Positions 1 to 64,000 of a stretch of DNA of 64,000 nt are shown here, piece after piece. Source of the stretch: Flavobacteriales bacterium. Lineage in GTDB: Bacteria > Bacteroidota > Bacteroidia > Flavobacteriales_F > PHOS-HE28. The stretch is taken from NCBI GenBank assembly GCA_026129465.1, contig JAHCIA010000001.1, positions 3,307,583-3,371,582 of the forward strand. The letters run 5' to 3'. Under the pieces are notes generated by a model that worked only from the letters and a program-made list of their open reading frames with translations, ran no database searches and was not told the DNA's origin. The stretch's first letter is position 1. The number at the start of each line of letters is the position of its first letter. The translations under genes were made by a program, and so were the position numbers.

Positions 1-1
1 G

Positions 2-366
2 TTTGTTCCATTGAAGGTTCTGGACAAATTTGGGCAGGACGTGACGAGGTCATTTATTACTGGCAAGCAGGGTGGGTTGAAGCTAAAAGCTAGTACACCG
101 GCGGACGGACACTATGTGGATCTCGGCCGCCTGAACGAGATAGAGAAGCTCGCCTCAGGCCAGTTCGATTTTTCGAAGCTCCTTCAACTGCTGAGGGAAT
201 TGAACATGGCTCACGCTCATCAATCGTTGCTGTCGATCCCAATGCTCGTCCGCGCCATCATAGATCATGTGCCTCCAGTTTTTGGGAAGAGTTCCTTCGC
301 CGAGGTATGTGGAGCCTACGGTTCGAAGAGCTTCAAGGACAGCATGAACAATCTTGACAAGTCTAG
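2..366 (+). pseudogene. 5' part of an uncharacterised gene split by an IS
   Basis: The frame is open from the window edge, so the true start lies upstream. It encodes about 120 residues of a soluble, helix-rich protein and then runs into the insertion sequence after the residues NNLDKS. The stretch LSIPMLVRAIIDHVPPVFG resembles a conserved C-terminal region that I recall from uncharacterised proteins, but I cannot name a family or function. The reading frame resumes beyond the IS at 1263. Removing the IS and one target copy restores a continuous LDKSSRKIADSYLH. Base composition is nearer 50% GC than that of the housekeeping genes further right, which fits accessory DNA. Without the IS the gene would be intact, so disruption looks recent. 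Confidence 0.72.
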
Positions 367-1258
367 AGGCCATCTCAAAAATAGTTGAGGTGTCCTGAGC
401 CATGAACAACGGGCGTTTGACAACCGAAGAAGGGAGGGTCTTGATCCTTTCACCGTGCATGTCCTCTTTCGATGTCCAAAACGATGGACTGCACGGACGC
501 CCAGTGGGAAGCGGTCAAGGACCTGCTCTCACCTATTCAAGAGAGGACCGAGACGCGTGGCAGGAAGCCACTGGATGCTCGGGAGGTGTTCAATGGGGTA
601 TTATGGATCTGCCGGACAGGAGCCAGATGGCAGGATCTTCCACCGCGCTACCCTCCTTACCAGTCGTGCCATCGGTACTTCCAGCGCTGGTGTCAGCAGG
701 GCGTATGGGACAAGGTGCTGTGGGCCTTGGCGCAGGACCTCAAACGAAGAGGGAAGATCGACATCACAGAATGCTTCATCGATGGCACCTTCTCCAGTGC
801 CAAAAAAGGGGGCTCCATATCGGCCCGACTAAGCGAGGTAAAGGCACCAAGATCATGGTCGTCACAGACGCTGCTGGTCTTCCTATCGCCGTACGGACCT
901 TCGGAGCCAGCACCCACGAAGTGAAGCTCGTGACCCAAACGCTGGCCGCGCGTTTCATGGAAGAATTGCCCCAAGTGCTCATCGGCGACAAGGCCTACGA
1001 TAGCGATCAGCTCGATCGCAAGCTCAAGCGCAGGAAGGTCCGCATGATCGCACCGAACCGCGCAGGGCGTTCAAAATCCCAAGATGGAAGGGAGCTTCGC
1101 AGATACAAGCGGAGATGGAAGGTGGAGCGATGCTTCGCCTGGCTCAACAACTTCAGGCGTACTGTGGTCCGCTACGAGTATCACAGCATCAACTTCCTGG
1201 GCTTCGTCCAGCTCGCTTGTGCCATGATCCTCATGCGCAAACTATTTTGAGATGGCTT
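367..1258 (+). mobile_element. Complete IS5-family insertion sequence
   Basis: The element is 892 bp and is bounded by imperfect terminal inverted repeats, AGGCCATCTCAAAA on the left and AAGCCATCTCAAAA (reverse complement of the right end). It is flanked by the direct repeat CTAG at 363-366 and 1259-1262. A 4-bp YTAR-type duplication is typical of IS5-family elements. It carries one transposase gene in two overlapping phases. Both ends and both target copies are readable and the interrupted gene can be rejoined in frame, so the boundaries are well supported. Confidence 0.9.
472..1250 (+). CDS. IS5-family DDE transposase, read through a -1 frameshift
   Basis: The N-terminal phase starts at ATG 472 ([19 protein letters not shown], the usual helix-turn-helix opening) and carries the first catalytic Asp in ECFIDGTF. 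The rest lies in the -1 frame: [12 protein letters not shown], the second Asp in GDKAYDSD and the Glu in [12 protein letters not shown], ending at 1250. The switch falls at or just after AAAAAAGGGGG (802-812). Several IS5-family elements use programmed -1 frameshifting on A-rich runs, so this may be the natural arrangement. The zero-frame phasing here is AAA-AAA-GGG rather than the classical A-AAA-AAG, so a one-base insertion that inactivated the enzyme is equally possible. Together the two phases cover a full-length transposase of about 260 residues. Confidence 0.85.
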
Positions 1259-1392
1259 CTAGTCGGAAGATTGCAGACTCGTACTTGCATACACCGATCC
1301 GCATCCGTGAGAATCTGCCGACCCCAGTTCAGGTGAACTTCAGACATGATCTCGATGTGCTCTTGCAAGAGATAGTCCGAATCATGAAGTAG
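1259..1392 (+). pseudogene. 3' part of the IS-interrupted gene
   Basis: This fragment begins with the second CTAG target copy and reads SRKIADSYLHTPIRIRENL, then a C-terminus ending in EIVRIMK followed by TAG at 1390-1392. It continues the frame of the fragment that ends at 366 once the IS and one CTAG are removed. There is no start codon or promoter of its own. A 6-bp perfect hairpin (CGGATC-TTC-GATCCG, 1406-1420) follows the stop and could be the old terminator, although no T-run follows it. Confidence 0.75.
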
Positions 1393-1498
1393 GCCCCCGC
1401 TCCCGCGGATCTTCGATCCGTGGTCCTTCTCATTGGAGCTCCTCATCCTGGACTACGTCTTGGTGATCTGTGATCAAATCCCCCTGGTTCCCATGTCC

Positions 1499-1591
1499 CT
1501 AATGCCCGTGCAGCAAGGGCGTGTACCGCTCCCAGGCATCCTGCTCAATGGCGTTCCGTCGCGCCCGCAACAGATCCGCAGCCGCTTCGTC
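1499..1591 (-). pseudogene. Orphan 3' tail related to the gene at 4680-5294
   Basis: On the minus strand this reads DEAAADLLRARRNAIEQDAW, then ten more residues and a stop. It matches the last 30 residues of the membrane protein encoded at 4680-5294 at 27 of 30 positions (three substitutions), with additional silent changes. It is therefore a diverged paralogue tail rather than a fresh copy. Similarity stops exactly where the REP/RAYT repeat unit begins (about 1592). The rest of the gene is missing, so this is a remnant. Confidence 0.7.
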
Positions 1592-1595
1592 CCAA

Positions 1596-1629
1596 CCTCC
1601 GCAGGGTCTCCCGCAGGGGACCCTGCGCC
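1596..1629. repeat. REP-like hairpin, copy 1
   Basis: The imperfect inverted repeat CCTCCGCAGGGTCTCCC / GGGGACCCTGCGCC forms a GC-rich hairpin with a short loop. It lies downstream of the truncated RAYT copy, next to the orphan gene tail. An identical copy lies at 2091-2124 and an inverted relative at 2763-2802. Confidence 0.72.
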
Positions 1630-1650
1630 TAAACGACGAACTGCTCGGCC

Positions 1651-2079
1651 TCACCATGGCGCTCCTTTCCCGCCAAGATAACCGAACTCCTGGTAGGGAG
1701 TAAGTGGCGCGGAACGGTTCTCGCCGCGCACGTAGAACGCGAAGCTGGAGTGTGGGTACTCAACGGCGTCATCGTGCAGGCGCCAGCGTTTGCTTACGGG
1801 GTTGGCATGGATGTAGCGCAGCTTCTGCTCGATCATGCGTGCGCTGAAGAGCTCGATGAGGTCGGTGGACGTGTCGAACACGCGGTGCTTTTGCCCCCTG
1901 GCCCGGTCGCTGGGGCGCAGGCCCTCGCCCAGCCGTTGGAGCAGGTCGTTGCGGCTGGCCTTTTGCAGGCGCTCGATGATGGCATAGGCCATGAACCGCT
2001 TGCCGTTGGCCAAGGTGCTGTTCAGCTGACCCGCTTCCGGCACGCGGATGATGAAGTGTACGTGGTTGGGCAGGATCAC
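1651..2079 (-). pseudogene. Truncated duplicate of the RAYT transposase gene
   Basis: This encodes 142 residues identical to the C-terminal part of the RAYT at 2146-2733, starting within GYVILPNHVHF. The first about 53 codons are absent because the duplication junction cuts them off. The HUH motif and the catalytic tyrosine region are kept, but the N-terminal strand is lost and no normal start remains. It is best read as a non-functional by-product of the 495-bp tandem duplication. Confidence 0.82.
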
Positions 2080-2090
2080 ATAGCCTCCAA

Positions 2091-2124
2091 CCTCCGCAGG
2101 GTCTCCCGCAGGGGACCCTGCGCC
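2091..2124. repeat. REP-like hairpin, copy 2
   Basis: This is the same sequence as the copy at 1596-1629, displaced by 495 bp. It sits just past the 3' end of the intact RAYT gene. With the inverted copy at 2763-2802 it brackets that gene, the arrangement expected of a RAYT and its cognate REPs. Confidence 0.72.
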
Positions 2125-2145
2125 TAAACGACGAACTGCTCGGCC

Positions 2146-2733
2146 TCACCATGGCGCTCCTTTCCCGCCAAGATAACCGAACTCCTGGTAGGGAGTAAGT
2201 GGCGCGGAACGGTTCTCGCCGCGCACGTAGAACGCGAAGCTGGAGTGTGGGTACTCAACGGCGTCATCGTGCAGGCGCCAGCGTTTGCTTACGGGGTTGG
2301 CATGGATGTAGCGCAGCTTCTGCTCGATCATGCGTGCGCTGAAGAGCTCGATGAGGTCGGTGGACGTGTCGAACACGCGGTGCTTTTGCCCCCTGGCCCG
2401 GTCGCTGGGGCGCAGGCCCTCGCCCAGCCGTTGGAGCAGGTCGTTGCGGCTGGCCTTTTGCAGGCGCTCGATGATGGCATAGGCCATGAACCGCTTGCCG
2501 TTGGCCAAGGTGCTGTTCAGCTGACCCGCTTCCGGCACGCGGATGATGAAGTGTACGTGGTTGGGCAGGATCACATAGCCCAGGAACCGAAAGCCTTTCC
2601 CGTGGGCCACGTGCATCCAGTTGTAGAACAGGTCGTAGCCATTGGTCTCCATGAACAGCGGTAGCCACTGGTAGCATGTGAAGGTGGCGAAGTACACTGC
2701 CCCAGGCTTGTTGCGCAGTCTTCGGGTGGCCAT
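2146..2733 (-). CDS. REP-associated tyrosine transposase (RAYT, IS200-like Y1)
   Basis: This 195-residue Y1/HUH single-strand nuclease belongs to the TnpA_REP branch. The HUH motif is NHVHFIIR (about residues 57-64). The catalytic tyrosine is in LRYIHANPVSKRW (about 148-160), followed by the conserved YPHSSFAFY segment. Enzymes of this class are immobile or mobilise short REP palindromes by cutting single-stranded DNA. The gene is bracketed by inverted REP-like hairpins (2091-2124 and 2763-2802), which supports that role. The ATG at 2733 gives MATRRLRNKPGAVYFATF, a normal RAYT N-terminus, and the protein looks complete. Its 3' part is duplicated immediately downstream. Confidence 0.9.
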   Translation of the reverse strand: MATRRLRNKPGAVYFATFTCYQWLPLFMETNGYDLFYNWMHVAHGKGFRFLGYVILPNHVHFIIRVPEAGQLNSTLANGKRFMAYAIIERLQKASRNDLLQRLGEGLRPSDRARGQKHRVFDTSTDLIELFSARMIEQKLRYIHANPVSKRWRLHDDAVEYPHSSFAFYVRGENRSAPLTPYQEFGYLGGKGAPW

Positions 2734-2762
2734 ACGGGCAAGTTAGACCATTATGGCCTCGA

Positions 2763-2802
2763 GGCGCAGGGTCCCCTCGTTCCTCGGGAGACCCTGCGGA
2801 GG
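2763..2802. repeat. REP-like hairpin, inverted copy 3
   Basis: GGCGCAGGGTCCCC, a nine-base loop, then GGGAGACCCTGCGGAGG. This is the reverse complement of copies 1 and 2 with a longer loop. It lies 30 bp upstream of the RAYT start. Confidence 0.7.
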
Positions 2803-2935
2803 TCTGGGGTTGCGATGGATGTATCCCCTGCTGCTGCGAGCCAGCGACGCTTGACTCTCCAACCTCAGCTCTCCGTCCGCTGCCCGCGTACATGCGTAGC
2901 CTCGGACATCAGCTTGCCCTTGCCGTGCGTAGTGT

Positions 2936-2954
2936 CCCACTCTACTAAAGTGGG
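2936..2954. promoter_or_regulatory. Small hairpin upstream of the SprB-repeat gene
   Basis: CCCACT-CTACTAA-AGTGGG, a perfect 6-bp stem with a 7-nt loop, lies 50-68 bp before the probable start at 3004. It could be part of a leader or an operator. No function can be assigned from sequence. Confidence 0.35.
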
Positions 2955-2982
2955 TGCGGGTGGCAGGGTCAGACGGGCGTCC

Positions 2983-2997
2983 TTTGCGTGACGCAAA
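2983..2997. promoter_or_regulatory. Perfect palindrome abutting the start codon
   Basis: TTTGCGT-G-ACGCAAA, 7-bp arms around a single central base, ends one base before the ATG at 2998 and six bases before the ATG at 3004. Such a site could bind a dimeric regulator or block initiation as an RNA hairpin. Chance is not excluded. Confidence 0.4.
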
Positions 2998-3003
2998 ATG
3001 ACC

Positions 3004-4500
3004 ATGAGAACCCATCTTACCCTGGCCCTGGCTCTGCTGGCCGGTGCAACTACCGCCCAGGAGTTCAATTTCTACGGCACCGAGTATTTCCTCGCCTCGG
3101 AGCCGACGGGTTCGCCAGGGGCCACGCTGACCGCTTCAGGCACTTCCCTCGCTTCGTTCAATTACAACAGTGCTCCTCCGCAGCACCCCCTGTTCACCGC
3201 CGGGGTGTACTACCCGGTGCTGGATTGCGCGGGGAAGAACCTTTGGGTGCGTGTACAACACATCGCCCACGACCCGAACGGCACGATGAACGGCTTCAAC
3301 GTGACCGGCACGCTCAACTCACCGTTTCTGCCCCTCGGGTCCACGGACCGCATAGGTGGTTGGTTCGGTTTCCTCTATGAGTTCCGCATCATCGCCGACC
3401 AGGCCCTGACCGGTGCCCGCACGAACATCCTGGGCAACCTCTTCCCCACCAACATCACGGTGGCCAGCCTGGAGACCTTGTATAACAACGGCGCTGACCT
3501 CTACGAATGGCTCTCGTTCGAGATACTGGATGCTTCGAGTACCGGCTGGTCGTTGAACTCCATCAACTTCACCGGTATCAATCCGGGTTCCAACCCCGGA
3601 TTCAGCGCGGAACTGAACTACTCGACGACGGCGACGGTCTCCACCCCGCCAACCGGTTTCAGCACCACCTTCCCCACGGGCAGCCCAACGGTGTACGCGA
3701 TCGACCTGAACCTGTCGGGCGCTGAACACTCCGAGTTCAGGATGACCGCCGGTGGCGTATCCCGCTTCCGCTATGGCTATGAGTTCGATCCCGGCGGCTA
3801 CCAGGGCATGAGCATCGCGTTCGGCACCGGCGCCGTGCTGAACACCCTCGCGAACGATCCGCAGTGCGCTGGCGATGGGAATGGCAGCATCACCATCACG
3901 CCCACCGGCGAAGGCCCATTCACTTACGCCTGGAGCAGCGGTGGGAGTGGGATGACCGAGTCGGGTCTCGCCGCCGGGCAGTATACCGTCACCGTGACCG
4001 ATGGCAATGGTTGCGTGTCCCAACAAAGCGTGGTGCTCAACGATCCTGAACCGTTGGAGGGCACCATTTTCGAGACCGATGACAACGGAACGGTCCTGCT
4101 CCAAGCCAATGTGAGCGGCGGCACGGAGCCGTACACCTATTCCTGGAGCAATGGATCCACGGAAATGACCACGCAGCCGGGATGGAGCGGCTCGTATTCC
4201 GTTACCGTGACCGATGGGAACGGCTGTGAGATCGTGCTGGACTACACCTATGTCGGCATCCACGAGCAGGGTGCCGCGCAGGTGATGATCTATCCGAATC
4301 CTTGCAGCGGGCAGTTGACCGTGGACGGTGGCGTTGCAGGTGGTCGTTTCCGCCTCTTCGATGCCGGCGGCCGCCTGGTCCTGGATCAGTGGATCACTGC
4401 CGGTGGCCGCACCGTGGTGGATGTCTCCGATCTGTCGCCCGGCCCGTACATCTGTGATCACCTGGGGACGCAACGCATCGTGGTGTTGGAACCGCGATAG
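3004..4500 (+). CDS. Secreted T9SS protein with SprB-type repeats
   Basis: The ATG at 3004 opens a clean signal peptide (MRTHLTLALALLAGATTAQ). ATG 2998 would add two residues. The mature protein has about 270 residues without recognisable domains. Two SprB-like repeats follow, at about residues 285-340 and 365-415, each with a Gly-Pro-Tyr-Thr-Tyr-type turn and the signature YTVTVTDGNGC. The C-terminus has VMIYPNPCSGQLTV and a VLEPR end, a type A T9SS sorting domain, so the protein should cross the outer membrane and be anchored or released. SprB itself is a gliding adhesin, but this short version is more likely a generic surface protein. It stands alone in its transcription unit. Confidence 0.85.
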   Translation: MRTHLTLALALLAGATTAQEFNFYGTEYFLASEPTGSPGATLTASGTSLASFNYNSAPPQHPLFTAGVYYPVLDCAGKNLWVRVQHIAHDPNGTMNGFNVTGTLNSPFLPLGSTDRIGGWFGFLYEFRIIADQALTGARTNILGNLFPTNITVASLETLYNNGADLYEWLSFEILDASSTGWSLNSINFTGINPGSNPGFSAELNYSTTATVSTPPTGFSTTFPTGSPTVYAIDLNLSGAEHSEFRMTAGGVSRFRYGYEFDPGGYQGMSIAFGTGAVLNTLANDPQCAGDGNGSITITPTGEGPFTYAWSSGGSGMTESGLAAGQYTVTVTDGNGCVSQQSVVLNDPEPLEGTIFETDDNGTVLLQANVSGGTEPYTYSWSNGSTEMTTQPGWSGSYSVTVTDGNGCEIVLDYTYVGIHEQGAAQVMIYPNPCSGQLTVDGGVAGGRFRLFDAGGRLVLDQWITAGGRTVVDVSDLSPGPYICDHLGTQRIVVLEPR

Positions 4501-4679
4501 GGTCGACCCACAGGAACGTTTCCGCCTCAGGTATCCGGTAGGCCCAAGTTGGAGGTCCTTCGCTTGAGCCGTTCCTGAGCGCGGTGCTGGTCATGGGCCG
4601 TGAAGAGCGGAAGACCCCCTTCTCCGGCAATTGGGCCTGCGACGCGCGACCGCTAGCCACAACACCCGCTCCCGCTTCC

Positions 4680-5294
4680 CTAATGCCCGTGCATCAAGGG
4701 CGTGTACCGCTCCCAGGCATCCTGCTCAATGGCCCCGCGGCGGGCGTGCAGCAGATCCGCAGCCGCTTCGTCCTGGTCCTTCATCGCGGCTTCCACGGCC
4801 GCGCTGTTCGCCGTGAGGGCTTCCTGGGTACGGCCTTCGCGCAGGAGGAAGAAGCTGTACTTGTCCCAGCTCACAAAGTCCGTGTCTCGTTCCAGGCTGA
4901 AGCGCAGGTTGGTGAAGTGGTATCGGTCCGCAGTGGGGATGGCCATGGTGAGCAGCACCACAAGGGATGCGCCCGCCATCCATAACAAGCGGCGTGTGGG
5001 CATCGGCCGTGCGCGCATGGCGATCACCAGGGCGATGCCGCTGAGGGCGATGGCCAGCACCAGCGTGGCGTTGCGGAAGGGGAATAGCTTGAGCAGGGCC
5101 ACCAGATGCGCGGCCCAGCCCCATATGGCCAGTGCGGCCCAAGCAGCGGCCTTGTCCGTGCCACGCAGCAGCCGCATCACGCACCAGATGAGCCCCACCC
5201 CCAGAACGGCCAGCAGGAGTATGGTGTGGAAGGGCAGGTGCAGCAGTTTCAGCACCAGACCGATGCCGAAGGCGATGGGGAGGAGGAGGCGCAT
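4680..5294 (-). CDS. Small polytopic membrane protein with a helical C-terminus
   Basis: 204 residues. Four to five hydrophobic segments fill the first about 125 residues, starting MRLLLPIAFGIGLVLKLLHL. A soluble, Ala/Glu-rich helical tail follows (REGRTQEALTANSAAVEAAM) and resembles a single tetratricopeptide-like helix pair. I do not recognise a named family. The opening KLLHLPFH is faintly reminiscent of GldL-like proteins, but that is not enough for a call. It lies 78 bp downstream of the T9SS gene at 5373-6554 on the same strand. A diverged copy of its last 30 codons lies at 1499-1591. Confidence 0.7.
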   Translation of the reverse strand: MRLLLPIAFGIGLVLKLLHLPFHTILLLAVLGVGLIWCVMRLLRGTDKAAAWAALAIWGWAAHLVALLKLFPFRNATLVLAIALSGIALVIAMRARPMPTRRLLWMAGASLVVLLTMAIPTADRYHFTNLRFSLERDTDFVSWDKYSFFLLREGRTQEALTANSAAVEAAMKDQDEAAADLLHARRGAIEQDAWERYTPLMHGH

Positions 5295-5332
5295 GGCGGC
5301 AAGGTCGCATTTTACCGAATAGCGGGCCGCCT

Positions 5333-5349
5333 GGGCCGGGATCCGGCCC
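5333..5349. terminator. GC-rich hairpin between two minus-strand genes
   Basis: GGGCCGG-GAT-CCGGCCC is a perfect 7-bp stem 24 bp past the stop of the T9SS gene at 5373. No clear T-run follows on the minus strand, so it may slow transcription or protect the 3' end rather than terminate fully. Confidence 0.45.
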
Positions 5350-5372
5350 TTCGGTCAACACCCTACCACTGG

Positions 5373-6554
5373 TCACTCCAGCACCACGCGCTTCACCTGC
5401 TCCGTTCCATCGCGCCGCACCCGGATGGCGTAGACACCCGCCGCATGTCCGCTCAGGTCGATCGTGTGCTGCGGGCCGTTGGCGATCGCCGCATGATGCA
5501 CCGTGGCGCCCAGTGGGTCGACGACCTCCACCTGGACCACCCCGCCGGCATCGGAGAAGGAAAGTTGGAACTGGCCTTGGGAAGGGTTCGGATGGACGGT
5601 GAACGACGCCTGTTCGTTGTCGGTGGGCGCGATGCCCGAGGGCGCCTCGAATCCGGAGACACGGATCACGCGGCTGCCACCGCCGAATGTGGAGAACAGG
5701 AAATCGCCGGTGACGGGGTCGATCCATGCGCCTTCGGCGCCGGTGAGGCCGGTGACCATGTCGCGCGCCGAGGAGGTGACGGGCATCCCGTTGGCATCCA
5801 CTTCATAGGCCACCACCTTGCCCAAGCCATAGGCGGAAATGACCATGGATGGGCCGATGAATGCCGCGGAGCCGGGTGGCACGTATGCGATGCCCTCGGG
5901 TCCCGAAGCGGTCCCGCTCACATCGACCTGGGCGGTGGGCGCGGAGAACGTATACATGCCATTGGCGTCGATGGTGTTCGGCAGGTCGTATAGCGCCCAT
6001 TGGTTGTACGAGGCGACGATCAGGTCGCCGGCGCCAGGGAACCCATTGGGCACGAAGGCGTGGCTGCCCACCGAGGAAATGACCCCAAGGGGCGTAAGTG
6101 CACTGCTCACGTAGGTTTGATCGGGAAGGATCTGCCCCATGGCATTGATGGGGTATTGGGTGAAGAGCAACGTGCCGCCAGGGGTGAAGGTGAGGCCGCC
6201 ATCGATGTAAGGGGCGTCCACGAAGTGGGTGGCCGGACCCGCGAAGCCAATGATGCTGTTCGTGACAGCATCGCGCACGAGTGGGACCGCATAGACGGCG
6301 CCGGTGATCTGGTTCGCCGCACCGCCAATGTAGAGGGTGTTGGGCTGGTCGGAACGGATGGTCAGGCCGCCATAGTTCGTTGGCAGGTCGGTGATGCTGC
6401 CGAGGTCCAGCATGGTGTAGCCGGCGCCGGTGAACTCGGCGGTGAGGGTCTGGGCATGGCCAGGGCCGCCCAACAACGATGTGGACGCAAGGACCAGGAC
6501 AGCTGTCCATGGCACATTTCCGGTGTGCGACAGGCGGGGTGGATATGTTTTCAT
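5373..6554 (-). CDS. Secreted T9SS protein, NHL/propeller-like body
   Basis: The ATG at 6554 gives MKTYPPRLSHTGNVPWTAVL and then a hydrophobic stretch ending in GGPGHAQ, a signal peptide. Earlier in-frame starts would spoil it. The body (about 300 residues) has repeated glycine-rich strands such as GGLTFTPGGTLLF and TGAEGAWIDPVTGDFLF, like the PEP-CTERM/NHL-type beta-propellers that report on positions or states. The C-terminus has FTVHPNPSQGQFQL and a VKRVVLE end, a T9SS type A sorting domain. Ligand and role are unknown. Confidence 0.82.
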   Translation of the reverse strand: MKTYPPRLSHTGNVPWTAVLVLASTSLLGGPGHAQTLTAEFTGAGYTMLDLGSITDLPTNYGGLTIRSDQPNTLYIGGAANQITGAVYAVPLVRDAVTNSIIGFAGPATHFVDAPYIDGGLTFTPGGTLLFTQYPINAMGQILPDQTYVSSALTPLGVISSVGSHAFVPNGFPGAGDLIVASYNQWALYDLPNTIDANGMYTFSAPTAQVDVSGTASGPEGIAYVPPGSAAFIGPSMVISAYGLGKVVAYEVDANGMPVTSSARDMVTGLTGAEGAWIDPVTGDFLFSTFGGGSRVIRVSGFEAPSGIAPTDNEQASFTVHPNPSQGQFQLSFSDAGGVVQVEVVDPLGATVHHAAIANGPQHTIDLSGHAAGVYAIRVRRDGTEQVKRVVLE

Positions 6555-9117
<2,563 letters not shown>

Positions 9118-9140
9118 GCGGCCCCAAGACCTGAATGCGA

Positions 9141-9168
9141 AGAAGGCGGTCCTGTCGGGCCGCCTTCT
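9141..9168. terminator. Bidirectional terminator after katG
   Basis: AGAAGGCGG and CCGCCTTCT form a perfect 9-bp stem around a 10-base loop, followed by CTCTTTG on the plus strand. It lies between the convergent katG and AraC-type genes and can serve both. Confidence 0.8.
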
Positions 9169-9188
9169 CTCTTTGGGACGGTCGGCGC

Positions 9189-10256
9189 TCAGGCGCTGGC
9201 AGGGCCGCTATCGGTTCGTCTCAAGCTGCCTGGTGTCGTGCCGGTCCATTGCTTGAAGGCCACATTGAAGGAACTGGCATCGGCGAAGCCCAACAGGTCG
9301 GCGATGTGCGCCAATGTGTAAGTGGAGTTCCTCAGCAGGTCCTCGGCGAACTCCCTGCGCACTTCCTGGGTCAGCGCCCGGTAGCTCACTTCCTCTTCCT
9401 CCAGTTTGCGCTGCAGGGTGCGTGCGCTCATGTTCAGGTGGGCGGCCATCACCGTCAACCCCGGTGTCTGGCCTTGGAAGTCGCTCAGCAGGGCCGATTT
9501 CACCTTGTCCGAAAACCGTTCACGATCGCGGGCCTCCCGCTCATGCGTTCGCAGCAGGCTGGTGAACATGGCATGGAGGGAGCGATCGTGCGTAAGCAGC
9601 GGCCGTTCCATGTCCGCCGGGTCGAAATGCACACGGTTCATGTCCTCCGAAAGCGTGACCGGGCAGCGCAGCACCCTCCGGCACTCCTCCAGGTAACGTT
9701 GCCCGGTGTAGGCGATCTCCACACGTTTCGGAAGGATGGGCAGGCCGGTGAGCATGCCGGGCAGCCGGGTGTAAGCGACCAGACCCATGTTCGTCACATG
9801 CCGCAGCACATGGCCGGGCAGGTGCAGCAGCTGCGGTTCCACCCGGGTGGTGAGCATGAAGCTGTTGGTTGTGGCCACCACCTCGTGGTGGATCCATCCG
9901 GTCACCTGCCGCTGATATTCGGCGAAACGCATGAACCCATCGCGCATGTTCGGGCTGGTGTTCATCAGGTATCCGGTGAGCCCGGCCACGGTGGGCGTGA
10001 CCTCCTCGCCGATGTGCAGCCCCAGGAGTTCGTCCTGTGTGGCCTCCTGCGCCTTGGTCCACAGGGCCACCACGGGGTCCACGCCGTGGAACAATTGGTC
10101 CATGGCATTGAGCTCCTGGGGCGTAAGGCCGATGGTGTGGCATAGCGCATCGAGCGAGGCGCCGCGTGCCACGGCGCCATGGACGATCTTGCGGATGATG
10201 TGGATGGTGGCGAACATGCCTGGCGCAAGTTCCCGATCAATTGGCGTTTCCGCCAA
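9189..10256 (-). CDS. AraC-family transcriptional regulator (OruR/ArgR-like type)
   Basis: 355 residues. The N-terminal about 200 residues match the Arabinose_bd-type (PF12625-like) ligand domain, with the segment LLGLHIGEEVTPTVAGLTGY. The C-terminal pair of helix-turn-helix motifs (about 255-345) includes AAHLNMSARTLQRKLEEEEV and LLGFADASSFNVAFKQWTG, the signature of AraC/XylS DNA binding. It is transcribed away from the cupin gene at 10312 across only 55 bp, so it probably controls that gene and itself from one shared region. The effector is unknown. A later start at 10217 is possible. Confidence 0.9.
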   Translation of the reverse strand: MAETPIDRELAPGMFATIHIIRKIVHGAVARGASLDALCHTIGLTPQELNAMDQLFHGVDPVVALWTKAQEATQDELLGLHIGEEVTPTVAGLTGYLMNTSPNMRDGFMRFAEYQRQVTGWIHHEVVATTNSFMLTTRVEPQLLHLPGHVLRHVTNMGLVAYTRLPGMLTGLPILPKRVEIAYTGQRYLEECRRVLRCPVTLSEDMNRVHFDPADMERPLLTHDRSLHAMFTSLLRTHEREARDRERFSDKVKSALLSDFQGQTPGLTVMAAHLNMSARTLQRKLEEEEVSYRALTQEVRREFAEDLLRNSTYTLAHIADLLGFADASSFNVAFKQWTGTTPGSLRRTDSGPASA

Positions 10257-10311
10257 ATCACCCCCCGTCCAGGTCCTGCCAAGTTCGCGGCATCAAAAAC
10301 CATCAACGAAC

Positions 10312-10884
10312 ATGGCACGCATCGGACAGACCCTTTCGCACCCCATCACCGGGGAGACCATCACCTGGTTGGAGACCGCCGCTACCACCGCAGGCCGGCA
10401 TTTGCGGTTCAGGTTGGACGTGGAACCCGGCGGATACGCTTCGGTGGAGCATATCCACCCGGAGCAGGACGAACGCTTTGAGATCCTCGAGGGCAGCATG
10501 GAGTTATTGTTGAACGGTGAGCGGCGCATGCTGCATCCCGGTGATGTGGCGCTGGTGCCCAAGGGCGCGCCCCATCAGTGGTGGAACGTTTCCAAGGAGC
10601 GGGAACTCTCGTTCCATGTCACCTTCACCCCGGCGTTGAACACCGAAACGATGTTCGAGCAGGTATGGGGGCTGGCCGCCCAAGGCAAATGCACGCCCGA
10701 TGGCGGCCCGCGCCTGATGGACGCCTTGGTGATGATGAACGTGTACAAGGTGTACCTGACCGCCGCCCCGCTCTGGCTGCAGAAGTTCCTCAGCGCGATG
10801 GCGGGCTCGATCGCGCCGCTATTCGGCTTCCGGAAGTTCCATCCGCGGCTCAGTCCCGATGGACCGGCCGGTGTGGCCGTATGA
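10312..10884 (+). CDS. Cupin-domain protein with C-terminal hydrophobic extension
   Basis: 190 residues. The cupin motif 1 region reads VEHIHPEQDERFEILEGSME (about 44-63) and motif 2 reads HPGDVALVPKGAPHQWWN. Together they offer the usual His, His, Glu and His metal ligands. The last about 70 residues form a helical tail with a hydrophobic stretch (LWLQKFLSAMAGSIAPLFGF) that may touch the membrane. Cupins of this kind are often small dioxygenases, isomerases or sensors. The substrate cannot be read. It is paired divergently with the AraC regulator. Confidence 0.85.
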   Translation: MARIGQTLSHPITGETITWLETAATTAGRHLRFRLDVEPGGYASVEHIHPEQDERFEILEGSMELLLNGERRMLHPGDVALVPKGAPHQWWNVSKERELSFHVTFTPALNTETMFEQVWGLAAQGKCTPDGGPRLMDALVMMNVYKVYLTAAPLWLQKFLSAMAGSIAPLFGFRKFHPRLSPDGPAGVAV

Positions 10885-10934
10885 CCGCCGGGCTGCGGGA
10901 AGCCGGCATGCCGAAGGGACACAGGACGGGCCTT

Positions 10935-12140
10935 TCAACCCTTCCTGCGCCGCCGTTCCGCCAGCAGCAGGCCCAGTTCGCGGCCGGTCTGGCCCTTCAC
11001 GCTGGTGTTCTCGGCCGCGCGGCGAATGAGGTAGGGCAGCACCTCGCGCACCGGGCCATAGGGCACGTACTTGGCCACGTTGTAGCCGGTGGCCGCGAAG
11101 TTGTAGCTGATGTTGTCGCTCATGCCCAGCAGCTGTGCGAACCAGATGCGGCGGTCATCATGCCGCAGACCGCGATCGTGCATCAGGCGGGCCAGGAGTT
11201 GTGAACTCTTCTCGTTGTGCGTGCCCGCCATGAAGGCGATACTGCCCACCTGCTCCAGGCAGTAGGTGAGGGCCGCATCGTAGTCGCGGTCCACGGCGTG
11301 CTTGTCCACATGGATGGGTGAGGGGTAGCCGTGTTCCGCGGCGCGCGCACGTTCCTTTTCCATGTAGGCGCCGCGCACCAGTTTCAGGCCGATGTGGTGC
11401 CCTGCGGCGCGCGCGCGTTCGTGGCAGCCTTTCAGATAGGCCAGCCGGTCGTGGCGGTACAGTTGCACGGTGTTCCATACGATCGCGCGTTCGCGGTTGC
11501 AGCGCGCCATCATCTCCTCCACCAGCGTGTCTATCGCCGGTTGCAGCCAACTCTCCTCGGCATCCACCAGCAGGGGGATGCCAGCTTCCACCGCCGCATC
11601 GCACAGGCGCGTCATCCGGGAGCGCACACGGTGCCATTCGGCTTCCTCCGAGGCGTCCAAGGTCTTGCCCGCGCTCACCTCGGCCAGCAGTTCCGTGCGG
11701 CTGATGCCCGTGGGTTTGAAAACGCAGAAGGGGATGTCGCGCCGCTCCTTCGCCACGGCGATCGTCCGCAGCACCTCGCGCACCGTGTCGTCCAGCGCGA
11801 CCTCATCATCCTGTCCCTCCACGCTATGGTCCAGGATGGTGCCGATGCCGCTGCGCGCCAACTTCTCCGCCGTGCGGAGGCTTTCCTCGATGGTCTCCCC
11901 GCCGCAGAACTGCTTGAAGATGGTGGCCTTGATCATGCCTTTCACGGGCAGACGCAGGGAAAGGGCCGCCTGCGACATGCGCTGGCCGAAGGCGGAAAGC
12001 CAGGGCGTGCCGATGATGCGGAACAGCCAGGTGGCGCGCCAGAGGTCGGCGTCGCTCTTGTCGGCGAAGGCGATGCGGGTATCGCCTGGATCGGGCAGGG
12101 CCTGCGGGGCTTCGGTGGCGGTGCCTGCGGGGTGCGGCAT
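10935..12140 (-). CDS. Proline dehydrogenase (monofunctional)
   Basis: This FAD-dependent TIM-barrel enzyme oxidises proline to pyrroline-5-carboxylate. The start at 12140 (MPHPAGTATEAPQALPD) gives 401 residues, normal for the single-domain Bacteroidota form. The upstream open frame is low-complexity. Signature segments are LKLVRGAYMEKERARA, GTHNEKSS and ISYNFAATGYNVAKYVPYGP, with the flavin and substrate loops present. It is not fused to pyrroline-5-carboxylate dehydrogenase as in PutA, and that partner is not in this window. It diverges from aroB across 86 bp. Confidence 0.93.
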   Translation of the reverse strand: MPHPAGTATEAPQALPDPGDTRIAFADKSDADLWRATWLFRIIGTPWLSAFGQRMSQAALSLRLPVKGMIKATIFKQFCGGETIEESLRTAEKLARSGIGTILDHSVEGQDDEVALDDTVREVLRTIAVAKERRDIPFCVFKPTGISRTELLAEVSAGKTLDASEEAEWHRVRSRMTRLCDAAVEAGIPLLVDAEESWLQPAIDTLVEEMMARCNRERAIVWNTVQLYRHDRLAYLKGCHERARAAGHHIGLKLVRGAYMEKERARAAEHGYPSPIHVDKHAVDRDYDAALTYCLEQVGSIAFMAGTHNEKSSQLLARLMHDRGLRHDDRRIWFAQLLGMSDNISYNFAATGYNVAKYVPYGPVREVLPYLIRRAAENTSVKGQTGRELGLLLAERRRRKG

Positions 12141-12226
12141 GGCGTGCGGTCTCGCCTGTGGGCGCGTGGCCCGTTCCTTCGTTCCTTTGGACAAAGGCCG
12201 CAGGCCGGGCCAAATGTAGCGATGGC

Positions 12227-13324
12227 ATGACGCCCCTGGACGTACGCTTGTTCGATGCCGACGGCTGCCCGGTGGCCTGTGGCACGCATGCGCTCGCGGC
12301 CCTGGAAGGCACGATCGCCGCATGGCCCGGTACGCCACAGACCTTCATTTTGGGCGATGACAACACGCTGCGCGATTGCCTGCCCGAACTGCTCGCCCAT
12401 GTGCCCGCGTTGCGCGATGCGCCCACCATCGCCATTCCACCCGGTGAAACATCGAAGCGCATCGCCATGTGCGAAGCGGTGTGGGAACATCTCGCGGAGG
12501 AGGCCGCGGGCCGCGATGCCGTGCTGATCTGTCTTGGCGGTGGGGTGGTCACCGATCTCGGTGGCTTCGTTGCGGGCGCCTACAAGCGTGGCATCCGCCA
12601 CATCCACGTGCCCACCACGCTCATGGGCATGGCCGACGCCGCCATCGGCGCCAAGACCGCGGTGGACCTCGCGGGGGTGAAGAACATCGTCGGACTCTTC
12701 CACAAGCCGCTGGGGGTGTTCGTGCATTTGCCCTTCCTGCGCACCCTGGGCAAGCGTGAACTCCTCAATGGACTGGCGGAGATGATCAAGCATGGGCTGG
12801 TCTGTGACGCGGCGCATTGGGCGGCCATCGTGGACGCCCCCTTGCACGACCTCGAAGCGCTCGCTCCGCTGGTGGAACGCTCGGTGGCGATCAAGGCCGC
12901 GGTGGTGAGCGGTGATCCGCTGGAGCAGGGACCGCGCCGGCTGCTCAACTTCGGCCATACCATCGGACATGCCTTGGAAGCGCAGGGCTGGGAAGGGGGG
13001 CGGCATGCGCCCCTGCATGGCGAGGCCGTGGTGGCCGGTATGATATGCGCCGCCTGGCTAAGCACGGAATTGGGCCAGTTGCCCGCCGGGGATCGGGACC
13101 GGATCACCAGCCACCTCATGGGTCTGTTCAAGCATATCCCGTCGGACACCATGGACGATCATCGCCTCCTGGAGTTGATGCGCAACGACAAGAAGAACAG
13201 CGGTGACGGATTCCGCTTCACCCTGCTGGAGGCCATCGGGCGCGGCCGCATCGACATGCGTGTGGACGCCGACCAGGTGCGGCAGGCACTGGACCATTAC
13301 CGATCCATCACGGCACATGTCTGA
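12227..13324 (+). CDS. aroB: 3-dehydroquinate synthase
   Basis: This is the second step of the shikimate pathway, an NAD- and metal-dependent cyclisation of DAHP. The protein is 365 residues from ATG 12227. NAD-binding residues lie in CLGGGVVTDLGGFVAGAYKR. The metal-site residues are in the usual places: Glu in LNGLAEMIKHGL, His in NFGHTIGHALE and His in LHGEAVVAGM. The substrate-loop Lys is in MRNDKKNSG. The stop overlaps the start of aroA by 8 bp, so the two are co-translated. The N-terminus is slightly short relative to enterobacterial AroB. Confidence 0.95.
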   Translation: MTPLDVRLFDADGCPVACGTHALAALEGTIAAWPGTPQTFILGDDNTLRDCLPELLAHVPALRDAPTIAIPPGETSKRIAMCEAVWEHLAEEAAGRDAVLICLGGGVVTDLGGFVAGAYKRGIRHIHVPTTLMGMADAAIGAKTAVDLAGVKNIVGLFHKPLGVFVHLPFLRTLGKRELLNGLAEMIKHGLVCDAAHWAAIVDAPLHDLEALAPLVERSVAIKAAVVSGDPLEQGPRRLLNFGHTIGHALEAQGWEGGRHAPLHGEAVVAGMICAAWLSTELGQLPAGDRDRITSHLMGLFKHIPSDTMDDHRLLELMRNDKKNSGDGFRFTLLEAIGRGRIDMRVDADQVRQALDHYRSITAHV

Positions 13325-14552
13325 AGTGACCATCCACGTGCCGGGAGCGCCACTGCGTGCCCGTATCGTACCGCCACGCAGCAAGAGCGTGGCCAACCGC
13401 GCGCTGGTACTCGCCGCATTGGCCGGCGATGCGGACAGCGTGAGGGATCCCGGCGATGGCGATGACACGCGCGCCCTGCTCGCCGCCCTGCGCCATCGGC
13501 CGCGTGTACTGGATTGTGGCGCGGGTGCCACCACCTTCCGCTTCCTGCTCGCCTGGGCCGCCGCGCAGGAAGGCGAGGAGCACCTGGTCACCGGAACACC
13601 ACGCCTGCTGGCACGCCCGCACAGCGACCTGGTGGAGGCCCTGCGCGCCGTCGGTGCGGACATCACGCCAATGGCCGAAGGGATGCTGGTGCGTGGCCGC
13701 CGATTGAAAGGCGGCACCGTACGGTTCGACTCGCCGATCAGCAGCCAGTATCTCAGCGCGCTGCTGCTGGTGGCGCCCGTGATGAAGGAGGGTCTTCGCT
13801 TGCACTGGACCGGCACACGCCTCAGCGAGCCATATGTACACATGACCCTGAAGCTCTTGGCGGAGTATGGCGTGTTCCCGGCGATGGAGATGGACGGCGT
13901 GAGTGTGCCGCCCGGCGGACTCGTGCCTACCACGCTGCAAGTTCCCCCGGACTGGAGCGCGGCGGCCTTCTGGTATGAAGTGGTGGCGCTTTCACCCGGC
14001 GCGGAGGTCGAACTGGTCGGTCTGCATGACGACACGCTGCAGGGCGATCGTGAAGCACGGCACCTGTGGGCCACCTGGGTGGAGAGCCAGGACACACCTG
14101 TCGGTCTGCGCCTCACGCATCGCGAAGAGGTACGGTCCTGGGAAGCGCCGCATCGCGGCGGCACCACCGCCGATCTGCGCCACACGCCCGATCTCTTCCA
14201 ACCACTGGCCTTCACCCTCGCCGCCCGGGGCGATGCGGCCATCCTCACCGGCTTGGACAATCTGCGTGTGAAGGAGACCGATCGCCTGCGTGCCGTGCAA
14301 GCGGCCTTGCAGACGATGGGAAGGATCGCCGATGCCCATGAAGGGAGCTTCACCTTGCGGGCCGATGCGCATCCGCTGCGCGCCAGCAACACCGTTCTTG
14401 ATCCCGAGGCCGACCACCGCATGGCCATGTCGCTGGCACCGCTCGCCGCTGTGCTCGGCCACATCACCATCCGCGATCCGCGCGTGGTGGACAAGAGTTA
14501 TCCCGGCTACTGGGACGACCTGCGCACGGCGGGGTTCGTGGTGGAGCGATAG
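13317..14552 (+). CDS. aroA: 3-phosphoshikimate 1-carboxyvinyltransferase (EPSP synthase)
   Basis: This adds the enolpyruvyl group from PEP to shikimate-3-phosphate. It is 411 residues, in the short Bacteroidota size class. The substrate-binding start PPRSKSVANRALVLAALAG and the signature NLRVKETDRL are intact, as are the YLSALLLVAP region and the DHRMAMSLAPLAAV lobe. It overlaps aroB by 8 bp (ATGTCTGA). The usual highly conserved LGNAGT segment reads CGAGATTFRFLLA here. That is the variant seen in Bacteroidota, and it may affect glyphosate sensitivity. Confidence 0.94.
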   Translation: MSEVTIHVPGAPLRARIVPPRSKSVANRALVLAALAGDADSVRDPGDGDDTRALLAALRHRPRVLDCGAGATTFRFLLAWAAAQEGEEHLVTGTPRLLARPHSDLVEALRAVGADITPMAEGMLVRGRRLKGGTVRFDSPISSQYLSALLLVAPVMKEGLRLHWTGTRLSEPYVHMTLKLLAEYGVFPAMEMDGVSVPPGGLVPTTLQVPPDWSAAAFWYEVVALSPGAEVELVGLHDDTLQGDREARHLWATWVESQDTPVGLRLTHREEVRSWEAPHRGGTTADLRHTPDLFQPLAFTLAARGDAAILTGLDNLRVKETDRLRAVQAALQTMGRIADAHEGSFTLRADAHPLRASNTVLDPEADHRMAMSLAPLAAVLGHITIRDPRVVDKSYPGYWDDLRTAGFVVER

Positions 14553-14599
14553 TGCTGCCACCCCATGGTGCCGCGCTTGAACTGGCATCCATGCGCGAC

Positions 14600-15235
14600 T
14601 CAGCGATAGTGCGGAATGTTCCGCCCGAGAACGATCCGCAGGTGACCGCGCCATGTTCCCTGTTCGTCACGCAACAGGTGGATGTCGAGGTCACCACCAC
14701 GCCCCTCCCTTGATGCGCGGAGCGGTGCCGTCAGGAGTGGGTCGTCCAGGAAACGCACCTCATCGATGTAATAGACGTTCTTCCCGGGTTCTTCCACGAA
14801 GATGTGGATGTGGGCGGGCGCGTTCTCCCCGGGGTAGGGAGCCGGTCTGATGCTGTGGAGGCTGAAACGGCCATCGGCCCCTGTACGCGCCCAGCCGCGC
14901 AACCGTCCATGCCGCCGCCCATGCTGTTGTCCGGGTGCAGGGATATACAGTCCTTCCGTGTTCGTGTGGTGGATGTAAAGCACCACGTCAGCGGCCGGTG
15001 TCCTTTCGTCCGCCATCAGCACCGTGCCTTCCATGAGCATGGCCTCCCCGGGCTCGCCGGGAGGCGTGAGCCACAATACGCTCGCGATGGAGTCTCGCAG
15101 AGGCATACCGGCGCACAGTTCCTCGCAACCATCACAAGGTCCGCCGATAGGTTCGGTCACCCGCGAGGCAACGGGACCCTCGGGAACACAGGCGAGCAGG
15201 CACATGGAAAGAAGGAGCGGGCAGCGCTGGTCCAT
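14600..15235 (-). CDS. Lipoprotein with an intradiol ring-cleavage dioxygenase fold
   Basis: 211 residues. The signal peptide ends in the lipobox LLAC (residues 13-16), so the protein should be lipid-anchored outside the inner membrane. The core matches the intradiol dioxygenase family: carboxypeptidase-like strands, then ARTGADGRFSLHSIRPAPYP and APAHIHIFVEE. The four candidate Fe(III) ligands of the family can be placed: Tyr in VLYIHHTN, Tyr in APYPG, and the two His in AHIHIF. An exported member with all ligands intact is unusual compared with cytoplasmic catechol dioxygenases. Substrate unknown. It stands alone, convergent with aroA. Confidence 0.82.
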   Translation of the reverse strand: MDQRCPLLLSMCLLACVPEGPVASRVTEPIGGPCDGCEELCAGMPLRDSIASVLWLTPPGEPGEAMLMEGTVLMADERTPAADVVLYIHHTNTEGLYIPAPGQQHGRRHGRLRGWARTGADGRFSLHSIRPAPYPGENAPAHIHIFVEEPGKNVYYIDEVRFLDDPLLTAPLRASREGRGGDLDIHLLRDEQGTWRGHLRIVLGRNIPHYR

Positions 15236-15386
15236 GGAAGGGGAATGCGCACACGCGGTCCGGGTAACGTGAACGACCTAAGCGGACAGCGAATACCTTG
15301 CGCTGCCGTGGTCGATCGGCGGTGGCCCGGCCCCCGCACGACACCGTTCGGAGATCCCCTAAGACACGGCCACAATACAAGCACAC

Positions 15387-17063
15387 ATGCCCTTCCCCAC
15401 CGACCTTGAGATCGCGCAAGCCGCGCGCATGAAGCCCATCGCTGAAGTGGCCGCCGGCCTGGGCGTCGATAGCGCCCTGATCGAGCCTTACGGTCACTAC
15501 AAGGCCAAGCTGCCGCTCTCGCTGATCGATGAAGGGCGCATGAAGCGGGCGAAGCTGGTGCTGGTGACGGCGCTGAGCCCCACGCCCGCCGGGGAGGGCA
15601 AGACCACCACAAGCATCGGCCTGCACGAGGGCCTGTGCCGGCTGGGCAGGAAAAGCGTGGTGGTGCTGCGCGAACCATCGCTCGGGCCGGTCTTCGGCAT
15701 GAAGGGCGGCGCGGCCGGTGGCGGTTACGCGCAGGTGGTGCCCATGGAGGACATCAACCTGCACTTCACCGGCGACTTCGCTGCGATCGAGAAGGCCAAC
15801 AATCTGCTGGCCGCGCTGATCGACAACAACGTGCAGAGCCGCACACGCGGACTGGGCCTCGATCCGCGCACGATCAGCTGGAAGCGTGTGATGGACATGA
15901 ACGATCGCGCCCTGCGCAGCATCGTCATCGGCCTGGGGGGCACTGGCAACGGCGTGCCGCGCCAGGATGGGTTCAACATCACCCCGGCGAGCGAGGTGAT
16001 GGCGATCCTCTGTCTGGCCACCAGTTTCGAGGATCTGAAGAAGCGGCTGGGCGATATCTACATCGGGCAGACCTGGGCCCGCGAGCCGAAGTACGCGCGC
16101 GACCTCAAGGCCGAGGGCGCCATGGCCATTCTGTTGAAGGACGCCATCAAGCCCAACCTGGTGCAGACGCTGGAGGGCAATCCCGCCATCCTGCACGGCG
16201 GCCCCTTCGCCAACATCGCACAGGGCGTCAACAGCGTGCTGGCCACGCGCATGGGTCTCAGTCTCGGCGAATACGTGGTGACAGAGGCCGGCTTCGGCGC
16301 GGACCTGGGCGCGGAGAAATTCTTCGACATCAAGTGCCGCGCGGCGGGCCTGAAGCCCGATGCCGCCGTGGTCGTGGCCACCATCCGGGCCTTGCGCTAT
16401 CACGGTGGTGCCGACATCAAGATGGTGAACGAAGCCGCGCCGGACAAGGTGGAGAAGGGTCTGGCCAACCTGGGCCGCCACATCGAGAACATGAACAAGT
16501 TCGGCGTGAAGGCCGTGGTGGCCATCAACCAGTTCCCCACGGACACCGACGTTGAGATCGAGCTGGTGAAGAAGTATTGCGCGGAGCGTGGTGTGGATGC
16601 CGTGCTGGCCCAGGGCTTCGCGCAGGGTGGTGCGGGCATGACCGCATTGGCAGAGGCTGTGGTACGCACAGCGGAAAGTGGCGAAAGCAAGTTCAAGCCA
16701 CTCTACGACCTGTCCCTGTCCATCCAGGACAAGATCGCCATCATCGCCCGCGAGGTCTACCGCGCGGATGGTGTGGACTACACCGGCGAGGCGCTTGTCG
16801 CCTTGAAGCGCATCGCGAAACTCGGGCTGGAGGGCGTGCCCATCTGCATGGCCAAGACGCAGTACAGCTTCAGCGACGACAAGGCCCTGCGTGCGGCGCC
16901 CACCGGCTTCCGCATCACCGTGCGCGACATCGAGATCGCCGCCGGTGCCGGATTCGTGGTGCCCATCTGCGGTGAGATCATGCGCATGCCCGGCCTGCCG
17001 GAAACGCCCGCAGCTGAAGGGATGGACATCGACGCGCAGGGTGTGATCACAGGTCTGAGCTGA
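15387..17063 (+). CDS. fhs: Formate-tetrahydrofolate ligase
   Basis: This ATP-dependent enzyme makes 10-formyl-tetrahydrofolate for one-carbon metabolism. It is 558 residues, full length. The P-loop-like ATP site is TPAGEGKTTTSIGLHEGL (about residues 69-86), with the family blocks LREPSLGPVFGMKGGAAGGG and RALRYHGG. The reading frame is clean with an ATG start at 15387. It is followed after 3 bp by the outer-membrane protein gene at 17067, which is probably co-transcribed. Confidence 0.97.
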   Translation: MPFPTDLEIAQAARMKPIAEVAAGLGVDSALIEPYGHYKAKLPLSLIDEGRMKRAKLVLVTALSPTPAGEGKTTTSIGLHEGLCRLGRKSVVVLREPSLGPVFGMKGGAAGGGYAQVVPMEDINLHFTGDFAAIEKANNLLAALIDNNVQSRTRGLGLDPRTISWKRVMDMNDRALRSIVIGLGGTGNGVPRQDGFNITPASEVMAILCLATSFEDLKKRLGDIYIGQTWAREPKYARDLKAEGAMAILLKDAIKPNLVQTLEGNPAILHGGPFANIAQGVNSVLATRMGLSLGEYVVTEAGFGADLGAEKFFDIKCRAAGLKPDAAVVVATIRALRYHGGADIKMVNEAAPDKVEKGLANLGRHIENMNKFGVKAVVAINQFPTDTDVEIELVKKYCAERGVDAVLAQGFAQGGAGMTALAEAVVRTAESGESKFKPLYDLSLSIQDKIAIIAREVYRADGVDYTGEALVALKRIAKLGLEGVPICMAKTQYSFSDDKALRAAPTGFRITVRDIEIAAGAGFVVPICGEIMRMPGLPETPAAEGMDIDAQGVITGLS

Positions 17064-17066
17064 TCG

Positions 17067-17819
17067 ATGCCCGAGCGCCACATCATCGCGGTGATGTTTT
17101 CGGTGCTGTTGTGGCCGGTCGGATCCCGTGCACAGGAGGTGGACCAGAGAGCGCCATCGAAGTCCGCCGTTTCCATCGCCTTCGGTGCGGCATTGCCGAT
17201 GAACGATCTGGCGAACAAGTCGTTCCGTGCGCGCAGTTCCGGTTTCGCGCAGCCGGGTCCTGCCGGTGCGATCACCTTCACACATCGCCTGCAGGATGAC
17301 TGGGGCTTGACCGCCGCCTTGCGCGTGCAGCGCCATGCCGTGGATGAAGCGGCCTGGGCGCGTGAGGTTCCGGTAGGGCCGCCGGAATTGGATTGGACCC
17401 TGCGCAGCGGCCCATGGGAGATGGCCACCGTGTTGTTCGGCGCGTTCGGCATCGTACCGCAGGGGCCGCGATCACACATCGAACTGCGGTGCATGGTGGG
17501 CGCGCTGTTCGCGCGATCGCCTGAAACGGACGCCACAGGCGTGCAGGATGGTGAAGGCATCCGCATGCTGCGCGAGGTAGGCCAGGCCACAGGCTTCGCC
17601 ATCAGCTTCGGCGCGGGCTACCGATACGATCTCGGTGAGCGCTGGACCTTGGTGGCCGATGCCGATCTGTGGGGAGGCCAGGCGCGTTTCCGGCAGGTCC
17701 GGGCCATCTTCATCGAGATCGTCAACGACGCGGAAGTGGATCGCATGGCCTACGTGGAGGACTTGAAGCAGCGCATGAACGCGTTGTTGATCACAGCAGG
17801 GGTGGGGCTGCGGTTCTGA
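17067..17819 (+). CDS. Predicted outer-membrane beta-barrel protein
   Basis: 250 residues with a short signal peptide (cleavage near SRAQE). Alternating hydrophobic/polar strands and the closing aromatic (VGLRF) point to a small outer-membrane barrel. Examples are AVSIAFGAALP, GFAISFGAGYRYDL and LLITAGVGLRF. No family-specific motif is recognised. It begins 3 bp after fhs. The link to one-carbon metabolism is probably only positional. Confidence 0.72.
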   Translation: MPERHIIAVMFSVLLWPVGSRAQEVDQRAPSKSAVSIAFGAALPMNDLANKSFRARSSGFAQPGPAGAITFTHRLQDDWGLTAALRVQRHAVDEAAWAREVPVGPPELDWTLRSGPWEMATVLFGAFGIVPQGPRSHIELRCMVGALFARSPETDATGVQDGEGIRMLREVGQATGFAISFGAGYRYDLGERWTLVADADLWGGQARFRQVRAIFIEIVNDAEVDRMAYVEDLKQRMNALLITAGVGLRF

Positions 17820-17848
17820 AAGACCACGAAGCGGACGAGCGCTCCGGC

Positions 17849-19855
17849 TCACTCCACCATGAAGATCCGCGAGGAGCCTGGACCCAGGGCGGGGGCTTCC
17901 AGCAGATAGGAGCCGCTGGCCAGGCCTTCGATGGCGACAGGACCGGCGTGGCTGGTCACCCGCAGCGTGCGCACCAACCGGCCGGCGAGATCGCGTACAA
18001 GTAAGTCGGCCGGCAGGGGCAGGTGCTGGGGAAGTGCAGCGTATACCGTGCCGTCCAGCGCGGGATTGGGCCACACCACCACACCTCCGCCACCGATGCG
18101 GTCGATGGCCACGATGTCCGTGAGCTTCATGCTGCCATCATGGTCCACGATGCGGAGGCGGTAGTAGCTCGTGCCCGCGAGGGGCATCTGGTCATCGAAA
18201 CGGTAGTGGCGGGTCTCCATGCTGTGACCCGCGGCATCCACCATCTGCATGCCCGTGAAGTTCTCGCCATCGGCGCTGCGCTCCACGCTGAAGTAGTGCG
18301 TGTTCTCCTCGCTGGCGGTGGCCCACAACAGCACGTTGGCCGGGCCGGAAGCGTGGCCCGTGAAGTACGCCAGTTCCACGGGCAGGATCAGGCCCAGGCA
18401 GTCCATGGTGGTGGCCGTGGAGCAGGGTGCGCAGGTGGGCGCGAACACGCGGCCCTCGGCGAAGGCTGTCCATTGCGTGTTGTTGCGGCCGGGGATCACC
18501 GTGGCCCCCGTGCCCGAGCCATTGTTCAGGCCATGCACCGCGTGTCCATTGTTCCACTGTGTGCAGATCGGCTTGCTACCGATCATGGTGGCAATGCAGT
18601 TGGAGCCCTCATACAGGATCGTCTGACTGGTATAAAGCTGCGAGGGGCAATCGTACATGGGCACGTTGAAGTAGCTGGCGATGAAGCGACGGTTCGGTGC
18701 CGTGCCCACGGTCTGGTAGCGGATGTTGCCGCCGATGCCGGGGTGGATGTCCTGCCACGGACTGTGGATGGCGTTGGTCACGTAGATCGGATTGTTCGTC
18801 GGTATCGCCTGCGTGACCCAACTTGAGTATGTGCTCGCGTTGGCCGTGTTGAACGTGATGTAGTTGTTGGAGGAGATCAGGCACTGGGTGTAATTGGCGC
18901 CATTGTAACAAAAGCTGAAGCCGATGGGGATGACCGTGCTGTGGATGTCGTCGGACAGGAACAATTGTGTGCCCGCATGCGGCTCGGCCAGGAAGGGGAT
19001 GGTGGTGTAGTCGTAGCACATGGGCTGCGGTGGCGGTGGGCAGGTGATGTTCAGGATGAAGGGCCCTTGTGAAGCCGCCCAACCATGTACCAGGATGTAA
19101 TAGGTGACACCGTTCACACCGAGCCAGGTCACTTCGGATTGCAGACCGCAGAAGTCATCGTTGCCATTCACGCAGGTGAGCGCGGTGCAGACGCCGGTGT
19201 ACACCCTGATCCGGGTATCGTAGCCGCTGCCGCACAAGGAGGCGGTGATGTTGGTTCCCGTGCCGGTGATACGGTACCACACCCCGCCGCCGGTGCCATC
19301 GCCGGTGCCGCAGAAGGGGGCCACATCGGCGCCAGCGAAGGAGGTGTTGCCTGTGACCGAGCTGCCGCAGGTCATGATGATGGCGGCGCCGCAGACGTCG
19401 TTCGGTGGCGGTCCGGCGCAGGTGAGGTTCAGTGTATAGTTGCCTTGTGCGGCACCGAAGCCATGTACCAGGATCCAATAGGTCACCCCGTTGGCGGCGA
19501 ACCAGGTCACTTGTGACTGCAATCCACAGAAGTCATCATTGCCCGCCACACACGTGAGGCCAGTACATGCGCCGGAGAACACACGGATCTGCGTATCGAA
19601 GCCACTGCCGCATAGCGAGGCGACCGTATTGACGCCGGTGCCGACGAAGCGGAACCACACCCCTGGGCCAACGCTGTTGGCGGCCGTGCCGCATGCGGGG
19701 CCATTCTGCGCGGGGAAGCCTATCGTGCTGCCGGAAACGGACGCGCCGCAACCGATCAGGGTCGCACCGGCGCAGGTGGCGCTCTGGCCCTGCGACATCG
19801 TGGGTGCCGCCAGGCCGGCGATCAGCAGCAGTCCGCTGGCGGTGATGCGGGTCAT
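17849..19855 (-). CDS. Large secreted T9SS protein with two PPC-like repeats
   Basis: The ATG at 19855 (MTRITASGLLLIAGLAAPTM) gives a signal peptide and overlaps the stop of the upstream gene (ATGA), so the two are translationally coupled. Two tandem pre-peptidase-C-terminal-like domains occupy about residues 22-140 and 145-265, sharing the cores CGSGFDTQIRVFSGAC / CGSGYDTRIRVYTGVC and GNDDFCGLQSEVTW. A long middle region with many paired Cys follows. Then come the stretch LPVELAYFTGHASGPANVLL that is common before sorting domains and a type A T9SS tail with VVVWPNPALDGTVYA. A cell-surface or released protein; no catalytic domain seen. Confidence 0.85.
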   Translation of the reverse strand: MTRITASGLLLIAGLAAPTMSQGQSATCAGATLIGCGASVSGSTIGFPAQNGPACGTAANSVGPGVWFRFVGTGVNTVASLCGSGFDTQIRVFSGACTGLTCVAGNDDFCGLQSQVTWFAANGVTYWILVHGFGAAQGNYTLNLTCAGPPPNDVCGAAIIMTCGSSVTGNTSFAGADVAPFCGTGDGTGGGVWYRITGTGTNITASLCGSGYDTRIRVYTGVCTALTCVNGNDDFCGLQSEVTWLGVNGVTYYILVHGWAASQGPFILNITCPPPPQPMCYDYTTIPFLAEPHAGTQLFLSDDIHSTVIPIGFSFCYNGANYTQCLISSNNYITFNTANASTYSSWVTQAIPTNNPIYVTNAIHSPWQDIHPGIGGNIRYQTVGTAPNRRFIASYFNVPMYDCPSQLYTSQTILYEGSNCIATMIGSKPICTQWNNGHAVHGLNNGSGTGATVIPGRNNTQWTAFAEGRVFAPTCAPCSTATTMDCLGLILPVELAYFTGHASGPANVLLWATASEENTHYFSVERSADGENFTGMQMVDAAGHSMETRHYRFDDQMPLAGTSYYRLRIVDHDGSMKLTDIVAIDRIGGGGVVVWPNPALDGTVYAALPQHLPLPADLLVRDLAGRLVRTLRVTSHAGPVAIEGLASGSYLLEAPALGPGSSRIFMVE

Positions 19856-20181
19856 TCCTTCCATGCGGGCGATTCGCTCGTGTGCTGGGGCTTGCCCACC
19901 ACCACCTTGCCATCGATCTCGTAGCCCCAGGATTGCATGTCGGCGCGCAGCGCGGCTTCCGTGAGTCCGGCGCCGAACAGTTTGAAACAGACGCATCCCG
20001 GGATGAAGGCCACCTGGTGCACGCCTTCAGACTCCATCAGGGCCTTGAGCACAGGCTTGGCCGTGGCATGGTCCTCCACTGCGGACAGCGAGAACATCAT
20101 GCCCACATCACCCGGGCGTTCCTGGGCCTGCAGCGCCAAGGCGCCCGTGACGCAGAGCACGACCGCGATCGATCGGGCCAT
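19852..20181 (-). CDS. Small secreted protein with an HMA-like ferredoxin fold
   Basis: The ATG at 20181 (MARSIAVVLCVTGALALQAQ) gives a good signal peptide and about 109 residues. An earlier in-frame start at 20229 would bury it. The mature part looks like a heavy-metal-associated (HMA) ferredoxin fold with strands MMFSLSAVED and VHQVAFIPGCVCFKL. The CxC pair replaces the usual CxxC and is not on the usual first loop. Metal binding is therefore only an inference. Its stop overlaps the start of the T9SS gene at 19855. Confidence 0.65.
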   Translation of the reverse strand: MARSIAVVLCVTGALALQAQERPGDVGMMFSLSAVEDHATAKPVLKALMESEGVHQVAFIPGCVCFKLFGAGLTEAALRADMQSWGYEIDGKVVVGKPQHTSESPAWKE

Positions 20182-20229
20182 GATGCGCCAACTTGTGCCG
20201 ATGGGAATTGCTTTGGGCATGTTCGCCAT

Positions 20230-20535
20230 GTAAAGGTATCCTGAGCCATGGGATGTGGATCGCGATTCGTGGTGGAATATCCAGCCTGTCTTGTAGACCC
20301 TTCCTTGTTCCCGACCCGAAAAGGCGCGCCGATCCTCGAACCAGGGTTCGACCAGGGGTCCATCCCACGAGACCGGGGGCCGTCATGGCCAGACGACCTC
20401 CGCACTTGACGGCAGGATCATATCGCACCACCAACGTGGTGTGCCGGTCTGACCATGGGGAGCCGGAATGCACGCATTGAACCGGCCGGGACCGCATCAG
20501 GATATGGTCCCAGTACCGATCTTCGCGGCCCTACC
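20230..20535. other. 306-bp intergenic region before tRNA-Ala
   Basis: No gene is recognisable. It contains a short perfect inverted repeat (CACCAC-CAAC-GTGGTG) near 20430 and a GGGTTCGACC word near 20347 that looks like an isolated tRNA T-loop, without the rest of a tRNA. Promoters for the tRNA and for the minus-strand HMA-like gene should lie here. Confidence 0.4.
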
Positions 20536-20609
20536 GGGGCTGTAGCTCAGCTGGCCAGAGCGCGTCGTTCGCAATGACGAGGTCGTGGGTTCGACTCCCA
20601 TCAGCTCCA
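20536..20609 (+). tRNA. tRNA-Ala (anticodon CGC)
   Basis: The full cloverleaf can be drawn. Acceptor GGGGCTG pairs with CAGCTCC and the D-stem is GCTC/GAGC. The anticodon stem CGTCG/TGACG encloses the loop TTCGCAA, so the anticodon is CGC, reading GCG. The variable loop is AGGTC and the T-arm is GTGGG-TTCGACT-CCCAT. The discriminator is A at 20609 and CCA is not fully encoded. Confidence 0.9.
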
Positions 20610-20633
20610 CCGGGAAGGCCGGTCACCACTGGC

Positions 20634-21653
20634 CTATTCCACCACGAAACGTCCTGTGGTCGTGGTCCCTTGGGCATCCCGCAGGCGGGCCGTGTAGACA
20701 CCTGAGGACAGCCCTCCCACCTCCAGCGTGATCCGCCCGATACCTGGCGGATGGCCGGCCGGTCCATCGGTCAGCACCACGCGGCCGGTGGCATCGACCA
20801 CTTCCAGTTGATAGGCGCTTCCGGAACTGCCGAAGGCCACCTCCACCCGGTCGCGGGCCGGATTGGGATAAATGCTCACGGCCGCGGTGATCGGGTCCTC
20901 CGCGGAGCTTCCCAGCGGACTGCTGGTGAGGTAGCGGGCGAAGAGCACCGGGCTGGGCACCCCGTTGGTGGTGGTCACCTGGTCGTGCACGGACATCAGG
21001 GGCACGGGCGTGCCTGGCAGGTACCACGAATAGTGGGTGAACAGGTAGTTGATGATGTAGAGGCCACCAGCCACCACGTCGGTGTAGTCCTCGATGGTGC
21101 GGACGCGCAGCACGTTGCCGTATGTGCCGGATGGCATCATGATGGTCCCGTATCCGTCGGCCAGTCCGTTGATGGTGCCGGTGCGCACCACCGGTGTTCC
21201 ACTGCTGGAGAAGTTGCTGCTGAAATTGTCCGACCAGCTGCAGCCATAGCCGCATGGATACCCCATGGTCTTCTCAGGGTCCTGGTAGATGATCAGCGAA
21301 CTGATCATGCTGGAATAGTGGCCCAGCAGATCGATCCCGCTGGATGTGGCCTGCATGTATCGGTAGTCGTTGTGCACATCGAGCATCGCCACGGTGGCAT
21401 TGGGGAAGACCGCGCCGAATGGGGTGGCGGCCGGTGCCATGTAGTTGAAGAAGACCGGTGCGCCAGTGGGCATGTTGCTGAAGTCCCAGACCTGGTTGGC
21501 ACCCCCGGGACCTGGAGGCACATTGTTGGTCTGGTGGAAGGTGAAGTACTGGCCGGGTACCGGGGCATTGTTCGCCTGGTCCAGGGTCTGTGCCGCCAGC
21601 ACGGTGGTGCACAAGACGGCGGGCAGGAGGACATGTCTGTTTCCCATGGTCAT
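20634..21653 (-). CDS. Secreted T9SS protein of unknown body
   Basis: 339 residues. The start gives MTMGNRHVLLPAVLCTTVLA, a signal peptide. The body has the pattern often found in Flavobacteriales surface proteins (GANQVWDFSNMPTG, GTYGNVLRVRT), which may be a beta-sandwich. The C-terminus has VSIYPNPARDRVEVAF and ends in GRFVVE, a type A T9SS sorting domain. It is a single gene just downstream of, and convergent with, the tRNA. No enzymatic motif is seen. Confidence 0.82.
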   Translation of the reverse strand: MTMGNRHVLLPAVLCTTVLAAQTLDQANNAPVPGQYFTFHQTNNVPPGPGGANQVWDFSNMPTGAPVFFNYMAPAATPFGAVFPNATVAMLDVHNDYRYMQATSSGIDLLGHYSSMISSLIIYQDPEKTMGYPCGYGCSWSDNFSSNFSSSGTPVVRTGTINGLADGYGTIMMPSGTYGNVLRVRTIEDYTDVVAGGLYIINYLFTHYSWYLPGTPVPLMSVHDQVTTTNGVPSPVLFARYLTSSPLGSSAEDPITAAVSIYPNPARDRVEVAFGSSGSAYQLEVVDATGRVVLTDGPAGHPPGIGRITLEVGGLSSGVYTARLRDAQGTTTTGRFVVE

Positions 21654-21748
21654 GCGGTTTTGATGTGCACACGATAGTACGGCCCGAATGGACCCTTGTG
21701 GGGGACAGCGCGGCAGGAACTATCCACAACAAGGTGTGTCGCGAGCAC

Positions 21749-23110
21749 TCAGCGGTCCTTCCTATCGGCGCTTGGATCCGGATGACGTGACGACACCACC
21801 GCCACGCACCACGGCAGCAGCCAGGCGGTGCGTGCCATGAAGCGTGTGTCCACCGTGCTCAGGGTGCCGCACACCCAGGCGGCGATCACCACGGCCGCCA
21901 TGCCGAAGACCAGCAGGACAAGGCCGTGTTCACCACGTCTTCCCCTTCCCCAGGGTGAAAGCAGAACGATCCAGCCTGCGCAGGAGAGGATAAGGATCCA
22001 TGGATGGATGCGATCCACCACGTGCAGCCCCAGGCGGCCATCGCCGGTGTTCTGGCGCGCCGCGCGGAAGGCCGGCAGATGCGCGGGCACATTCTCGGCG
22101 ATCATATAGTGGGGCGGGCTGCCGGGATCGCGGTACCAGCTGTTCTCCAGTTCATCACCCACACGGGTGATGGCCAGATTGCCCAGCAGGCCTTGCAGGC
22201 TCGCACCCGCATGCAGCGCCAGGTAACGTGGATCGGTCAAGGTGCCCAGCAAGATGGCCTGGTACTCCTTCCGCACAGCTTCCTGCCCGCCCTGCCAGAT
22301 CAACGGCGATCGATCACTCCAGAGGAACTCGCGCGAAGTGGTGGGCAGGCTGTCACGATGGGCACAGATGCCGTAATGCTCCGTGTCGCAATACGTATCC
22401 AGCCAGGCTTCGAGGATGCCCGTTTCGGCCAGGCGGCCCATGAGGAACACATGCGTGTAGCCCGCCTTGTCTTCCTGGCCGATGAGGTTGCTCACCGCGA
22501 TGCGGGAGAGCGGCCACGCCGTGATCAGCAGGCCGGCCATGGGGATGGCGCGTGACCAGGGGATCCGTATTCCTGCGCGGTGCGCGGCGATCGCGGAAAC
22601 GAGCAGCACGAGCGGCATGATCGCCACGTTGCTCAGGTGCACCCAGCAGGCGAAGAACAACAGCAGTGCCAGGGCGCATTTGGCCAGCAAGCCAAGCCGG
22701 CCGGCGATCAACAGCAAGCCTGCCATGGCCCCCAATGCGGTGAAGATGTCCGGCACCAGCTGGCTCGCGTACCAGCCCAGTCCGGTACACCAGGCCAGCA
22801 CGCCCACCGTGATCAGGAACGGGACACGCGCGCCGCTGCCGAAGCGCCGCCACAAGGCCCACAAGAGCAGAGCGCACAGCAACGCCTGCATCACCACCGG
22901 TCCCCACAGGCTCCAGCCGCCCAGGCTCGTCAACCGGATGAAGCCCCCGTACCAATAGGGCCGGTCCGGTGGCACATAGTCCATGAAGGCGGAACGGAGG
23001 TAGGTGCCGGTGTCCGAATACACCAGCGGAAAGCCGTTGTACAGCGCAGGTAGCAGGATGAGCCCGGTGGCACAGAACAGCGTGGCGGCGGTGGGAAGAT
23101 GCTGCTTCAT
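21749..23110 (-). CDS. Polytopic inner-membrane protein coupled to the cyclase gene
   Basis: 453 residues with about nine to ten hydrophobic segments and a large soluble loop near residues 215-340. The pattern resembles glycosyltransferase-family-39-like or other lipid-linked-sugar membrane proteins. The first loop SDTGTYLRSAFMDYVPPDRP with an early acidic residue is compatible with that, but no family is recognised. Its ATG (23110) overlaps the stop of the upstream adenylate cyclase gene (ATGA), so expression is tied to that signalling protein. Confidence 0.72.
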   Translation of the reverse strand: MKQHLPTAATLFCATGLILLPALYNGFPLVYSDTGTYLRSAFMDYVPPDRPYWYGGFIRLTSLGGWSLWGPVVMQALLCALLLWALWRRFGSGARVPFLITVGVLAWCTGLGWYASQLVPDIFTALGAMAGLLLIAGRLGLLAKCALALLLFFACWVHLSNVAIMPLVLLVSAIAAHRAGIRIPWSRAIPMAGLLITAWPLSRIAVSNLIGQEDKAGYTHVFLMGRLAETGILEAWLDTYCDTEHYGICAHRDSLPTTSREFLWSDRSPLIWQGGQEAVRKEYQAILLGTLTDPRYLALHAGASLQGLLGNLAITRVGDELENSWYRDPGSPPHYMIAENVPAHLPAFRAARQNTGDGRLGLHVVDRIHPWILILSCAGWIVLLSPWGRGRRGEHGLVLLVFGMAAVVIAAWVCGTLSTVDTRFMARTAWLLPWCVAVVSSRHPDPSADRKDR

Positions 23111-26100
23111 GCCCTCGGTCCCGGTTCAACGTGGGCGGATCGCTCACGCTCCACGTAGTACATCTGCACCTGGCCCTTGCCCTTCACCTTCACCGGACCG
23201 CGTGGCACGGCTTCGATGTGGTCCATCACCAGTGCATAGGTGGCGCCGCTGATGTTGACCCGGCCCGGTGCGCCATTGCTTTCCATGCGGCTGGCGAGGT
23301 TCACCGTGTCGCCCCAGATGTCGTAGGCGAATTTCTTCTCGCCCACCACGCCGGCCACCACCGGTCCGCTGTGGATGCCCACACGCAGTGTCCACTCCGG
23401 CAGCCCCTTGGTGCGGCGTTCCGCATTCACCTCGCCGGCCGAGTCGATCATGTCCATGGCCAGCCGTACCGCCCGCAGGGCATGGTCGGCACAAGGGTCC
23501 GGTACACCACTGGCGCACATGTAGGCGTCGCCGATGGTCTTGATCTTCTCTACGCCGTGCTTGTCGCAGAGCCGGTCGAAGCGGCGGAAGAAGAGGTCCA
23601 GGTCGGCCACCAGATCGCGGCTGTCCATCTCCTGGCTGTGGCCGGTGAATCCGGCGAAATCGGCGAAGAGCACGGTGACCTGCTCGTGCCTGCGGGCTTC
23701 GGCGGTGCCGCGCGTCTTGAGTTCCTCGGCGGTGCTGGCCGGCAGGATGTTGCGCAGGAGGCGCTCGCTGCGGTCCTTCTCGGTGGCCAGCTCGCGGGTC
23801 CGGACGGCAACGATGGTCTCCAGCCGTTCCCGGTCACGTCGCAGGCGCCGTTCGCGCAGCCGGACGATACCGGCCAGCAGCAACAGCAACGCGGCGGCCG
23901 TCCCTGCTTTGAAGGGTGTGGTGGCCCACAAGGGCGGTGTGATGCGGAAGGCGAAGCGGACCGGGTCGGGGGTCCAGCCACGGGTGTTGCGCGCTTCCAC
24001 CTGGAAAACATAGTCGCCCGGTGGCAGGTTGCTGTAGGTCACGCGGTCCGTGGCGGTGATCGGCGACCAGTCCGGGTCATGGCCTTCCAGGATGTAGCGG
24101 TAGCGTACCTGCTCGGGGTAGGCCAGCGAAATGCCGGTGAAAGCGAAGGTGAGGTGGTTGCGGTCGTGCGGCAGCTCGAGGTCGACGGGCAGGCCATCGG
24201 GATCGAAACCCTTGCACCACGGGCTCCAGTCCGGCCTTTCGAAGAAGAGCCGCAGATCGGTGATATGTACGCTGGGTTCGCGGGCCTCCACCAGCCGCTG
24301 GCGTGGGTCATGGCGCGTGGCGCCGCGCACGGTGCCGAACCAGAGGGTACTGTCGCCATCCAGCATGCACGCGTTCCTGAAGGCCTCCGGGCATAGGAAA
24401 CCGTCGGGCCGCCCATGTGTGGTCACGCGCAGGACGCGTTCCTGCAGTTCATCGAGTTCGATGTAGGCGAAACCCTGCCGGGTGCCCACCCACAGGTTCT
24501 CATAGGCATCCAGCAGCACTTGCTCCACACTGGGGCTGGGTAGGCCCTGGTCCATGCCGATACCGATCGCGGTGTCCGCCGATACGCGCCACAGGCCCGC
24601 ACCCTCGCTGCCCACCCACAGGTTGCCGCGGCTGTCGCGTGCGATGCTGGTGGCCTTCACGCCTGGCAGGGCATGCGGGTGAATGGTGCCAGCAGCCCGA
24701 TCCACGCGTTGCAGGCCATCGTCCGTGGCTGCCAGGATGCCTTCCGGTACAGGCAGCAGCGCATGCACCACCATGGGTCCCAATGGTCCGATCTTTTGCC
24801 AAGGCTGCCCGGCCGCGCGGTGGAACACCCCCTTCGCGCTGCCGGCCCAAAGGCCATCCTCATCGTCCACGGCGATCGTGCGGATGATGCCCGCGTCGGT
24901 CGCCAGGTGGCCCATGGGTTTGAACCGATCGACCTCCAGGCGGAAGATGCCATGCGAGGCCGTGCCCGCGATCAGATGGCCCTGCTGGTCCTCGGCGAGG
25001 CAGGTGACATAGGGGTCGGTGAGTCCTTCGGCCATGCTGAAGACACGCAGGGCCGTACCATCCCAGCGCGCCACGCCACCACCCAGGGTGGACATCCACA
25101 GCAGGCCATCGGGGGTGCGGCGGATGGCACTGACGATGCGCGAACCCAACCCGTCGCGTTCCGTGAAATGCAGGAAGGCGGCACTCACCACCTTGCTTAT
25201 GCCACCGAACCCCGTCCCCGCCCAGACCGCGCCGCTCCGGTCCTGCAGCACGCATCGCACCAGGCCATGGCCCAGGCCGTTCGCCTCGCCAATGATGCGC
25301 AACAGGGGTTGCCCACCCCTGCGGGTCAATTGGTGCATGCCAGCGGGGGTGCCCAGCCAGATGTCACCCGCCCGCGACCGCATGACGGACAGTACACGGG
25401 CATCGGGCAGGGCGATGGGGAAGGCGCCCATGAAGCGTTCCGCGGGTGGCAGGGGGGCCAGGTCACGGTCCAGTTCCAGATAGCCATGCGATGTGCCGAC
25501 GAGGACACCCAAGCTGTCGGCATGCAAGGCGAAGACCTGGGGGCCGGGGAGTTCACTGTTCACCGCCAGGGCATGCCAGTGTCCTTGCCGCAATTCGTAC
25601 AAACCCTGATCGGTGCCGGCCAGCAATCGGCTCTGGCCGCTCCAAACGAGCACGCGTACCGCACTGCCGGGCAGACCCTGGCCCTGGTCCATCACGCTGA
25701 TACCATTCCCGGCGTGGACGATCACCTGCCCGCCCGTCGTGGCCGCGTAGACGGTGCCTTGCAGGTCCGTCGCGATCGAGCTTACCACATGGCGCGCGTT
25801 GATCGGGGCTTGCAGCACGGCGATGCCTCCACTTTCCACGCGGGCCAGGTCGCCATTGGGCAGGCCCAGCCACATGCCGCCGCCAGGCATGGCGCAAAGG
25901 GCCGTGACGCCCTCGGTGGGCAGGCCATCGCGCAGCCCGAACGTGGTGAAGTGGAGCCCATCGGTGCGCACCGCCCCACCATCGGTGGCGATCCACAGGA
26001 ATCCAGCCTTGTCCTCGCGGAGGGCATGCACCGAAGCGCTGGGGAGGCCGTGCTCCAAGCCATAGGTGCGCACATCGTATTGCTGCGCCTGTGCCGCCCC

Positions 26101-26163
26101 GGCCAGCGCCACCAGGCCAAGCCGGATCGCTTGGTGGAGCAGGGCGCGCGGGGTGCGGAGCAT
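23107..26163 (-). CDS. Membrane sensor with two-component-type propeller, Y_Y_Y domain and class III adenylate cyclase
   Basis: The start at 26163 gives MLRTPRALLHQAIRLGLVAL, a signal peptide. Starts further upstream (26193) would precede it. Residues about 30-640 hold many two-component-regulator-propeller repeats (GLPSASVHALREDKAGFLWIA). A Y_Y_Y domain follows at about 655-735, then one membrane span near 755, a short coiled coil and a class III cyclase at about 820-1000. Metal Asp residues lie in VLFADFAGFT and KTIGDAYM. The Lys of VEKIKTIGD and the Asp of AYDIWGDTVNLASRM suit ATP, so cAMP is the likely product. The propeller-Y_Y_Y architecture usually feeds a histidine kinase and here it feeds a cyclase. 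Confidence 0.92.
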   Translation of the reverse strand: MLRTPRALLHQAIRLGLVALAGAAQAQQYDVRTYGLEHGLPSASVHALREDKAGFLWIATDGGAVRTDGLHFTTFGLRDGLPTEGVTALCAMPGGGMWLGLPNGDLARVESGGIAVLQAPINARHVVSSIATDLQGTVYAATTGGQVIVHAGNGISVMDQGQGLPGSAVRVLVWSGQSRLLAGTDQGLYELRQGHWHALAVNSELPGPQVFALHADSLGVLVGTSHGYLELDRDLAPLPPAERFMGAFPIALPDARVLSVMRSRAGDIWLGTPAGMHQLTRRGGQPLLRIIGEANGLGHGLVRCVLQDRSGAVWAGTGFGGISKVVSAAFLHFTERDGLGSRIVSAIRRTPDGLLWMSTLGGGVARWDGTALRVFSMAEGLTDPYVTCLAEDQQGHLIAGTASHGIFRLEVDRFKPMGHLATDAGIIRTIAVDDEDGLWAGSAKGVFHRAAGQPWQKIGPLGPMVVHALLPVPEGILAATDDGLQRVDRAAGTIHPHALPGVKATSIARDSRGNLWVGSEGAGLWRVSADTAIGIGMDQGLPSPSVEQVLLDAYENLWVGTRQGFAYIELDELQERVLRVTTHGRPDGFLCPEAFRNACMLDGDSTLWFGTVRGATRHDPRQRLVEAREPSVHITDLRLFFERPDWSPWCKGFDPDGLPVDLELPHDRNHLTFAFTGISLAYPEQVRYRYILEGHDPDWSPITATDRVTYSNLPPGDYVFQVEARNTRGWTPDPVRFAFRITPPLWATTPFKAGTAAALLLLLAGIVRLRERRLRRDRERLETIVAVRTRELATEKDRSERLLRNILPASTAEELKTRGTAEARRHEQVTVLFADFAGFTGHSQEMDSRDLVADLDLFFRRFDRLCDKHGVEKIKTIGDAYMCASGVPDPCADHALRAVRLAMDMIDSAGEVNAERRTKGLPEWTLRVGIHSGPVVAGVVGEKKFAYDIWGDTVNLASRMESNGAPGRVNISGATYALVMDHIEAVPRGPVKVKGKGQVQMYYVERERSAHVEPGPRA

Positions 26164-26271
26164 GGCCGGAAGATAGGCGCGCGGCCTTTCCATGCGGCGT
26201 GCCGATCGGATTTGGGATCGGGTCATCCGGGCATTACCTTCATCCGCGTCGAACCACAATCCCATCCAAGC

Positions 26272-26526
26272 ATGAACATCACCTTCAATGAACTGCGGCG
26301 GATCAAGGACAACCTGCCCGATGGGAGCATCCACCGCATCGCCAAGGAGCTCGACCTGAACGTGGAGACCGTGTGGAACTATTTTGGAGGATACAGCCAC
26401 CCGAATGGGAAGCCCATGGGGGTACATCTCGAAGAGGGACCCGACGGTGGCGTGGTGTCCTTGGACGATACCCGCATCCTGGATCTGGCCAAGCGGATCC
26501 TCGGCGAGGTACCCGCCCACGCCTGA
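26272..26526 (+). CDS. Small DNA-binding-type protein, conserved in Bacteroidota
   Basis: 84 residues. The N-terminal half (ITFNELRRIKDNLPDGSIHR, then IAKELDLNVETVWNYFGG) forms a helix-turn-helix of the kind in small Bacteroidota DNA-binding proteins. The C-terminal half (DGGVVSLDDTRILDLAKRIL) is the conserved partner segment. I recall close relatives in this phylum annotated only as DNA-binding, with no known target. It diverges from the cyclase gene across 108 bp, so it may act there. A strong terminator follows. Confidence 0.75.
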   Translation: MNITFNELRRIKDNLPDGSIHRIAKELDLNVETVWNYFGGYSHPNGKPMGVHLEEGPDGGVVSLDDTRILDLAKRILGEVPAHA

Positions 26527-26564
26527 GTGGCGGCGGCTGGTCAACGAACTTCCGCCGCGTGCGG

Positions 26565-26602
26565 AAAGAGAGCGGTCTGTACCCACGGGCCGCTTTCTTT
26601 TT
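26565..26602 (+). terminator. Rho-independent terminator
   Basis: AAAGAGAGCGG pairs with CCGCTTTCTTT (11 bp, one G-T) around a 14-nt loop and leads into a T-rich tail. It sits 38 bp after the small DNA-binding protein gene and before the convergent OmpA gene. Confidence 0.8.
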
Positions 26603-26652
26603 GGCGGCACTTCGTTCCGCACACCAAGCGCTCCCGGGCGCGGGCGCACCAT

Positions 26653-27843
26653 CTACCGCTCCACGATGCGGAACTCCACGCGCCGGTTCAAGGCGCGGTT
26701 CTCCTCGCTGGTGTTGGGTACCTGGGGTTGTCGCTTGCCATAGCCCTTCCAACTGATGCGCTCCGCGGAGATCTTCTTCTTCAGCAGGTGGTCCACCACG
26801 GCCTTGGCGCGCGCATCACTCAGCTTGTCGTTGTAGGCCTCACTGCCCTGATCGTCCGTATGGCCTTCGATCTCCACGCGCAGGAAGGGGAAATCGATCA
26901 TCAGGTCCACCAGATTGTCCAGTTCCTTCTCATAGCCCGGCAACAGGTCGGCCTTGTCGAAGGCGAAGTGCACATTGTCCAAGCGTACACGTGTGCCCAC
27001 GGCCGGCTCGATGGTGTGGATGTCCACGGCCGTGCTGCTGGCGTGCTGCACGGGCACCTGGCGCGGCGGGGGCGGCACGCTTTCCCTGGGCTTGGGCGAT
27101 AGCGCGGTGCCCGGCGGTGCCAAGCGCACATTCACGTCGTCCACGAAATAGTAGCCGCCGCGTTCACCCTCGGGCATGCGCTCATGCTGCGTGTGGTCAT
27201 CGCCGTAGAAGTTGCCGATCAGCAGATAGCGCTCGCCACCACCGGCTTCGAACACACCACTCACCCTGTGCCAGCCGCTCTTCTTCACCACCTTCTCCTC
27301 GTTCACCGTGGGGGTGATGTGCAGCGGCAGGTTGTCGCGCGTGGCGATCGGCACGTCGGTGAGCAGCAGGCCGATGTTGTTGCTCGCCTCGTTGCTCTTC
27401 ACGGCGCGCTGCACCCAGCATTCGGCGATGTAGCGTGTGCCTTGCGCGAGAGGTTCCATGAGTTCCACCTGCAGGTACTCGTGCCAGAAGGTGGGTGTGT
27501 TGCCCTTGCCGTAGATCTTGATCCCCGCCATGGCGTGGCCGGTGCGCGGTGATTGCTTGCCGCTGCTGTGCTTGGCAGGATGCGCCCAGCAATCGGGGTC
27601 GTTCTTGGTGGTGAAGAGGTCGGGCGTGGTCTGCGTGGGCGAGTTCCAGTAGGCCACGTTGCTGTTGAATTTCTCCACGTCCTGCGTCCAGCCGCAGAAG
27701 GGCTTCACGAACTCCTCGAAGCCCGGGTTCGGTACCAGGTTGGGCATGGTGTCGTGCTGCAAGGCGCGTTGCAACACATTCTGAGCAGCGGACTGCGAAA
27801 TGACGGCCACCAGGACAAGCGACAAGGCAAGGCTGCGTTCCAT
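26653..27843 (-). CDS. OmpA-family outer-membrane protein with N-terminal carbohydrate-binding-like domain
   Basis: 396 residues. Signal peptide MERSLALSLVLVAVISQSAA. Residues about 35-235 look like a galactose-binding-like beta-sandwich (LVPNPGFEEF, TRYIAECWVQRAV, YYFVDDVNVRL), and a Pro-rich linker follows. The OmpA peptidoglycan-binding domain spans about 275-395 with HFAFDKADLLPGYEKELDNL, EIEGHTDDQGSEAYND and the Arg of LNRRVEFRIV. It should anchor the envelope to the cell wall. The N-terminal fold is common in Bacteroidota OmpA proteins. Confidence 0.9.
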   Translation of the reverse strand: MERSLALSLVLVAVISQSAAQNVLQRALQHDTMPNLVPNPGFEEFVKPFCGWTQDVEKFNSNVAYWNSPTQTTPDLFTTKNDPDCWAHPAKHSSGKQSPRTGHAMAGIKIYGKGNTPTFWHEYLQVELMEPLAQGTRYIAECWVQRAVKSNEASNNIGLLLTDVPIATRDNLPLHITPTVNEEKVVKKSGWHRVSGVFEAGGGERYLLIGNFYGDDHTQHERMPEGERGGYYFVDDVNVRLAPPGTALSPKPRESVPPPPRQVPVQHASSTAVDIHTIEPAVGTRVRLDNVHFAFDKADLLPGYEKELDNLVDLMIDFPFLRVEIEGHTDDQGSEAYNDKLSDARAKAVVDHLLKKKISAERISWKGYGKRQPQVPNTSEENRALNRRVEFRIVER

Positions 27844-27979
27844 GCGATCAAAAGTACCGGGGCGTTCCAGGGTCGGCGGCGGCGGCGTTCGCTTGGTTTG
27901 AACAGCCGATCGTGGGCGCCCCCGGGTAACTTCGCCGCCCCTTGGCGCGTCCCACGCGCGTTCCTCACCTCATCATCCC

Positions 27980-29374
27980 ATGTCCTTGCGATCCATCCTT
28001 GCGCTTGTTCGCGATGCCATTTGCGGTGGCGAGGACCAGGACTTCACCCGTATGGGGGTCCGGCGCGCCATCGTGCTGCTGAGCATTCCCATGGTGCTGG
28101 AGATGGGGATGGAAAGCGTGTTCGCCTTGGTGGACGCCTTCTTCGTGAGCCGCCTGGGCACGGACGCCATCGCCACGGTGGGCCTCACCGAAAGCGTGTT
28201 GATGATCATCTACTCGCTGGCCTGGGGTCTGGGCATGGGCGTGACGGCCGTGGTGGCGCGGCGCAGCGGCGAGCATGATCCACGCGGGGCATCGCGCTCG
28301 GCCATGCAGGGCATCCTGCTCGCCACTGTGCTGGGTCTGGGCATCGCCGTGCCCGGCTTTCTCTTCGCGGGCGACATCCTGCGGCTGATGGGTGCCGAGG
28401 CCGGTGTGCTCGCCGTGGGCACCGGCTACACGCAGGTGATGTTCGCCTCGAACATCGTGATCCTGCTGCTCTTCGTGAACAATGCGGTCTATCGCGGCGC
28501 GGGCGATGCGGCCATGGCCATGCGGGTGCTGGCGGTGGCCAACGGCATCAACATCGTCCTGGACCCGCTGCTGATCTTCGGCATCGGGCCCTTCCCCGAG
28601 ATGGGCGTCACGGGTGCGGCGGTGGCCACCACCATCGGCCGGGGCACGGCGGTGATGTATCAACTCTGGGCGTTGTCGCGTCCCAAAGGCCGCATCATAT
28701 TGCTTCGCTCGGAGACGCGCCTCGACCCGGCCGTGTTGTGGACCATCGTGAAAGTGAGCGCCGGTGGCGTGGCGCAATTCATCATCCCATCGCTCAGTTG
28801 GGTGTTCCTGGTGCGCATCGTGGCGGTCTTCGGCAGCGCCGCCGTGGCGGGCTACACCATAGCGGTGCGTGTGATCATGTTCAGCATCATGCCGGCCTGG
28901 GGCATGGCCAACGCGGCCAGCACGCTGGTGGGTCAGAACCTGGGTGCCAGGGAGCCGGACAGGGCGGAGCGCAGCGCGTGGCTCATCGGCCACTACAACA
29001 TGTTCTTCATGGTGGGCATCGCGCTCTTCTTCTGGGCCACCGCACCCTGGATCGTGTCCTTCTTCACCTTCGATCCGCTGGTGGCGCGCTACGGTGTGGA
29101 GGCGCTGCGCATCATCTGCCTCGGCTATTTCTTCTACGCCTACGGCATGGTGCTGGCGCAGGCCTTCAATGGTGCGGGCGATACGCTCACGCCCACGTGG
29201 ATGAACATCATCTGCTTCTGGATCATCGAGATCCCGCTCGCCTGGTTCCTGTCCCGAACGCTCGGCTGGGGCGTCACCGGTGTGTTCGCCTCCATCGCCA
29301 TCAGCGAAAGCATCCTGGCGGTGCTCAGCGCGGCGATCTTCAAGATGGGGAGGTGGAAGTTGGTGAAGGTGTGA
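27980..29374 (+). CDS. MATE-family multidrug/cation antiporter
   Basis: 464 residues with 12 hydrophobic segments arranged as two six-helix MatE halves, starting with the cytoplasmic N-terminus VRRAIVLLSIPMVLEMGMES. Typical features include the early PMVLEMGMESVFALVDAFFV block and the acidic residue in helix 1. It exports cationic compounds in exchange for Na+ or H+. Drug or metabolite specificity cannot be read. It diverges from the OmpA gene, with 136 bp between the starts. Confidence 0.95.
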   Translation: MSLRSILALVRDAICGGEDQDFTRMGVRRAIVLLSIPMVLEMGMESVFALVDAFFVSRLGTDAIATVGLTESVLMIIYSLAWGLGMGVTAVVARRSGEHDPRGASRSAMQGILLATVLGLGIAVPGFLFAGDILRLMGAEAGVLAVGTGYTQVMFASNIVILLLFVNNAVYRGAGDAAMAMRVLAVANGINIVLDPLLIFGIGPFPEMGVTGAAVATTIGRGTAVMYQLWALSRPKGRIILLRSETRLDPAVLWTIVKVSAGGVAQFIIPSLSWVFLVRIVAVFGSAAVAGYTIAVRVIMFSIMPAWGMANAASTLVGQNLGAREPDRAERSAWLIGHYNMFFMVGIALFFWATAPWIVSFFTFDPLVARYGVEALRIICLGYFFYAYGMVLAQAFNGAGDTLTPTWMNIICFWIIEIPLAWFLSRTLGWGVTGVFASIAISESILAVLSAAIFKMGRWKLVKV

Positions 29375-29465
29375 AGTGGAGTTGAGAGGTTGGAAGTTGA
29401 TGGTTTGAAGGTCGCGGAGCTGCCGGACGGCACAGGGTCTGCCGACCAACCTCCAATTTTTCAAC

Positions 29466-29485
29466 CCTGCCTGCCGGCAGGCAGG
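29466..29485. repeat. Perfect 20-bp palindrome
   Basis: CCTGCCTGCCGGCAGGCAGG, a self-complementary sequence with no loop, sits in the short gap between the convergent MATE and deiodinase-like genes. The flanks carry the words GTTGGAAGTTG and CCAACCTCC. It may be a terminator, a REP-like element or a regulatory site. No T-run is adjacent. Confidence 0.55.
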
Positions 29486-29514
29486 CTCCAACGTCAATGG
29501 CCGAGGGCCAACAA

Positions 29515-30285
29515 CTACGGAGCGAACCCCGCCGGCTTCCCCGCCTTGTACCAACGCAGGAGCGTGTCGATCATGTGCTCCATCTTGCGGTCGTCGGCCC
29601 AGGTGCCCCGAAACACGAGGTTGCCGTCCGCGTCCACGAGAAAGGCCCCGTTCGGTGCACGGCCGTAGAGGTCGTAGACCCTGTTGTCCAGGCCATCCAC
29701 CAGCACCGGCAGACCGCCCAGCTTGGCGAACTCCTTCGCGTAGCCGGTCTTCTCGGCATCCGTCCTGGGCAGCGGGAAGGCCTTGAAGGACTTGCGGTCC
29801 TCGGGATGCAACTCGCGGCCGTAGATCACGAAGAGTTGCACGGGTTCCTTCTCGTATTTCTTCAGCAGGCGGCTCCAGCGTTCGACCTGCACACGCGCCG
29901 GCGGGTTGGTGACGGTGCCGAACATGAACGCGCGGATCTTGCCCTCGTGGGCACTGAGCGTGTAGGGTGTGCCGGCATTGGCCTCGGGCAGGGTGAAGTC
30001 GTGGGTGCGTGGTACCATGCCACCGCCCTCGCTGTAGGTGCGGATCTCCCGGATGGTCTTCCGCATCAGCTTGTCGAAGTTCATGCGGAAAATGTTCACC
30101 TGTTTCCGCATGGCCTTGATCTCCCGCTGGCTGTATCCGTTGAGGAAGTAGTCCAGGTCATCGTGGAAGATCAGCGTGGTGTCCGTGGGGTACCACCCGG
30201 GGTCCCAGTTGTTCAATTGCGCGCGGCCATGGAAAGGCAGGCCCAACAGGGAAAGGAGCACCAGTATGGACAGGCCGTTGCGCAT
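29515..30285 (-). CDS. Exported deiodinase-like thioredoxin-fold protein lacking cysteine
   Basis: 256 residues from ATG 30285, signal peptide ending near HGRAQ. The segment FMFGTVTNPPARVQVERWSR lines up with the deiodinase signature NFGSCT-(Sec/Cys)-PPF. FVIYGRELHPED and ADGNLVFRGTWADD match other parts of that thioredoxin-fold family. The protein contains no cysteine at all, and the position of the catalytic Sec/Cys is Asn. It therefore cannot work as a redox enzyme of the usual type. It may be a structural or ligand-binding member. It diverges from the S51-type peptidase gene, sharing a 48-bp promoter region. Confidence 0.75.
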   Translation of the reverse strand: MRNGLSILVLLSLLGLPFHGRAQLNNWDPGWYPTDTTLIFHDDLDYFLNGYSQREIKAMRKQVNIFRMNFDKLMRKTIREIRTYSEGGGMVPRTHDFTLPEANAGTPYTLSAHEGKIRAFMFGTVTNPPARVQVERWSRLLKKYEKEPVQLFVIYGRELHPEDRKSFKAFPLPRTDAEKTGYAKEFAKLGGLPVLVDGLDNRVYDLYGRAPNGAFLVDADGNLVFRGTWADDRKMEHMIDTLLRWYKAGKPAGFAP

Positions 30286-30333
30286 GGACGGCCAAAAGTA
30301 GATCGCGATCTTCGTCCCACTTACGCCACCGTC

Positions 30334-31629
30334 ATGCGCCACCTCTGCCTTTCGCTTCTCTTGATCGCCGGCATCCATGGCCTCCTCGCCCAAGGCTATA
30401 CGACCTGGATCACCGGCAACCCGAACAGCATCACCACCGAGCCGCTTGGCGGGGTTTGCCTCATGGGGGGCGCCACCGAGAACGACGAGGCCATGAAGTG
30501 GTTCCTGCAGCGCGCCAATGGCGGTGATGTGCTGGTGCTGCGGGCCAGCGGCAGCAATGGCTACAACAACTACTTCTACAGCGAACTGGGTGTCACCATC
30601 AACCGCGTGGAGACGATCCGCTTCGACAATGCCACGGCCGCCTATGTGCCCTATGTGCACCAGCGCATCCAGGAGGCGGAGGCCATCTGGTTCGCCGGTG
30701 GGGACCAGTGGAATTATGTGAACTATTGGCGCGACACGCCCGTGGCCACCTTGATCAACGAGGCCATCCAACAGCGCGGCATCGTCATCGGTGGCACCAG
30801 CGCGGGCATGGCCATCCTGGGTGGTGCGAACTTCACCGCCCAGGTGAGTTCGGTGACCAGCGCGCAGGCCCTGGCCAACCCTTACCACCCCGGGGTCACG
30901 GTGAGTACGCAGCCATTTCTGGAAGTGCCCTACATGGAGCAAGTGGTCACCGACACGCACTACGACAACCCCGACCGGCGCGGACGCCACACGGTGTTCA
31001 TGGCGCGCACACTGGCGGACCACGGTTGGGATGTGAAGGGCATCGCCAGCGAGGAGTATGTGGCGGTATGCGTGGATCCCGAGGGCATCGCGCGGGTCTA
31101 TGGCGAGTATCCCGCCTTCCAGGACTTCGCTTTCTTCCTGCAGGTGAACTGCCTGGAACCCGACGGCCCGGAGACGATCACGCCGGGCATTCCGCTCACC
31201 TGGCACCACGGAGGCCAGGCGGTGAAGGCCTACCGTGTGCCGGGCACCATGCAGGGCACGCACACCTTCGACCTGAATGATTGGAACACGGGCAGCGGCG
31301 GCACCTGGCAGAGTTGGAGCGTGCAGAACGGCACGTTCATGGCGATGGCCGGCGATCCTGCGCCGAACTGCATCACAGCCACAGAGGATCCCTCATCGGA
31401 GGATGTGCGGCTGCTCTACGACGGATCCACGGAGACCTGGGTGTTGCGTGGTCCGCGGCCACCGTTCAGCGCCATGGTCATCGATCTGCTCGGCAGGCCT
31501 GTTCCTACGGAGGTGATCCCGGATGAAGGAGGCTTGCGTGTGCGCCTGCACGGATCCGCCCATGGACTGCGGATCCTTACGGTACGCTCGGCGGATGGCG
31601 TCCGGAGTTGGATGCTGTCGGCACATTGA
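30334..31629 (+). CDS. Secreted cyanophycinase-like S51 peptidase with T9SS-like tail
   Basis: 431 residues, signal peptide MRHLCLSLLLIAGIHGLLAQ. The S51 core includes VCLMGGATENDEAMKWFLQR, the nucleophile Ser in GGTSAGMAIL and FMARTLADHGW. It may hydrolyse beta-aspartyl peptides or related substrates. The last about 75 residues, including PPFSAMVIDLLGRPVP, resemble a T9SS sorting domain without the usual NPA motif. The gene shares a 48-bp divergent promoter region with the deiodinase-like gene. Confidence 0.86.
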   Translation: MRHLCLSLLLIAGIHGLLAQGYTTWITGNPNSITTEPLGGVCLMGGATENDEAMKWFLQRANGGDVLVLRASGSNGYNNYFYSELGVTINRVETIRFDNATAAYVPYVHQRIQEAEAIWFAGGDQWNYVNYWRDTPVATLINEAIQQRGIVIGGTSAGMAILGGANFTAQVSSVTSAQALANPYHPGVTVSTQPFLEVPYMEQVVTDTHYDNPDRRGRHTVFMARTLADHGWDVKGIASEEYVAVCVDPEGIARVYGEYPAFQDFAFFLQVNCLEPDGPETITPGIPLTWHHGGQAVKAYRVPGTMQGTHTFDLNDWNTGSGGTWQSWSVQNGTFMAMAGDPAPNCITATEDPSSEDVRLLYDGSTETWVLRGPRPPFSAMVIDLLGRPVPTEVIPDEGGLRVRLHGSAHGLRILTVRSADGVRSWMLSAH

Positions 31630-31678
31630 GTGACGCGTGTCACCTGTTCCCGCGATCCGAAGCGGCGATCTTCGCACC

Positions 31679-31891
31679 ATGGGACGATGGAAGATCCACA
31701 TGATCGCGATCGCGATCGGGGCCCTGGCCGGATGGGCCTGGTGGAATTGGTATGGCTGCGCGAGCGGCTGCGGCATCACCGGCCAATGGTGGAGCAGCAC
31801 GGCCTATGGCGGCGTGATGGGCTATCTGTTGCTGGGGCTGGTCCTGCCCGCTGGCAAGCGAAAGCGATCCGAAGCATCGGATGAGGGCTGA
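31679..31891 (+). CDS. Small membrane protein, DUF6132-like
   Basis: 70 residues with two hydrophobic segments. The core WYGCASGCGITGQWWSS and GGVMGYLLLGLVL match the pattern of small Bacteroidota membrane proteins annotated DUF6132, with the paired Cys in the loop. The start is chosen at 31679 (MGRWKIHMIAIAIGALAGWA). An upstream ATG at 31637 gives a less membrane-like N-terminus. Function unknown. It may take part in redox or thiosulfate-linked chemistry, as suggested by family neighbours elsewhere. Confidence 0.7.
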   Translation: MGRWKIHMIAIAIGALAGWAWWNWYGCASGCGITGQWWSSTAYGGVMGYLLLGLVLPAGKRKRSEASDEG

Positions 31892-32272
31892 TCAGCCCAG
31901 GAAGACCACCTCCACGTACTCGTCCTGTCCCAGGCGCAGGTCGCGCAGGCGGATCTCCACGGTCCAACTTGCGGCACCCGGAGCCTGCACGGGCGTGTAG
32001 GGCCATCGCCGGATGTTGAGGAAGAGCGCCTCGGGCCAGCTCGCATCGTAGAGCAGCGCGAACCGCATGCCTTGGTGCTCCTGCGCCACCAGCCTGCCTT
32101 CCGCATCGCGCGCACTGGTGCTCACCAGCAGCATGGCGGGGTAGAGCCGCTTCTGCCAGCCCGGCCGTGGGGTGTGGAAGAGCGCCTGGCGGAATTCCAA
32201 CAGCGGCATCCTCGTGCTGGTGAAGCGTGCCAGCGTGGTGCGTTCGTCCAGGCGGATGTGTCTCGGCTTCAT
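31892..32272 (-). CDS. Hypothetical cytoplasmic protein
   Basis: 126 residues with no signal peptide or membrane span. The composition is Arg-rich with several Trp (SWPEALFLNIRRWPYTP, AASWTVEIRLRDLRLGQDEY) and strands at the C-terminus. The stop ends directly next to the stop of the small membrane protein on the other strand. I do not recognise a family. Confidence 0.55.
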   Translation of the reverse strand: MKPRHIRLDERTTLARFTSTRMPLLEFRQALFHTPRPGWQKRLYPAMLLVSTSARDAEGRLVAQEHQGMRFALLYDASWPEALFLNIRRWPYTPVQAPGAASWTVEIRLRDLRLGQDEYVEVVFLG

Positions 32273-32302
32273 CGGTCCGCTTCAACCCCCGGCCCCTCGA
32301 CC

Positions 32303-34477
32303 TTAGAACCTCCACCTCATCTGCACCTTGATATCACTCCGCACGTTGCCCGGGATCTCCTGCAGGCCGCTGCTGATGACCGTCTGGTCCTGGTAGATCC
32401 ACGCGCCATAGCGCACCCACAGGTCCACGCGGCGCAGCGGTGTGGCCCGCACCATGCCGTACCAGCGGATGCCGCGGCCGTAATAGGGCGGTATGGAGAA
32501 CACGCCGATGAGGTCGTTCTCGTAGGCATAGATGCGCGCGTCGTAGCTGTCCGTCTCGAAGAGCGCGAAACGGAGGGTGAGTTCCACCGGGCTGCTCAGC
32601 GGGCGGTGCACGATGTCCTGGTAGATGAGGAAACCGTGCTTCAATGGCGCATCGCCGCGCTTGAAGTCCACGGTCTCCACGCGGGTGCGCAGGCTCACGG
32701 CCGCACTCACCTTGTAGGAGGCGTTGAAGCGGTAGTTGGTCTGGTCCATCTCCACCACGTTGCGGATCCGTTCCACATCGTCGGCGGTGTTGCGCGGGCG
32801 GTTGCGCTGGCGCACGCGCACATAGAGTTCGGTGCCGCGCTGCGGCCGCCAGTTCACCTGCGCCAGCCAGTCGCTGCCGTTGCTGGGCGCGTCCACCAGG
32901 TAGCGCAGCCAGGGGTGCGTCCACTGGTCGTAGAAGGCGTTGATCGTCCACTTGCGGTCCGGGCGGATCTCCAGCCCCGTGAACAGACCGCGCTGGTTCC
33001 AGGGATTGATGCCCTCGCCGAAGGCCACGCTGTAGAGGTTCTGGAAGTCACGCGCGTAGTCGCGGTACACCATGCTCACGCTCACGCGTTTGTCCAGTGC
33101 CGCCAGCAGTCCGGCGTTCCAACTCACCGCCCCGTTGGCGCTCATGGCCGCTTCGCCGAAGAAGGTGAGGTTGCGGTAGAGCGCGTTCCAGTCGAGGCCG
33201 GCGGTGGTGTTGCTGCGCCCCTGGAACTCGAACTGGTTGTAGGGCTGCAGGTTGCGCGCGAGCGTGCCGCCGAACTCGGTGTGCGCCGCTGTGACGCCCA
33301 CGCTGTAGGCGCGACGTATGTAGCGGAGGTGCCCACCGATGATGCGTTCGGCCACCGAACGCTTGCGGTCCACCTCGCGCTGCGTGCGGTGGAAGCCGTC
33401 CTCCTGGAAACTGCTGAAGACGAGTTCGGGTTCGATCGTGTCGGTGGTGTCCTGGCCGGCGGGCACCGAGGTGATGTTCCCGTCGATGCCCTTGTTGGAG
33501 TAGAAGCCCGTGAGTTCCACGTTCTTCATCACTTCATAGGTGGCCGCCACGCCACGCATGAAAAGGTTCTCGTTCACGCTGGTGTAGGGCATCAGGCCGA
33601 TGCCGTTCCGCTTCACGTTCATGGTGAAGCTGCTCTTGCTGCCAAAACCAAGGCCGTTCCAGAAGGTGAGGCCCTGCCCGAACTGCGCCTGGTAGTCGCC
33701 CACCGCCAGCGCCTTGAGCCGGCCGAATTCGCGTAGGAAGAAGTGCGCGCTGTAGAAGTCGTACCCCTGCGGCTGGCTGCCCCGGAAGAATTCCTCGCCC
33801 TCGTCCTTCTCGGCGGTGATGCCCATGCTGATGTTCTGCCGGTAGCGGAAGCGGTAGCGCGTGTAGAACTTGTAGGGGCTGCCGAGGTAGACGCGGTTGT
33901 TCGCGCGCAGCGAATCGAGCACGGCCGGGTCGTCGAAGTCGGGCAAAGGGTTTCCGTTGGGGTAGTAGTAGTCCTTGCCGAAGAGGCTGCGGCGGTCCAT
34001 GTTGCCGCGCCGCTGCTCGATGTTGAGGAAGCTGCGCACCATCAGCTCGTGGTTGGCGCGCTTGAGGATGTTCTTCAGCGAAGCCGAGGTGCTGCCCGGT
34101 GTTTCGCGCACGGTGATGAAGGGCCGCACGATCTCGATGGTGCGCACGTCCCAGCTGTCGATCGTCTGCAGCTCGTAGATGCTGAGCAGCTTGCCGTTGC
34201 GGCGGATGTGCTGGATGAGCGCGCTGATCTGCACGTCGGAAAGCAGGAGCAGCTTGTTCAGTTCGAGCGCGTCGGTGTGGTTCAGGTCGATCGGATCGAG
34301 GTAGCGGTCGGTGAGGTACTCGAAGAGGTTGGTGAGGTCGATGTCGGCATCGTCGCCGAGTTGCTCGATGGCGTCCTCGATGCGCTGTTCGATGAGGTCC
34401 TTGGGCACGCCATCCACCTGGGCCCGCGCGAAGGGCAGGCACAGCAGCAGGAGCGATGCCGCGGCGATCGGCCTCAC
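32303..34477 (-). CDS. Outer-membrane protein with helix-hairpin-helix N-terminal domain
   Basis: The start is GTG at 34477, overlapping the upstream stop (GTGA). ATG choices further in would remove the signal peptide MRPIAAASLLLLCLPFARAQ. 724 residues. Residues about 60-130 contain helix-hairpin-helix pairs (IDLNHTDALELNKLLLLSDV, then ALIQHIRRNGKLLSIYELQT). The remaining about 580 residues are a series of amphipathic beta strands ending VQMRWRF, as in an outer-membrane barrel. HhH-plus-barrel proteins are widespread in Bacteroidota and their role is unknown. DNA contact is uncertain. It is coupled to the PorV/PorQ-like gene upstream. Confidence 0.85.
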   Translation of the reverse strand: MRPIAAASLLLLCLPFARAQVDGVPKDLIEQRIEDAIEQLGDDADIDLTNLFEYLTDRYLDPIDLNHTDALELNKLLLLSDVQISALIQHIRRNGKLLSIYELQTIDSWDVRTIEIVRPFITVRETPGSTSASLKNILKRANHELMVRSFLNIEQRRGNMDRRSLFGKDYYYPNGNPLPDFDDPAVLDSLRANNRVYLGSPYKFYTRYRFRYRQNISMGITAEKDEGEEFFRGSQPQGYDFYSAHFFLREFGRLKALAVGDYQAQFGQGLTFWNGLGFGSKSSFTMNVKRNGIGLMPYTSVNENLFMRGVAATYEVMKNVELTGFYSNKGIDGNITSVPAGQDTTDTIEPELVFSSFQEDGFHRTQREVDRKRSVAERIIGGHLRYIRRAYSVGVTAAHTEFGGTLARNLQPYNQFEFQGRSNTTAGLDWNALYRNLTFFGEAAMSANGAVSWNAGLLAALDKRVSVSMVYRDYARDFQNLYSVAFGEGINPWNQRGLFTGLEIRPDRKWTINAFYDQWTHPWLRYLVDAPSNGSDWLAQVNWRPQRGTELYVRVRQRNRPRNTADDVERIRNVVEMDQTNYRFNASYKVSAAVSLRTRVETVDFKRGDAPLKHGFLIYQDIVHRPLSSPVELTLRFALFETDSYDARIYAYENDLIGVFSIPPYYGRGIRWYGMVRATPLRRVDLWVRYGAWIYQDQTVISSGLQEIPGNVRSDIKVQMRWRF

Positions 34478-35304
34478 TTGAATCGGTAGTTCAGGTTGAG
34501 CATGGGTGTGGGGCCCAGCAGGGCGCGCACGGCCAGCGCCATGTCGATGTCGAAGCGGTCCAGCCGCAGGCCCACGCCGAAGTGCGACTGCGCCGGGCCG
34601 GTGCCCACCCCGGTGCGCAGGTAGAGCACCTTGTTCGGGTTGTACTCCACGCCCACGCGGAAGCGCTCGTCCTGGTCGATGTCCTTCTCCGCGTCGAGCG
34701 TCATCAGCAGCTTGTCGCTGAACGTATAGCATAGGCCGGCGCGCAGCACGGTGGGCACGCGCTCGTCCACCACCACGGCGGCATCGCCGGTGCTGCCGAA
34801 GCCGCTGCGGTTGGGGTTGTACAGGTGCGCGCCGATCCACAGCGCGTCGGTGATGCGGGCCTGCATGCCCACTTCGGCCACCAGCGTGCCCGATCGCCCG
34901 TAGTTGTCGCCCAGCGCCACACCCACATGGCCCAGTTGCACGGCGGCGCGCAGGCCCTCGCCGAAAGGCATGGCATAGGCCAGCGTGGCGCGCGTCTCGT
35001 TGTACAGGTCGTAGCCGAAGCGATCGCCCCCGATGCCCAGCACGCCACGCCCGAGCGGTATCGCCACGGCGATGCCCTGATGCGCGAGGTCCTCGCTCAA
35101 CCAATGGCGCTGGTAGAAGAGCCCGGCCGTGGGCACTTCCACACCCGTGAGTCCAGCCGGGTTCAGCCGCACGCTCCACACATCGGTGAGTGTGAGACCC
35201 GCGTAGCCCATGCCGGCGAATCGCGCACCGAGCGGCAGCGGATCGCCACCGGCGTGAACGAAAAAGGAAGACAGGAGGAACAGGCAGGCGAGCGCGCGTG
35301 GCAT
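34474..35304 (-). CDS. PorV/PorQ-like FadL-type outer-membrane protein
   Basis: 276 residues from ATG 35304 (MPRALACLFLLSSFFVHAGG), signal peptide present. The motif LGARFAGMGYAGLTLTDVWS, then LNPAGLTGVE is the hallmark of the PorV/PorQ/FadL-like family, followed by barrel strands up to MLNLNYRFK. PorV and PorQ help the T9SS attachment complex move cargo. The copy number of such genes in this genome is not visible, so assignment to T9SS rather than another barrel role is an inference. The stop overlaps the GTG start of the HhH-barrel gene. Confidence 0.83.
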   Translation of the reverse strand: MPRALACLFLLSSFFVHAGGDPLPLGARFAGMGYAGLTLTDVWSVRLNPAGLTGVEVPTAGLFYQRHWLSEDLAHQGIAVAIPLGRGVLGIGGDRFGYDLYNETRATLAYAMPFGEGLRAAVQLGHVGVALGDNYGRSGTLVAEVGMQARITDALWIGAHLYNPNRSGFGSTGDAAVVVDERVPTVLRAGLCYTFSDKLLMTLDAEKDIDQDERFRVGVEYNPNKVLYLRTGVGTGPAQSHFGVGLRLDRFDIDMALAVRALLGPTPMLNLNYRFK

Positions 35305-35429
35305 GGTGCCGAAAGTAGGCAACCGTCGCATGCGCCGTGTTATGCCTGGTGCAACACGGTCCCAACCTCCTATTCCACAAGATCCAACCTCTCAACATCC
35401 GACCCACCGCCCCTACCTTCGCCACCCGC

Positions 35430-35969
35430 ATGGGCCGCATACGTCTGCACGACAAGGATTTCGAACCCTTCATCCCGCCAGCGGAGCTGGAGGCCGCCAT
35501 ACAGCGTGTGGCCGATGCGTTGCGCGAGGAGTACGACGGCAAGCGGCCCCTCTTCCTCGGGGTGCTCAACGGCTCGTACTTCTTCGCCGCGGAGCTGCTC
35601 AAGCGCCTGCCCATCGAGTGCGAGATCAGCTTCGTGAAGGTGGCCAGCTACCGGGGCACGCGCAGCACCGGCAAGGTGGACCAGCTGATCGGCCTCTCGG
35701 AGAAGGTCGAGGGCCGGCACGTGGTGGTGGTGGAGGACATCGTGGACACCGGCCACACCATCCGCCACATCATGGACACCCTGGCCGAGCGCCACCCTGC
35801 CAGCACGGCCGTGGCCACCATGCTCTTCAAGCCCGAGGCGTACAAGCAGGACATCCCGGTGAACTTCGCCGCCCTGCGCATCCCCAACGATTTCGTGGTG
35901 GGCAGTGGCCTGGACCACGACGGGCTGGGCAGGAACCTGCAGGGCATATACAGGATCGTACAACCATGA
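35430..35969 (+). CDS. hpt: Hypoxanthine phosphoribosyltransferase
   Basis: This purine-salvage enzyme turns hypoxanthine/guanine and PRPP into IMP/GMP. It is 179 residues from ATG 35430 (MGRIRLHDKDFEPFI). The PRPP loop VVVVEDIVDTGHTIRHIM and the flexible-loop region SYRGTRSTGKV are intact. It heads the plus-strand run hpt-adk-obgE, with 27 bp to adk. Upstream (35305-35429) is the gap shared with the divergent PorV/PorQ-like gene. Confidence 0.95.
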   Translation: MGRIRLHDKDFEPFIPPAELEAAIQRVADALREEYDGKRPLFLGVLNGSYFFAAELLKRLPIECEISFVKVASYRGTRSTGKVDQLIGLSEKVEGRHVVVVEDIVDTGHTIRHIMDTLAERHPASTAVATMLFKPEAYKQDIPVNFAALRIPNDFVVGSGLDHDGLGRNLQGIYRIVQP

Positions 35970-35996
35970 GGCCCCCGGGCCCGATCGAATTCCGAC

Positions 35997-36569
35997 ATGA
36001 GCAAACGCAACATCGTCCTTTTCGGCCCCCCGGGCGCGGGCAAGGGCACCCAGAGCAACTTTCTCATCGAACGCTACGGCCTGGTGCATCTCAGCACCGG
36101 CGATCTGCTCCGCGCCGAGTTGAAGGCCGAGACCGAACTGGGCCTGCAGGCCAAGGAACTGATGGACGCCGGCCAGCTGGTGCCCGATGAAGTGGTGATC
36201 GGCATGATCCGCAACAAGATGGAGGCCCACCACGATGCGAAGGGTTTCATCTTCGACGGTTTCCCGCGCACCAAGGCCCAGGCCGAGGCCCTCGACGCCA
36301 TGCTCGCCGAGAAGAGCGATCCCATCTCCGCCATGCTCGCGCTGGAAGTGCCCGAGGATGAACTGGTGAAGCGCCTGCTCGGGCGTGGCGCCACCAGCGG
36401 CCGCAGCGACGACCAGGATGTGGCCGTGATCCGCAACCGCATCCGCGAGTACGAGACCAAGACCGCGCCGCTGAAGGACTACTACTCCGCGCAAGGCAAG
36501 TACAAGGCGATCGATGGGGTGGGGAGTTTGGAGGACATCACGGAACGGTTGGTGGAAGCGATCGGGTAG
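35997..36569 (+). CDS. adk: Adenylate kinase
   Basis: 190 residues, the short form without a zinc LID. P-loop FGPPGAGKGTQ, AMP-binding TGDLLRAEL and the DGFPRTKAQA motif are intact. The LID region is LGRGATSGRSDDQD. It converts ATP and AMP to two ADP. The gene follows hpt by 27 bp and is separated from obgE by 65 bp carrying repetitive hairpin DNA. Confidence 0.96.
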   Translation: MSKRNIVLFGPPGAGKGTQSNFLIERYGLVHLSTGDLLRAELKAETELGLQAKELMDAGQLVPDEVVIGMIRNKMEAHHDAKGFIFDGFPRTKAQAEALDAMLAEKSDPISAMLALEVPEDELVKRLLGRGATSGRSDDQDVAVIRNRIREYETKTAPLKDYYSAQGKYKAIDGVGSLEDITERLVEAIG

Positions 36570-36570
36570 T

Positions 36571-36630
36571 CGTGTGCGCATGTGCCCATGTGCGCAGGTG
36601 CACATGGCCACATGGGCAGATGGGCACATG
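36571..36630. repeat. Palindromic TGTGC/CATG repeat between adk and obgE
   Basis: The gap consists almost wholly of variants of TGTGCGCATG and CACATGGGCA. TGCCCATGTG pairs with CACATGGGCA (10 bp) and longer imperfect stems can also form. In the operon transcript this would fold into a stable hairpin, perhaps stabilising or attenuating the downstream mRNA. It does not resemble the RAYT-associated REPs in this window. Confidence 0.7.
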
Positions 36631-36634
36631 AACA

Positions 36635-37657
36635 ATGAACTTCATCGACCACATCCGCATCGAGTGCCGCAGCGGCAAGGGCGGCAAGGGCAGCAGCCAC
36701 CTGCGGCGGGAGAAGTACATGCCCAAGGGCGGCCCCGATGGCGGTGACGGCGGCAGGGGCGGGCACATCATCGTGCGCGGCAACGCCCAGTTGTGGACCC
36801 TGCTGCACCTGCGCTACACCAAGCATGTGATCGCCGAGGACGGCCATGTGGGCACCAGCAACCAGAGCAGCGGATCCGCCGGCCGTGACCAGGTGATCGA
36901 ACTGCCTCTGGGCACCGTGGTGCGGGACGCCGAGACCGGCGAGCAGCTCTGCGAGGTGACCAAGGACGGCGAGGAGCACATCCTCTTCAAGGGCGGCCGC
37001 GGTGGGCTCGGCAACCAGCACTTCAAGAGCGCCACGAACCAGACGCCCCGGTATGCCCAGCCCGGCGAACCCGGTGTCACCCGGCTGGTGGTGATGGAGC
37101 TGAAGGTCCTCGCCGATGTGGGTCTGGTGGGCTTCCCCAATGCGGGCAAGAGCACGCTGCTGGCCAGCATCACCGCCGCCAAGCCCAAGGTGGCCGACTA
37201 CGCCTTCACCACGCTGGTGCCCAACCTGGGCATCGTGCCCTACCGCGACCACAAGAGCTTCGTGATGGCCGACATCCCCGGCATCATCGAGGGCGCCCAC
37301 GAAGGCAAGGGTCTCGGCCTGCGCTTCCTGCGCCACATCGAACGCAACAGCGTGCTGCTCTTCATGGTGCCAGCGGACAGCAAGGACATCCGGCACGAGT
37401 ACAACGTGCTGCTGGACGAACTGCGCGCATACAGCCGCGAACTGCTGGACAAGGACCGCCTGCTGGCCGTGACCAAGTGCGACATGCTCGACACCGAGTT
37501 GATGGAGCAACTGCGCCAGGAACTTCCCAAAGGTGTGGACCATGTGCTCATCAGCAGTGTGAGCGGCTTCGGGCTGGAAGAATTGAAGGACGTGCTCTGG
37601 CGCAAGTTGCACGGTGCACAAAAGCAGCGGGACACCTTCCCTGAATGGACCGCATGA
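36635..37657 (+). CDS. obgE: Obg-family GTPase
   Basis: 340 residues. The N-terminal Gly-rich Obg fold ([31 protein letters not shown]) is followed by the G domain: G1 [10 protein letters not shown]3 [17 protein letters not shown]4 TKCD and G5 SSVSG. It assists 50S ribosome maturation and stress control. No C-terminal OCT domain is present, as is common in this phylum. The stop overlaps the start of the PAP2 gene (ATGA). Confidence 0.96.
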
Positions 37658-38250
37658 ATCTGCTGGAGCGGATCGATGCGTTGGACCGCGAACTCTTCCT
37701 CGCCCTCAACGGCCTGCACGCCCCGTGGTCCGATGCCCTGATGGGGACCGTGAGCGAGATGCTCGTGTGGATGCCGCTCTACCTCTTCTTCCTGGTCGTG
37801 CTGCGGAAGCGCCTCGGCTGGAAAGGCCTGTGGTGGAGTTTGCCCGTCATCGCTTTGATGATCCTGGCCAGCGACTCGGGATCCGTGGCGCTTTTCAAGA
37901 ACACGGTGCAACGCCTGCGGCCCTGCCATGAGCCGGCCTTGCAGGGACTGGTGCACATCGTCGACGGCCACTGCGGCGGGCGCTTCGGCTTCGTCAGTTC
38001 GCACGCCAGCAACCACTTCGCCATCGCGGCCTTCATGGCGGGCATCCTGCGCGGAACGCCGCGCTGGGCCTCGCCCGCGCTCTTCTTCTGGGCCGCCTTC
38101 ATCGCCTACAGCAGGGTCCACCTCGGCGTGCACTACCCGGGTGATGTGCTCGTGGGCGCGCTCTTCGGCTTCACGATCGGTTCATGTGCGGTGCTGATCT
38201 TGCGCCATTTGGCGAAGCGCAAAGGCTTCGTGTGGTACCTTGGATCGTGA
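37654..38250 (+). CDS. PAP2-family membrane phosphatase
   Basis: 198 residues from ATG 37654, which overlaps obgE by 4 bp. About six membrane spans. Catalytic motifs: C1 [10 protein letters not shown]2 SSHASNHF and C3 [13 protein letters not shown]. In C2 the usual PSGH is replaced by SSHA, although the histidine is kept. It may dephosphorylate undecaprenyl pyrophosphate or another lipid phosphate at the periplasmic face. The stop overlaps the crcB start (TGATG). Confidence 0.9.
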
Positions 38251-38618
38251 TGATGACCTGGCTCGCGGTTTTCGTTGGTGGTGGCCTGGGCAGCATGGCC
38301 CGCTTCGGCATGGGCCGCTTGGTGCTGCTGCTGGACGTGCGCGGCATCTTCCCCTGGGCCACGCTGGCCTCCAACCTCATCAGCACGGCCATCCTCGCCG
38401 CCTTCATCATCAAATGGCAGGACCAGTTCCAGGGCCGCGACGCGCTGAAGGCCTTCATCGCCGTGGGCTTCTGCGGTGGCTTCAGCACTTTCAGCACCTT
38501 CAGCTACGAGAACTTCCTGATGCTCCGCAGCGGCCTTGTCGGTCATGCCATGGCCAATGTGGTGGTGAGCGCGCTCGCCGGCATCCTGCTCTTCTACATC
38601 ATCGCACGCAGCGCATGA
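38250..38618 (+). CDS. crcB: Fluoride channel CrcB/Fluc
   Basis: 122 residues with four membrane segments. The pore signature GFCGGFSTFSTFSYE and the early GGGLGSMARF are present. Fluc channels work as antiparallel dimers and vent fluoride. No fluoride riboswitch is visible before it because the gene sits inside the coupled run. The start overlaps the PAP2 stop by one base and its stop overlaps the next start (ATGA). Confidence 0.94.
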   Translation: MMTWLAVFVGGGLGSMARFGMGRLVLLLDVRGIFPWATLASNLISTAILAAFIIKWQDQFQGRDALKAFIAVGFCGGFSTFSTFSYENFLMLRSGLVGHAMANVVVSALAGILLFYIIARSA

Positions 38619-40264
38619 GACACCTGGCATTCCTTGCTCTTCTCCTTACCGGTATTCCGCTGCACGCCCAGCGGCCTGGCTGGCAGGATCCTCCCCGTCT
38701 CATCGTGGGCGTGGTGGTGGACCAGATGCGCACCGACCACCTCTACCGCTACTGGCACAACTTCGGCGAGGGCGGATTCAAGCGCTTGGTGGGCAACGGG
38801 GCTTTTCTGCGCGATGCCCACTTCAACTACCAGCCCACGCGCACCGGGCCGGGCCATGCCAGCATATACACCGGCACCACGCCCACGCACCACGGCATCG
38901 TGGGCAACAACATGTACGTGCGCGCCACCGGCCAGGGACTCTATTGCGCGCAGGACGACCGGGCGAGGTGCGTGGGCGATGAGGCGCATCCCGGCAAGCG
39001 TTCACCGGCGAATCTCTTCAGCACCACGCTGGCCGATGAGTTGGAACGCTTCACCGCGGGACGATCGAAGACCATTGGCGTGGCGTGGAAGGACCGCGGC
39101 TCGATCCTGCCCATCGGGCGCATGGGCGACGCCGCTTATTGGTTCGGCGAAGGTCTCGCCGGGCATTGGGTCACCAGCGATTGGTACATGGACGAGTTGC
39201 CGCGTTGGGTGAAGGACTTCAACGCACAAGGCCTTGCGGCGAAGTACATGCAAGGCAGCTGGGACCTGGTGCTGCCGATGGAACGCTACGCGCAGGTACT
39301 GCCGGACGACAACCCCTACGAGATCCCCATCCCGGGCACGGCCACCGCCACCTTGCCGGTCGACCTCGCGGCCTTGCTCGCCGCCAATGGCGGAGACACC
39401 AAGGTGCTGCGCTATCTGCCAGTGGGCAACCGCCTCACCACCGACTTCGCCTTGGCCGCTTTGGATGCGGAGGCCATGGGCAGGGACGCCATCACCGACC
39501 TGCTCGCCATCAGCTACGGCGCGCCGGACGAGTTGGGACACCTCACCGGCATCCGCGCTTTGGAAATGGAGGACATGTACATCCGGTTGGATCGGGAATT
39601 GGAACGGTTGCTGAACGCGCTGGACAAGGCCGTGGGCCCCGAGCACTACACGCTCTTCCTCACCAGCGACCATGGTGCCGTGGACGTGCCCGCCTACATG
39701 AAGGACCTGAAGGGCAGTGCGGACTACATCGACACGAAGCTGATCGCGCAGGACCTGGACATCTCCCTGTCCCGGCGATTCGGCCAGGGCAAATGGGTGC
39801 GCCACATCGTGGAGGAGCAGATCTTCCTGAACGACTCCCTCATCGCCGCGCGCAAGCTCGATCGCGCCGTGGTGCAACAGGCCGCCGCCGATGAACTGCT
39901 TCGCAACCCCTTGGTCGCCGAGGCCCTGACCGCGTCGGATCTTTCGCGCTTCAACTATTCGGAACAGGTGCGTGGCAACATGCAACGCGGCTTCATGCCC
40001 CTGCGCGGCGGCGATGTGATGGTGGCCTGGCGGCCCGGTCACATGGATCCGAAGACCTGGGCCAGGGGCCGCGGCACCGACCATGGCTCGCCGTGGAACT
40101 ACGACTCGCATGTGCCGATCGTCTTCTACGGCAAGGGCATCCGGCCGGGCGAGGTCCTGCGCCGCACGCACATCACGGACATCGCGTCCACCATCGCCAT
40201 GATCGCGGGGATACCCATGCCGGACGCGGCCACCGGCCATGTGGTGACGGAAGTGCTCCGCTGA
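38615..40264 (+). CDS. PafA-like exported alkaline phosphatase
   Basis: 549 residues, signal peptide MRHLAFLALLLTGIPLHAQR. It belongs to the alkaline-phosphatase superfamily: nucleophile Thr about 77 in PTRTGPGHASIYTGTTP, and metal ligands Asp in VVVDQMRTD, Asp and His in GAPDELGHL, Asp-His in TSDHGAVD and a His in GTDHGSPWN. PafA enzymes release phosphate from many monoesters outside the cell. It closes the coupled run, with the start overlapping the crcB stop. No pho-box-like site was looked for, so phosphate regulation is open. Confidence 0.93.
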   Translation: MRHLAFLALLLTGIPLHAQRPGWQDPPRLIVGVVVDQMRTDHLYRYWHNFGEGGFKRLVGNGAFLRDAHFNYQPTRTGPGHASIYTGTTPTHHGIVGNNMYVRATGQGLYCAQDDRARCVGDEAHPGKRSPANLFSTTLADELERFTAGRSKTIGVAWKDRGSILPIGRMGDAAYWFGEGLAGHWVTSDWYMDELPRWVKDFNAQGLAAKYMQGSWDLVLPMERYAQVLPDDNPYEIPIPGTATATLPVDLAALLAANGGDTKVLRYLPVGNRLTTDFALAALDAEAMGRDAITDLLAISYGAPDELGHLTGIRALEMEDMYIRLDRELERLLNALDKAVGPEHYTLFLTSDHGAVDVPAYMKDLKGSADYIDTKLIAQDLDISLSRRFGQGKWVRHIVEEQIFLNDSLIAARKLDRAVVQQAAADELLRNPLVAEALTASDLSRFNYSEQVRGNMQRGFMPLRGGDVMVAWRPGHMDPKTWARGRGTDHGSPWNYDSHVPIVFYGKGIRPGEVLRRTHITDIASTIAMIAGIPMPDAATGHVVTEVLR

Positions 40265-40469
40265 ATCAGCGGCCGTAAAGCCCACCGTCTTCGCTGATCG
40301 TCCCTCGGGGGCGATACCCTCACGTGAAGCGCCCTTCCGTTCCATGGTGCATCCATTGCATCCAACGCCCTGCCACTGCAACATCCAGCCTCGGCACTGT
40401 TCATATCCCTGTTGATGTCCGCTTGAAGCATATCGATCGCGAGGCCCCACCACCGAAGTAGTTTTCGGC

Positions 40470-40925
40470 ATGCATCCTTGGGAGCCGCCGGTCTTCAACA
40501 GCCCCTTCGAATTGCATCGCGAGGATGGTGTGCTGCGGCTCGTCTTCACACAGGCCTCCGCGGTCGACCGATACCGGATGAAGGAATTGTTGCGCTTGAC
40601 CGCGGCCTTGGACCCCATGGCGCGCGCGCCCATGCTGGTGGAATGCCGCAGTGGCCTGTCCGTGAGCGAGGAAGCGCGCGCCCTGCTGAGCCGGGCCTGT
40701 GGAGCATCGGGCCATGCGCTCGCCATCCATACCGAGGACCTCGACATGCGCCTGCAGGTGGAGCTGTTCCGCCAGGTGTACCGACCGAGGTTCGCCTTGC
40801 GCGTCTTCCGCGAGCCCGGGGAGGCGCACCGTTGGATCAGGGAGCGGGCACAGCTCGCTGAATTGGCACAGCCGACGCCCCCTGTTGAGAAACGCGGGGA
40901 CATCTTGCCCGCCACGCGCCTCTGA
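40470..40925 (+). CDS. Hypothetical protein, STAS/SpoIIAA-like (DUF7793 type)
   Basis: 151 residues, no signal peptide. The arrangement is strand (GVLRLVFTQASAV), helix (RMKELLRLTAALD), strand (PMLVECRSGLSVSEEARALL), helix and then strand (RFALRVFREPGEAHRWIRER). This resembles the STAS/SpoIIAA-like fold known from DUF7793 proteins of Bacteroidota. The match is by shape and general pattern only. It stands alone, with 205 bp of featureless DNA before it. Confidence 0.6.
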   Translation: MHPWEPPVFNSPFELHREDGVLRLVFTQASAVDRYRMKELLRLTAALDPMARAPMLVECRSGLSVSEEARALLSRACGASGHALAIHTEDLDMRLQVELFRQVYRPRFALRVFREPGEAHRWIRERAQLAELAQPTPPVEKRGDILPATRL

Positions 40926-40955
40926 GCGCCCATGGCACCGGTCTAATTTCACACC

Positions 40956-42314
40956 GTGATGTGGCGCGGACGGCTCCTCTTGACCTGTCTGTGGTCGGCC
41001 AGCTTACTGCTGTCGTCCTGGGATTCGCATGGGCAGCCTGTGCTCCGGCTCGATGGTGAAAGCAGCGGCACCACGGTGAATGTGCGCGGCACGCTGGAGG
41101 ATGATCCTGCCGCCGTGCCCGCCTTCGAGGCCATCTGGCGTGGGGTGCCCGGCGCCAACGCCGTGTTCCAGTTCCGCCCGCTCACCGCCCCACGCGATGA
41201 CCTGCGCCTGATGCTCGACCGCCTGGTGGAGGCCGGTGTGGGCGCCTACCTCGACAGCCGCGTGCGCTTCACCAAGACCGGCATCGCCGCCGACCTCACG
41301 GCCGAGGCCATGATGCGCGAGTTGGACGCCATGGCCCGCGCGGCCTGCGAGGAGTACGGCGCGGAGGAGGCCTTCGCCGGATTCTCGCCGCCCACCCGCC
41401 AGCAGTTGGATCGCATGCTCCGCATCGATTGGAGCCAGGCGCATCTGGGCATCGACGGTGGCGATGGGCAGGACAAATACCTGGCGATATACCGCTACGT
41501 GCGCACCCAGCGCGAGGAACTCGAACGGCAATTGCGCGCCGATCTGCTGCCGCTCGCCGCGGTGCGCGTGCTGGGGCCCAAGGAGTCGCTTCCCGGCGCC
41601 GAGTTGCGCATCAACTCCACCTGCGGCACCGTCTTCGACGAGGAGAACTTCCTCTGTGCGCTCGATCTTCAGCTGGCCGATACCGGCGGTGGTGGCATCG
41701 ACCCCGCGTTGGGCCAGGCTTTTCTTCGTGCCGTTCAAGAGCGCCCTGCGGTCACGGCCGATACGCCTGTGGCCGAACCGCAGCGCATCCGCAAGCGCGA
41801 CCGCTGGCTGAAGGGCGAGCTGGACAACATCAACACGCGCATCGACCGCATGGACCAGCGCAAGGAGCTGTGGGAACTGCGCGACCGCATGGACGATATC
41901 GAGGACCGCCTCACGGGTCTTGACCTGGAGATGCGCGACCTGCGCGAACAGCGGCGTCCCGAGCCGGACAATCCGATCGCCAACCTCAGCGACCTCACGC
42001 GGCGCAACCTCACCATCCGCTTCGCGCGCAATTCCGTGGCGCTCGATCCGGAGTACCGCATCCTGCTCAACGAGGTCTTCGAGCAACTGGCACGCGCGCC
42101 GCAGCACAAAGTGCTCATCACCGGCTACACCGACCGCAGCGGCGACCCCGCGCTGAACCTGCGCCTCAGTGAGCAGCGCGCCCAGGCCGTGCGCAATTAT
42201 CTGCTGCAGCGCGGCATCGCCCCCGAGCGTCTGCCGGTGAACCACTACGGCGACAGCCGCAGCGTGGGGCGCAATCCCGATGAGCGGAGGGTGGAGGTGG
42301 AGTGGTTGAGGTGA
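40956..42314 (+). CDS. OmpA-family protein with coiled coil
   Basis: 452 residues, signal peptide up to SWDSHGQ. A long novel N-terminal part precedes a charged coiled coil (about 280-325; LDNINTRIDRMDQRKELWEL, then EDRLTGLDLEMRDLREQRR). The OmpA domain lies at about 335-452, with the FARNSVALDPEYRILLNEVF and ITGYTDRSGDPALNLRLSEQ motifs. It probably tethers to peptidoglycan. The N-terminal partner is unknown. Confidence 0.88.
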   Translation: MMWRGRLLLTCLWSASLLLSSWDSHGQPVLRLDGESSGTTVNVRGTLEDDPAAVPAFEAIWRGVPGANAVFQFRPLTAPRDDLRLMLDRLVEAGVGAYLDSRVRFTKTGIAADLTAEAMMRELDAMARAACEEYGAEEAFAGFSPPTRQQLDRMLRIDWSQAHLGIDGGDGQDKYLAIYRYVRTQREELERQLRADLLPLAAVRVLGPKESLPGAELRINSTCGTVFDEENFLCALDLQLADTGGGGIDPALGQAFLRAVQERPAVTADTPVAEPQRIRKRDRWLKGELDNINTRIDRMDQRKELWELRDRMDDIEDRLTGLDLEMRDLREQRRPEPDNPIANLSDLTRRNLTIRFARNSVALDPEYRILLNEVFEQLARAPQHKVLITGYTDRSGDPALNLRLSEQRAQAVRNYLLQRGIAPERLPVNHYGDSRSVGRNPDERRVEVEWLR

Positions 42315-42316
42315 GT

Positions 42317-43906
42317 TCAGCCACGCATGAAGCGCTGCGCGAGCAAGCCTTCGGGCGTCAGCACCCGCATCACATAAGTGCCCGGCGCCAAATGCGCCAC
42401 CGGCACGGACCAGCGCCCCCCCGCCGAACGGCCTTGGGCCACGGCCCGGCCGGTGAGGTCCACAATGGTCCAATGCAGCACGGCGGCATGGGGGCCTTCC
42501 CATTCCACCTGCAAAAGGTCTTGCACGGGTGATGGGTACAGATGCAGCGCCTGCGGCGTGCCATGCTCGGCAATGCCTACCTCCCAGGGGGCGAGTTTGA
42601 CGACCCATACGTCGGCTTCGCCATGGTTGCCTGTGAGGTCGCCATCGGATGACTGGCTATACCCGGTGATGACCACACTACCATCTGAAGCCGGTGCGAT
42701 TCCTTCCGCCAGGTCATTTGTGCTGCCACCCATGGTGCGCTGCCATATGACCTCCAGATCTGAGGATACACATACTACCCAGACATCCAGCCCACCCAAA
42801 GGATCTGAAATGTCTCCATCCGCCGAGATCGTCCTGCCAACGACAATAGCATTGCCGGAAGGCAGCACGTTTATGCCCCCGAAGCGATCATGTGCCGTGC
42901 CTCCGAAGCATTTGGTGCCGATCAACTCCCCGGCTCCATTCAGCTTGACAATCCATGCGTCTCCGCCACCTTGATTGCCGGTGACATCACCATTATTGGA
43001 GTTGGTGTACCCAACCGCCCAGATGGAGCCATCCTGAGCCTCTTTCACATCGTAGAGAAATTCGTTGCCCAATCCGCCAACGCATCGCTGCCAGATGATA
43101 TCCCCTTCGGCATCCACCTTCATGACCCAACCTGTGGTACTGGGTACAGGTTCAGCATAGTAGGGATTGTTGCCGACGAGGTCCCCGTCGTTGGAACTCG
43201 TCTGGCCCACAATGATGCTACCTCCCGCATTGGAGGCGATGACCCGCAAGCCCCCATCACTTTGACTTCCTCCGTAGCACCGGCTCCATATCGTATTGCC
43301 TGCGTTGTCGGTCTTGACCAGCAACATATCTGAGAGGCCATGATTGCCCACCGCATCGCCATCGCTTGAAGTGCTGCTTGCGCAGATCAGGAATCCGTCC
43401 TCAAAAGTCAAAATGGAATAGAGGATATCGAACCCTGATCCGCCCAAGCATCGCTGCCACTCGATCTCCCCGTTGGATTCTAGCTTGACCAGCCAGATCC
43501 GCGGCCCGTTGGATCCCGGGCATTCAACATCACCATCAAATGATGAAGTGGATCCCCCTATAATGTAACCGCCATCAGAAGTTGCGTGGATCACGGCCAC
43601 ATTCTCCTCCCACTCGCTTCCTCCGTAGCAACGCTGCCAATCCATGCTACCGTCCCCCTGTAGCTTGATGACCCATATGTCGCTGAGACCATGATGGCCA
43701 GAGATGTCACCGTCATTGGAGTCCGTACGCCCTGCAATGACGTAGCCGCCATCGCTGGTGGGGGAGATACAATGGCCCGCATCGTGCATGCTGCCGCCAT
43801 AGTTGAACTGCCACAGGATGGTGGGAGGCGTTTGTGCCGCCAGGTACGGAAAGCCACTGGTAGACATGAGGAGGGCCGCCACAGCAATCAAGAGTGGGCA
43901 CCTCAT
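42317..43906 (-). CDS. Secreted T9SS protein of eight propeller-like repeats
   Basis: 529 residues, signal peptide MRCPLLIAVAALLMSTSGFP. About eight repeats of roughly 52 residues follow the pattern GGS..D....I..TSDGGYIIGG.T.S.DGDV.GNHG..D.WVVKL, then a C-terminal region with LHLYPSPVQDLLQVEW and a T9SS-type tail. The repeats probably make a beta-propeller. Repeat-coding DNA (about 42,560 to 43,906) is AT-richer than the sorting-domain DNA (42,317-42,540, about 70% GC by count). The gene follows the S8 protease gene by 2 bp and the two are likely co-transcribed. Confidence 0.85.
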   Translation of the reverse strand: MRCPLLIAVAALLMSTSGFPYLAAQTPPTILWQFNYGGSMHDAGHCISPTSDGGYVIAGRTDSNDGDISGHHGLSDIWVIKLQGDGSMDWQRCYGGSEWEENVAVIHATSDGGYIIGGSTSSFDGDVECPGSNGPRIWLVKLESNGEIEWQRCLGGSGFDILYSILTFEDGFLICASSTSSDGDAVGNHGLSDMLLVKTDNAGNTIWSRCYGGSQSDGGLRVIASNAGGSIIVGQTSSNDGDLVGNNPYYAEPVPSTTGWVMKVDAEGDIIWQRCVGGLGNEFLYDVKEAQDGSIWAVGYTNSNNGDVTGNQGGGDAWIVKLNGAGELIGTKCFGGTAHDRFGGINVLPSGNAIVVGRTISADGDISDPLGGLDVWVVCVSSDLEVIWQRTMGGSTNDLAEGIAPASDGSVVITGYSQSSDGDLTGNHGEADVWVVKLAPWEVGIAEHGTPQALHLYPSPVQDLLQVEWEGPHAAVLHWTIVDLTGRAVAQGRSAGGRWSVPVAHLAPGTYVMRVLTPEGLLAQRFMRG

Positions 43907-43908
43907 GG

Positions 43909-46542
43909 TCAGTTTTGTTTGATGAAGCGGCGGGTATGGACTTCATTGTGGCGGCGCAATAGCAAGCAATAAGCGCCCGCTCTAAGTTGGCCAACTGGCA
44001 TGCGCACCAACCGCTGTGCTCCCATGGCTTCGGAGATCACCTTGCGCCCAAGAGCGTCAATGATCGTCAGCTCCCAACCGGGTGCGGCCAGGTCACCAAT
44101 ATCGATGGTGAGCATGTCGCTGGCAGGATTGGGGTATACCACGATACCATTTCCACTGATGACTTCATCAGTGCTCACTGTGCTTGGTCCCCAGCAGTCA
44201 CCATCGACCACCAATAGCGAGTAGGCAGTGCGAAGCTCGCCGGGCACCGCCGGGAACCATTCGTTCACTACAATGCTGTTGTCTGTACTGTTAAGGATGA
44301 ACCAGGTACTCGTGGTTGCTGTAACATCCACTGAGTTGCCATTGATGACGAACACGTAGTTGGCCCAGGTCCGGCCGTTCACCACGGATCCGCTTCCATG
44401 AGTGCCAATCGTCGAGCTTTCGCGCCCCCAGGAGCCACCCGGGACGATGATCTCGGCTGTGATCGGGAATCCATCAAAGTACTCATGTGTCACCATGACG
44501 CGATAGGCGTTGTACTCCCCGTGCGGAAGCCCCAAGAGGTTGTTCGGAGGAATAGTGATGACTTCGTTGGAGAATTGTTGTGAATCGGTCGATAGTGGTG
44601 CGCTGGAATGGACCACACAATGCGGGGCGGTTACAAGTTCCAATGCCGCTCCAGCATCCAGGCGGCCGTGACCGTGGTAGTCATCGTAGCCCACTTGATA
44701 GTCTTCATAAGGAGGCCATTCCGTTTCCAAGTCGAAGATGTCCTTGGCACTCTGCTCCAGAATATGTTCGATATCCTCGGGCGCTAGTCCATTGGGCGCC
44801 CCGTTGATCACGCTATGCTCAGCGAGCATTAACGCCGCAACACCCGCCACATGAGGCGCGGCCGAGGAAGTGCCTTGGAAACAGGCATATTTCTGAGGGA
44901 ATCCGAATGTTTCCCATGGCAGGTCATTGCAGTTGAGTGCGCTTGGCAACGAACCGCCAAGTGCCGTGAATACGATGTTGCTGCTGCCTGGCGCCACGAG
45001 GTCTAAGCCAAAGTGATGATTGGAGTTGATGGGGACGCCATTGGTGTTGTTGCTCTCGGATAATAATTGCCGTCCATCATCGCCGGTGGCTCCAACACTT
45101 AACATGACACCGTCGCCGATGATCCCATGGGGACCATCGGGATGTTCGGCGAACGCAGATGGCAAGGCTCGAAAGACGGATTGGTCGACACCGTAATTCC
45201 CATGAGAGGCGGCTATGGCACAGTGATTCTGATTGGCGGTAAGTACAGCCTCCGCAAGTAGTATCGGATACGGCTGGGAGGGTGGTGGGTGGTCGGCTCC
45301 CCAACTAATGTTGAGTACATGGCATCCGAAGCCGTTGTTGCTGCCAGAGTTCTGCGAGGAGCCATTCACAACAGCTGCAGCAGCGATATCAAGCTCGAGA
45401 TAATTTGTACCTCCACCAACTACAAGTGGCACGATGGAGGCGCCTGTGTTCCCAGTGCCATTCACATCGCCCCCGGCGATACCAGCGACGCCGATTCCAT
45501 TGTTCCTTAGCGAACCGACTATGCTCGCGCAAGCTGTTCCATGCCAGCCACTGGCATTATAGGTTCCGAGGGTTGGAAGAATTTCTACTCCCGGAGGATG
45601 GTAATCATATCCGCTTAAGATCTTGGTTTGGCCCTGGTATATGAAATCCTCATGGTCCCAGTTTATTGGCGTGTCCACGATCCCCACTTTGATGAAAGGT
45701 TGTCCGGCCTGGATGGCCCATGCGGGTTCGATGTTGATGTGCGCATCAGGATACTCTGCCTTGGGCTTCAGGCTGCTTTGCCACCCTTCGTCGTAGATGG
45801 GATCGTTCGTGTAGAACTGAAAGAGCAAATTGGTGTGGGTATAAGCCAAATGATGGTAAAGCGAACGGAGGCTATCGCAAGCCTCCACCGGCTCCATCCC
45901 GCCGGTCTCCATGCCGAATACGCTCCAGAACTTAGGAAGGCGCAGCTCCTCGCCCAGGCGGCTGACGGAGATGCTGTCGGCGCGCGTCCAGGTCAGGAAG
46001 GTCTTCACTACGCGCAGGCGTGAAGCGGCCACGCCCAGCTTGGCGGCGATGGCGCCCGCCACACTGTCCGGCACCAGCTTGTCCAGCGTGGTGTGCTGCA
46101 TGTTCTTGTTGTCCACGAAGGCGGTGTCCAGCAGGTGCGGCCGGAACTTCACGATCACCTCTCGGTCCAGGTAGAGCGGGTTGCCCAGGCTGTCCAGCAC
46201 GGCATCATGGTCCTTGGTGTACACATCGTATTTGATGGTGGTGTACGCGGTGCCGCCGCCGGGGGTGGCGGTCTGCCCGCTCGCATAGAACACGCCGTTG
46301 CTGCCCATGGTCAGGGCCAGCGCCTTGTCATCGCCCTGCTCCGAGCCGTGCAGCGTGGACCAGAGCAGGGTGCCGTTGGCGGCATAGCGCACGGTGGCGT
46401 ATTGGAGGTTGGTGATGCTGGGTGCGGCACCGGTGACCACCACACCGCCTGCGGTGGACACGGCCATCTTGGTGGCCTGCGCCTGCCAGGTGCCGCTGTG
46501 CGGGCGGAAGGGCGGAACATGTGACAGGGTTGGGATATCCAA
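43909..46542 (-). CDS. Subtilisin-like (S8) protease with T9SS sorting domain, N-terminus unclear
   Basis: 877 residues if TTG 46542 is the start. Catalytic triad: Asp in KVGIVDTPINWDHEDF (about 290), His in ASGWHGTACASIVGS (about 332) and Ser in FQGTSSAAPHVAGVAALM (about 560). The C-terminus has GIVVYPNPASDMLTID and ends RRFIKQN, a T9SS tail. There is no signal peptide and no ATG or GTG. The readable N-terminus starts inside a repeat-like body (STAGGVVVTGAAPSITNLQY). The gene is probably 5'-truncated or its start was replaced by the tetR promoter region. DNA is high-GC for the first about 210 codons and about 50% GC afterwards. Confidence 0.82.
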   Translation of the reverse strand: MDIPTLSHVPPFRPHSGTWQAQATKMAVSTAGGVVVTGAAPSITNLQYATVRYAANGTLLWSTLHGSEQGDDKALALTMGSNGVFYASGQTATPGGGTAYTTIKYDVYTKDHDAVLDSLGNPLYLDREVIVKFRPHLLDTAFVDNKNMQHTTLDKLVPDSVAGAIAAKLGVAASRLRVVKTFLTWTRADSISVSRLGEELRLPKFWSVFGMETGGMEPVEACDSLRSLYHHLAYTHTNLLFQFYTNDPIYDEGWQSSLKPKAEYPDAHINIEPAWAIQAGQPFIKVGIVDTPINWDHEDFIYQGQTKILSGYDYHPPGVEILPTLGTYNASGWHGTACASIVGSLRNNGIGVAGIAGGDVNGTGNTGASIVPLVVGGGTNYLELDIAAAAVVNGSSQNSGSNNGFGCHVLNISWGADHPPPSQPYPILLAEAVLTANQNHCAIAASHGNYGVDQSVFRALPSAFAEHPDGPHGIIGDGVMLSVGATGDDGRQLLSESNNTNGVPINSNHHFGLDLVAPGSSNIVFTALGGSLPSALNCNDLPWETFGFPQKYACFQGTSSAAPHVAGVAALMLAEHSVINGAPNGLAPEDIEHILEQSAKDIFDLETEWPPYEDYQVGYDDYHGHGRLDAGAALELVTAPHCVVHSSAPLSTDSQQFSNEVITIPPNNLLGLPHGEYNAYRVMVTHEYFDGFPITAEIIVPGGSWGRESSTIGTHGSGSVVNGRTWANYVFVINGNSVDVTATTSTWFILNSTDNSIVVNEWFPAVPGELRTAYSLLVVDGDCWGPSTVSTDEVISGNGIVVYPNPASDMLTIDIGDLAAPGWELTIIDALGRKVISEAMGAQRLVRMPVGQLRAGAYCLLLRRHNEVHTRRFIKQN

Positions 46543-46628
46543 GGTAGGTATTCGCGTTGAGCAGCGACCATGGATGCCTGACCATTCGGTATCATTTCTA
46601 TACGATCCCGGGATGATCGATCACCGGA

Positions 46629-46644
46629 TTAACCAAATGGTTAA
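46629..46644. promoter_or_regulatory. Palindromic operator upstream of tetR
   Basis: TTAACC-AAAT-GGTTAA, perfect 6-bp arms with a 4-nt centre, lies 21 bp before the tetR ATG at 46665. TetR-family repressors often bind such sites in their own promoters. A TAAACTTG word overlaps its right edge and resembles the Bacteroidota -7 box (TAnnTTTG) with one mismatch. Autoregulation of the efflux operon is a direct inference. Confidence 0.7.
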
Positions 46645-46664
46645 ACTTGCACCGCCGCCCGCCC

Positions 46665-47267
46665 ATGGCCATGGAAACAACCACCGAGGAACGTATCCTG
46701 GATGCCGCCCGCAGCGTGTTCCTGCGCAAGGGCATGATGGGCACGCGCATGCAGGAGGTGGCCGATGAGGCCGGGATCAACAAGGCGCTGCTGCACTACT
46801 ACTTCCGCAACAAGCAACAGCTGTTCGAGGAGGTCTTTTGCGTGTGCGGCAAGCATGGCATGCAGGGCGTGTGGGAGGAACTCACCCGGGACAGGCCCCT
46901 GTTCGACAACATCAGGGCCTTTGTGCTGGCCTTCCACACCGCCATCGAGCGCGAGCCGCTCTTCCCGCATTTCCTGCTGAACGAATTGCAACGCGACCCC
47001 CAGCACCTGTTGAAGCTGGTGGACCTGGGCAAGGGCGCGCGCCAGATCTTCTTCCAGCAGGTGATGGCGGCCCAGGAGCGCGGCGAGATCATCGCTATCG
47101 ATCCGCGGCAACTGATGGTGAACATCATGGCCTGGTGCCAGTTCCCTCATGTGGCCAGCCCGGTCATCAAGCACGTGGGTGGCATGGACCAGAAAGCTTT
47201 CAAACAATTCCTACAGGAGCGCAGCACGCTGGTGGCCGAGCTCATCATCCGATCCATACGCGCATGA
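46665..47267 (+). CDS. TetR-family repressor of the efflux operon
   Basis: 200 residues. The N-terminal HTH reads RILDAARSVFLRKGMMGTRM, QEVADEAGINKALLHYYFRN, and the ligand domain is helical. ATG 46665 is preferred. ATG 46647 and 46671 are alternatives. A palindrome lies immediately upstream. Its stop overlaps the start of the adaptor gene (ATGA), and the whole tetR-adaptor-pump-TolC series is translationally linked. This points to control of drug, metabolite or lipid export. Confidence 0.92.
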   Translation: MAMETTTEERILDAARSVFLRKGMMGTRMQEVADEAGINKALLHYYFRNKQQLFEEVFCVCGKHGMQGVWEELTRDRPLFDNIRAFVLAFHTAIEREPLFPHFLLNELQRDPQHLLKLVDLGKGARQIFFQQVMAAQERGEIIAIDPRQLMVNIMAWCQFPHVASPVIKHVGGMDQKAFKQFLQERSTLVAELIIRSIRA

Positions 47268-48406
47268 ATGACCTTTTGAAGAGAAGGATCACCGTGGTGC
47301 TGGGCCTGCTGCTCGTGGTGGGTGGCGTGGTCACCTGCAACAAGCTGGGCGCGAGCCGCAAGTCGCCCGAACGCCGAGCCGACGCGGTGGAGGCGCTGGC
47401 GGTACGCACGATCAAGGCGAAGAACGGGCCCGTCGGGCTCCGTATCCCCATCACCGGCCGGCTGCGCGCCACGGGCCGCATGCTCATCAACGCCGAGGTG
47501 GGTGGCACGTTGCGCAACAATGGCAGACCCTTCCGAGAGGGCTACACCTTCCGCCAAGGCGAGGTGCTGCTGCGGATCGACGACGGCGAGGTGCGCGCCC
47601 AGGTGAACGCCCAGCAGAGCGCCTTCCTGCGCACGCTGGTGCAGTTGGTGCCCGACCTGAAGTACGACCTGCCCGCCGTGGCCGCCAAGTGGGAGGCCTA
47701 CCTGAGGAGCGTACCGGTGGATGGCCAACTGCCGCCACTTCCCGCCATGGACAACGAGCAGGAGCGCAACTACCTCGCGGGCCGCGGTGTGCTGGACCAG
47801 TACTACGGCATTCGGGCGCTCTACGAAAGGCTGGCGAAGTATGTGATCACGGCTCCGTTCGATGGCGTGGTCGTCGCCGCATTCGCCGAGCCGGGCACCA
47901 TCGTCACGCCGGGCACAAGGCTGGGCGAGTACATCGCACCGGGCTCCCTGGAACTGGAAACGGCCATCGCGGCGAGTGAGCTGCACTTCATACGCGTGGG
48001 GGATACGCTGCGCCTCTCCAGCACAGAAGGTCCCGGCGTTTGGACCGGCCGCATCATCCGTTTGGGCGAACAGATCGATCCCGCCACCCAGACAGTGAAG
48101 CTTTTCGCCCAAGTGGGCGGTGATGGATCGCGCGACGGCATGTACATGAGCGGCACCATCGAGGCCGGTGCGTTGGACGCTGCGGTATCCGTGCCGCGCC
48201 ATGCGCTGCTGCCCGATGCCACGCTCTACATCGTGCGCGACTCGCTGCTGCGCAAAGCGCCCGTGGAGGTGCTGCACCAGGGCGTGGAGCTGGCCATCGT
48301 GCGCGGCCTGCAGGATGAGGATGTGGTGGTGACCGACCGCCTCAGCGCGGCCTACGAGGGCATGCGTGTGGCGGCCATCGGCAACGGAGAACCCGCACGG
48401 CCATGA
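47264..48406 (+). CDS. RND-pump periplasmic adaptor (membrane fusion protein)
   Basis: 380 residues. N-terminal membrane or lipid anchor (MNDLLKRRITVVLGLLLVVG, with a Cys at VVTCNK, a possible lipobox variant). Beta-barrel and lipoyl-like halves are seen around RGVLDQYYGIRALYERLAKY and PFDGVVVAAFAEPGTIVTPG. The hairpin is short. It bridges the RND pump and the TolC-type channel. Start and stop overlap the neighbouring genes by 4 bp on each side. Confidence 0.9.
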   Translation: MNDLLKRRITVVLGLLLVVGGVVTCNKLGASRKSPERRADAVEALAVRTIKAKNGPVGLRIPITGRLRATGRMLINAEVGGTLRNNGRPFREGYTFRQGEVLLRIDDGEVRAQVNAQQSAFLRTLVQLVPDLKYDLPAVAAKWEAYLRSVPVDGQLPPLPAMDNEQERNYLAGRGVLDQYYGIRALYERLAKYVITAPFDGVVVAAFAEPGTIVTPGTRLGEYIAPGSLELETAIAASELHFIRVGDTLRLSSTEGPGVWTGRIIRLGEQIDPATQTVKLFAQVGGDGSRDGMYMSGTIEAGALDAAVSVPRHALLPDATLYIVRDSLLRKAPVEVLHQGVELAIVRGLQDEDVVVTDRLSAAYEGMRVAAIGNGEPARP

Positions 48407-51400
48407 TGCGCTCCTTCGTCGGCTGGTTCATACGCTACCCGGTGACGGTGGACACCCTGATGGTGCTCATCCTCATCTTCGGCTTCTTCGGACTGAAGAA
48501 CACCCGATCGAGCTTTTTCCCCGAGGTGGAGAGCCGCCAGGTGCAGGTGCGCATCATCTTCCCGGGCGCCGCACCGGAAGAGGTGGAGGAAGGCGTGGTG
48601 CTGCGCATCGAGAACGACATCAAGGGCATCACCGGCATCGAGCGCATCAGCAGCGTGAGCCAGGAGAACGGCGGGCTGATCACTGTGGACGCCATCAAGG
48701 GCTACGACACCGATGTGCTGTTGCAGGACGTGAAGAACGCGGTGGACCGCATACCCCAGCTGCCCGAGGGCATGGAACCCATCCGCACCTTCAAGCTGGA
48801 GAACCTGCAGCCGGCCTTCAGCTTCGCGATCGTCGCCGATGGCGTCGCCGACCTCGCCGTCCTGAAGCACGCAGCGCGCCGTGTGGAGCAGGACCTGCGC
48901 AGCATCGAGGGCATCAGCAAGGTCACCCTCACCGGTTTTCCCGAGGAGGAGATCGAGGTGGCCTTCCGCGAGGAGTCGTTGCGCGCCTACGGACTCACCT
49001 TCTCACAGGCCGCCGCCATGGTGCGCGCCGCCAACCTGGAACTCACCGGGGGAAAGGTGAAGACCAGCGACGAGGAACTGCTGATCCGCGTGCGCGACCG
49101 GCGCAACGTGGCCGAGGGTTTGCGCGGCATACCCTTGGTGTCCGCACCGGACGGACGCATCGTGCGGCTGGGCGATGTGGCCAACGTGCGCGACACCTGG
49201 GCCGACGATCCTGCGCGCAGCTACATCAATGGCAAGCCCGCCGTGGTGGTGGGCGTCAGCAGCACGGTGAGCGAGGACATCCTCGGCATCGCCGACAAGA
49301 CGCGCGCCTACATGGAGGAGTACAACACGCGCAACACCGCGCTGCGCGCCGTGCTCGTGCAGGACAGCACCATCGTGCTCCGCCAACGCATCGACATGCT
49401 CACCAAGAACGGCCTGCAGGGCTTCTTCCTGGTGCTCATCCTGCTCGCGCTTTTCCTCAACCTGCGACTGGCCTTCTGGGTGGCGCTCAGCATACCGGTC
49501 GCTTTCGCCGGCATGTTCATCCTCTCGCCCGGCTTCATCACCATCAACGTGCTCAGCCTCTTCGGGATGATCCTGGTGGTGGGCATCCTGGTGGACGATG
49601 GCATCGTGATCTGCGAAAGCATCTACCAGGAGTACGAGAAGGGCCTGCCGCCGGTGGAAGCCGCCATCGTGGGCACTCAGAAGGTCATCACCGCGGTGAT
49701 CAGCGCTGTGCTCACCACGGTGGCCGCCTTCAGCACCTTCTTCTACCTCGAGGGCCGGCTGGGCGAGTTCGCTCCGGCACTCGCCTTCGTGGTCATTGCC
49801 ACCCTGGCCTTCTCGCTCCTGGAAGGCGGGATCATCCTGCCCGCGCACGTGGCGCACAGCAAGGGTCTGCACCGGGGCCGCAAGAACCGCCTGGAGGCCT
49901 TCATGGACGGCGGCATGACCCGGCTGCGCGACAAGGTCTACGGACCCTTCCTGGAATGGGCATTGGCCAACCGCATGCTCACCATCGGCATCGGCTTCTT
50001 CTTCCTCGCGGTCACCGTGGGCGCCATAGGCGCGGGCACGATCAAGACCACCTTCTTCCCGGTGATCGAACGCGACGACGTGCAGGTGGAACTGGAGATG
50101 GTGGCCGGCACGCGCGAGCACATCGTGAACGCCGAGCTGGACCGCATCGAGGCGCTCGCCTGGGCCGTGAACAAGGAGTTGAGCGCGCAGCGCGAAGACA
50201 GCCTGCAACTCGTGCTGCGCATCCAGCGGACATTGGGCCCGCGGCCGGAGCAAGGCTTCCTCAATATCGTGCTGCTCGACGGCGAGCGGCGCAACATGCG
50301 CTCCGAGGTGGTCACCAACATGATCCGCGAACGGGTGGGGAACATTCCGGGTGCGACCAACGTGTCGTTCGGCCTGCGCAGTCCGTTCGGCAAGCCGGTT
50401 TCGGTATCGTTGCGCGGCCATGATCTGGTGCAGCTCAACGCTGCCAAGGCGGAGTTGCGCACCGAGATGGAACGTCTGCCGATCCTGCGCGATGTGGTGG
50501 ACAGCGACAAGCCCGGCGACCGCGAAGTGGTCTTGCGGCTGAAGCAGAAGGCCCACATGCTGGGACTCACCACGGCCGAGGTGATGCAGCAGGTGCGTCA
50601 GGGCTTCTTCGGACAGGAGGCGCAGCGCGTGCAGCGGGGCGAGGACGAGATCAAGGTGTGGGTGCGGTTGGGTGAGGAGGGACGCGCCTCGCTGCGCGAC
50701 CTGGAGGACATGCGCATCCGCACTCCGGATGGCCGGGCCATCCCCTTGAGCGAACTGGCCACCTACCACATCGAGCGCGGCATCCGGGCGATCAACCACC
50801 TCGATGGCCGCCGCGAAGTGCGCGTGGAGGCTGACATGGCCGGGGCCAACCTCAGCAGCACCGATGCGCAGGCGCTGATCCGCAGCGAGGTGTTGCCGCC
50901 GATCCTGGCCAGGTACCCCGAGATCCGTTACAGTTTCGAGGGCCAGGGCGAGCAGAGTCGGAAGGTGGGCGAGTCGGCGCAGCGCATCCTGCCCATCACC
51001 CTGCTGATCATGTTCGCCATCATGGTCTTCGCGCTGCGCTCCTTCTGGCAGATGGTGATGATCGTGCTGGGCATTCCATTCGCCTTGATCGGCGTGGGCT
51101 GGGGCCATTGGATCCACGGTGTGCAGATGAGCCTCTTCAGTTTCTTCGGCATCGTGGCACTCATCGGCGTGATGGTGAACGACTCGTTGGTGCTGCTCAC
51201 CACCTTCAACGGCAACCTCAAGGAGGGTATGACCTTCCGTGAAGCGCTTGTCACCGCGGCCCGCTCGCGCCTCCGTCCCATCCTGCTCACCACGCTCACC
51301 ACCGTGGCCGGCCTGCTGCCGCTCATCTTCAACCGCACCTTCCAGGCGCAGTTCATCATCCCCATGGCCATCTCCGTGGCCTATGGTCTCATGCTCGCCA

Positions 51401-51561
51401 CCTTCGTCACGCTGGTGGTGCTGCCCGTTTGCATCACCGCGATGAACGACCTGCGCCGTGGTGTCTTCCGCCTTTGGAACATGCGCACGGCCACACCCGA
51501 GGAGCTCGAACCCGCCATCAAGGAACTGCCCTATGAACGCCTGGAAGAAACGCGCGGCTGA
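48403..51561 (+). CDS. RND-family efflux transporter (inner-membrane pump)
   Basis: 1052 residues with the two sixfold RND membrane repeats and two large periplasmic loops. The N-terminus is [20 protein letters not shown]. Loop signature [20 protein letters not shown], second-half core [20 protein letters not shown] and [20 protein letters not shown], all typical of AcrB/MdtB/CzcA-like pumps. The classic proton-relay Asp pair in helix 4 reads [13 protein letters not shown], with a VDDGI pattern. Substrate not readable. Confidence 0.95.
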
Positions 51562-52867
51562 GACGATCGCGATGCTGTGCATGGCGCCCCCGGCGATGGC
51601 GCAGGACACCCTTTCCCTGGTGGACGCCGTGGCGTTGGCACTGGCGAACGAACACGGCATCCGCATGGCGCGCAACGAGGCGGCCATCGCCGAACGCTTC
51701 GCCACGGCCGGCAACGCGGGCCTGCTGCCGCGCATCGACCTCAGCGGACGCGGCACTTGGTCCAACCAGTACACCCGGCTCGACTTCATCGAGGGCATCC
51801 CCGATGTGGAGCGCGAAGGGGTGGAGAACACCCTGCTCAGTGGCACACTCGGGCTGACCTGGACGCTCTTCGACGGCATGGGGTCGTACTACGCCCTGGA
51901 GCGCGCCCGCATCGACGCCGAGTTGGCGGACCTGCGCACGCGCGCCCAGGTGGAGGGAACCGTGGGCGCGGTGGTGGCCTTGTATTTCGCCTTGGCCGGT
52001 CTGTCGGAGGACGTGGCCATCACGCAACGCCTGCTGGAGATCTCGCAGGACCGCTACCAACGTCTGGAGGATCGCGCGGCGCTCGGTGGCGCCGGCCGGC
52101 TGGAGGTGCTGAACGCCCTGGTGGACCTGCGGGCCGACAGCGCCAGCTTCGTTTTGTCCACACAGCGGCTCCAACGCACAGGCCATGACCTGAACGTGCT
52201 GTTGGGCCGGTCGCCCGTATCGGCGCTGCATGTGGCGCGGGCCGTGTCCTTCGCCGACGGGTTGGACCAGGAGCGCCTGGTGTCCGAGGCCCTGTCGCGC
52301 AATGTGGAATTGCAGATGGCTCTCCGGGCGGAGCGTGTGGCGCAGGTGGAAGCGCGGCAGGCGAAGAGCGTGCTGTGGCCGCGGCTCGATCTGAACGCGG
52401 GCTACGGCATCACGGACCAGCAGAACGAAGTGGGCATCATCCTGGGCACTTACAACCGGGGTCTCAACGCGGGCCTCACCGCGAGTGTGCCCTTGTTCGA
52501 CGGAGGCCGGGTGCGCACCCGCGTGGAGAGCGCGAAGCTGCGCGCCGAGAACGCGGCGCTGGCCGGTGAGCAGGCGCGCTTGCAGGTGGAGCGTGACGTG
52601 CGCAACGCCTTCACCGCCTGGGCCGCACAGCGCAAGGTGTACCGCATCCAGGGACAGGCCGTGGAGACCGCCCGCATCAACTTCGAGCGCACCAGTGAGC
52701 TTTTCTACGCCGGCCAGCTCACGGGATTGCAGTTCCGCCAGGCGCAGTTGGACCTGGCCAATGCCGAGCGGCAGGCCGTGGTGGCCGGTTTCGATACCAA
52801 GGTGGCGGAGATGCTGCTTCTGCAGGCCAGTGGTGGCCTGTTGGACGCGCTGGGCGCGGCCGATTAG
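51533..52867 (+). CDS. TolC-family outer-membrane efflux channel
   Basis: 444 residues from ATG 51533, overlapping the pump by 29 bp. Signal peptide ends near PPAMAQDT. It has the two-fold OEP repeat of the family, with the long alpha-helices AKLRAENAALAGEQARLQVE and NFERTSELFYAGQLTGLQFR. It completes the tripartite export system. The stop overlaps the tail of the histidine kinase gene that runs the other way. Confidence 0.93.
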   Translation: MNAWKKRAAETIAMLCMAPPAMAQDTLSLVDAVALALANEHGIRMARNEAAIAERFATAGNAGLLPRIDLSGRGTWSNQYTRLDFIEGIPDVEREGVENTLLSGTLGLTWTLFDGMGSYYALERARIDAELADLRTRAQVEGTVGAVVALYFALAGLSEDVAITQRLLEISQDRYQRLEDRAALGGAGRLEVLNALVDLRADSASFVLSTQRLQRTGHDLNVLLGRSPVSALHVARAVSFADGLDQERLVSEALSRNVELQMALRAERVAQVEARQAKSVLWPRLDLNAGYGITDQQNEVGIILGTYNRGLNAGLTASVPLFDGGRVRTRVESAKLRAENAALAGEQARLQVERDVRNAFTAWAAQRKVYRIQGQAVETARINFERTSELFYAGQLTGLQFRQAQLDLANAERQAVVAGFDTKVAEMLLLQASGGLLDALGAAD

Positions 52868-54597
52868 ACCTCTTCGATCTCCGGCTGGGGTTCTCGCGGA
52901 ATGCGGAAGACCACCTCGAAGGTGGTGCCTCCGTTGGTGCGCATGTGGAAGGATCCGTCCAACTGGTCGGCGAGCGCTTCCACGATCTCCAGGCCCAGCT
53001 TGCCAGGACCATCGGCATGGCCCGGCTGCAGGCCCTTGCCGTTGTCCCTCACGATCAGGCGGTGCAGATCGCCTTCGACGAGCTGCACCTGGATCTCGAT
53101 ATGTCCGCCGGTGGCATAGGGGAAGGCGTGCATATAGGCGTTGCCCACCAGTTCGCAGAGCATGATGCCCAGGTTGATCGCCGTGTCCTGGTCGCAGCGG
53201 ATCTCCGCGCAGCGCACCTCGTGGCTCACGGTGCCGCTCGCCGGCTTGAAGGTGTTGGACAACTCCCGCATCAGGTCATTGATGAACTGCTCCATGTCAA
53301 CACGGCGCAGGTCCTGCAGTCCATAAAGCTTGTGATGCACCAGCGCCATGAGGTCGATGCGCCGTTTGCCGCGCAGGAACTCGTCGCGTATGGGCCCATC
53401 GTCCAGACGAGCGGCCTGGAGATTCAACAGGCTGCTGACCACCTGCAGGTTGTTCTTCACGCGGTGGTGCACTTCGCGGTTGAGCACTTCGCGTTCGCCC
53501 AGGGCCTTGGCGAGGCGTTTCTCCTGCGTACGGCTGCGGTACGCCTGCCGCCGGAGTGTCTCTTCTTCGCGCTGCCTGCCGAGCCAGAGCGCGGCCAGGA
53601 GTCCGGCCACGATCAGGAGCAGCACGGCCATCGTCACCAGGCCCACACCCATCCCGCTCGATCCCGCGGTGCCGGAGATATCAAGCACGGTGACGATGAA
53701 AAGTGTTTCTCCATTGAGCTGGTAGGGGCCCACCGCTGCCAAGTGGCGCGCACCCTGCACGGTGAACTCAAAGGTGCTTCGTGTCTTGTCCGCACGCCAT
53801 GCCGATGTGGCGGCCAGTCCGGCCTCACGCAGCCGCGTCACTTCACCGCCTTCGGCGAGGTTGAGCACATGTCCGTCGCCATCCAGAAGGATGGAGCCGT
53901 GCCTGCTGATCGGTGTGGGCCAGGCATCGAGCCAGCGCGAACGCGCCAGATCGACCTTCATCGTCAGGATGCGGAATGGCCGGTCCTCACGTGGATCGCG
54001 GAAGAGCTGGGCCGCCTTCAGCCGAACCCCGGGATCTTCGGGTTCGCCGGCCAGATGCCACACGGGACTGTCGCCAGAATTCTCCAGCGCCTTGCTGAAC
54101 GAGGTGCGCGTGCGGGGGTCTCGCGATCCGGTGAGCGTGTCGCACTTGCCGATGACAAGGGCTTCCGAGGGACCGTTCACCCGGCATACCGTGGGCCCCA
54201 CTTTCCGCGACCCTTCGGAGACATGGCGGTAGAGGAGTCCTTCATCCTGGCGCAGCAGGGTGTGTTCGTTGCCCAGTTCGTCGGCCACGGCGATCGAAAC
54301 GATGGGCCAGTGCGTGTCCATCAACGGCCGCCACCGGCCCACCAGCCCGGCCACATCATGTTCCTGCCAACCGGCCATGGCCTGGGTCTCCTCGCGCAGG
54401 TCCTCGGCCACTTCCATGATGAAGGCATCGATGCGCACACGCGTGAGGCGATCGGCCTGTTCCAGGGCATTGAGGGCATCGGCGCGACGGCGTTCGGCAT
54501 CGACACGGGCCATCAGCGCCACCAGCACGAGGCCCAGCAGGAGCAACGCCCCCATGGCCGCCAGCAGGCGCCTGTCGGTCCGTGGATCCCGCTTCAT
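52864..54597 (-). CDS. Sensor histidine kinase (HisKA_2 type)
   Basis: 577 residues. ATG 54597 overlaps the upstream stop (ATGA). Membrane spans lie at about residues 12-30 and 310-330 and bracket a periplasmic Cache-like sensor. The phospho-acceptor His lies in NREVHHRVKNNLQVVSSLLN (about 375). The ATPase has CELVGNAYMHAF (N box), DNGKGLQPG (G1) and GKLGLEIV (G2). HisKA_2 kinases are often orphan or pair with a response regulator outside this window. The gene is convergent with tolC and is part of the chain threonine aldolase-lipoprotein-kinase. Confidence 0.92.
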   Translation of the reverse strand: MKRDPRTDRRLLAAMGALLLLGLVLVALMARVDAERRRADALNALEQADRLTRVRIDAFIMEVAEDLREETQAMAGWQEHDVAGLVGRWRPLMDTHWPIVSIAVADELGNEHTLLRQDEGLLYRHVSEGSRKVGPTVCRVNGPSEALVIGKCDTLTGSRDPRTRTSFSKALENSGDSPVWHLAGEPEDPGVRLKAAQLFRDPREDRPFRILTMKVDLARSRWLDAWPTPISRHGSILLDGDGHVLNLAEGGEVTRLREAGLAATSAWRADKTRSTFEFTVQGARHLAAVGPYQLNGETLFIVTVLDISGTAGSSGMGVGLVTMAVLLLIVAGLLAALWLGRQREEETLRRQAYRSRTQEKRLAKALGEREVLNREVHHRVKNNLQVVSSLLNLQAARLDDGPIRDEFLRGKRRIDLMALVHHKLYGLQDLRRVDMEQFINDLMRELSNTFKPASGTVSHEVRCAEIRCDQDTAINLGIMLCELVGNAYMHAFPYATGGHIEIQVQLVEGDLHRLIVRDNGKGLQPGHADGPGKLGLEIVEALADQLDGSFHMRTNGGTTFEVVFRIPREPQPEIEEV

Positions 54598-54977
54598 CGG
54601 CACACGTCGCCCACGATCCGCGTGTGGGTCAGCTCCACCGCGCTGTCGTTGCTCTTGATCTGTTCGGTGGTGAGCCGCTCCGGAATGAAATAGATGCCGT
54701 TGAGCTTGCCATTGAGCGTCTGTCCCACCCGGATGCAGGTGTCCGCGCTCAACGATTCCACGGTGCGGCCCTGGTAGTAAAGGTCGATCACCAGCTCCAG
54801 GCGTTTGTCCTCCTGTGCGGTGTTCACCAGTTTCAGCAATAGTTCGCTGGGTTTGCCGGTGGGGTGCGCCCAGCGGTAGGAGACCTCCACGCCCTCATGC
54901 ACGCCCTTGAACACGTAGGCCTTGGGGGCGCACGCGGCCAGGGTGATCACGATGGGGATGAGCAGAAGACGATTCAT
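54594..54977 (-). CDS. Small lipoprotein between threonine aldolase and histidine kinase
   Basis: 127 residues with a clear lipobox ([17 protein letters not shown]). The mature part has a beta-rich pattern ([39 protein letters not shown]). Start and stop overlap both neighbours by 4 bp. It may supply a ligand to, or sense with, the kinase. I do not recognise a family. Confidence 0.72.
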
Positions 54978-56002
54978 GCGTGCAAGGTACCGAGGATGCC
55001 GATGGCGCGATCGATCGCCGCATCGTCCACCTCCAGGTGGGTGACCATGCGCACCTGTGAAGGCCCGATGGCGAAGCAACGCAGGCCAAGCTTCTCCAAG
55101 GCGGCCACCTGCGACCGGGCATCGTGGCCGGCGGTGAGGTCGTAGATGATGATATTGGTGTCCACGGGCATCAGACGCGCGCACCAAGGCATGCCCGCGA
55201 TGGCCCCACCCAGGCGTTGCGCCCGCGCATGATCGTCCTTCAGGCGTTCCACTTGGTGCCGCAAGGCGAAGAGGCCCGCCGCCGCGAGAATGCCGGCCTG
55301 CCGCATGCCGCCACCGAAGCGCTTGCGCACACGCCGCGCCTGATGGATGAAGGCGGCACCACCCGTGAGCAAGCTGCCCACCGGTGCGCCCAGTCCCTTG
55401 CTCAGGCAGATGGAGATGCTCGGGCAGAGACCGCCCCAGCGCCGCGGCGAGGATCCGTCCACCGCCATGGCGTTGAACAGTCGCGCGCCATCCAGGTGCA
55501 GCGACAGGCCGTTCGCGTCGCAGGCCGCACGGATGCGCTCCACTTCCGCGATGTCCCAAATGGCACCGCCGCCCCGGTTCACCGTGTTCTCGATCACCAC
55601 CAAGCGGCTGTGGGCGAGATAGGCGGCGTTTCGGTCGTTCACGGCCGCGATGACATCCTCCGCCGTGAAACGCCCCCTGTCCGCGGGCAGGTGCTTCACG
55701 CTGCAGCCGCTGTTGGCCATCATCCCGCCACCTTCATAGCGGTACACGTGCGCACCCTCCTCGCACAGCACTTCGTCGCCCGGTCGTGTGTGCACATTCA
55801 TCGCGATCTGGTTCGTCATGGTGCCACTGGGGCAGAACAGCGCGGCGTCATGGCCGAAGAGGTCGGCGGCATGTTCCTCCAACGCGTTGACGGTGGGGTC
55901 CTCACCGAAGACATCATCGCCCACCTCGGCGCGCAGCATGGCGTCGCGCATGGCGGGGGTGGGGCGTGTGACCGTATCGGAGCGCAGGTCGATGATGTCC
56001 AT
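54974..56002 (-). CDS. ltaE: Low-specificity L-threonine aldolase
   Basis: This PLP enzyme splits threonine to glycine and acetaldehyde. It is 342 residues. The N-terminal [20 protein letters not shown] is diagnostic. The PLP Lys is in [14 protein letters not shown] (about residue 197), with the aspartate in [13 protein letters not shown]. It is the first gene of the overlapping chain, before the lipoprotein. Confidence 0.95.
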
Positions 56003-56035
56003 CGGAAGCGCCCGAAGATAGGCGGGGCATGCGGC

Positions 56036-56422
56036 TCAGTGCAGGTGCTTGCGCAGCTCGATGAGCAGGGGCAGTTCGGCCTTGTTCACGCCGTGGAAGG
56101 CGTTGGCCACGGCGTCGGCCGCGCGGTAGATCAGCTCCTTGCGCTCGGGGTCCAGATCGTTCCTGTGGCGCGCCATGTAGGCGATGAAGGAATCGAAGGC
56201 GCCCTCCACGGAAGCGCCGCGATCGGCGAGCACATCGAACTCGAACTCGGTGATGTAGGCCTGGTCAGTGCCGAAGTGGTCGGTGCTCGCCTCCTGGGGC
56301 ACGAGTTCCTCCGAGACGATGCGTTTGAGCGTGGCCACCTCCTTGTCGCTCACCTTGCCGTCGGCCGCTGCGATGGCATAGAGCAGGCGGCCCAATTCCT
56401 TGTAGAACAGTTGCGCTTCCAT
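56036..56422 (-). CDS. TerB-like cytoplasmic protein
   Basis: 128 residues from ATG 56422. Helical, with the TerB-like acidic opening LLYAIAAADGKVSDKEVATL and then EFEFDVLADRGASVEGAFDS. TerB-like folds are used in tellurite-resistance and other stress systems, and the acidic loop can bind metal. No partner gene is nearby. Confidence 0.72.
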   Translation of the reverse strand: MEAQLFYKELGRLLYAIAAADGKVSDKEVATLKRIVSEELVPQEASTDHFGTDQAYITEFEFDVLADRGASVEGAFDSFIAYMARHRNDLDPERKELIYRAADAVANAFHGVNKAELPLLIELRKHLH

Positions 56423-56469
56423 GGTGCGGTGAAGTTGGGCGTGCACCGAAGATACGGCCCTGACGATGG

Positions 56470-57111
56470 TCATTTCCGCCGGCTCACCAGCAGGCCATCG
56501 CGCAGCGGAAGCAGAAGGCTGTCCACACGGGGGTCTTTCGCCACCTGCGCGGCGTAAGCGGCCAGCGCCCGCGTCTCGGCGTCTTGCGCCTTCTTCGGCA
56601 GCAGCACCTTGCCGCTCCACAACACATTGTCGGCGATGATCAATCCGCCGGGCCGCACACGGTCCACCACCAGGTCGAAGTAGCGCAGGTAACTCTCCTT
56701 GTCGGCATCGATGAAGACCAGGTCGAAGACGCCCTCGATCCAGGGGATCACATCGGTGGCGGGACCGATATGCGGGACCACTCTTTCGGTGAGTCCGGCC
56801 TTCTCGATGTAGCGGCGTACCATGGGGGTGTGGCCGTCATCCACATCGATGGTGTGCACCGTGCCACCTTCGGCCAATCCTTCCGCCAGGCAGAGCGCGC
56901 TGTAACCGGTGTAGGTGCCGATGTCCAGCACCAGCTTCGGCGCCAGCAGTCCGCTGAACAGACTGAGAAGCCGCCCTTGCAAGTGGCCGCTCAGCATCTG
57001 GGGCATGGGCACATCGGCGCGTGTCTCGGCGGCCAGGGCACTGAGGTGTTCCGGCTCGGGCTCGGTCCGCGAGGCCGCGTAGCGTTCCAGCGCAGGGTCG
57101 AGGAAGTCCAT
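56470..57111 (-). CDS. O-methyltransferase (class I SAM, COMT/CCoAOMT type)
   Basis: 213 residues. The SAM-binding motif is KLVLDIGTYTGYSALCLAEG with the acidic IDVDDGHTP. The metal-site motif FIDADKESY and the ADNVLWSGKV region match the Mg-dependent O-methyltransferase family 3. The ATG overlaps the stop of the kelch-type T9SS gene by one base, so the genes are coupled. Acceptor unknown. Confidence 0.94.
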   Translation of the reverse strand: MDFLDPALERYAASRTEPEPEHLSALAAETRADVPMPQMLSGHLQGRLLSLFSGLLAPKLVLDIGTYTGYSALCLAEGLAEGGTVHTIDVDDGHTPMVRRYIEKAGLTERVVPHIGPATDVIPWIEGVFDLVFIDADKESYLRYFDLVVDRVRPGGLIIADNVLWSGKVLLPKKAQDAETRALAAYAAQVAKDPRVDSLLLPLRDGLLVSRRK

Positions 57112-58289
57112 CAGGGGAGTTTGATGAAGGAGGCGCGGAGGCGATCGCCGTCCTGTTCCAGGTCGATCGCATAGCGGCCCGGTGCGAGGCTTTCGATGCC
57201 GATGCCGCCCCCTGCGACATAATGGCCGGCCATCACTTCGCGGCCGGTGGTGTCCAGGATGCGATAGACCACCCCTGGCCAATGGTCGGGCAGCAGGAGG
57301 TGGAGGTTGGCGCTGGCCGGGTTCGGGTAGACACGAAGCTGCTGCGCCGTGGTTTCCGCTACGCCGGTGCCATACACCAGCATCCACCAGTCCTTGTAGC
57401 GATCCTGCCCATTGATGCCCAAGCCATAGAAGAGGATGCCGATGTCCATGAGGTAGCCCTGTGTGGAGGCGACACCGCCCTTGCGCGGCCCGCCGGGGAA
57501 GGGTGGGATGGGCCAGCTGTTCCATTCGCCGGTGATCCAGTCGCGGCTGAAGACCGTGTTGTGGAATTCATCCAAAGCGCTGGCGCCGCAGAGGAGCATG
57601 TGCTCCGCAGATGCGGCACCGAAACGTGGCTCCGGCAGGTCCGGACTTGGCGTCCAGGTGTCGGCGAGGAAGTTGTAGGCATGGACATCACCCAAGGCGT
57701 TGAAGTCGGCATCGGCGCCGCCGGCCACCACGTTGTCCACGACGGCCGCGCGGTGGCGCGGTGGTCCGGGCATGGGCGCGCGTGGCGACCAGGTGTTGGA
57801 GGCGTGGTCGTAGCGCCAGACCTCGTTGGTCGGTTCGCCATTGGCCAGCATGCCGCCGCAGACGTAGGCGTGGTCCCAGGTGGTGATCACCGATGCGGCA
57901 TAGCGGCCCGCTGCGGGCAGCGATGCGCGTTGGGTCCAGGTATCCGTCAAGGGGTCGTAGCGCCACAATTCACTGAGCGGGCCGTTGTCGTCCAGCCCGC
58001 CGAAGAGGTAGCCGCGCTCATCGCCCAGTTTGAAACCGCTGCAGTACTGGCGCGGACCCGCTGGCAGGGGCGCCACGGGTTCCCACTCTTCCGTGGCCAT
58101 GGAGTAGGCGTACCAATCGTTGGTGAGACCCCAGCCCACCTCCATGCCGGTGCCCACGTAGATCTTGTCGTACGAATGGAAGACGGCCGCATCGTCGCGG
58201 GCCGTGCCTGGGAAATCCGCCATGGGCATCCACCATTGGCCGGCGAGCGGCAAGGCGATGGACAATGCGGGAACGATGGACCAGCGCAT
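57111..58289 (-). CDS. Secreted T9SS protein with kelch-type propeller
   Basis: 392 residues with a short signal peptide. Five to six kelch-like repeats of about 48 residues each contain GGLDDNGPLSELWRYDPLTD and GGMLANGEPTNEVWRYDHAS patterns with paired Gly and Trp. The C-terminus has LRVYPNPASANLHLLL and ASFIKLP, a T9SS tail. It is the first gene of a coupled pair with the O-methyltransferase. Confidence 0.88.
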   Translation of the reverse strand: MRWSIVPALSIALPLAGQWWMPMADFPGTARDDAAVFHSYDKIYVGTGMEVGWGLTNDWYAYSMATEEWEPVAPLPAGPRQYCSGFKLGDERGYLFGGLDDNGPLSELWRYDPLTDTWTQRASLPAAGRYAASVITTWDHAYVCGGMLANGEPTNEVWRYDHASNTWSPRAPMPGPPRHRAAVVDNVVAGGADADFNALGDVHAYNFLADTWTPSPDLPEPRFGAASAEHMLLCGASALDEFHNTVFSRDWITGEWNSWPIPPFPGGPRKGGVASTQGYLMDIGILFYGLGINGQDRYKDWWMLVYGTGVAETTAQQLRVYPNPASANLHLLLPDHWPGVVYRILDTTGREVMAGHYVAGGGIGIESLAPGRYAIDLEQDGDRLRASFIKLP

Positions 58290-58389
58290 GAGGTGAAGGT
58301 AAGACGGAGGCCATTTCCGTTCTGCTGCCCGCCCTACCTTGGCACGGTCTTCGTCGGCCCGCGCGTTCCCATTTCAACATCTCTTACGC

Positions 58390-58797
58390 ATGAAAGCATC
58401 CGCACTCCTTTTGATCATCGCGCTGTGCACGGCCACCGCCGCCAGCGCCCAGAAAGTGAACGAGACCGTGGAGATCGAATCCAGCGGCGCCTGGTACAAA
58501 GGCAAGATCCTCAAGGTCGATGGCGACAAGTACTTCATCACCTACGATGGCTGGGACGAAAGCTGGAACGAATGGGTGGGCAGGGACCGCCTGCGTGGCT
58601 TCAAGACCGCTGCGACACCGGCACCCGCCTCGCCCCTCACCAAGTTCAAGGTGGGCGACCGCGTGGAGGTGGAGTACGGCATGGTGCCCGCGCCCGCCAC
58701 GGTGATCGAAGTGGGCGAGAACAAGTACCACATCCAGTACGACAACAAGCTCTACAAGAGCAAGTGGGTGACGGAGCGGGAGATCAAGAAACTCTGA
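58390..58797 (+). CDS. Secreted protein with two Tudor-knot/chromo-like domains
   Basis: 135 residues, signal peptide MKASALLLIIALCTATAASA. Two barrel domains of the Tudor-knot/agenet type follow: GAWYKGKILKVDGDKYFITY, with DGWDESWNEWV (about 32-62), and VGDRVEVEYGMVPAPATVIE, then NKYHIQYDNKLYKSKWV (about 90-130). The fold is usual in eukaryotic chromatin readers and also occurs in scattered bacteria. Here it would sit in the periplasm or outside. Ligand unknown. Confidence 0.82.
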   Translation: MKASALLLIIALCTATAASAQKVNETVEIESSGAWYKGKILKVDGDKYFITYDGWDESWNEWVGRDRLRGFKTAATPAPASPLTKFKVGDRVEVEYGMVPAPATVIEVGENKYHIQYDNKLYKSKWVTEREIKKL

Positions 58798-58805
58798 GTG
58801 GAAGA

Positions 58806-58926
58806 CCACAGAGGCACAAAGGCGCGGAGGACACAGGGCCACACCACCTTCGTAACCAAGGACCCACACGCGAAAGAGCGCGGAGGATGTCATCCTCCGC
58901 GCTCTTTGTGTCCTTGTGCCTCTGTG
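58806..58926. repeat. Compound inverted repeat and bidirectional terminator
   Basis: The inner palindrome has 17-bp arms around one base (58873-58907), AAAGAGCGCGGAGGATG and its complement. The outer arms CACAGAGGCACAAAGG (58808) and CCTTGTGCCTCTGTG (58912) pair as well. It separates convergent genes. The outer CACAGAGGCACA words resemble short interspersed repeats that I recall from many Bacteroidota and other genomes. Confidence 0.82.
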
Positions 58927-58934
58927 TAGGACGA

Positions 58935-60746
58935 TCAGTACGGCAGCTTCCCCGCCTCGATCATCTTCTTCGCCACCACGCGACGCGCCTTGGTCGTGTT
59001 CAGCGGCTGCGTCTTGGTGAAGCGCTTGGCACCCATCAGCATCGCCATGCGCTCGTCGCCCTCGGCGAAGGAGTTCACGGCCTCCTTGCAGCTCTTGTGG
59101 ATGCGGTCGGCGGCGTCGTTGATGTAGAGCTGCGTCATCGCGATCTGCTCGGCGCATGCGGCTTCACCTTTCATGCTCACCAGTTTCTGCGTGCGCAGCA
59201 GGGTGCTCTCAGCCATGTAGGTCTCTATCACCATGTCGGCGATGTGCATCACGATCTCCTGCTCGTCGCCCAGGGCGAGGCCGAGTTTCTGCGCGGCACC
59301 ACCGGCGGTCATCAGCACGGCCTTCTTGAAGTTCTTCACATAGCCCTGCTCGGCGGCCAAGAGGCTCTCGTCCGGCTCGGCGAAGTCAGGGATGCCCAGC
59401 AACTCGCCGGCCACGGCCTTCGCAGGACCCATCAGGTCCAACTGGCCTTTCATGGCGCGCTTCAGCAGCATGTCCACCGTCAGCAGGCGGTTGATCTCGT
59501 TGGTGCCCTCGAAGATCCGGTTGATGCGGCTGTCGCGGTATGCACGCTCAATGGCGCTCTCAGCGCTGTAGCCCATGCCGCCGTGGATCTGCACCGCCTC
59601 GTCCACCACGAAGTCCAGGCATTCGCTGCCCACCACCTTCAGGATGGCCGCTTCCGCAGCGTACTGCTCCACACCTTTCAGCAGCGCGGTCGCGTGGTCG
59701 GCACCTTCCGACTTCAGCTGCTCGATCGCCTTCTCCATGTCGTTGCTGCAACGGTAGGTCGCGCTTTCGGTGGCGTAGCAGTAGGTGGCCATGTCGGCCA
59801 GCTTCTGCTGGATCGCACCGAAGCTCGCGATCGGCTTGCCGAACTGGTGGCGCTCGTTGGCATACTGCACGGCGATGTCCACGCTCTTCTTCGCACCGCC
59901 AAGCGCTGCACCGGCCAGCTTGATGCGGCCCACGTTCAGGATGTTCACTGCGATCTTGAAACCGTTGCCGCGCCCGCCCAGCAGGTTCTCCACCGGCACC
60001 TTGCAGTCGTTGAAGAAGACCTGGCGCGTGCTGCTGCCCTTGATGCCCATCTTCTTCTCCTCGGGGTTCAGCGTGATACCGCCGAAACCCTTTTCCACGA
60101 TGAAGGCCGTCAGGTTCTTGTCCGCCTCGCCGGTCTTCGGGTCGGTGATCTTGGCGAACACCGTGAAGATGTCCGCGAAACCACCGTTGGTGATCCACAT
60201 CTTCTGGCCGTTCAGGATGTAGTGCTTGCCATCGTCGCTCAGCACCGCCTTCGTCTTTCCGCTGTTGGCATCGCTGCCGCTGCCGGGCTCGGTGAGGCAA
60301 TAGCAGGCCTTCCATTCTCCGCTGGCCATCTTCGGCACATACTTCTGCCTTTGCTCGGGTGTGCCGTAGTACAGCGTGGGCAGCGTACCGATCCCCGTGT
60401 GCGCCGCGATCGCCACGCTGAAGCTGTGCCCCGCGCCGGTGATCTCCGTCACCAGCATGTTGGTCAGGAAGTCCTTGCCGAAACCACCGTACTCCTCGGG
60501 CACGCTGATGCCCAGCAGCCCCAGCTCACCGGCCTTGTCCAGCAGGCTCGGCATCAGCCCTTCCTCCAGCGCATCGATGCGGTCCAGGTTGGGCCACACG
60601 TGCTGCTCCAGGAACTCCTGCGAACTCTGTGCGATCATGCGCTGCTCCTCGTTGAATTCCTCGGGGATGAAGATGTCCTGAGGGTCGCTCTCGCGGATCA
60701 GGAATTCGCCGCCCTGCAATGCTTTGGATTTGATCTCAGTGCTCAT
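58935..60746 (-). CDS. Acyl-CoA dehydrogenase with C-terminal extension
   Basis: 603 residues. N- and middle-domain motifs are GELGLLGISVPEEYGGFGKD, CLTEPGSGSDANS and WITNGG. The C-terminal helix core RIFEGTNEINR carries the catalytic-region Glu. An extra about 200 residues beyond the core match the VLCAD-like/ACAD9-type length. It performs the first oxidation of beta-oxidation with FAD. It is the last gene of the minus-strand beta-oxidation run. Confidence 0.95.
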   Translation of the reverse strand: MSTEIKSKALQGGEFLIRESDPQDIFIPEEFNEEQRMIAQSSQEFLEQHVWPNLDRIDALEEGLMPSLLDKAGELGLLGISVPEEYGGFGKDFLTNMLVTEITGAGHSFSVAIAAHTGIGTLPTLYYGTPEQRQKYVPKMASGEWKACYCLTEPGSGSDANSGKTKAVLSDDGKHYILNGQKMWITNGGFADIFTVFAKITDPKTGEADKNLTAFIVEKGFGGITLNPEEKKMGIKGSSTRQVFFNDCKVPVENLLGGRGNGFKIAVNILNVGRIKLAGAALGGAKKSVDIAVQYANERHQFGKPIASFGAIQQKLADMATYCYATESATYRCSNDMEKAIEQLKSEGADHATALLKGVEQYAAEAAILKVVGSECLDFVVDEAVQIHGGMGYSAESAIERAYRDSRINRIFEGTNEINRLLTVDMLLKRAMKGQLDLMGPAKAVAGELLGIPDFAEPDESLLAAEQGYVKNFKKAVLMTAGGAAQKLGLALGDEQEIVMHIADMVIETYMAESTLLRTQKLVSMKGEAACAEQIAMTQLYINDAADRIHKSCKEAVNSFAEGDERMAMLMGAKRFTKTQPLNTTKARRVVAKKMIEAGKLPY

Positions 60747-60752
60747 GGCTTG

Positions 60753-61928
60753 TCAATTCAGGAGTTCGAATACGGAGGCTGCGCCCTGGCCGGTGCCGAC
60801 ACACATGGTGACGACCCCGTACTTCTGCTTCCTCCTTCTCATTTCGTTCAACAGTTGCACGGTAAGCTTCGCCCCCGTGCACCCCAGCGGATGCCCCAGC
60901 GCGATGGCGCCACCGTTCACGTTCACGATGCTGGGATCGATGCCCAGTTCACGCACTACCGCAAGCGACTGAGATGCGAAGGCCTCGTTCAACTCAAACT
61001 GCTCGATGTCCTTCAGCTTCAGGCCGGCAATCTCCACGGCCTTGGGCACTGCCGCCACCGGACCGATGCCCATGATACGCGGCTCCACGCCGGCCACGTG
61101 GTAGGAGAGGAGGCGCGCGATCGGCTTCGCATTGAGCTGCTTCAGCATGCGTTCGCCCACCACCAGCACGAAGGCGGCGCCATCGCTGGTCTGGCTGGCG
61201 TTGCCGGCCGTTACCGTGCCTTTGGCATCGAACACGGGCTTCAGCTTCGCCAGTGCCTCCAAAGAGCTCGCGCGCGGACCCTCATCGGTGTCCACCACGT
61301 ACTTCTCCACCTGGCGTTTCTCCTTCGCGTCCAGGTACACGCGCTCCACTTCGATGGGCACGATGTCGTCCTTGAAACGCCCGGCGGCGATGGCGGCCAG
61401 CGCCTTCTCGTGGCTGGCCAGCGCAAAGGCGTCCTGGTCCTCGCGGCTCACCTTGAAGTCGCGCGCCACGGCCTCGGCGGTGAGGCCCATGCCCCAGTAC
61501 CACGTGGGGTTGGCCTTGCCCACCTTGGCGTTGGGCACGATGCGCCAGCCACCGAAGGGGATGGGGCTCATGCACTCCACGCCACCGGCGATGATGCAGT
61601 CGGCCTGCCCGCTGTGGATCTTGGCCGCGGCGATGGCGATGGTCTCGCTACCGCTGCTGCAGTAGCGGTTCACCGTCATGCCCGGCACCTTGTTGGTGTT
61701 CAGGCCCATCAGGCTGATCATGCGGCCGATGTTCAGGCCCTGCTCGGCCTCGGGCGTGGCGTTGCCCACGATCACGTCGTCGATGCGTTCGATGTCCAGG
61801 TTGGGCACGCTGGCCACCAGGTGCTTCACCACGCCAACTGCGAGATCGTCAGGACGTGTAAAACGGAACTTGCCGCGCCCGGACTTGCCTACGGCGGAGC
61901 GGAAACCTGCGATGATGTATGCGTTCAT
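60753..61928 (-). CDS. fadA: Acetyl-CoA acyltransferase (thiolase)
   Basis: 391 residues. The acylated Cys is in NRYCSSGSETIAIAA. His and second Cys are in NVNGGAIALGHPLGCTGAKL and CVGTGQGAAS. It cleaves 3-ketoacyl-CoA in the last step of beta-oxidation. It is separated by 6 bp from the acyl-CoA dehydrogenase and upstream by 219 bp of repeat DNA from the four-helix-bundle gene. Confidence 0.95.
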   Translation of the reverse strand: MNAYIIAGFRSAVGKSGRGKFRFTRPDDLAVGVVKHLVASVPNLDIERIDDVIVGNATPEAEQGLNIGRMISLMGLNTNKVPGMTVNRYCSSGSETIAIAAAKIHSGQADCIIAGGVECMSPIPFGGWRIVPNAKVGKANPTWYWGMGLTAEAVARDFKVSREDQDAFALASHEKALAAIAAGRFKDDIVPIEVERVYLDAKEKRQVEKYVVDTDEGPRASSLEALAKLKPVFDAKGTVTAGNASQTSDGAAFVLVVGERMLKQLNAKPIARLLSYHVAGVEPRIMGIGPVAAVPKAVEIAGLKLKDIEQFELNEAFASQSLAVVRELGIDPSIVNVNGGAIALGHPLGCTGAKLTVQLLNEMRRRKQKYGVVTMCVGTGQGAASVFELLN

Positions 61929-61936
61929 GGGGGGAG

Positions 61937-62067
61937 TGTCTTATGTCTTCTGACGGTTGACGGTTGCTCGCGGGTCTGGTAGGTCGTGCTATCGGAGAGG
62001 TTTGCTGTATCTGAGAGATTGTCCGTTGTCTTATGAGGGTTGACGATTGCTGGCGGGTCTGGTAGGT
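61937..62067. repeat. TGTCTTATG-type repeats, copies A and B
   Basis: Two direct copies share GTCTTATG, then TGACGGTTGC (or TGACGATTGC), then GCGGGTCTGGTAGGT (61937-61984 and 62020-62067). They are in the same orientation and separated by 35 bp. Related sequence occurs inverted at 62113-62145 and 62570-62634. Confidence 0.75.
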
Positions 62068-62112
62068 AACGCAGTCCGAGAGGATCGCACTACCTGCCAA
62101 ATGGGTGAGCGG

Positions 62113-62145
62113 CATAAGACAACCGACATAGGACATAGGACAGCC
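62113..62145. repeat. CATAAGACA/GGACAGCC-type repeat, copy D
   Basis: CATAAGACAACCGACATAGG, then ACATAGGACAGCC, in inverse orientation to copies A and B. It ends 2 bp before the stop of the four-helix-bundle gene. Confidence 0.7.
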
Positions 62146-62147
62146 AC

Positions 62148-62528
62148 CTAGCTCCGCACCGGCCGCTTCTTGTGTTTCGTTTCCAGTTGTTCCTGCAGTT
62201 TGAAGATCCGGTTCATGATGTGGTCCAGCTCTCCGGTGATCTTGTCCGATTGGGCGCGGGTGATATAGCCCAGCTCGCAAGCGATCATGGACTGTGTGTA
62301 GAGCTCAGCAGCCGAACCGCACGCAATGCCTAGGAAGTGGTAGAACTCGCCATCGTGGTTGCGCGCCGCACCTTCAGCGATGTTGCTGGGCACGGATACG
62401 CCTGCACGCTGCATCTGGCTTGCCAGCCCATAGACCTCCTTTTTCGGGAATTTCTCCGTGGCACGATACACTTCCACTGAGAGGTTCAGGGCCTGTTTCC
62501 ACACGTCGAGTTTCTTGAAGCGGTTCAT
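62148..62528 (-). CDS. Four-helix-bundle protein (S23/IVP family)
   Basis: 126 residues from ATG 62528 (MNRFKKLDVWKQALNLSVEV). The helical signature LDVWKQALNLSVEVYRATEK, PKKEVYGLASQMQRAGVSVP, SNIAEGAARNHDGEFYHFLG matches the 23S rRNA-intervening-sequence / four-helix-bundle family. In other bacteria such genes lie in 23S insertions or scattered in the genome, and the role is unknown. Here the gene is flanked by the repeats at 61937-62145 and 62570-62634. It interrupts the beta-oxidation operon between the multifunctional enzyme and thiolase. Confidence 0.88.
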   Translation of the reverse strand: MNRFKKLDVWKQALNLSVEVYRATEKFPKKEVYGLASQMQRAGVSVPSNIAEGAARNHDGEFYHFLGIACGSAAELYTQSMIACELGYITRAQSDKITGELDHIMNRIFKLQEQLETKHKKRPVRS

Positions 62529-62569
62529 GGTGATGTGGGGTTGGTGGGTTTCGCTCTTGTTAGGCTCAA

Positions 62570-62634
62570 GCAACTGTCAACAGTCATCGGACATAGGACA
62601 GCAACCGTCAGCCTTCATAAGACATCGGACAGCC
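62570..62634. repeat. CATCGGACATAGGACAGC-type repeat, copy C
   Basis: Two back-to-back variants, CATCGGACATAGGACAGC and CATAAGACATCGGACAGCC. Read on the minus strand they give GTCCGATGTCTTATGAAGG, then CTGACGGTTGC, the same motif as A and B. It lies between the FadB-like stop and the four-helix-bundle start. Confidence 0.72.
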
Positions 62635-62635
62635 A

Positions 62636-64000
62636 TCAATTCCGTAAAACCTTCCCCGTCGTTATGATGCTCTGCAACCTCTCCAACGTCTTCTTCTGCA
62701 TGCACAACTCCACGAAGGCCTTGCGCTCCAGGTCGAGCAGGTACTGCTCGCTCACCTCGGTCTTCTCGCTGAGGTCGCCGCCGCAGAGGACGTAGCCGAG
62801 CTTTTCGCTGATGAGCGCATCGTGCTCGCTGATATAGTTGCCGCTGAGCATGCTGTTGGCGCCCACGTAGACGATGCCGAGTCCTTCCTGGCCCATCACG
62901 GTGATGTCCTTGCGCGGCGCGGGCTTGGTGTAGCCCTTGTTCCAGAGGTCCAGCGCGCATTGCTTGGCGTAGGCCAGCTGGTGGGCGCGGCTCACGATCA
63001 CCTCGTCCACGCCGGGACGCAGGTAACCGAGACCGAATGCCTCGTGACCGCTGGTGGCCACCTTGGCGGTGCCGATGGTGAGGAAGCGCTCGCGCATGCG
63101 GTTGATTCGGATGTCGCCTTCCTTCAGTTCATCGCTGAGGCGCAGGGCGAATTCCTTGGTGCCGCCGCCGCCAGGGATGACGCCCACACCGAACTCCACC
63201 AGGCCCATGTAGGTCTCGGCATGCGCCACCACCTTGTCGGCATGCAGGCACAATTCGGTGCCGCCGCCGAGGGTGAGGTTGTGCGGCGCCACCACCACGG
63301 GGATGCTGCTGTAGCGCACGCGCATCATGGTGTTCTGGAAGGTGCGCACGGCCATTTCGAGGTCCTCGTACTCCTGCTGCGCGGCCATCATGAAGATCAT
63401 GCCCACGTTGGCGCCTGCGCTGAACACGGCGGCATCGTTGTAGATCACCAGGCCCTTGCCGCTTTCCTCGGCGAGGTCCATGGCCTTGTTCAGGCCCTGG
63501 ATCACCTCCGCACCGATGGTGTTCATCTTGGTGCTCCAACTCAGGCATAGGATGCCGTTGCCCAGGTCGCGCACCACGGCGTTGGGGTTCTTCCACACGA
63601 TGCTGCTGTCGGGCAGGTCGGCCAATACGATGAGGCCCTCGCCACGGGGCACGGGCTTGTAGCTCTTGCTGGCGGCATCGTAGTACATGCGCTTGCCGCC
63701 TTCCACTTTGTAGAAGCTGGTGTGTCCGGCCTTCAGCATGTCGCCGATCCATGCGGCCATCTTCACGCTGGCGGCTTCCATATCCTTCACCGCCTTCTCC
63801 ACACCGATCGCGTCCCAGTACTCGAAGGGACCGAGTTCCCACGCGAAACCGGCGCGCAGGGCATCGTCGATCTTGTAGAGCTCGTCGCTGATCTCGGGGA
63901 TGCGGTGGCTCACGTACGCGAACAGCGCGTGGAAGCTCTTGCGGTAGAACTCACCCGCCTTGTCCGTGCCGTCGTAGAGCACGGGGATGCGCTTCACCAG
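62636..64000 (-). CDS. FadB-like multifunctional 3-hydroxyacyl-CoA dehydrogenase/enoyl-CoA hydratase (partial)
   Basis: Open to the window edge, so the N-terminal NAD-binding domain is missing. The visible about 455 residues contain the end of the 3HCDH C-terminal domains (ALRAGFAWELGPFEYWDAIG) and a full enoyl-CoA hydratase/isomerase domain: STKMNTIGAEVIQGLNKAMD, then SAGANVGMIFM and HNLTLGGGTELCLHADKVVA. The C-terminal helical region follows. It is the upstream gene of the beta-oxidation run. The intervening repeat cassette separates it from fadA. Confidence 0.93.
   Translation of the reverse strand: MVKRIPVLYDGTDKAGEFYRKSFHALFAYVSHRIPEISDELYKIDDALRAGFAWELGPFEYWDAIGVEKAVKDMEAASVKMAAWIGDMLKAGHTSFYKVEGGKRMYYDAASKSYKPVPRGEGLIVLADLPDSSIVWKNPNAVVRDLGNGILCLSWSTKMNTIGAEVIQGLNKAMDLAEESGKGLVIYNDAAVFSAGANVGMIFMMAAQQEYEDLEMAVRTFQNTMMRVRYSSIPVVVAPHNLTLGGGTELCLHADKVVAHAETYMGLVEFGVGVIPGGGGTKEFALRLSDELKEGDIRINRMRERFLTIGTAKVATSGHEAFGLGYLRPGVDEVIVSRAHQLAYAKQCALDLWNKGYTKPAPRKDITVMGQEGLGIVYVGANSMLSGNYISEHDALISEKLGYVLCGGDLSEKTEVSEQYLLDLERKAFVELCMQKKTLERLQSIITTGKVLRN

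What the first reader, a model, noticed from the sequence alone, without database searches (positions are those of the whole stretch)
42560..45930. Low-GC mosaic block with both edges inside T9SS genes
Seen: by line counts GC falls from about 70% to about 50% near 42,560 and returns near 45,930. The left edge lies between the repeat body and the sorting domain of the first gene. The right edge lies at about codon 210 of the S8 protease. Inference: foreign DNA was recombined between host-like ends, so the exported passenger domains changed while the host secretion tail of one gene stayed. This would be domain-level horizontal replacement of T9SS cargo.
Basis: partly seen in the sequence, partly recalled or inferred. 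Interest (0 to 1): 0.72.

Follow-up and report, generated by a model that had tools for sequence, protein, structure and literature searches.

The report
Mosaic, duplicated T9SS cargo gene pair
The GC dip is a pair of neighbouring genes for exported proteins (a protease and a beta-propeller) whose parts have different histories, and this bacterium appears to re-pair its short C-terminal export tags with unrelated cargo proteins.

Summary
The GC dip is real: 55.6% in 42,560-45,930 against 64-66% around it; GC3 about 0.60 against 0.86. It is milder than stated. The genes are an S8 protease (43,909-46,542) and an SBBP beta-propeller, "L" (42,317-43,906), both with T9SS sorting tails.

Foreign DNA spliced between host ends at these two points is not what happened. 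A sister genome carries full-length low-GC S8+L at the same OmpA|TetR site. Window 42,363-46,569 is one of two copies in this genome, without a mismatch over 4,047 bp; an IS1595-type element interrupts the other. Both S8 copies lack the ~390-residue secretory head.

Domain-level mosaicism is still supported. The left edge lies in the propeller/tail linker, and L's tail does not match its sister's L. The right edge (45,882) lies about 10 codons from where the sister's two S8 paralogs drop from 94% to 64% identity. Genome-wide, tail GC3 is poorly tied to passenger GC3 (r 0.35 against 0.83 for a control segment), and near-identical ~230-nt tails occur on unrelated passengers. Related exchange is documented in Porphyromonas gingivalis; this looks like a broader, tail-centred variant.

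The parts
42317..43906 (-). L: SBBP/delta-60-type beta-propeller protein, 529 aa, signal-peptide-like start (by eye), T9SS type A tail; intact in this copy
   Evidence: TIGR04183 25.0 bits (cut-off 23), weak delta-60 and SBBP-lipoprotein matches; AlphaFold model
42317..42544 (-). T9SS sorting tail of L (residues 455-529); not the tail expected from its body's closest relative
42551..42583 (-). Disordered linker (residues 442-452) between propeller and tail; the left GC edge lies here
   Evidence: pLDDT below 50 at 442-452
42317..42362 (-). Last codons of L, divergent from the second copy but in register to the same stop position
   Evidence: 23/46 identical, shuffle p 0.0006
43909..46542 (-). 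S8 protease with T9SS tail, 877-aa frame from TTG; lacks the ~390-aa secretory head of its orthologues
   Evidence: PF00082 8.3e-27; TIGR04183 27.1 bits; orthologues 1169-1402 aa; D/H/S motifs at residues 286, 331, 556 onward
45883..46542 (-). Host-like GC3 (0.89) part of S8: last SBBP repeats and propeptide-like region, codons 1-220
45852..45897 (-). Right edge: GC3 change point here and the position equivalent to the identity break between the two S8 paralogs of G067
43909..44145 (-). T9SS sorting tail of S8 (residues 800-877), orthologous to the sister S8 tail
42363..46569 (.). Segment present twice in the genome (other copy G000:C1:1,908,414-1,914,452); 42,517-46,563 without mismatch
43411..43418 (.). 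TTCCATTT, uninterrupted here; duplicated around the IS1595-type element in the other copy
40956..42314 (+). Left flank: OmpA-family gene, convergent with L, conserved in the genus
46647..47267 (+). Right flank: TetR-like regulator of the RND pump operon (named from sequence and neighbourhood)

Best explanation
The block is a two-gene T9SS cargo unit (S8 protease + SBBP propeller) inherited at the OmpA|TetR site, and it behaves as a set of exchangeable modules. Shown: whole-gene low composition and synteny in the sister species; two near-identical copies in this genome with ends inside the L tail and upstream of a decapitated S8; a paralog identity break in the sister at the same S8 junction as the GC edge; a tail on L that does not match its body's closest relative; tails shared between unrelated passengers elsewhere in this genome. 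Inferred: homologous recombination or gene conversion between cargo paralogs, possibly with DNA from other species, joins modules at domain borders (head and propeptide | protease; passenger | sorting tail). Export would survive such events because the tail is a self-contained signal. A recent event of this sort copied or converted 4 kb between two loci here. S8 is probably no longer exported because its secretory head is gone; L in the window is intact.
For: Sister synteny and composition. Duplicate with zero mismatches over 4,047 bp and distinct flanks. S8 paralog identity break in G067 mapping to window 45,852, beside the GC3 change point at 45,882. L tail rank 53 and 164 against its sister L tails, body best hit, body 52-60% against tail 27-30%. 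Tail GC3 decoupled from body: r 0.35 against 0.83 for a control segment, n 174; ends of non-T9SS genes r 0.71. Tail-sharing with unrelated or <60% identical bodies in 12 of 24 pairs against 1 of 31 non-T9SS pairs; shared DNA begins within 5 nt of the tail start in the unrelated pairs; synonymous codons agree at 0.70-0.99 against 0.44 at random.
Against: The segment just before the tail also correlates less with the body (r 0.58), so part of the composition effect may be positional. The AU test rejects an L-tail clade at p 0.025 but not a wider clade with S8 tails (p 0.114), on only 76 columns. The sharing pairs fall in about five tail groups, so independent events are few. The direction of the tail change is open: the window L tail resembles that of G022's L homologue. 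No recombination event was observed directly.
Confidence: 0.66

Rival explanations
1. One reading: foreign passenger DNA recombined at this locus between host-like ends, leaving the L tail and S8 head of resident host genes in place.
For: Host-like GC3 at both ends and foreign-like GC3 between; L tail unlike the sister L tails.
Against: The sister has the same genes at the same site, low-GC throughout; the S8 step is seen in orthologues; the actual junctions of this copy are elsewhere; S8 head and protease are similarly related to the sister (57% and 65-69%).
Confidence: 0.12
2. No exchange at all: whole low-GC genes with ordinary within-gene variation. Tails evolve under different constraint and codon preference, and passengers simply diverge faster than tails; the duplication is a plain recent segmental copy.
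For: S8 GC3 gradient shared by orthologues; left GC3 edge weak; sorting domains are functionally constrained (established knowledge of T9SS).
Against: Constraint on amino acids does not explain synonymous agreement of 0.70-0.99 in tails of unrelated proteins or its absence in other C-termini. The abrupt 94% to 64% change between G067 paralogs is not a gradient. L's tail is at background identity while its body is 60%, the opposite of a tail that evolves more slowly.
Confidence: 0.18
3. The pair is a mobile unit moved by a recombinase or IS acting in trans, with the composition mosaic incidental.
For: Two copies in each genome, at sites empty in relatives; a perfect 57-bp repeat of the ompA 3' end brackets the insert in G067.
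Against: No recombinase gene inside or beside the window block and no target duplication at its ends. The IS lies inside the other copy with its own 8-bp duplication, so it came later. The left ends are homologous tails, not unrelated target DNA.
Confidence: 0.04

Closest known systems
Porphyromonas gingivalis rgpA/kgp/hagA: domain rearrangement and allelic exchange of T9SS surface proteins (PMC5266723)
   Same: T9SS cargo genes built from modules that recombine; variants of one domain not linked to variants of another
   Different: There the adhesin and catalytic modules vary in one gene family of a pathogen; here the seam is at the sorting tail, across many unrelated passengers of an environmental lineage
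hagA-kgp recombination in P. gingivalis W50 variants (PMC9328147)
   Same: Two cargo genes share a virtually identical 3' end encoding the C-terminal sorting domain, proposed to drive homologous recombination
   Different: Those genes also share adhesin repeats; here some tail-sharing passengers have no homology outside the tail
RgpA/RgpB gingipains (abstract of PMC10319874)
   Same: Abrupt identity change between propeptide (76%) and catalytic domain (97%) of two T9SS proteases, like the G067 S8 paralogs
   Different: In G067 the head is the homogenised part and the protease the divergent part
Polymorphic toxin systems (from own knowledge)
   Same: Logic of a constant export module combined with changing passengers
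   Different: Constant part is C-terminal here; no immunity gene or cassette array seen. A likeness in logic only, not a membership claim

Membership tests
T9SS type A cargo | C-terminal sorting domain over the curated cut-off | tested here: met
   TIGR04183: L 25.0 bits, S8 27.1 bits, cut-off 23
T9SS type A cargo | N-terminal signal peptide: L | tested here: inconclusive
   Hydrophobic start MRCPLLIAVAALLMS... read by eye; no predictor available
T9SS type A cargo | N-terminal signal peptide: S8 as it stands here | tested here: not met
   Frame starts inside the SBBP region; orthologues have ~390 more residues including the secretory start; head not found elsewhere in the genome
T9SS type A cargo | Export depends on the T9SS | not testable with these tools
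   Needs experiments
Subtilase S8 | S8 fold profile and Asp/His/Ser motifs in order | tested here: met
   PF00082 8.3e-27; motifs VGIVDTP, HGTACAS, GTSSAAP
Recently acquired genomic island | Absent from the site in the closest relatives | tested here: not met
   Sister G067 has the pair at the same site; empty in more distant members
Recently acquired genomic island | Integrase, attachment repeats or plasmid/phage relatives | tested here: not met
   None found at the window copy; a 57-bp bracketing repeat exists only in the sister
Gene conversion between T9SS paralogs (P. gingivalis type) | Identity changes abruptly along paralogs at a module border | tested here: met
   G067 S8a/S8b 94% to 63.6%; window/second copy 100% to 97% to divergence in the L tail
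Gene conversion between T9SS paralogs (P. gingivalis type) | Modules give discordant phylogenies | tested here: inconclusive
   L tail against body: ranks and one AU test agree (p 0.025), wider AU test p 0.114; S8 head against protease uninformative
Gene conversion between T9SS paralogs (P. gingivalis type) | Recombination enzyme dependence and tracts in living cells | not testable with these tools
   Needs experiments

The most novel reading that the evidence does not exclude
In this clade the roughly 230-nt T9SS sorting tails form a semi-independent pool: recombination homogenises them and re-pairs them with unrelated passengers, so new cargo can be recruited by a single tail fusion. The S8-L pair is one example with visible seams.
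Probability: 0.45. Interest if true: 0.66.

Novelty: new variant of a known kind. Interest (0 to 1): 0.52.

Why it matters
These genomes carry at least 150 T9SS cargo genes each. If tails recombine separately from passengers, trees of the sorting domain do not follow the proteins, whole-gene tests for horizontal transfer mislead for this class, and the origin of large T9SS repertoires becomes testable: new cargo by tail capture as well as by gene duplication. The S8 paralogs also give a natural experiment on which borders tolerate exchange.

Tried and rejected
(1) Phage or plasmid origin: no match in phages, only weak S8 similarity in four plasmid records. (2) Second copy as the ancestral site: rejected, because about 34 relatives have the OMP and UDG genes about 1 kb apart with no S8-L. 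(3) Window L tail as a remnant of the kelch T9SS gene that some relatives have next to TetR: tails not close. (4) L tail borrowed recently from another gene of this genome: the only near match is the second copy; next best 34% aa, and one 31-bp DNA match. (5) Last 46 nt of L as captured spacer DNA: no resemblance by eye to relatives' OmpA-TetR spacers; in register with a T9SS tail instead. (6) Head/protease discordance of S8 in this genome: available species place it with G067 on both sides, so uninformative. (7) A structure model of S8 failed (pLDDT 31) and is not used. (9) Literature searches found no paper on T9SS tail exchange outside P. gingivalis; the library is partial.
Full report
WHAT WAS CLAIMED. 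A 3.4-kb low-GC block with both edges inside T9SS genes, read as foreign passenger DNA recombined between host ends.

THE OBSERVATION. It holds. GC is 0.556 in the block and 0.65-0.66 beside it; 0.08% of equally long windows in the 64 kb are as low. GC3 falls from 0.85-0.90 in neighbouring genes to about 0.60. In S8 the GC3 change point is codon 220 (window 45,882, interval 45,897-45,867), 0.89 to 0.60. In L the best point is 42,463 with a broad interval (42,682-42,418) and p 0.04.

THE GENES. On the minus strand lie an 877-aa S8 protease frame (PF00082 8.3e-27; T9SS tail 27.1 bits) and a 529-aa SBBP-type propeller, L (T9SS tail 25.0 bits). A model of L (mean pLDDT 68) shows repeated strands from 30 to 438, a disordered linker at 442-452 (window 42,551-42,583) and a beta-rich tail at 454-528. 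The left edge is therefore a domain linker. The S8 model was useless.

A SECOND COPY. The same genome holds S8 with 100% aa identity at C1:1,908,441 and L in two pieces. Window 42,363-46,569 matches that locus at DNA level: 42,517-46,563 has no mismatch, four mismatches fall in 42,367-42,516, and beyond both ends the sequences differ. The other copy is cut by a 1,824-bp element with an IS1595-type transposase and an 8-bp duplication TTCCATTT; the window keeps the uncut site. After 42,362 the two L genes run in register to the same stop position with 23/46 identical bases (shuffle p 0.0006), as expected of two related tails rather than random DNA. All four mismatches inside L lie next to that end, which suggests a recombination border in the tail (inference).

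BOTH S8 COPIES ARE DECAPITATED. Orthologues are 1169-1402 aa, with a secretory start and SBBP repeats upstream. About 390 codons are missing here, and no separate copy of the head was found in the genome. S8 is probably not exported now (inference).

WHERE THE PAIR BELONGS. In five genus members OmpA is followed directly, or nearly so, by TetR; in others the gap holds unrelated genes, including a histidine kinase and a kelch T9SS gene. The second locus is empty in about 34 relatives; there this genome also lacks an OsmC-like gene that relatives have. The sister genome G067 (contig JAHBUK010000004.1, Flavobacteriales MAG) has full-length S8 and L, both low-GC (GC3 0.56, 0.49), at the OmpA|TetR site, and a second pair 12 kb away. 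The site is therefore inherited, and the local 'foreign insert between host ends' model fails. In G067 the insert is bracketed by a perfect 57-bp repeat of the ompA 3' end, probably a footprint of the original insertion; how that happened is unknown.

THE RIGHT EDGE. GC3 is raised around S8 residues 60-210 in other species too, less strongly; in G067a the change point is at about residue 199. The edge was thus not made here. But G067's two S8 genes are 94% identical (codon-aligned nt) up to codon 620 and 63.6% after it, and that point maps to G000 residue 231, window 45,852, about 10 codons from the G000 GC3 change point. Two different kinds of evidence meet near the propeptide/protease border. 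I take this as a border used by recombination (inference from the abrupt identity change).

THE LEFT EDGE. L's body is 52% and 60% identical to the sister's two L proteins, its tail 27% and 30% (p 8e-5 and 2e-6). Random T9SS tails of this genome have a median identity of 30%. Among about 300 tails the sister L tails rank only 53rd and 164th for the window L tail, while the window S8 tail finds a sister S8 tail first after its own copy. A tail tree separates them; a clade of L tails is rejected (p 0.025), a wider clade with S8 tails is not (p 0.114). The closest tail among L homologues is that of G022, so which lineage changed is open.

GENOME-WIDE TEST. This genome has at least 150 T9SS tails. 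In 174 genes GC3 of the rest of the body predicts a control segment (r 0.83) far better than the tail (r 0.35; bootstrap difference 0.31-0.64). The segment just before the tail is intermediate (0.58), so part of the effect may be positional; yet the ends of non-T9SS genes still follow their bodies (r 0.71). The sister shows the same tendency in 31 genes (0.58 against 0.90). Of 24 gene pairs with tails at least 78% identical over 150 nt, 12 have bodies without homology or under 60% aa, against 1 of 31 for other proteins' C-termini and 0 of 1 for T9SS N-segments (Fisher 6e-5). In the five pairs with unrelated bodies the shared DNA begins within 5 nt of the tail start and ends within 5 nt of the end of the stop codon. 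Synonymous codons in six such tail pairs agree at 0.70-0.99 against 0.44 at random. The twelve pairs fall in about five tail groups, so the number of independent events is of that order.

KNOWN PARALLELS. P. gingivalis recombines modules of T9SS cargo (PMC5266723), shares a virtually identical 3' end encoding the sorting domain between hagA and kgp (PMC9328147), and shows a propeptide/catalytic identity change between RgpA and RgpB (abstract of PMC10319874). The present case is of that kind but centred on the tail, genome-wide, in an environmental lineage.

VERDICT. Observation confirmed. The local interpretation is largely wrong. Mechanism and direction remain inferred.

Noticed in passing
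L226 (G067:C4) 608,393-608,449 and 613,925-613,981: A perfect 57-bp direct repeat of the ompA 3' end brackets the S8-L insert in the sister genome; the insertion mechanism is unknown.
   Followed up: partly
L070 16,573-18,396: 1,824-bp IS1595-family element with 8-bp duplication inside the second L copy; besides the transposase it carries overlapping frames of 303 and 238 aa without Pfam match.
   Followed up: partly
window 46,647-47,267: The TetR gene is 90% identical to that of G019, although OmpA and the pump genes beside it are only 50-70% identical between the two: TetR alone may have been exchanged recently.
   Followed up: no
L070/L071 between the OMP gene (L070 12,472-13,227) and UDG (L071 66-566): An OsmC-like gene present here in relatives is missing in this genome at the second S8-L site.
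   Followed up: partly
G000:C1 near 743,426-745,262: Two neighbouring T9SS genes share a 79% identical 1.6-kb stretch and 90% identical tails, a tandem duplication.
   Followed up: no
L073, L074, L075, L076 upstream of S8: In several relatives the S8(-L) cluster lies beside a small divergently transcribed gene that looks like an XRE-type regulator (named by eye).
   Followed up: no

Follow-up and report, generated by a model that had tools for sequence, protein, structure and literature searches.

A short cassette between a FadB-like enoyl-CoA hydratase gene and a thiolase gene of a Flavobacteriales bacterium consists of one conserved S23-family gene enclosed by inverted tracts of a tandem heptamer, and our best explanation, held at about even confidence, is that it is an IVS-type gene-repeat element with an S23 protein that works in trans on repeats in hairpin form. 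S23 genes are associated with such tracts across phyla. The repeat units are specific to the locus and often common to both arms, and they recur at other sites beside related S23 genes. At precise gene junctions a cassette may be present or missing, and gene-less hairpins built of the same units are dispersed. We use the term IVS-type, and not rRNA IVS, because the site lies between two protein-coding genes and not in an rRNA gene.

The S23 cassette and its repeat arms

The window (the whole stretch of DNA analysed, 64,000 nucleotides) contains the cassette and its two neighbours in the following order.

60753..61928, minus strand: thiolase gene, downstream neighbour (PF00108/PF02803)
61934..61969, plus strand: downstream inverted arm 2, TGTCTTATGTCTTCTGACGGTTGACGGTTGC, which stops immediately short of the thiolase ATG (repeat I2)
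62018..62055, plus strand: downstream inverted arm 1, TGTCCGTTGTCTTATGAGGGTTGACGATTGCTG, complementary to the upstream arm (repeat I1)
62104..62147, minus strand: first downstream tract, TGTCCTATGTCCTATGTCGGTTGTCTTATG, oriented as the upstream arm and adjoining the S23 stop (repeat I5)
62148..62528, minus strand: S23 / 23S_rRNA_IVP four-helix-bundle gene, 126 aa (PF05635, TIGR02436, PDB 2gsc homology)
62578..62637, minus strand: upstream arm, TGTCCGATGTCTTATG...TGACGGTTGCTGTCCTATGTCCGATG, directly adjoining the FadB-like stop codon (read from the sequence; repeats D2, I1, I2)
62636..63997, minus strand: FadB-like enoyl-CoA hydratase gene, upstream neighbour (PF00378/PF16113, NCBIfam Staph_FadB)

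The preliminary description of this DNA had recognized an S23/IVP-type gene, and profile searches bear this out, with 122.9 bits against PF05635 (curated cut-off 33.8) and 116.4 bits against TIGR02436 (cut-off 24). PDB 2gsc, Xanthomonas campestris XCC0516, is a homologue (E 1.3e-24); its entry has five chains, and the S23 protein is described as a pentamer (PMC4990558). PF05635 is the sole Pfam match of the one protein in the cassette, and Pfam profiles detected neither a Y1 tyrosine transposase nor any other transposase there. We know of no nuclease or transposase site in the four-helix-bundle S23 fold. Between S23 orthologues at the same site dN/dS is 0.01-0.16 (mostly at dS 0.3-2.7, the values at high dS being approximate); the proteins are under strong purifying selection, and therefore do something that is selected.

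Inverted tracts of a degenerate ~7-nt unit, TGTCCTATG, enclose the gene; on the minus strand the runs of this unit read TGTCCTATGTCCTATGTC... and TGTCCGATGTCTTATG... at the cassette. On the S23 sense strand one run precedes the gene and another in the same orientation follows its stop, and two inverted runs, both part of the duplication at 83-nt spacing, extend to the start codon of the thiolase gene. The four motif copies listed in the preliminary description recur at the positions and in the orientations given there: those at 61937 and 62020 are direct and fall within an 80-nt block duplicated at 83-nt spacing (D1, 61934-62013 / 62017-62096, 76%), the inverted copy beside the S23 stop (62113-62128) is 94% complementary to 62020-62035, and the 33-nt inverted copy on the start side (I1, 62599-62631) is 88% complementary to 62020-62052. 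Repeat I2 spans 32 nt and is 84% complementary to 62600-62631. When the left flank is compared with the reverse-complemented right flank the locus scores 28, against a median of 12 and a 99th percentile of about 20 among 88 control genes; the inversion of the arms is not chance.

Chance is likewise contradicted by a 15-mer of the window unit, GTCYKATGTCYKATG, three of whose four occurrences in the 3.9 Mb genome fall in the cassette; the window's own unit occurs 44 times in G023, a genome with the same cassette. The three matches to TGACGGTTGC elsewhere in the genome all lie in unrelated coding-looking sequence and were rejected as further cassette copies. An Rfam search returned no relevant family. 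Elsewhere in the window, positions 1592-1891 and 2087-2386 hold an identical 300-nt stretch, 495 nt apart.

Distribution, gene-repeat coupling and site occupancy

The same anatomy recurs at each of the six PF05635 genes above cut-off in this genome (3.86 Mb main contig), all with inverted flanks and each with its own unit; those at the other loci are AAGTGGC, GTTGTCA, GGCTACT, GAGTGAA and the 8-nt CATGTGCC. PF05635 genes are present in 44 of the 45 genomes of the genus. Among the 300-nt flanks of 91 genus genes, 44 on the left and 44 on the right have a local autocorrelation at lag 7 that lies above the 99th percentile of control stretches; lag 14 is the only other lag with a signal, the rest staying near background. 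The inverted score of these genes has a median of 21 versus 12 for mispaired flanks (p=2e-35, the pairs not being fully independent). In a set of 136 S23 genes, mostly from the genus with others from further Bacteroidota and phyla, 60% score at least 18, compared to 5% of the 88 neighbouring control genes.

Beyond the genus, PF05635 exceeds its cut-off in 74 of 99 Bacteroidota genomes, and inverted flanks occur at 29 Bacteroidota loci (p=6e-9), some with period 8. A single-protein search yielded 16 loci. Inverted flanks were also found at single loci in Omnitrophota, Elusimicrobia, Moranbacteria, Prevotellaceae and Scalindua, and the same anatomy is present at S23 loci on plasmids of Gemmatirosa (Gemmatimonadota), of Azospirillum and of the cyanobacteria Nostoc, Pseudanabaena (whose AAAAGCT arrays are long and perfect), Calothrix, Anabaena, Geminocystis and Leptolyngbya. 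A few cyanobacterial loci have a tract before the gene and little or none after it; one Thermohalobacter and one archaeal S23 locus have no clear arms, and the phage records searched contain no S23 relative. 

Other small genes have comparable surroundings. In the genus, GxxExxY (PD-(D/E)XK-like) genes at PF13366 loci (L215-L244) lie between inverted repeats of a ~9-nt unit, CACCACAGAGGCACAGAGG, with an inverted score median of 24.5 versus 14 and no lag-7 signal, and constitute a parallel gene-repeat class with another small gene. Short DUF559 endonuclease-like genes (L261, L266, L268, L273) are flanked by inverted repeats of the CCCCCTTTGAAGGGGG / CTCCCCTCCTG type.

Several observations tie particular units to particular S23 genes. 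Among S23 pairs at different sites, 38% of those with highly similar proteins share units at a score of at least 20, against a background of 0-4% among pairs below similarity 0.5, and mostly the shared units are oriented alike with respect to the gene. At the FadB-thiolase site the unit TGTCCTATG accompanies one S23 subfamily (in this genome, G000, and in G005, G023 and G035), and AGACCTA-like units accompany another in G013 and G017, 52-53% identical to the first. Similarly, TGATTGC-like and ACGTGTTG-like units at the SufB-SufC site go with two S23 subfamilies that are 45-47% identical. Unit calls are noisy, with 27 of 60 loci inverted at 6/7 or better, and by a strict criterion the two arms had changed in concert in one same-site pair only.

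A regulator with its own operators, in which the S23 pentamer binds the flanking tracts to autoregulate the operon and the gene-less hairpins serve as further operators, would account for the strong purifying selection on S23, for tracts that abut start and stop codons and for gene-less hairpins between operon genes. However, same-site orthologues that are 75-98% identical differ in their units, which is hard to reconcile with a sequence-specific operator, and we consider this reading improbable.

Occupied and empty sites, which the preliminary description had proposed to look for in sister strains, both occur at SufB-SufC within one genus. With S23 and its tracts the gap measures 508-570 nt (six genomes); without S23 it is 12 nt in G013, and another four genomes have 39-57 nt. 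The tract begins at or right after the upstream stop codon and reaches the downstream start codon, and the target duplication that had been envisaged is not evident at these junctions. With neither a transposase nor an evident target-site duplication, the cassette does not resemble a classical transposon or insertion sequence. A short GTCGACCCAccgGGTCGAC-like hairpin fills the SufB-SufC gap at four loci where the S23 cassette is absent (L285, L286, L291, L293).

The window's own junction behaves differently from what had been assumed, namely that FadB-like and thiolase genes normally adjoin. In none of the 21 genus genomes with both ends resolved do they do so directly; S23 lies between them in 6 and other cargo in 15, including, in sister species, AbiEii-like, methyltransferase and schlafen-like genes (named by eye from translations). 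This site thus provides no clean empty counterpart and, given its occupancy by varied genes, is a general cargo hotspot. It might be argued that S23 is merely one of several exchangeable genes there and that the repeats belong to the hotspot, as suggested by the right-hand tract of the window unit that persists beside thiolase, with S23 absent, in G002, G003, G033, G034 and G044. That S23 genes at unrelated sites have the same architecture with other units already disfavours this possibility, to which we give very little weight. A second dispersed repeat, CGCGTGAGGGATAGAAGCGGAAAGCCCGCAGG..., is found at many cargo ends in the FadB-thiolase gap (L195-L214), and S23 genes lie beside thiolase genes in other Bacteroidota families as well (L102, L106, L109, L111, L115, L127).

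In sum, the proposal that gene and repeats form one unit is supported by the shared units, the subfamily-specific units and the occupied and empty SufB-SufC gaps. Its corollaries of frequent movement and target duplication are not: many cassettes stay at one site through much divergence, and so transposition is not frequent.

Hairpins without the gene

In 464 kb of this genome the strongest lag-7/8 tracts lie at S23 genes or form gene-less inverted hairpins in intergenic gaps, among them etfB-etfA-like and adk-obg-like gaps, and the units of these hairpins mostly match resident S23 loci. Two examples fall in the window.

29348..29470, no strand assigned: gene-less inverted 7-nt tract, AGTTGAGAGGTTGGAAGTTGATGG ... 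CCAACCTCCAATTTTTCAACC (read from the sequence; weak, missed by the lag-7 scan)
36555..36640, no strand assigned: gene-less inverted 8-nt tract, CATGTGCCCATGTGCGC...GGGCAGATGGGCACATG, in the gap separating the adenylate kinase-like gene from the obg-like gene

The second is built of the unit of another S23 locus in this genome (G000:1761727). The unit of one S23 locus here, GTTGTCNGTTGTC, occurs 75 times in the genome, 71 of them away from that locus, and its count in sister genomes ranges from 0 to 196. Genomes in which a sampled S23 locus has a given unit contain more copies of it (p=0.015 and p=0.012, with S23 loci incompletely sampled), and some genomes have amplified units that are missing from their sampled S23 genes, the gene sampling again being incomplete. 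The preliminary description had held that repeats occurring widely without the gene would refute a joint system. Such copies are indeed widespread, but they are hairpins of the same units, which fits a system of gene plus satellites.

At 100 kb sampled per genome, lag-7/8 tracts number 34 in eight S23-bearing genomes (800 kb) and 0 in four S23-less Bacteroidota genomes (400 kb); with this genome included, tracts are present in 9 of 9 S23-bearing versus 0 of 4 S23-less genomes (Fisher p=0.0014, on only four S23-less genomes and with lineage as a confounder). When one unit was counted over 99 genomes of the phylum only a few S23-bearing genomes stood out, too few of them amplified for the count to discriminate. 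These data bear on the idea of a passive association, in which S23 is an ordinary vertically inherited gene and the heptamer tracts are slippage products in gaps that tolerate them in some lineages. Same-site persistence and strong purifying selection would be expected of such a gene, and among long simple repeats heptamers rank first in several bacteria, according to work cited in PMC4679880. Nonetheless, tracts mark S23 genes far above control genes and stretches, they occur as inverted pairs, related S23 genes at different sites share units, and the samples of the four S23-less genomes lack tracts. We regard passive association as unlikely, although the persistence at one site and the low dN/dS also fit a host-useful gene and in that respect count against an element acting in trans.

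The arms might instead function in RNA, pairing in the operon transcript so that RNase III excises the S23-coding loop and the stem is under selection. The precedent is the 23S IVS of Coxiella, in which an S23 ORF lies in a loop closed by a 28-bp inverted-repeat stem and excised by RNase III (PMC4990558). The predicted fold of the window transcript pairs the outer arms, and cassettes are mostly in sense orientation, with 65 S23 genes sense versus 16 antisense among co-directional neighbours (simple ORF calls). However, the fold is only mildly better than shuffled sequences (z -1.8, with 1 of 20 shuffles as good), and gene-less hairpins contain nothing for excision. Mismatches between arms, moreover, are of the G-U type in 182 cases and of the A-C type in 205 (p=0.26). 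The lack of a G-U excess, unlike what an RNA-selected stem would be expected to show, argues against RNA pairing as the constraint on the arms. We therefore judge excision from RNA to be unlikely too, if slightly less so than passive association. The evidence favours a DNA-level origin of arm symmetry by template switching between arms, slippage or hairpin copying.

A trans-acting S23 protein suggests how such an element, one conserved gene with two tracts that mirror each other and consist of a degenerate unit of 7 nt (elsewhere 8 nt), might be maintained. The S23 pentamer would recognize tract DNA in trans, in single-stranded or hairpin form, an activity proposed here from comparative data, and would help hairpins to be copied and kept. 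Units could expand by slippage, and the arms could be matched through intrastrand template switching. The gene-less hairpins would then spread in the manner of satellites, in a relationship resembling that of REP hairpins to RAYT proteins. Cassettes would survive in intergenic gaps, mostly in sense orientation, such that the host operon transcribes the S23 gene.

Relation to known systems

An S23-family ORF between terminal inverted repeats is the arrangement of 23S rRNA IVSs of the Coxiella and Leptospira type, and in Coxiella GACAGAT heptamers whose number varies among strains lie just before the S23 ORF (PMC4990558). The window cassette differs from these in lying between protein-coding genes, in units that vary by locus, and in its strongly conserved protein, gene-less satellites and arms with no RNA-pairing signature. 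Its tandem 7-nt period is that of heptameric (STRR-like) repeats. Such repeats are described as GGGAATC in Xanthomonas and GGGGA(C/T)T in Nostoc, with 70 inverted heptamer pairs in Xanthomonas campestris (PMC4692102), and TAACTGA in Beggiatoaceae, cyanobacteria and Bacteroidetes (PMC4679880). These heptamers and the cyanobacterial STRRs are likewise intergenic tandem 7-nt units; at S23 cassettes, in contrast, the gene sits between the arms. Term searches of these two papers found no link between the S23 gene family and the repeats. Avd of diversity-generating retroelements is a structural homologue of the S23 family (4DWL with 2GSC; PMC10053308), but neither a reverse transcriptase nor template/variable repeats are seen beside the window cassette.

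The dispersed gene-less hairpins share flank sequence with the gene-bearing copy. REP hairpins and RAYT, a tyrosine transposase system, similarly combine dispersed short hairpins with a gene-bearing cassette with matching flanks. S23 is, however, a four-helix bundle and not a tyrosine transposase, and its repeats are tandem 7/8-mers with fast-changing units.

Some cas operons of cyanobacterial plasmids contain S23 genes flanked by arms of their own (cas6-S23-cas4 and cas10-S23-cmr3; L426, L429, L431). A CRISPR survey counts 23S rRNA IVP among linked families (PMC10910872). CRISPR-linked S23 proteins may be hitchhikers, and caution is warranted in reasoning from guilt by association.

S23 genes have for a long time been familiar as insertions in 23S rRNA or as solo genes without a function, and heptameric repeats are orphan features of cyanobacterial, Xanthomonas and Beggiatoa genomes. 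S23 IVSs, the Xanthomonas/Nostoc and Beggiatoaceae heptamers, and the S23-Avd homology are treated separately (PMC4990558, PMC4692102, PMC4679880, PMC10053308), and in the openly accessible literature searched we found no general link between S23 genes and heptamer tracts, the Coxiella IVS alone having both. That an IVS joins an S23 gene with inverted repeats is already known; the gene-plus-satellite reading would go further. The results suggest that a gene family and a class of DNA repeat, both of them orphans, are two halves of one system, in which a protein with dN/dS mostly below 0.1 contrasts with the fast-turnover tracts around it. It is plausible, with a likelihood somewhat short of even, that S23 proteins are the missing trans-acting partner of inverted heptameric and octameric repeats in many phyla, as gene-plus-satellite elements without a transposase for which the IVSs of 23S rRNA are one niche. 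The tie between S23 and heptamers gives the gene family and the repeats each a testable partner.
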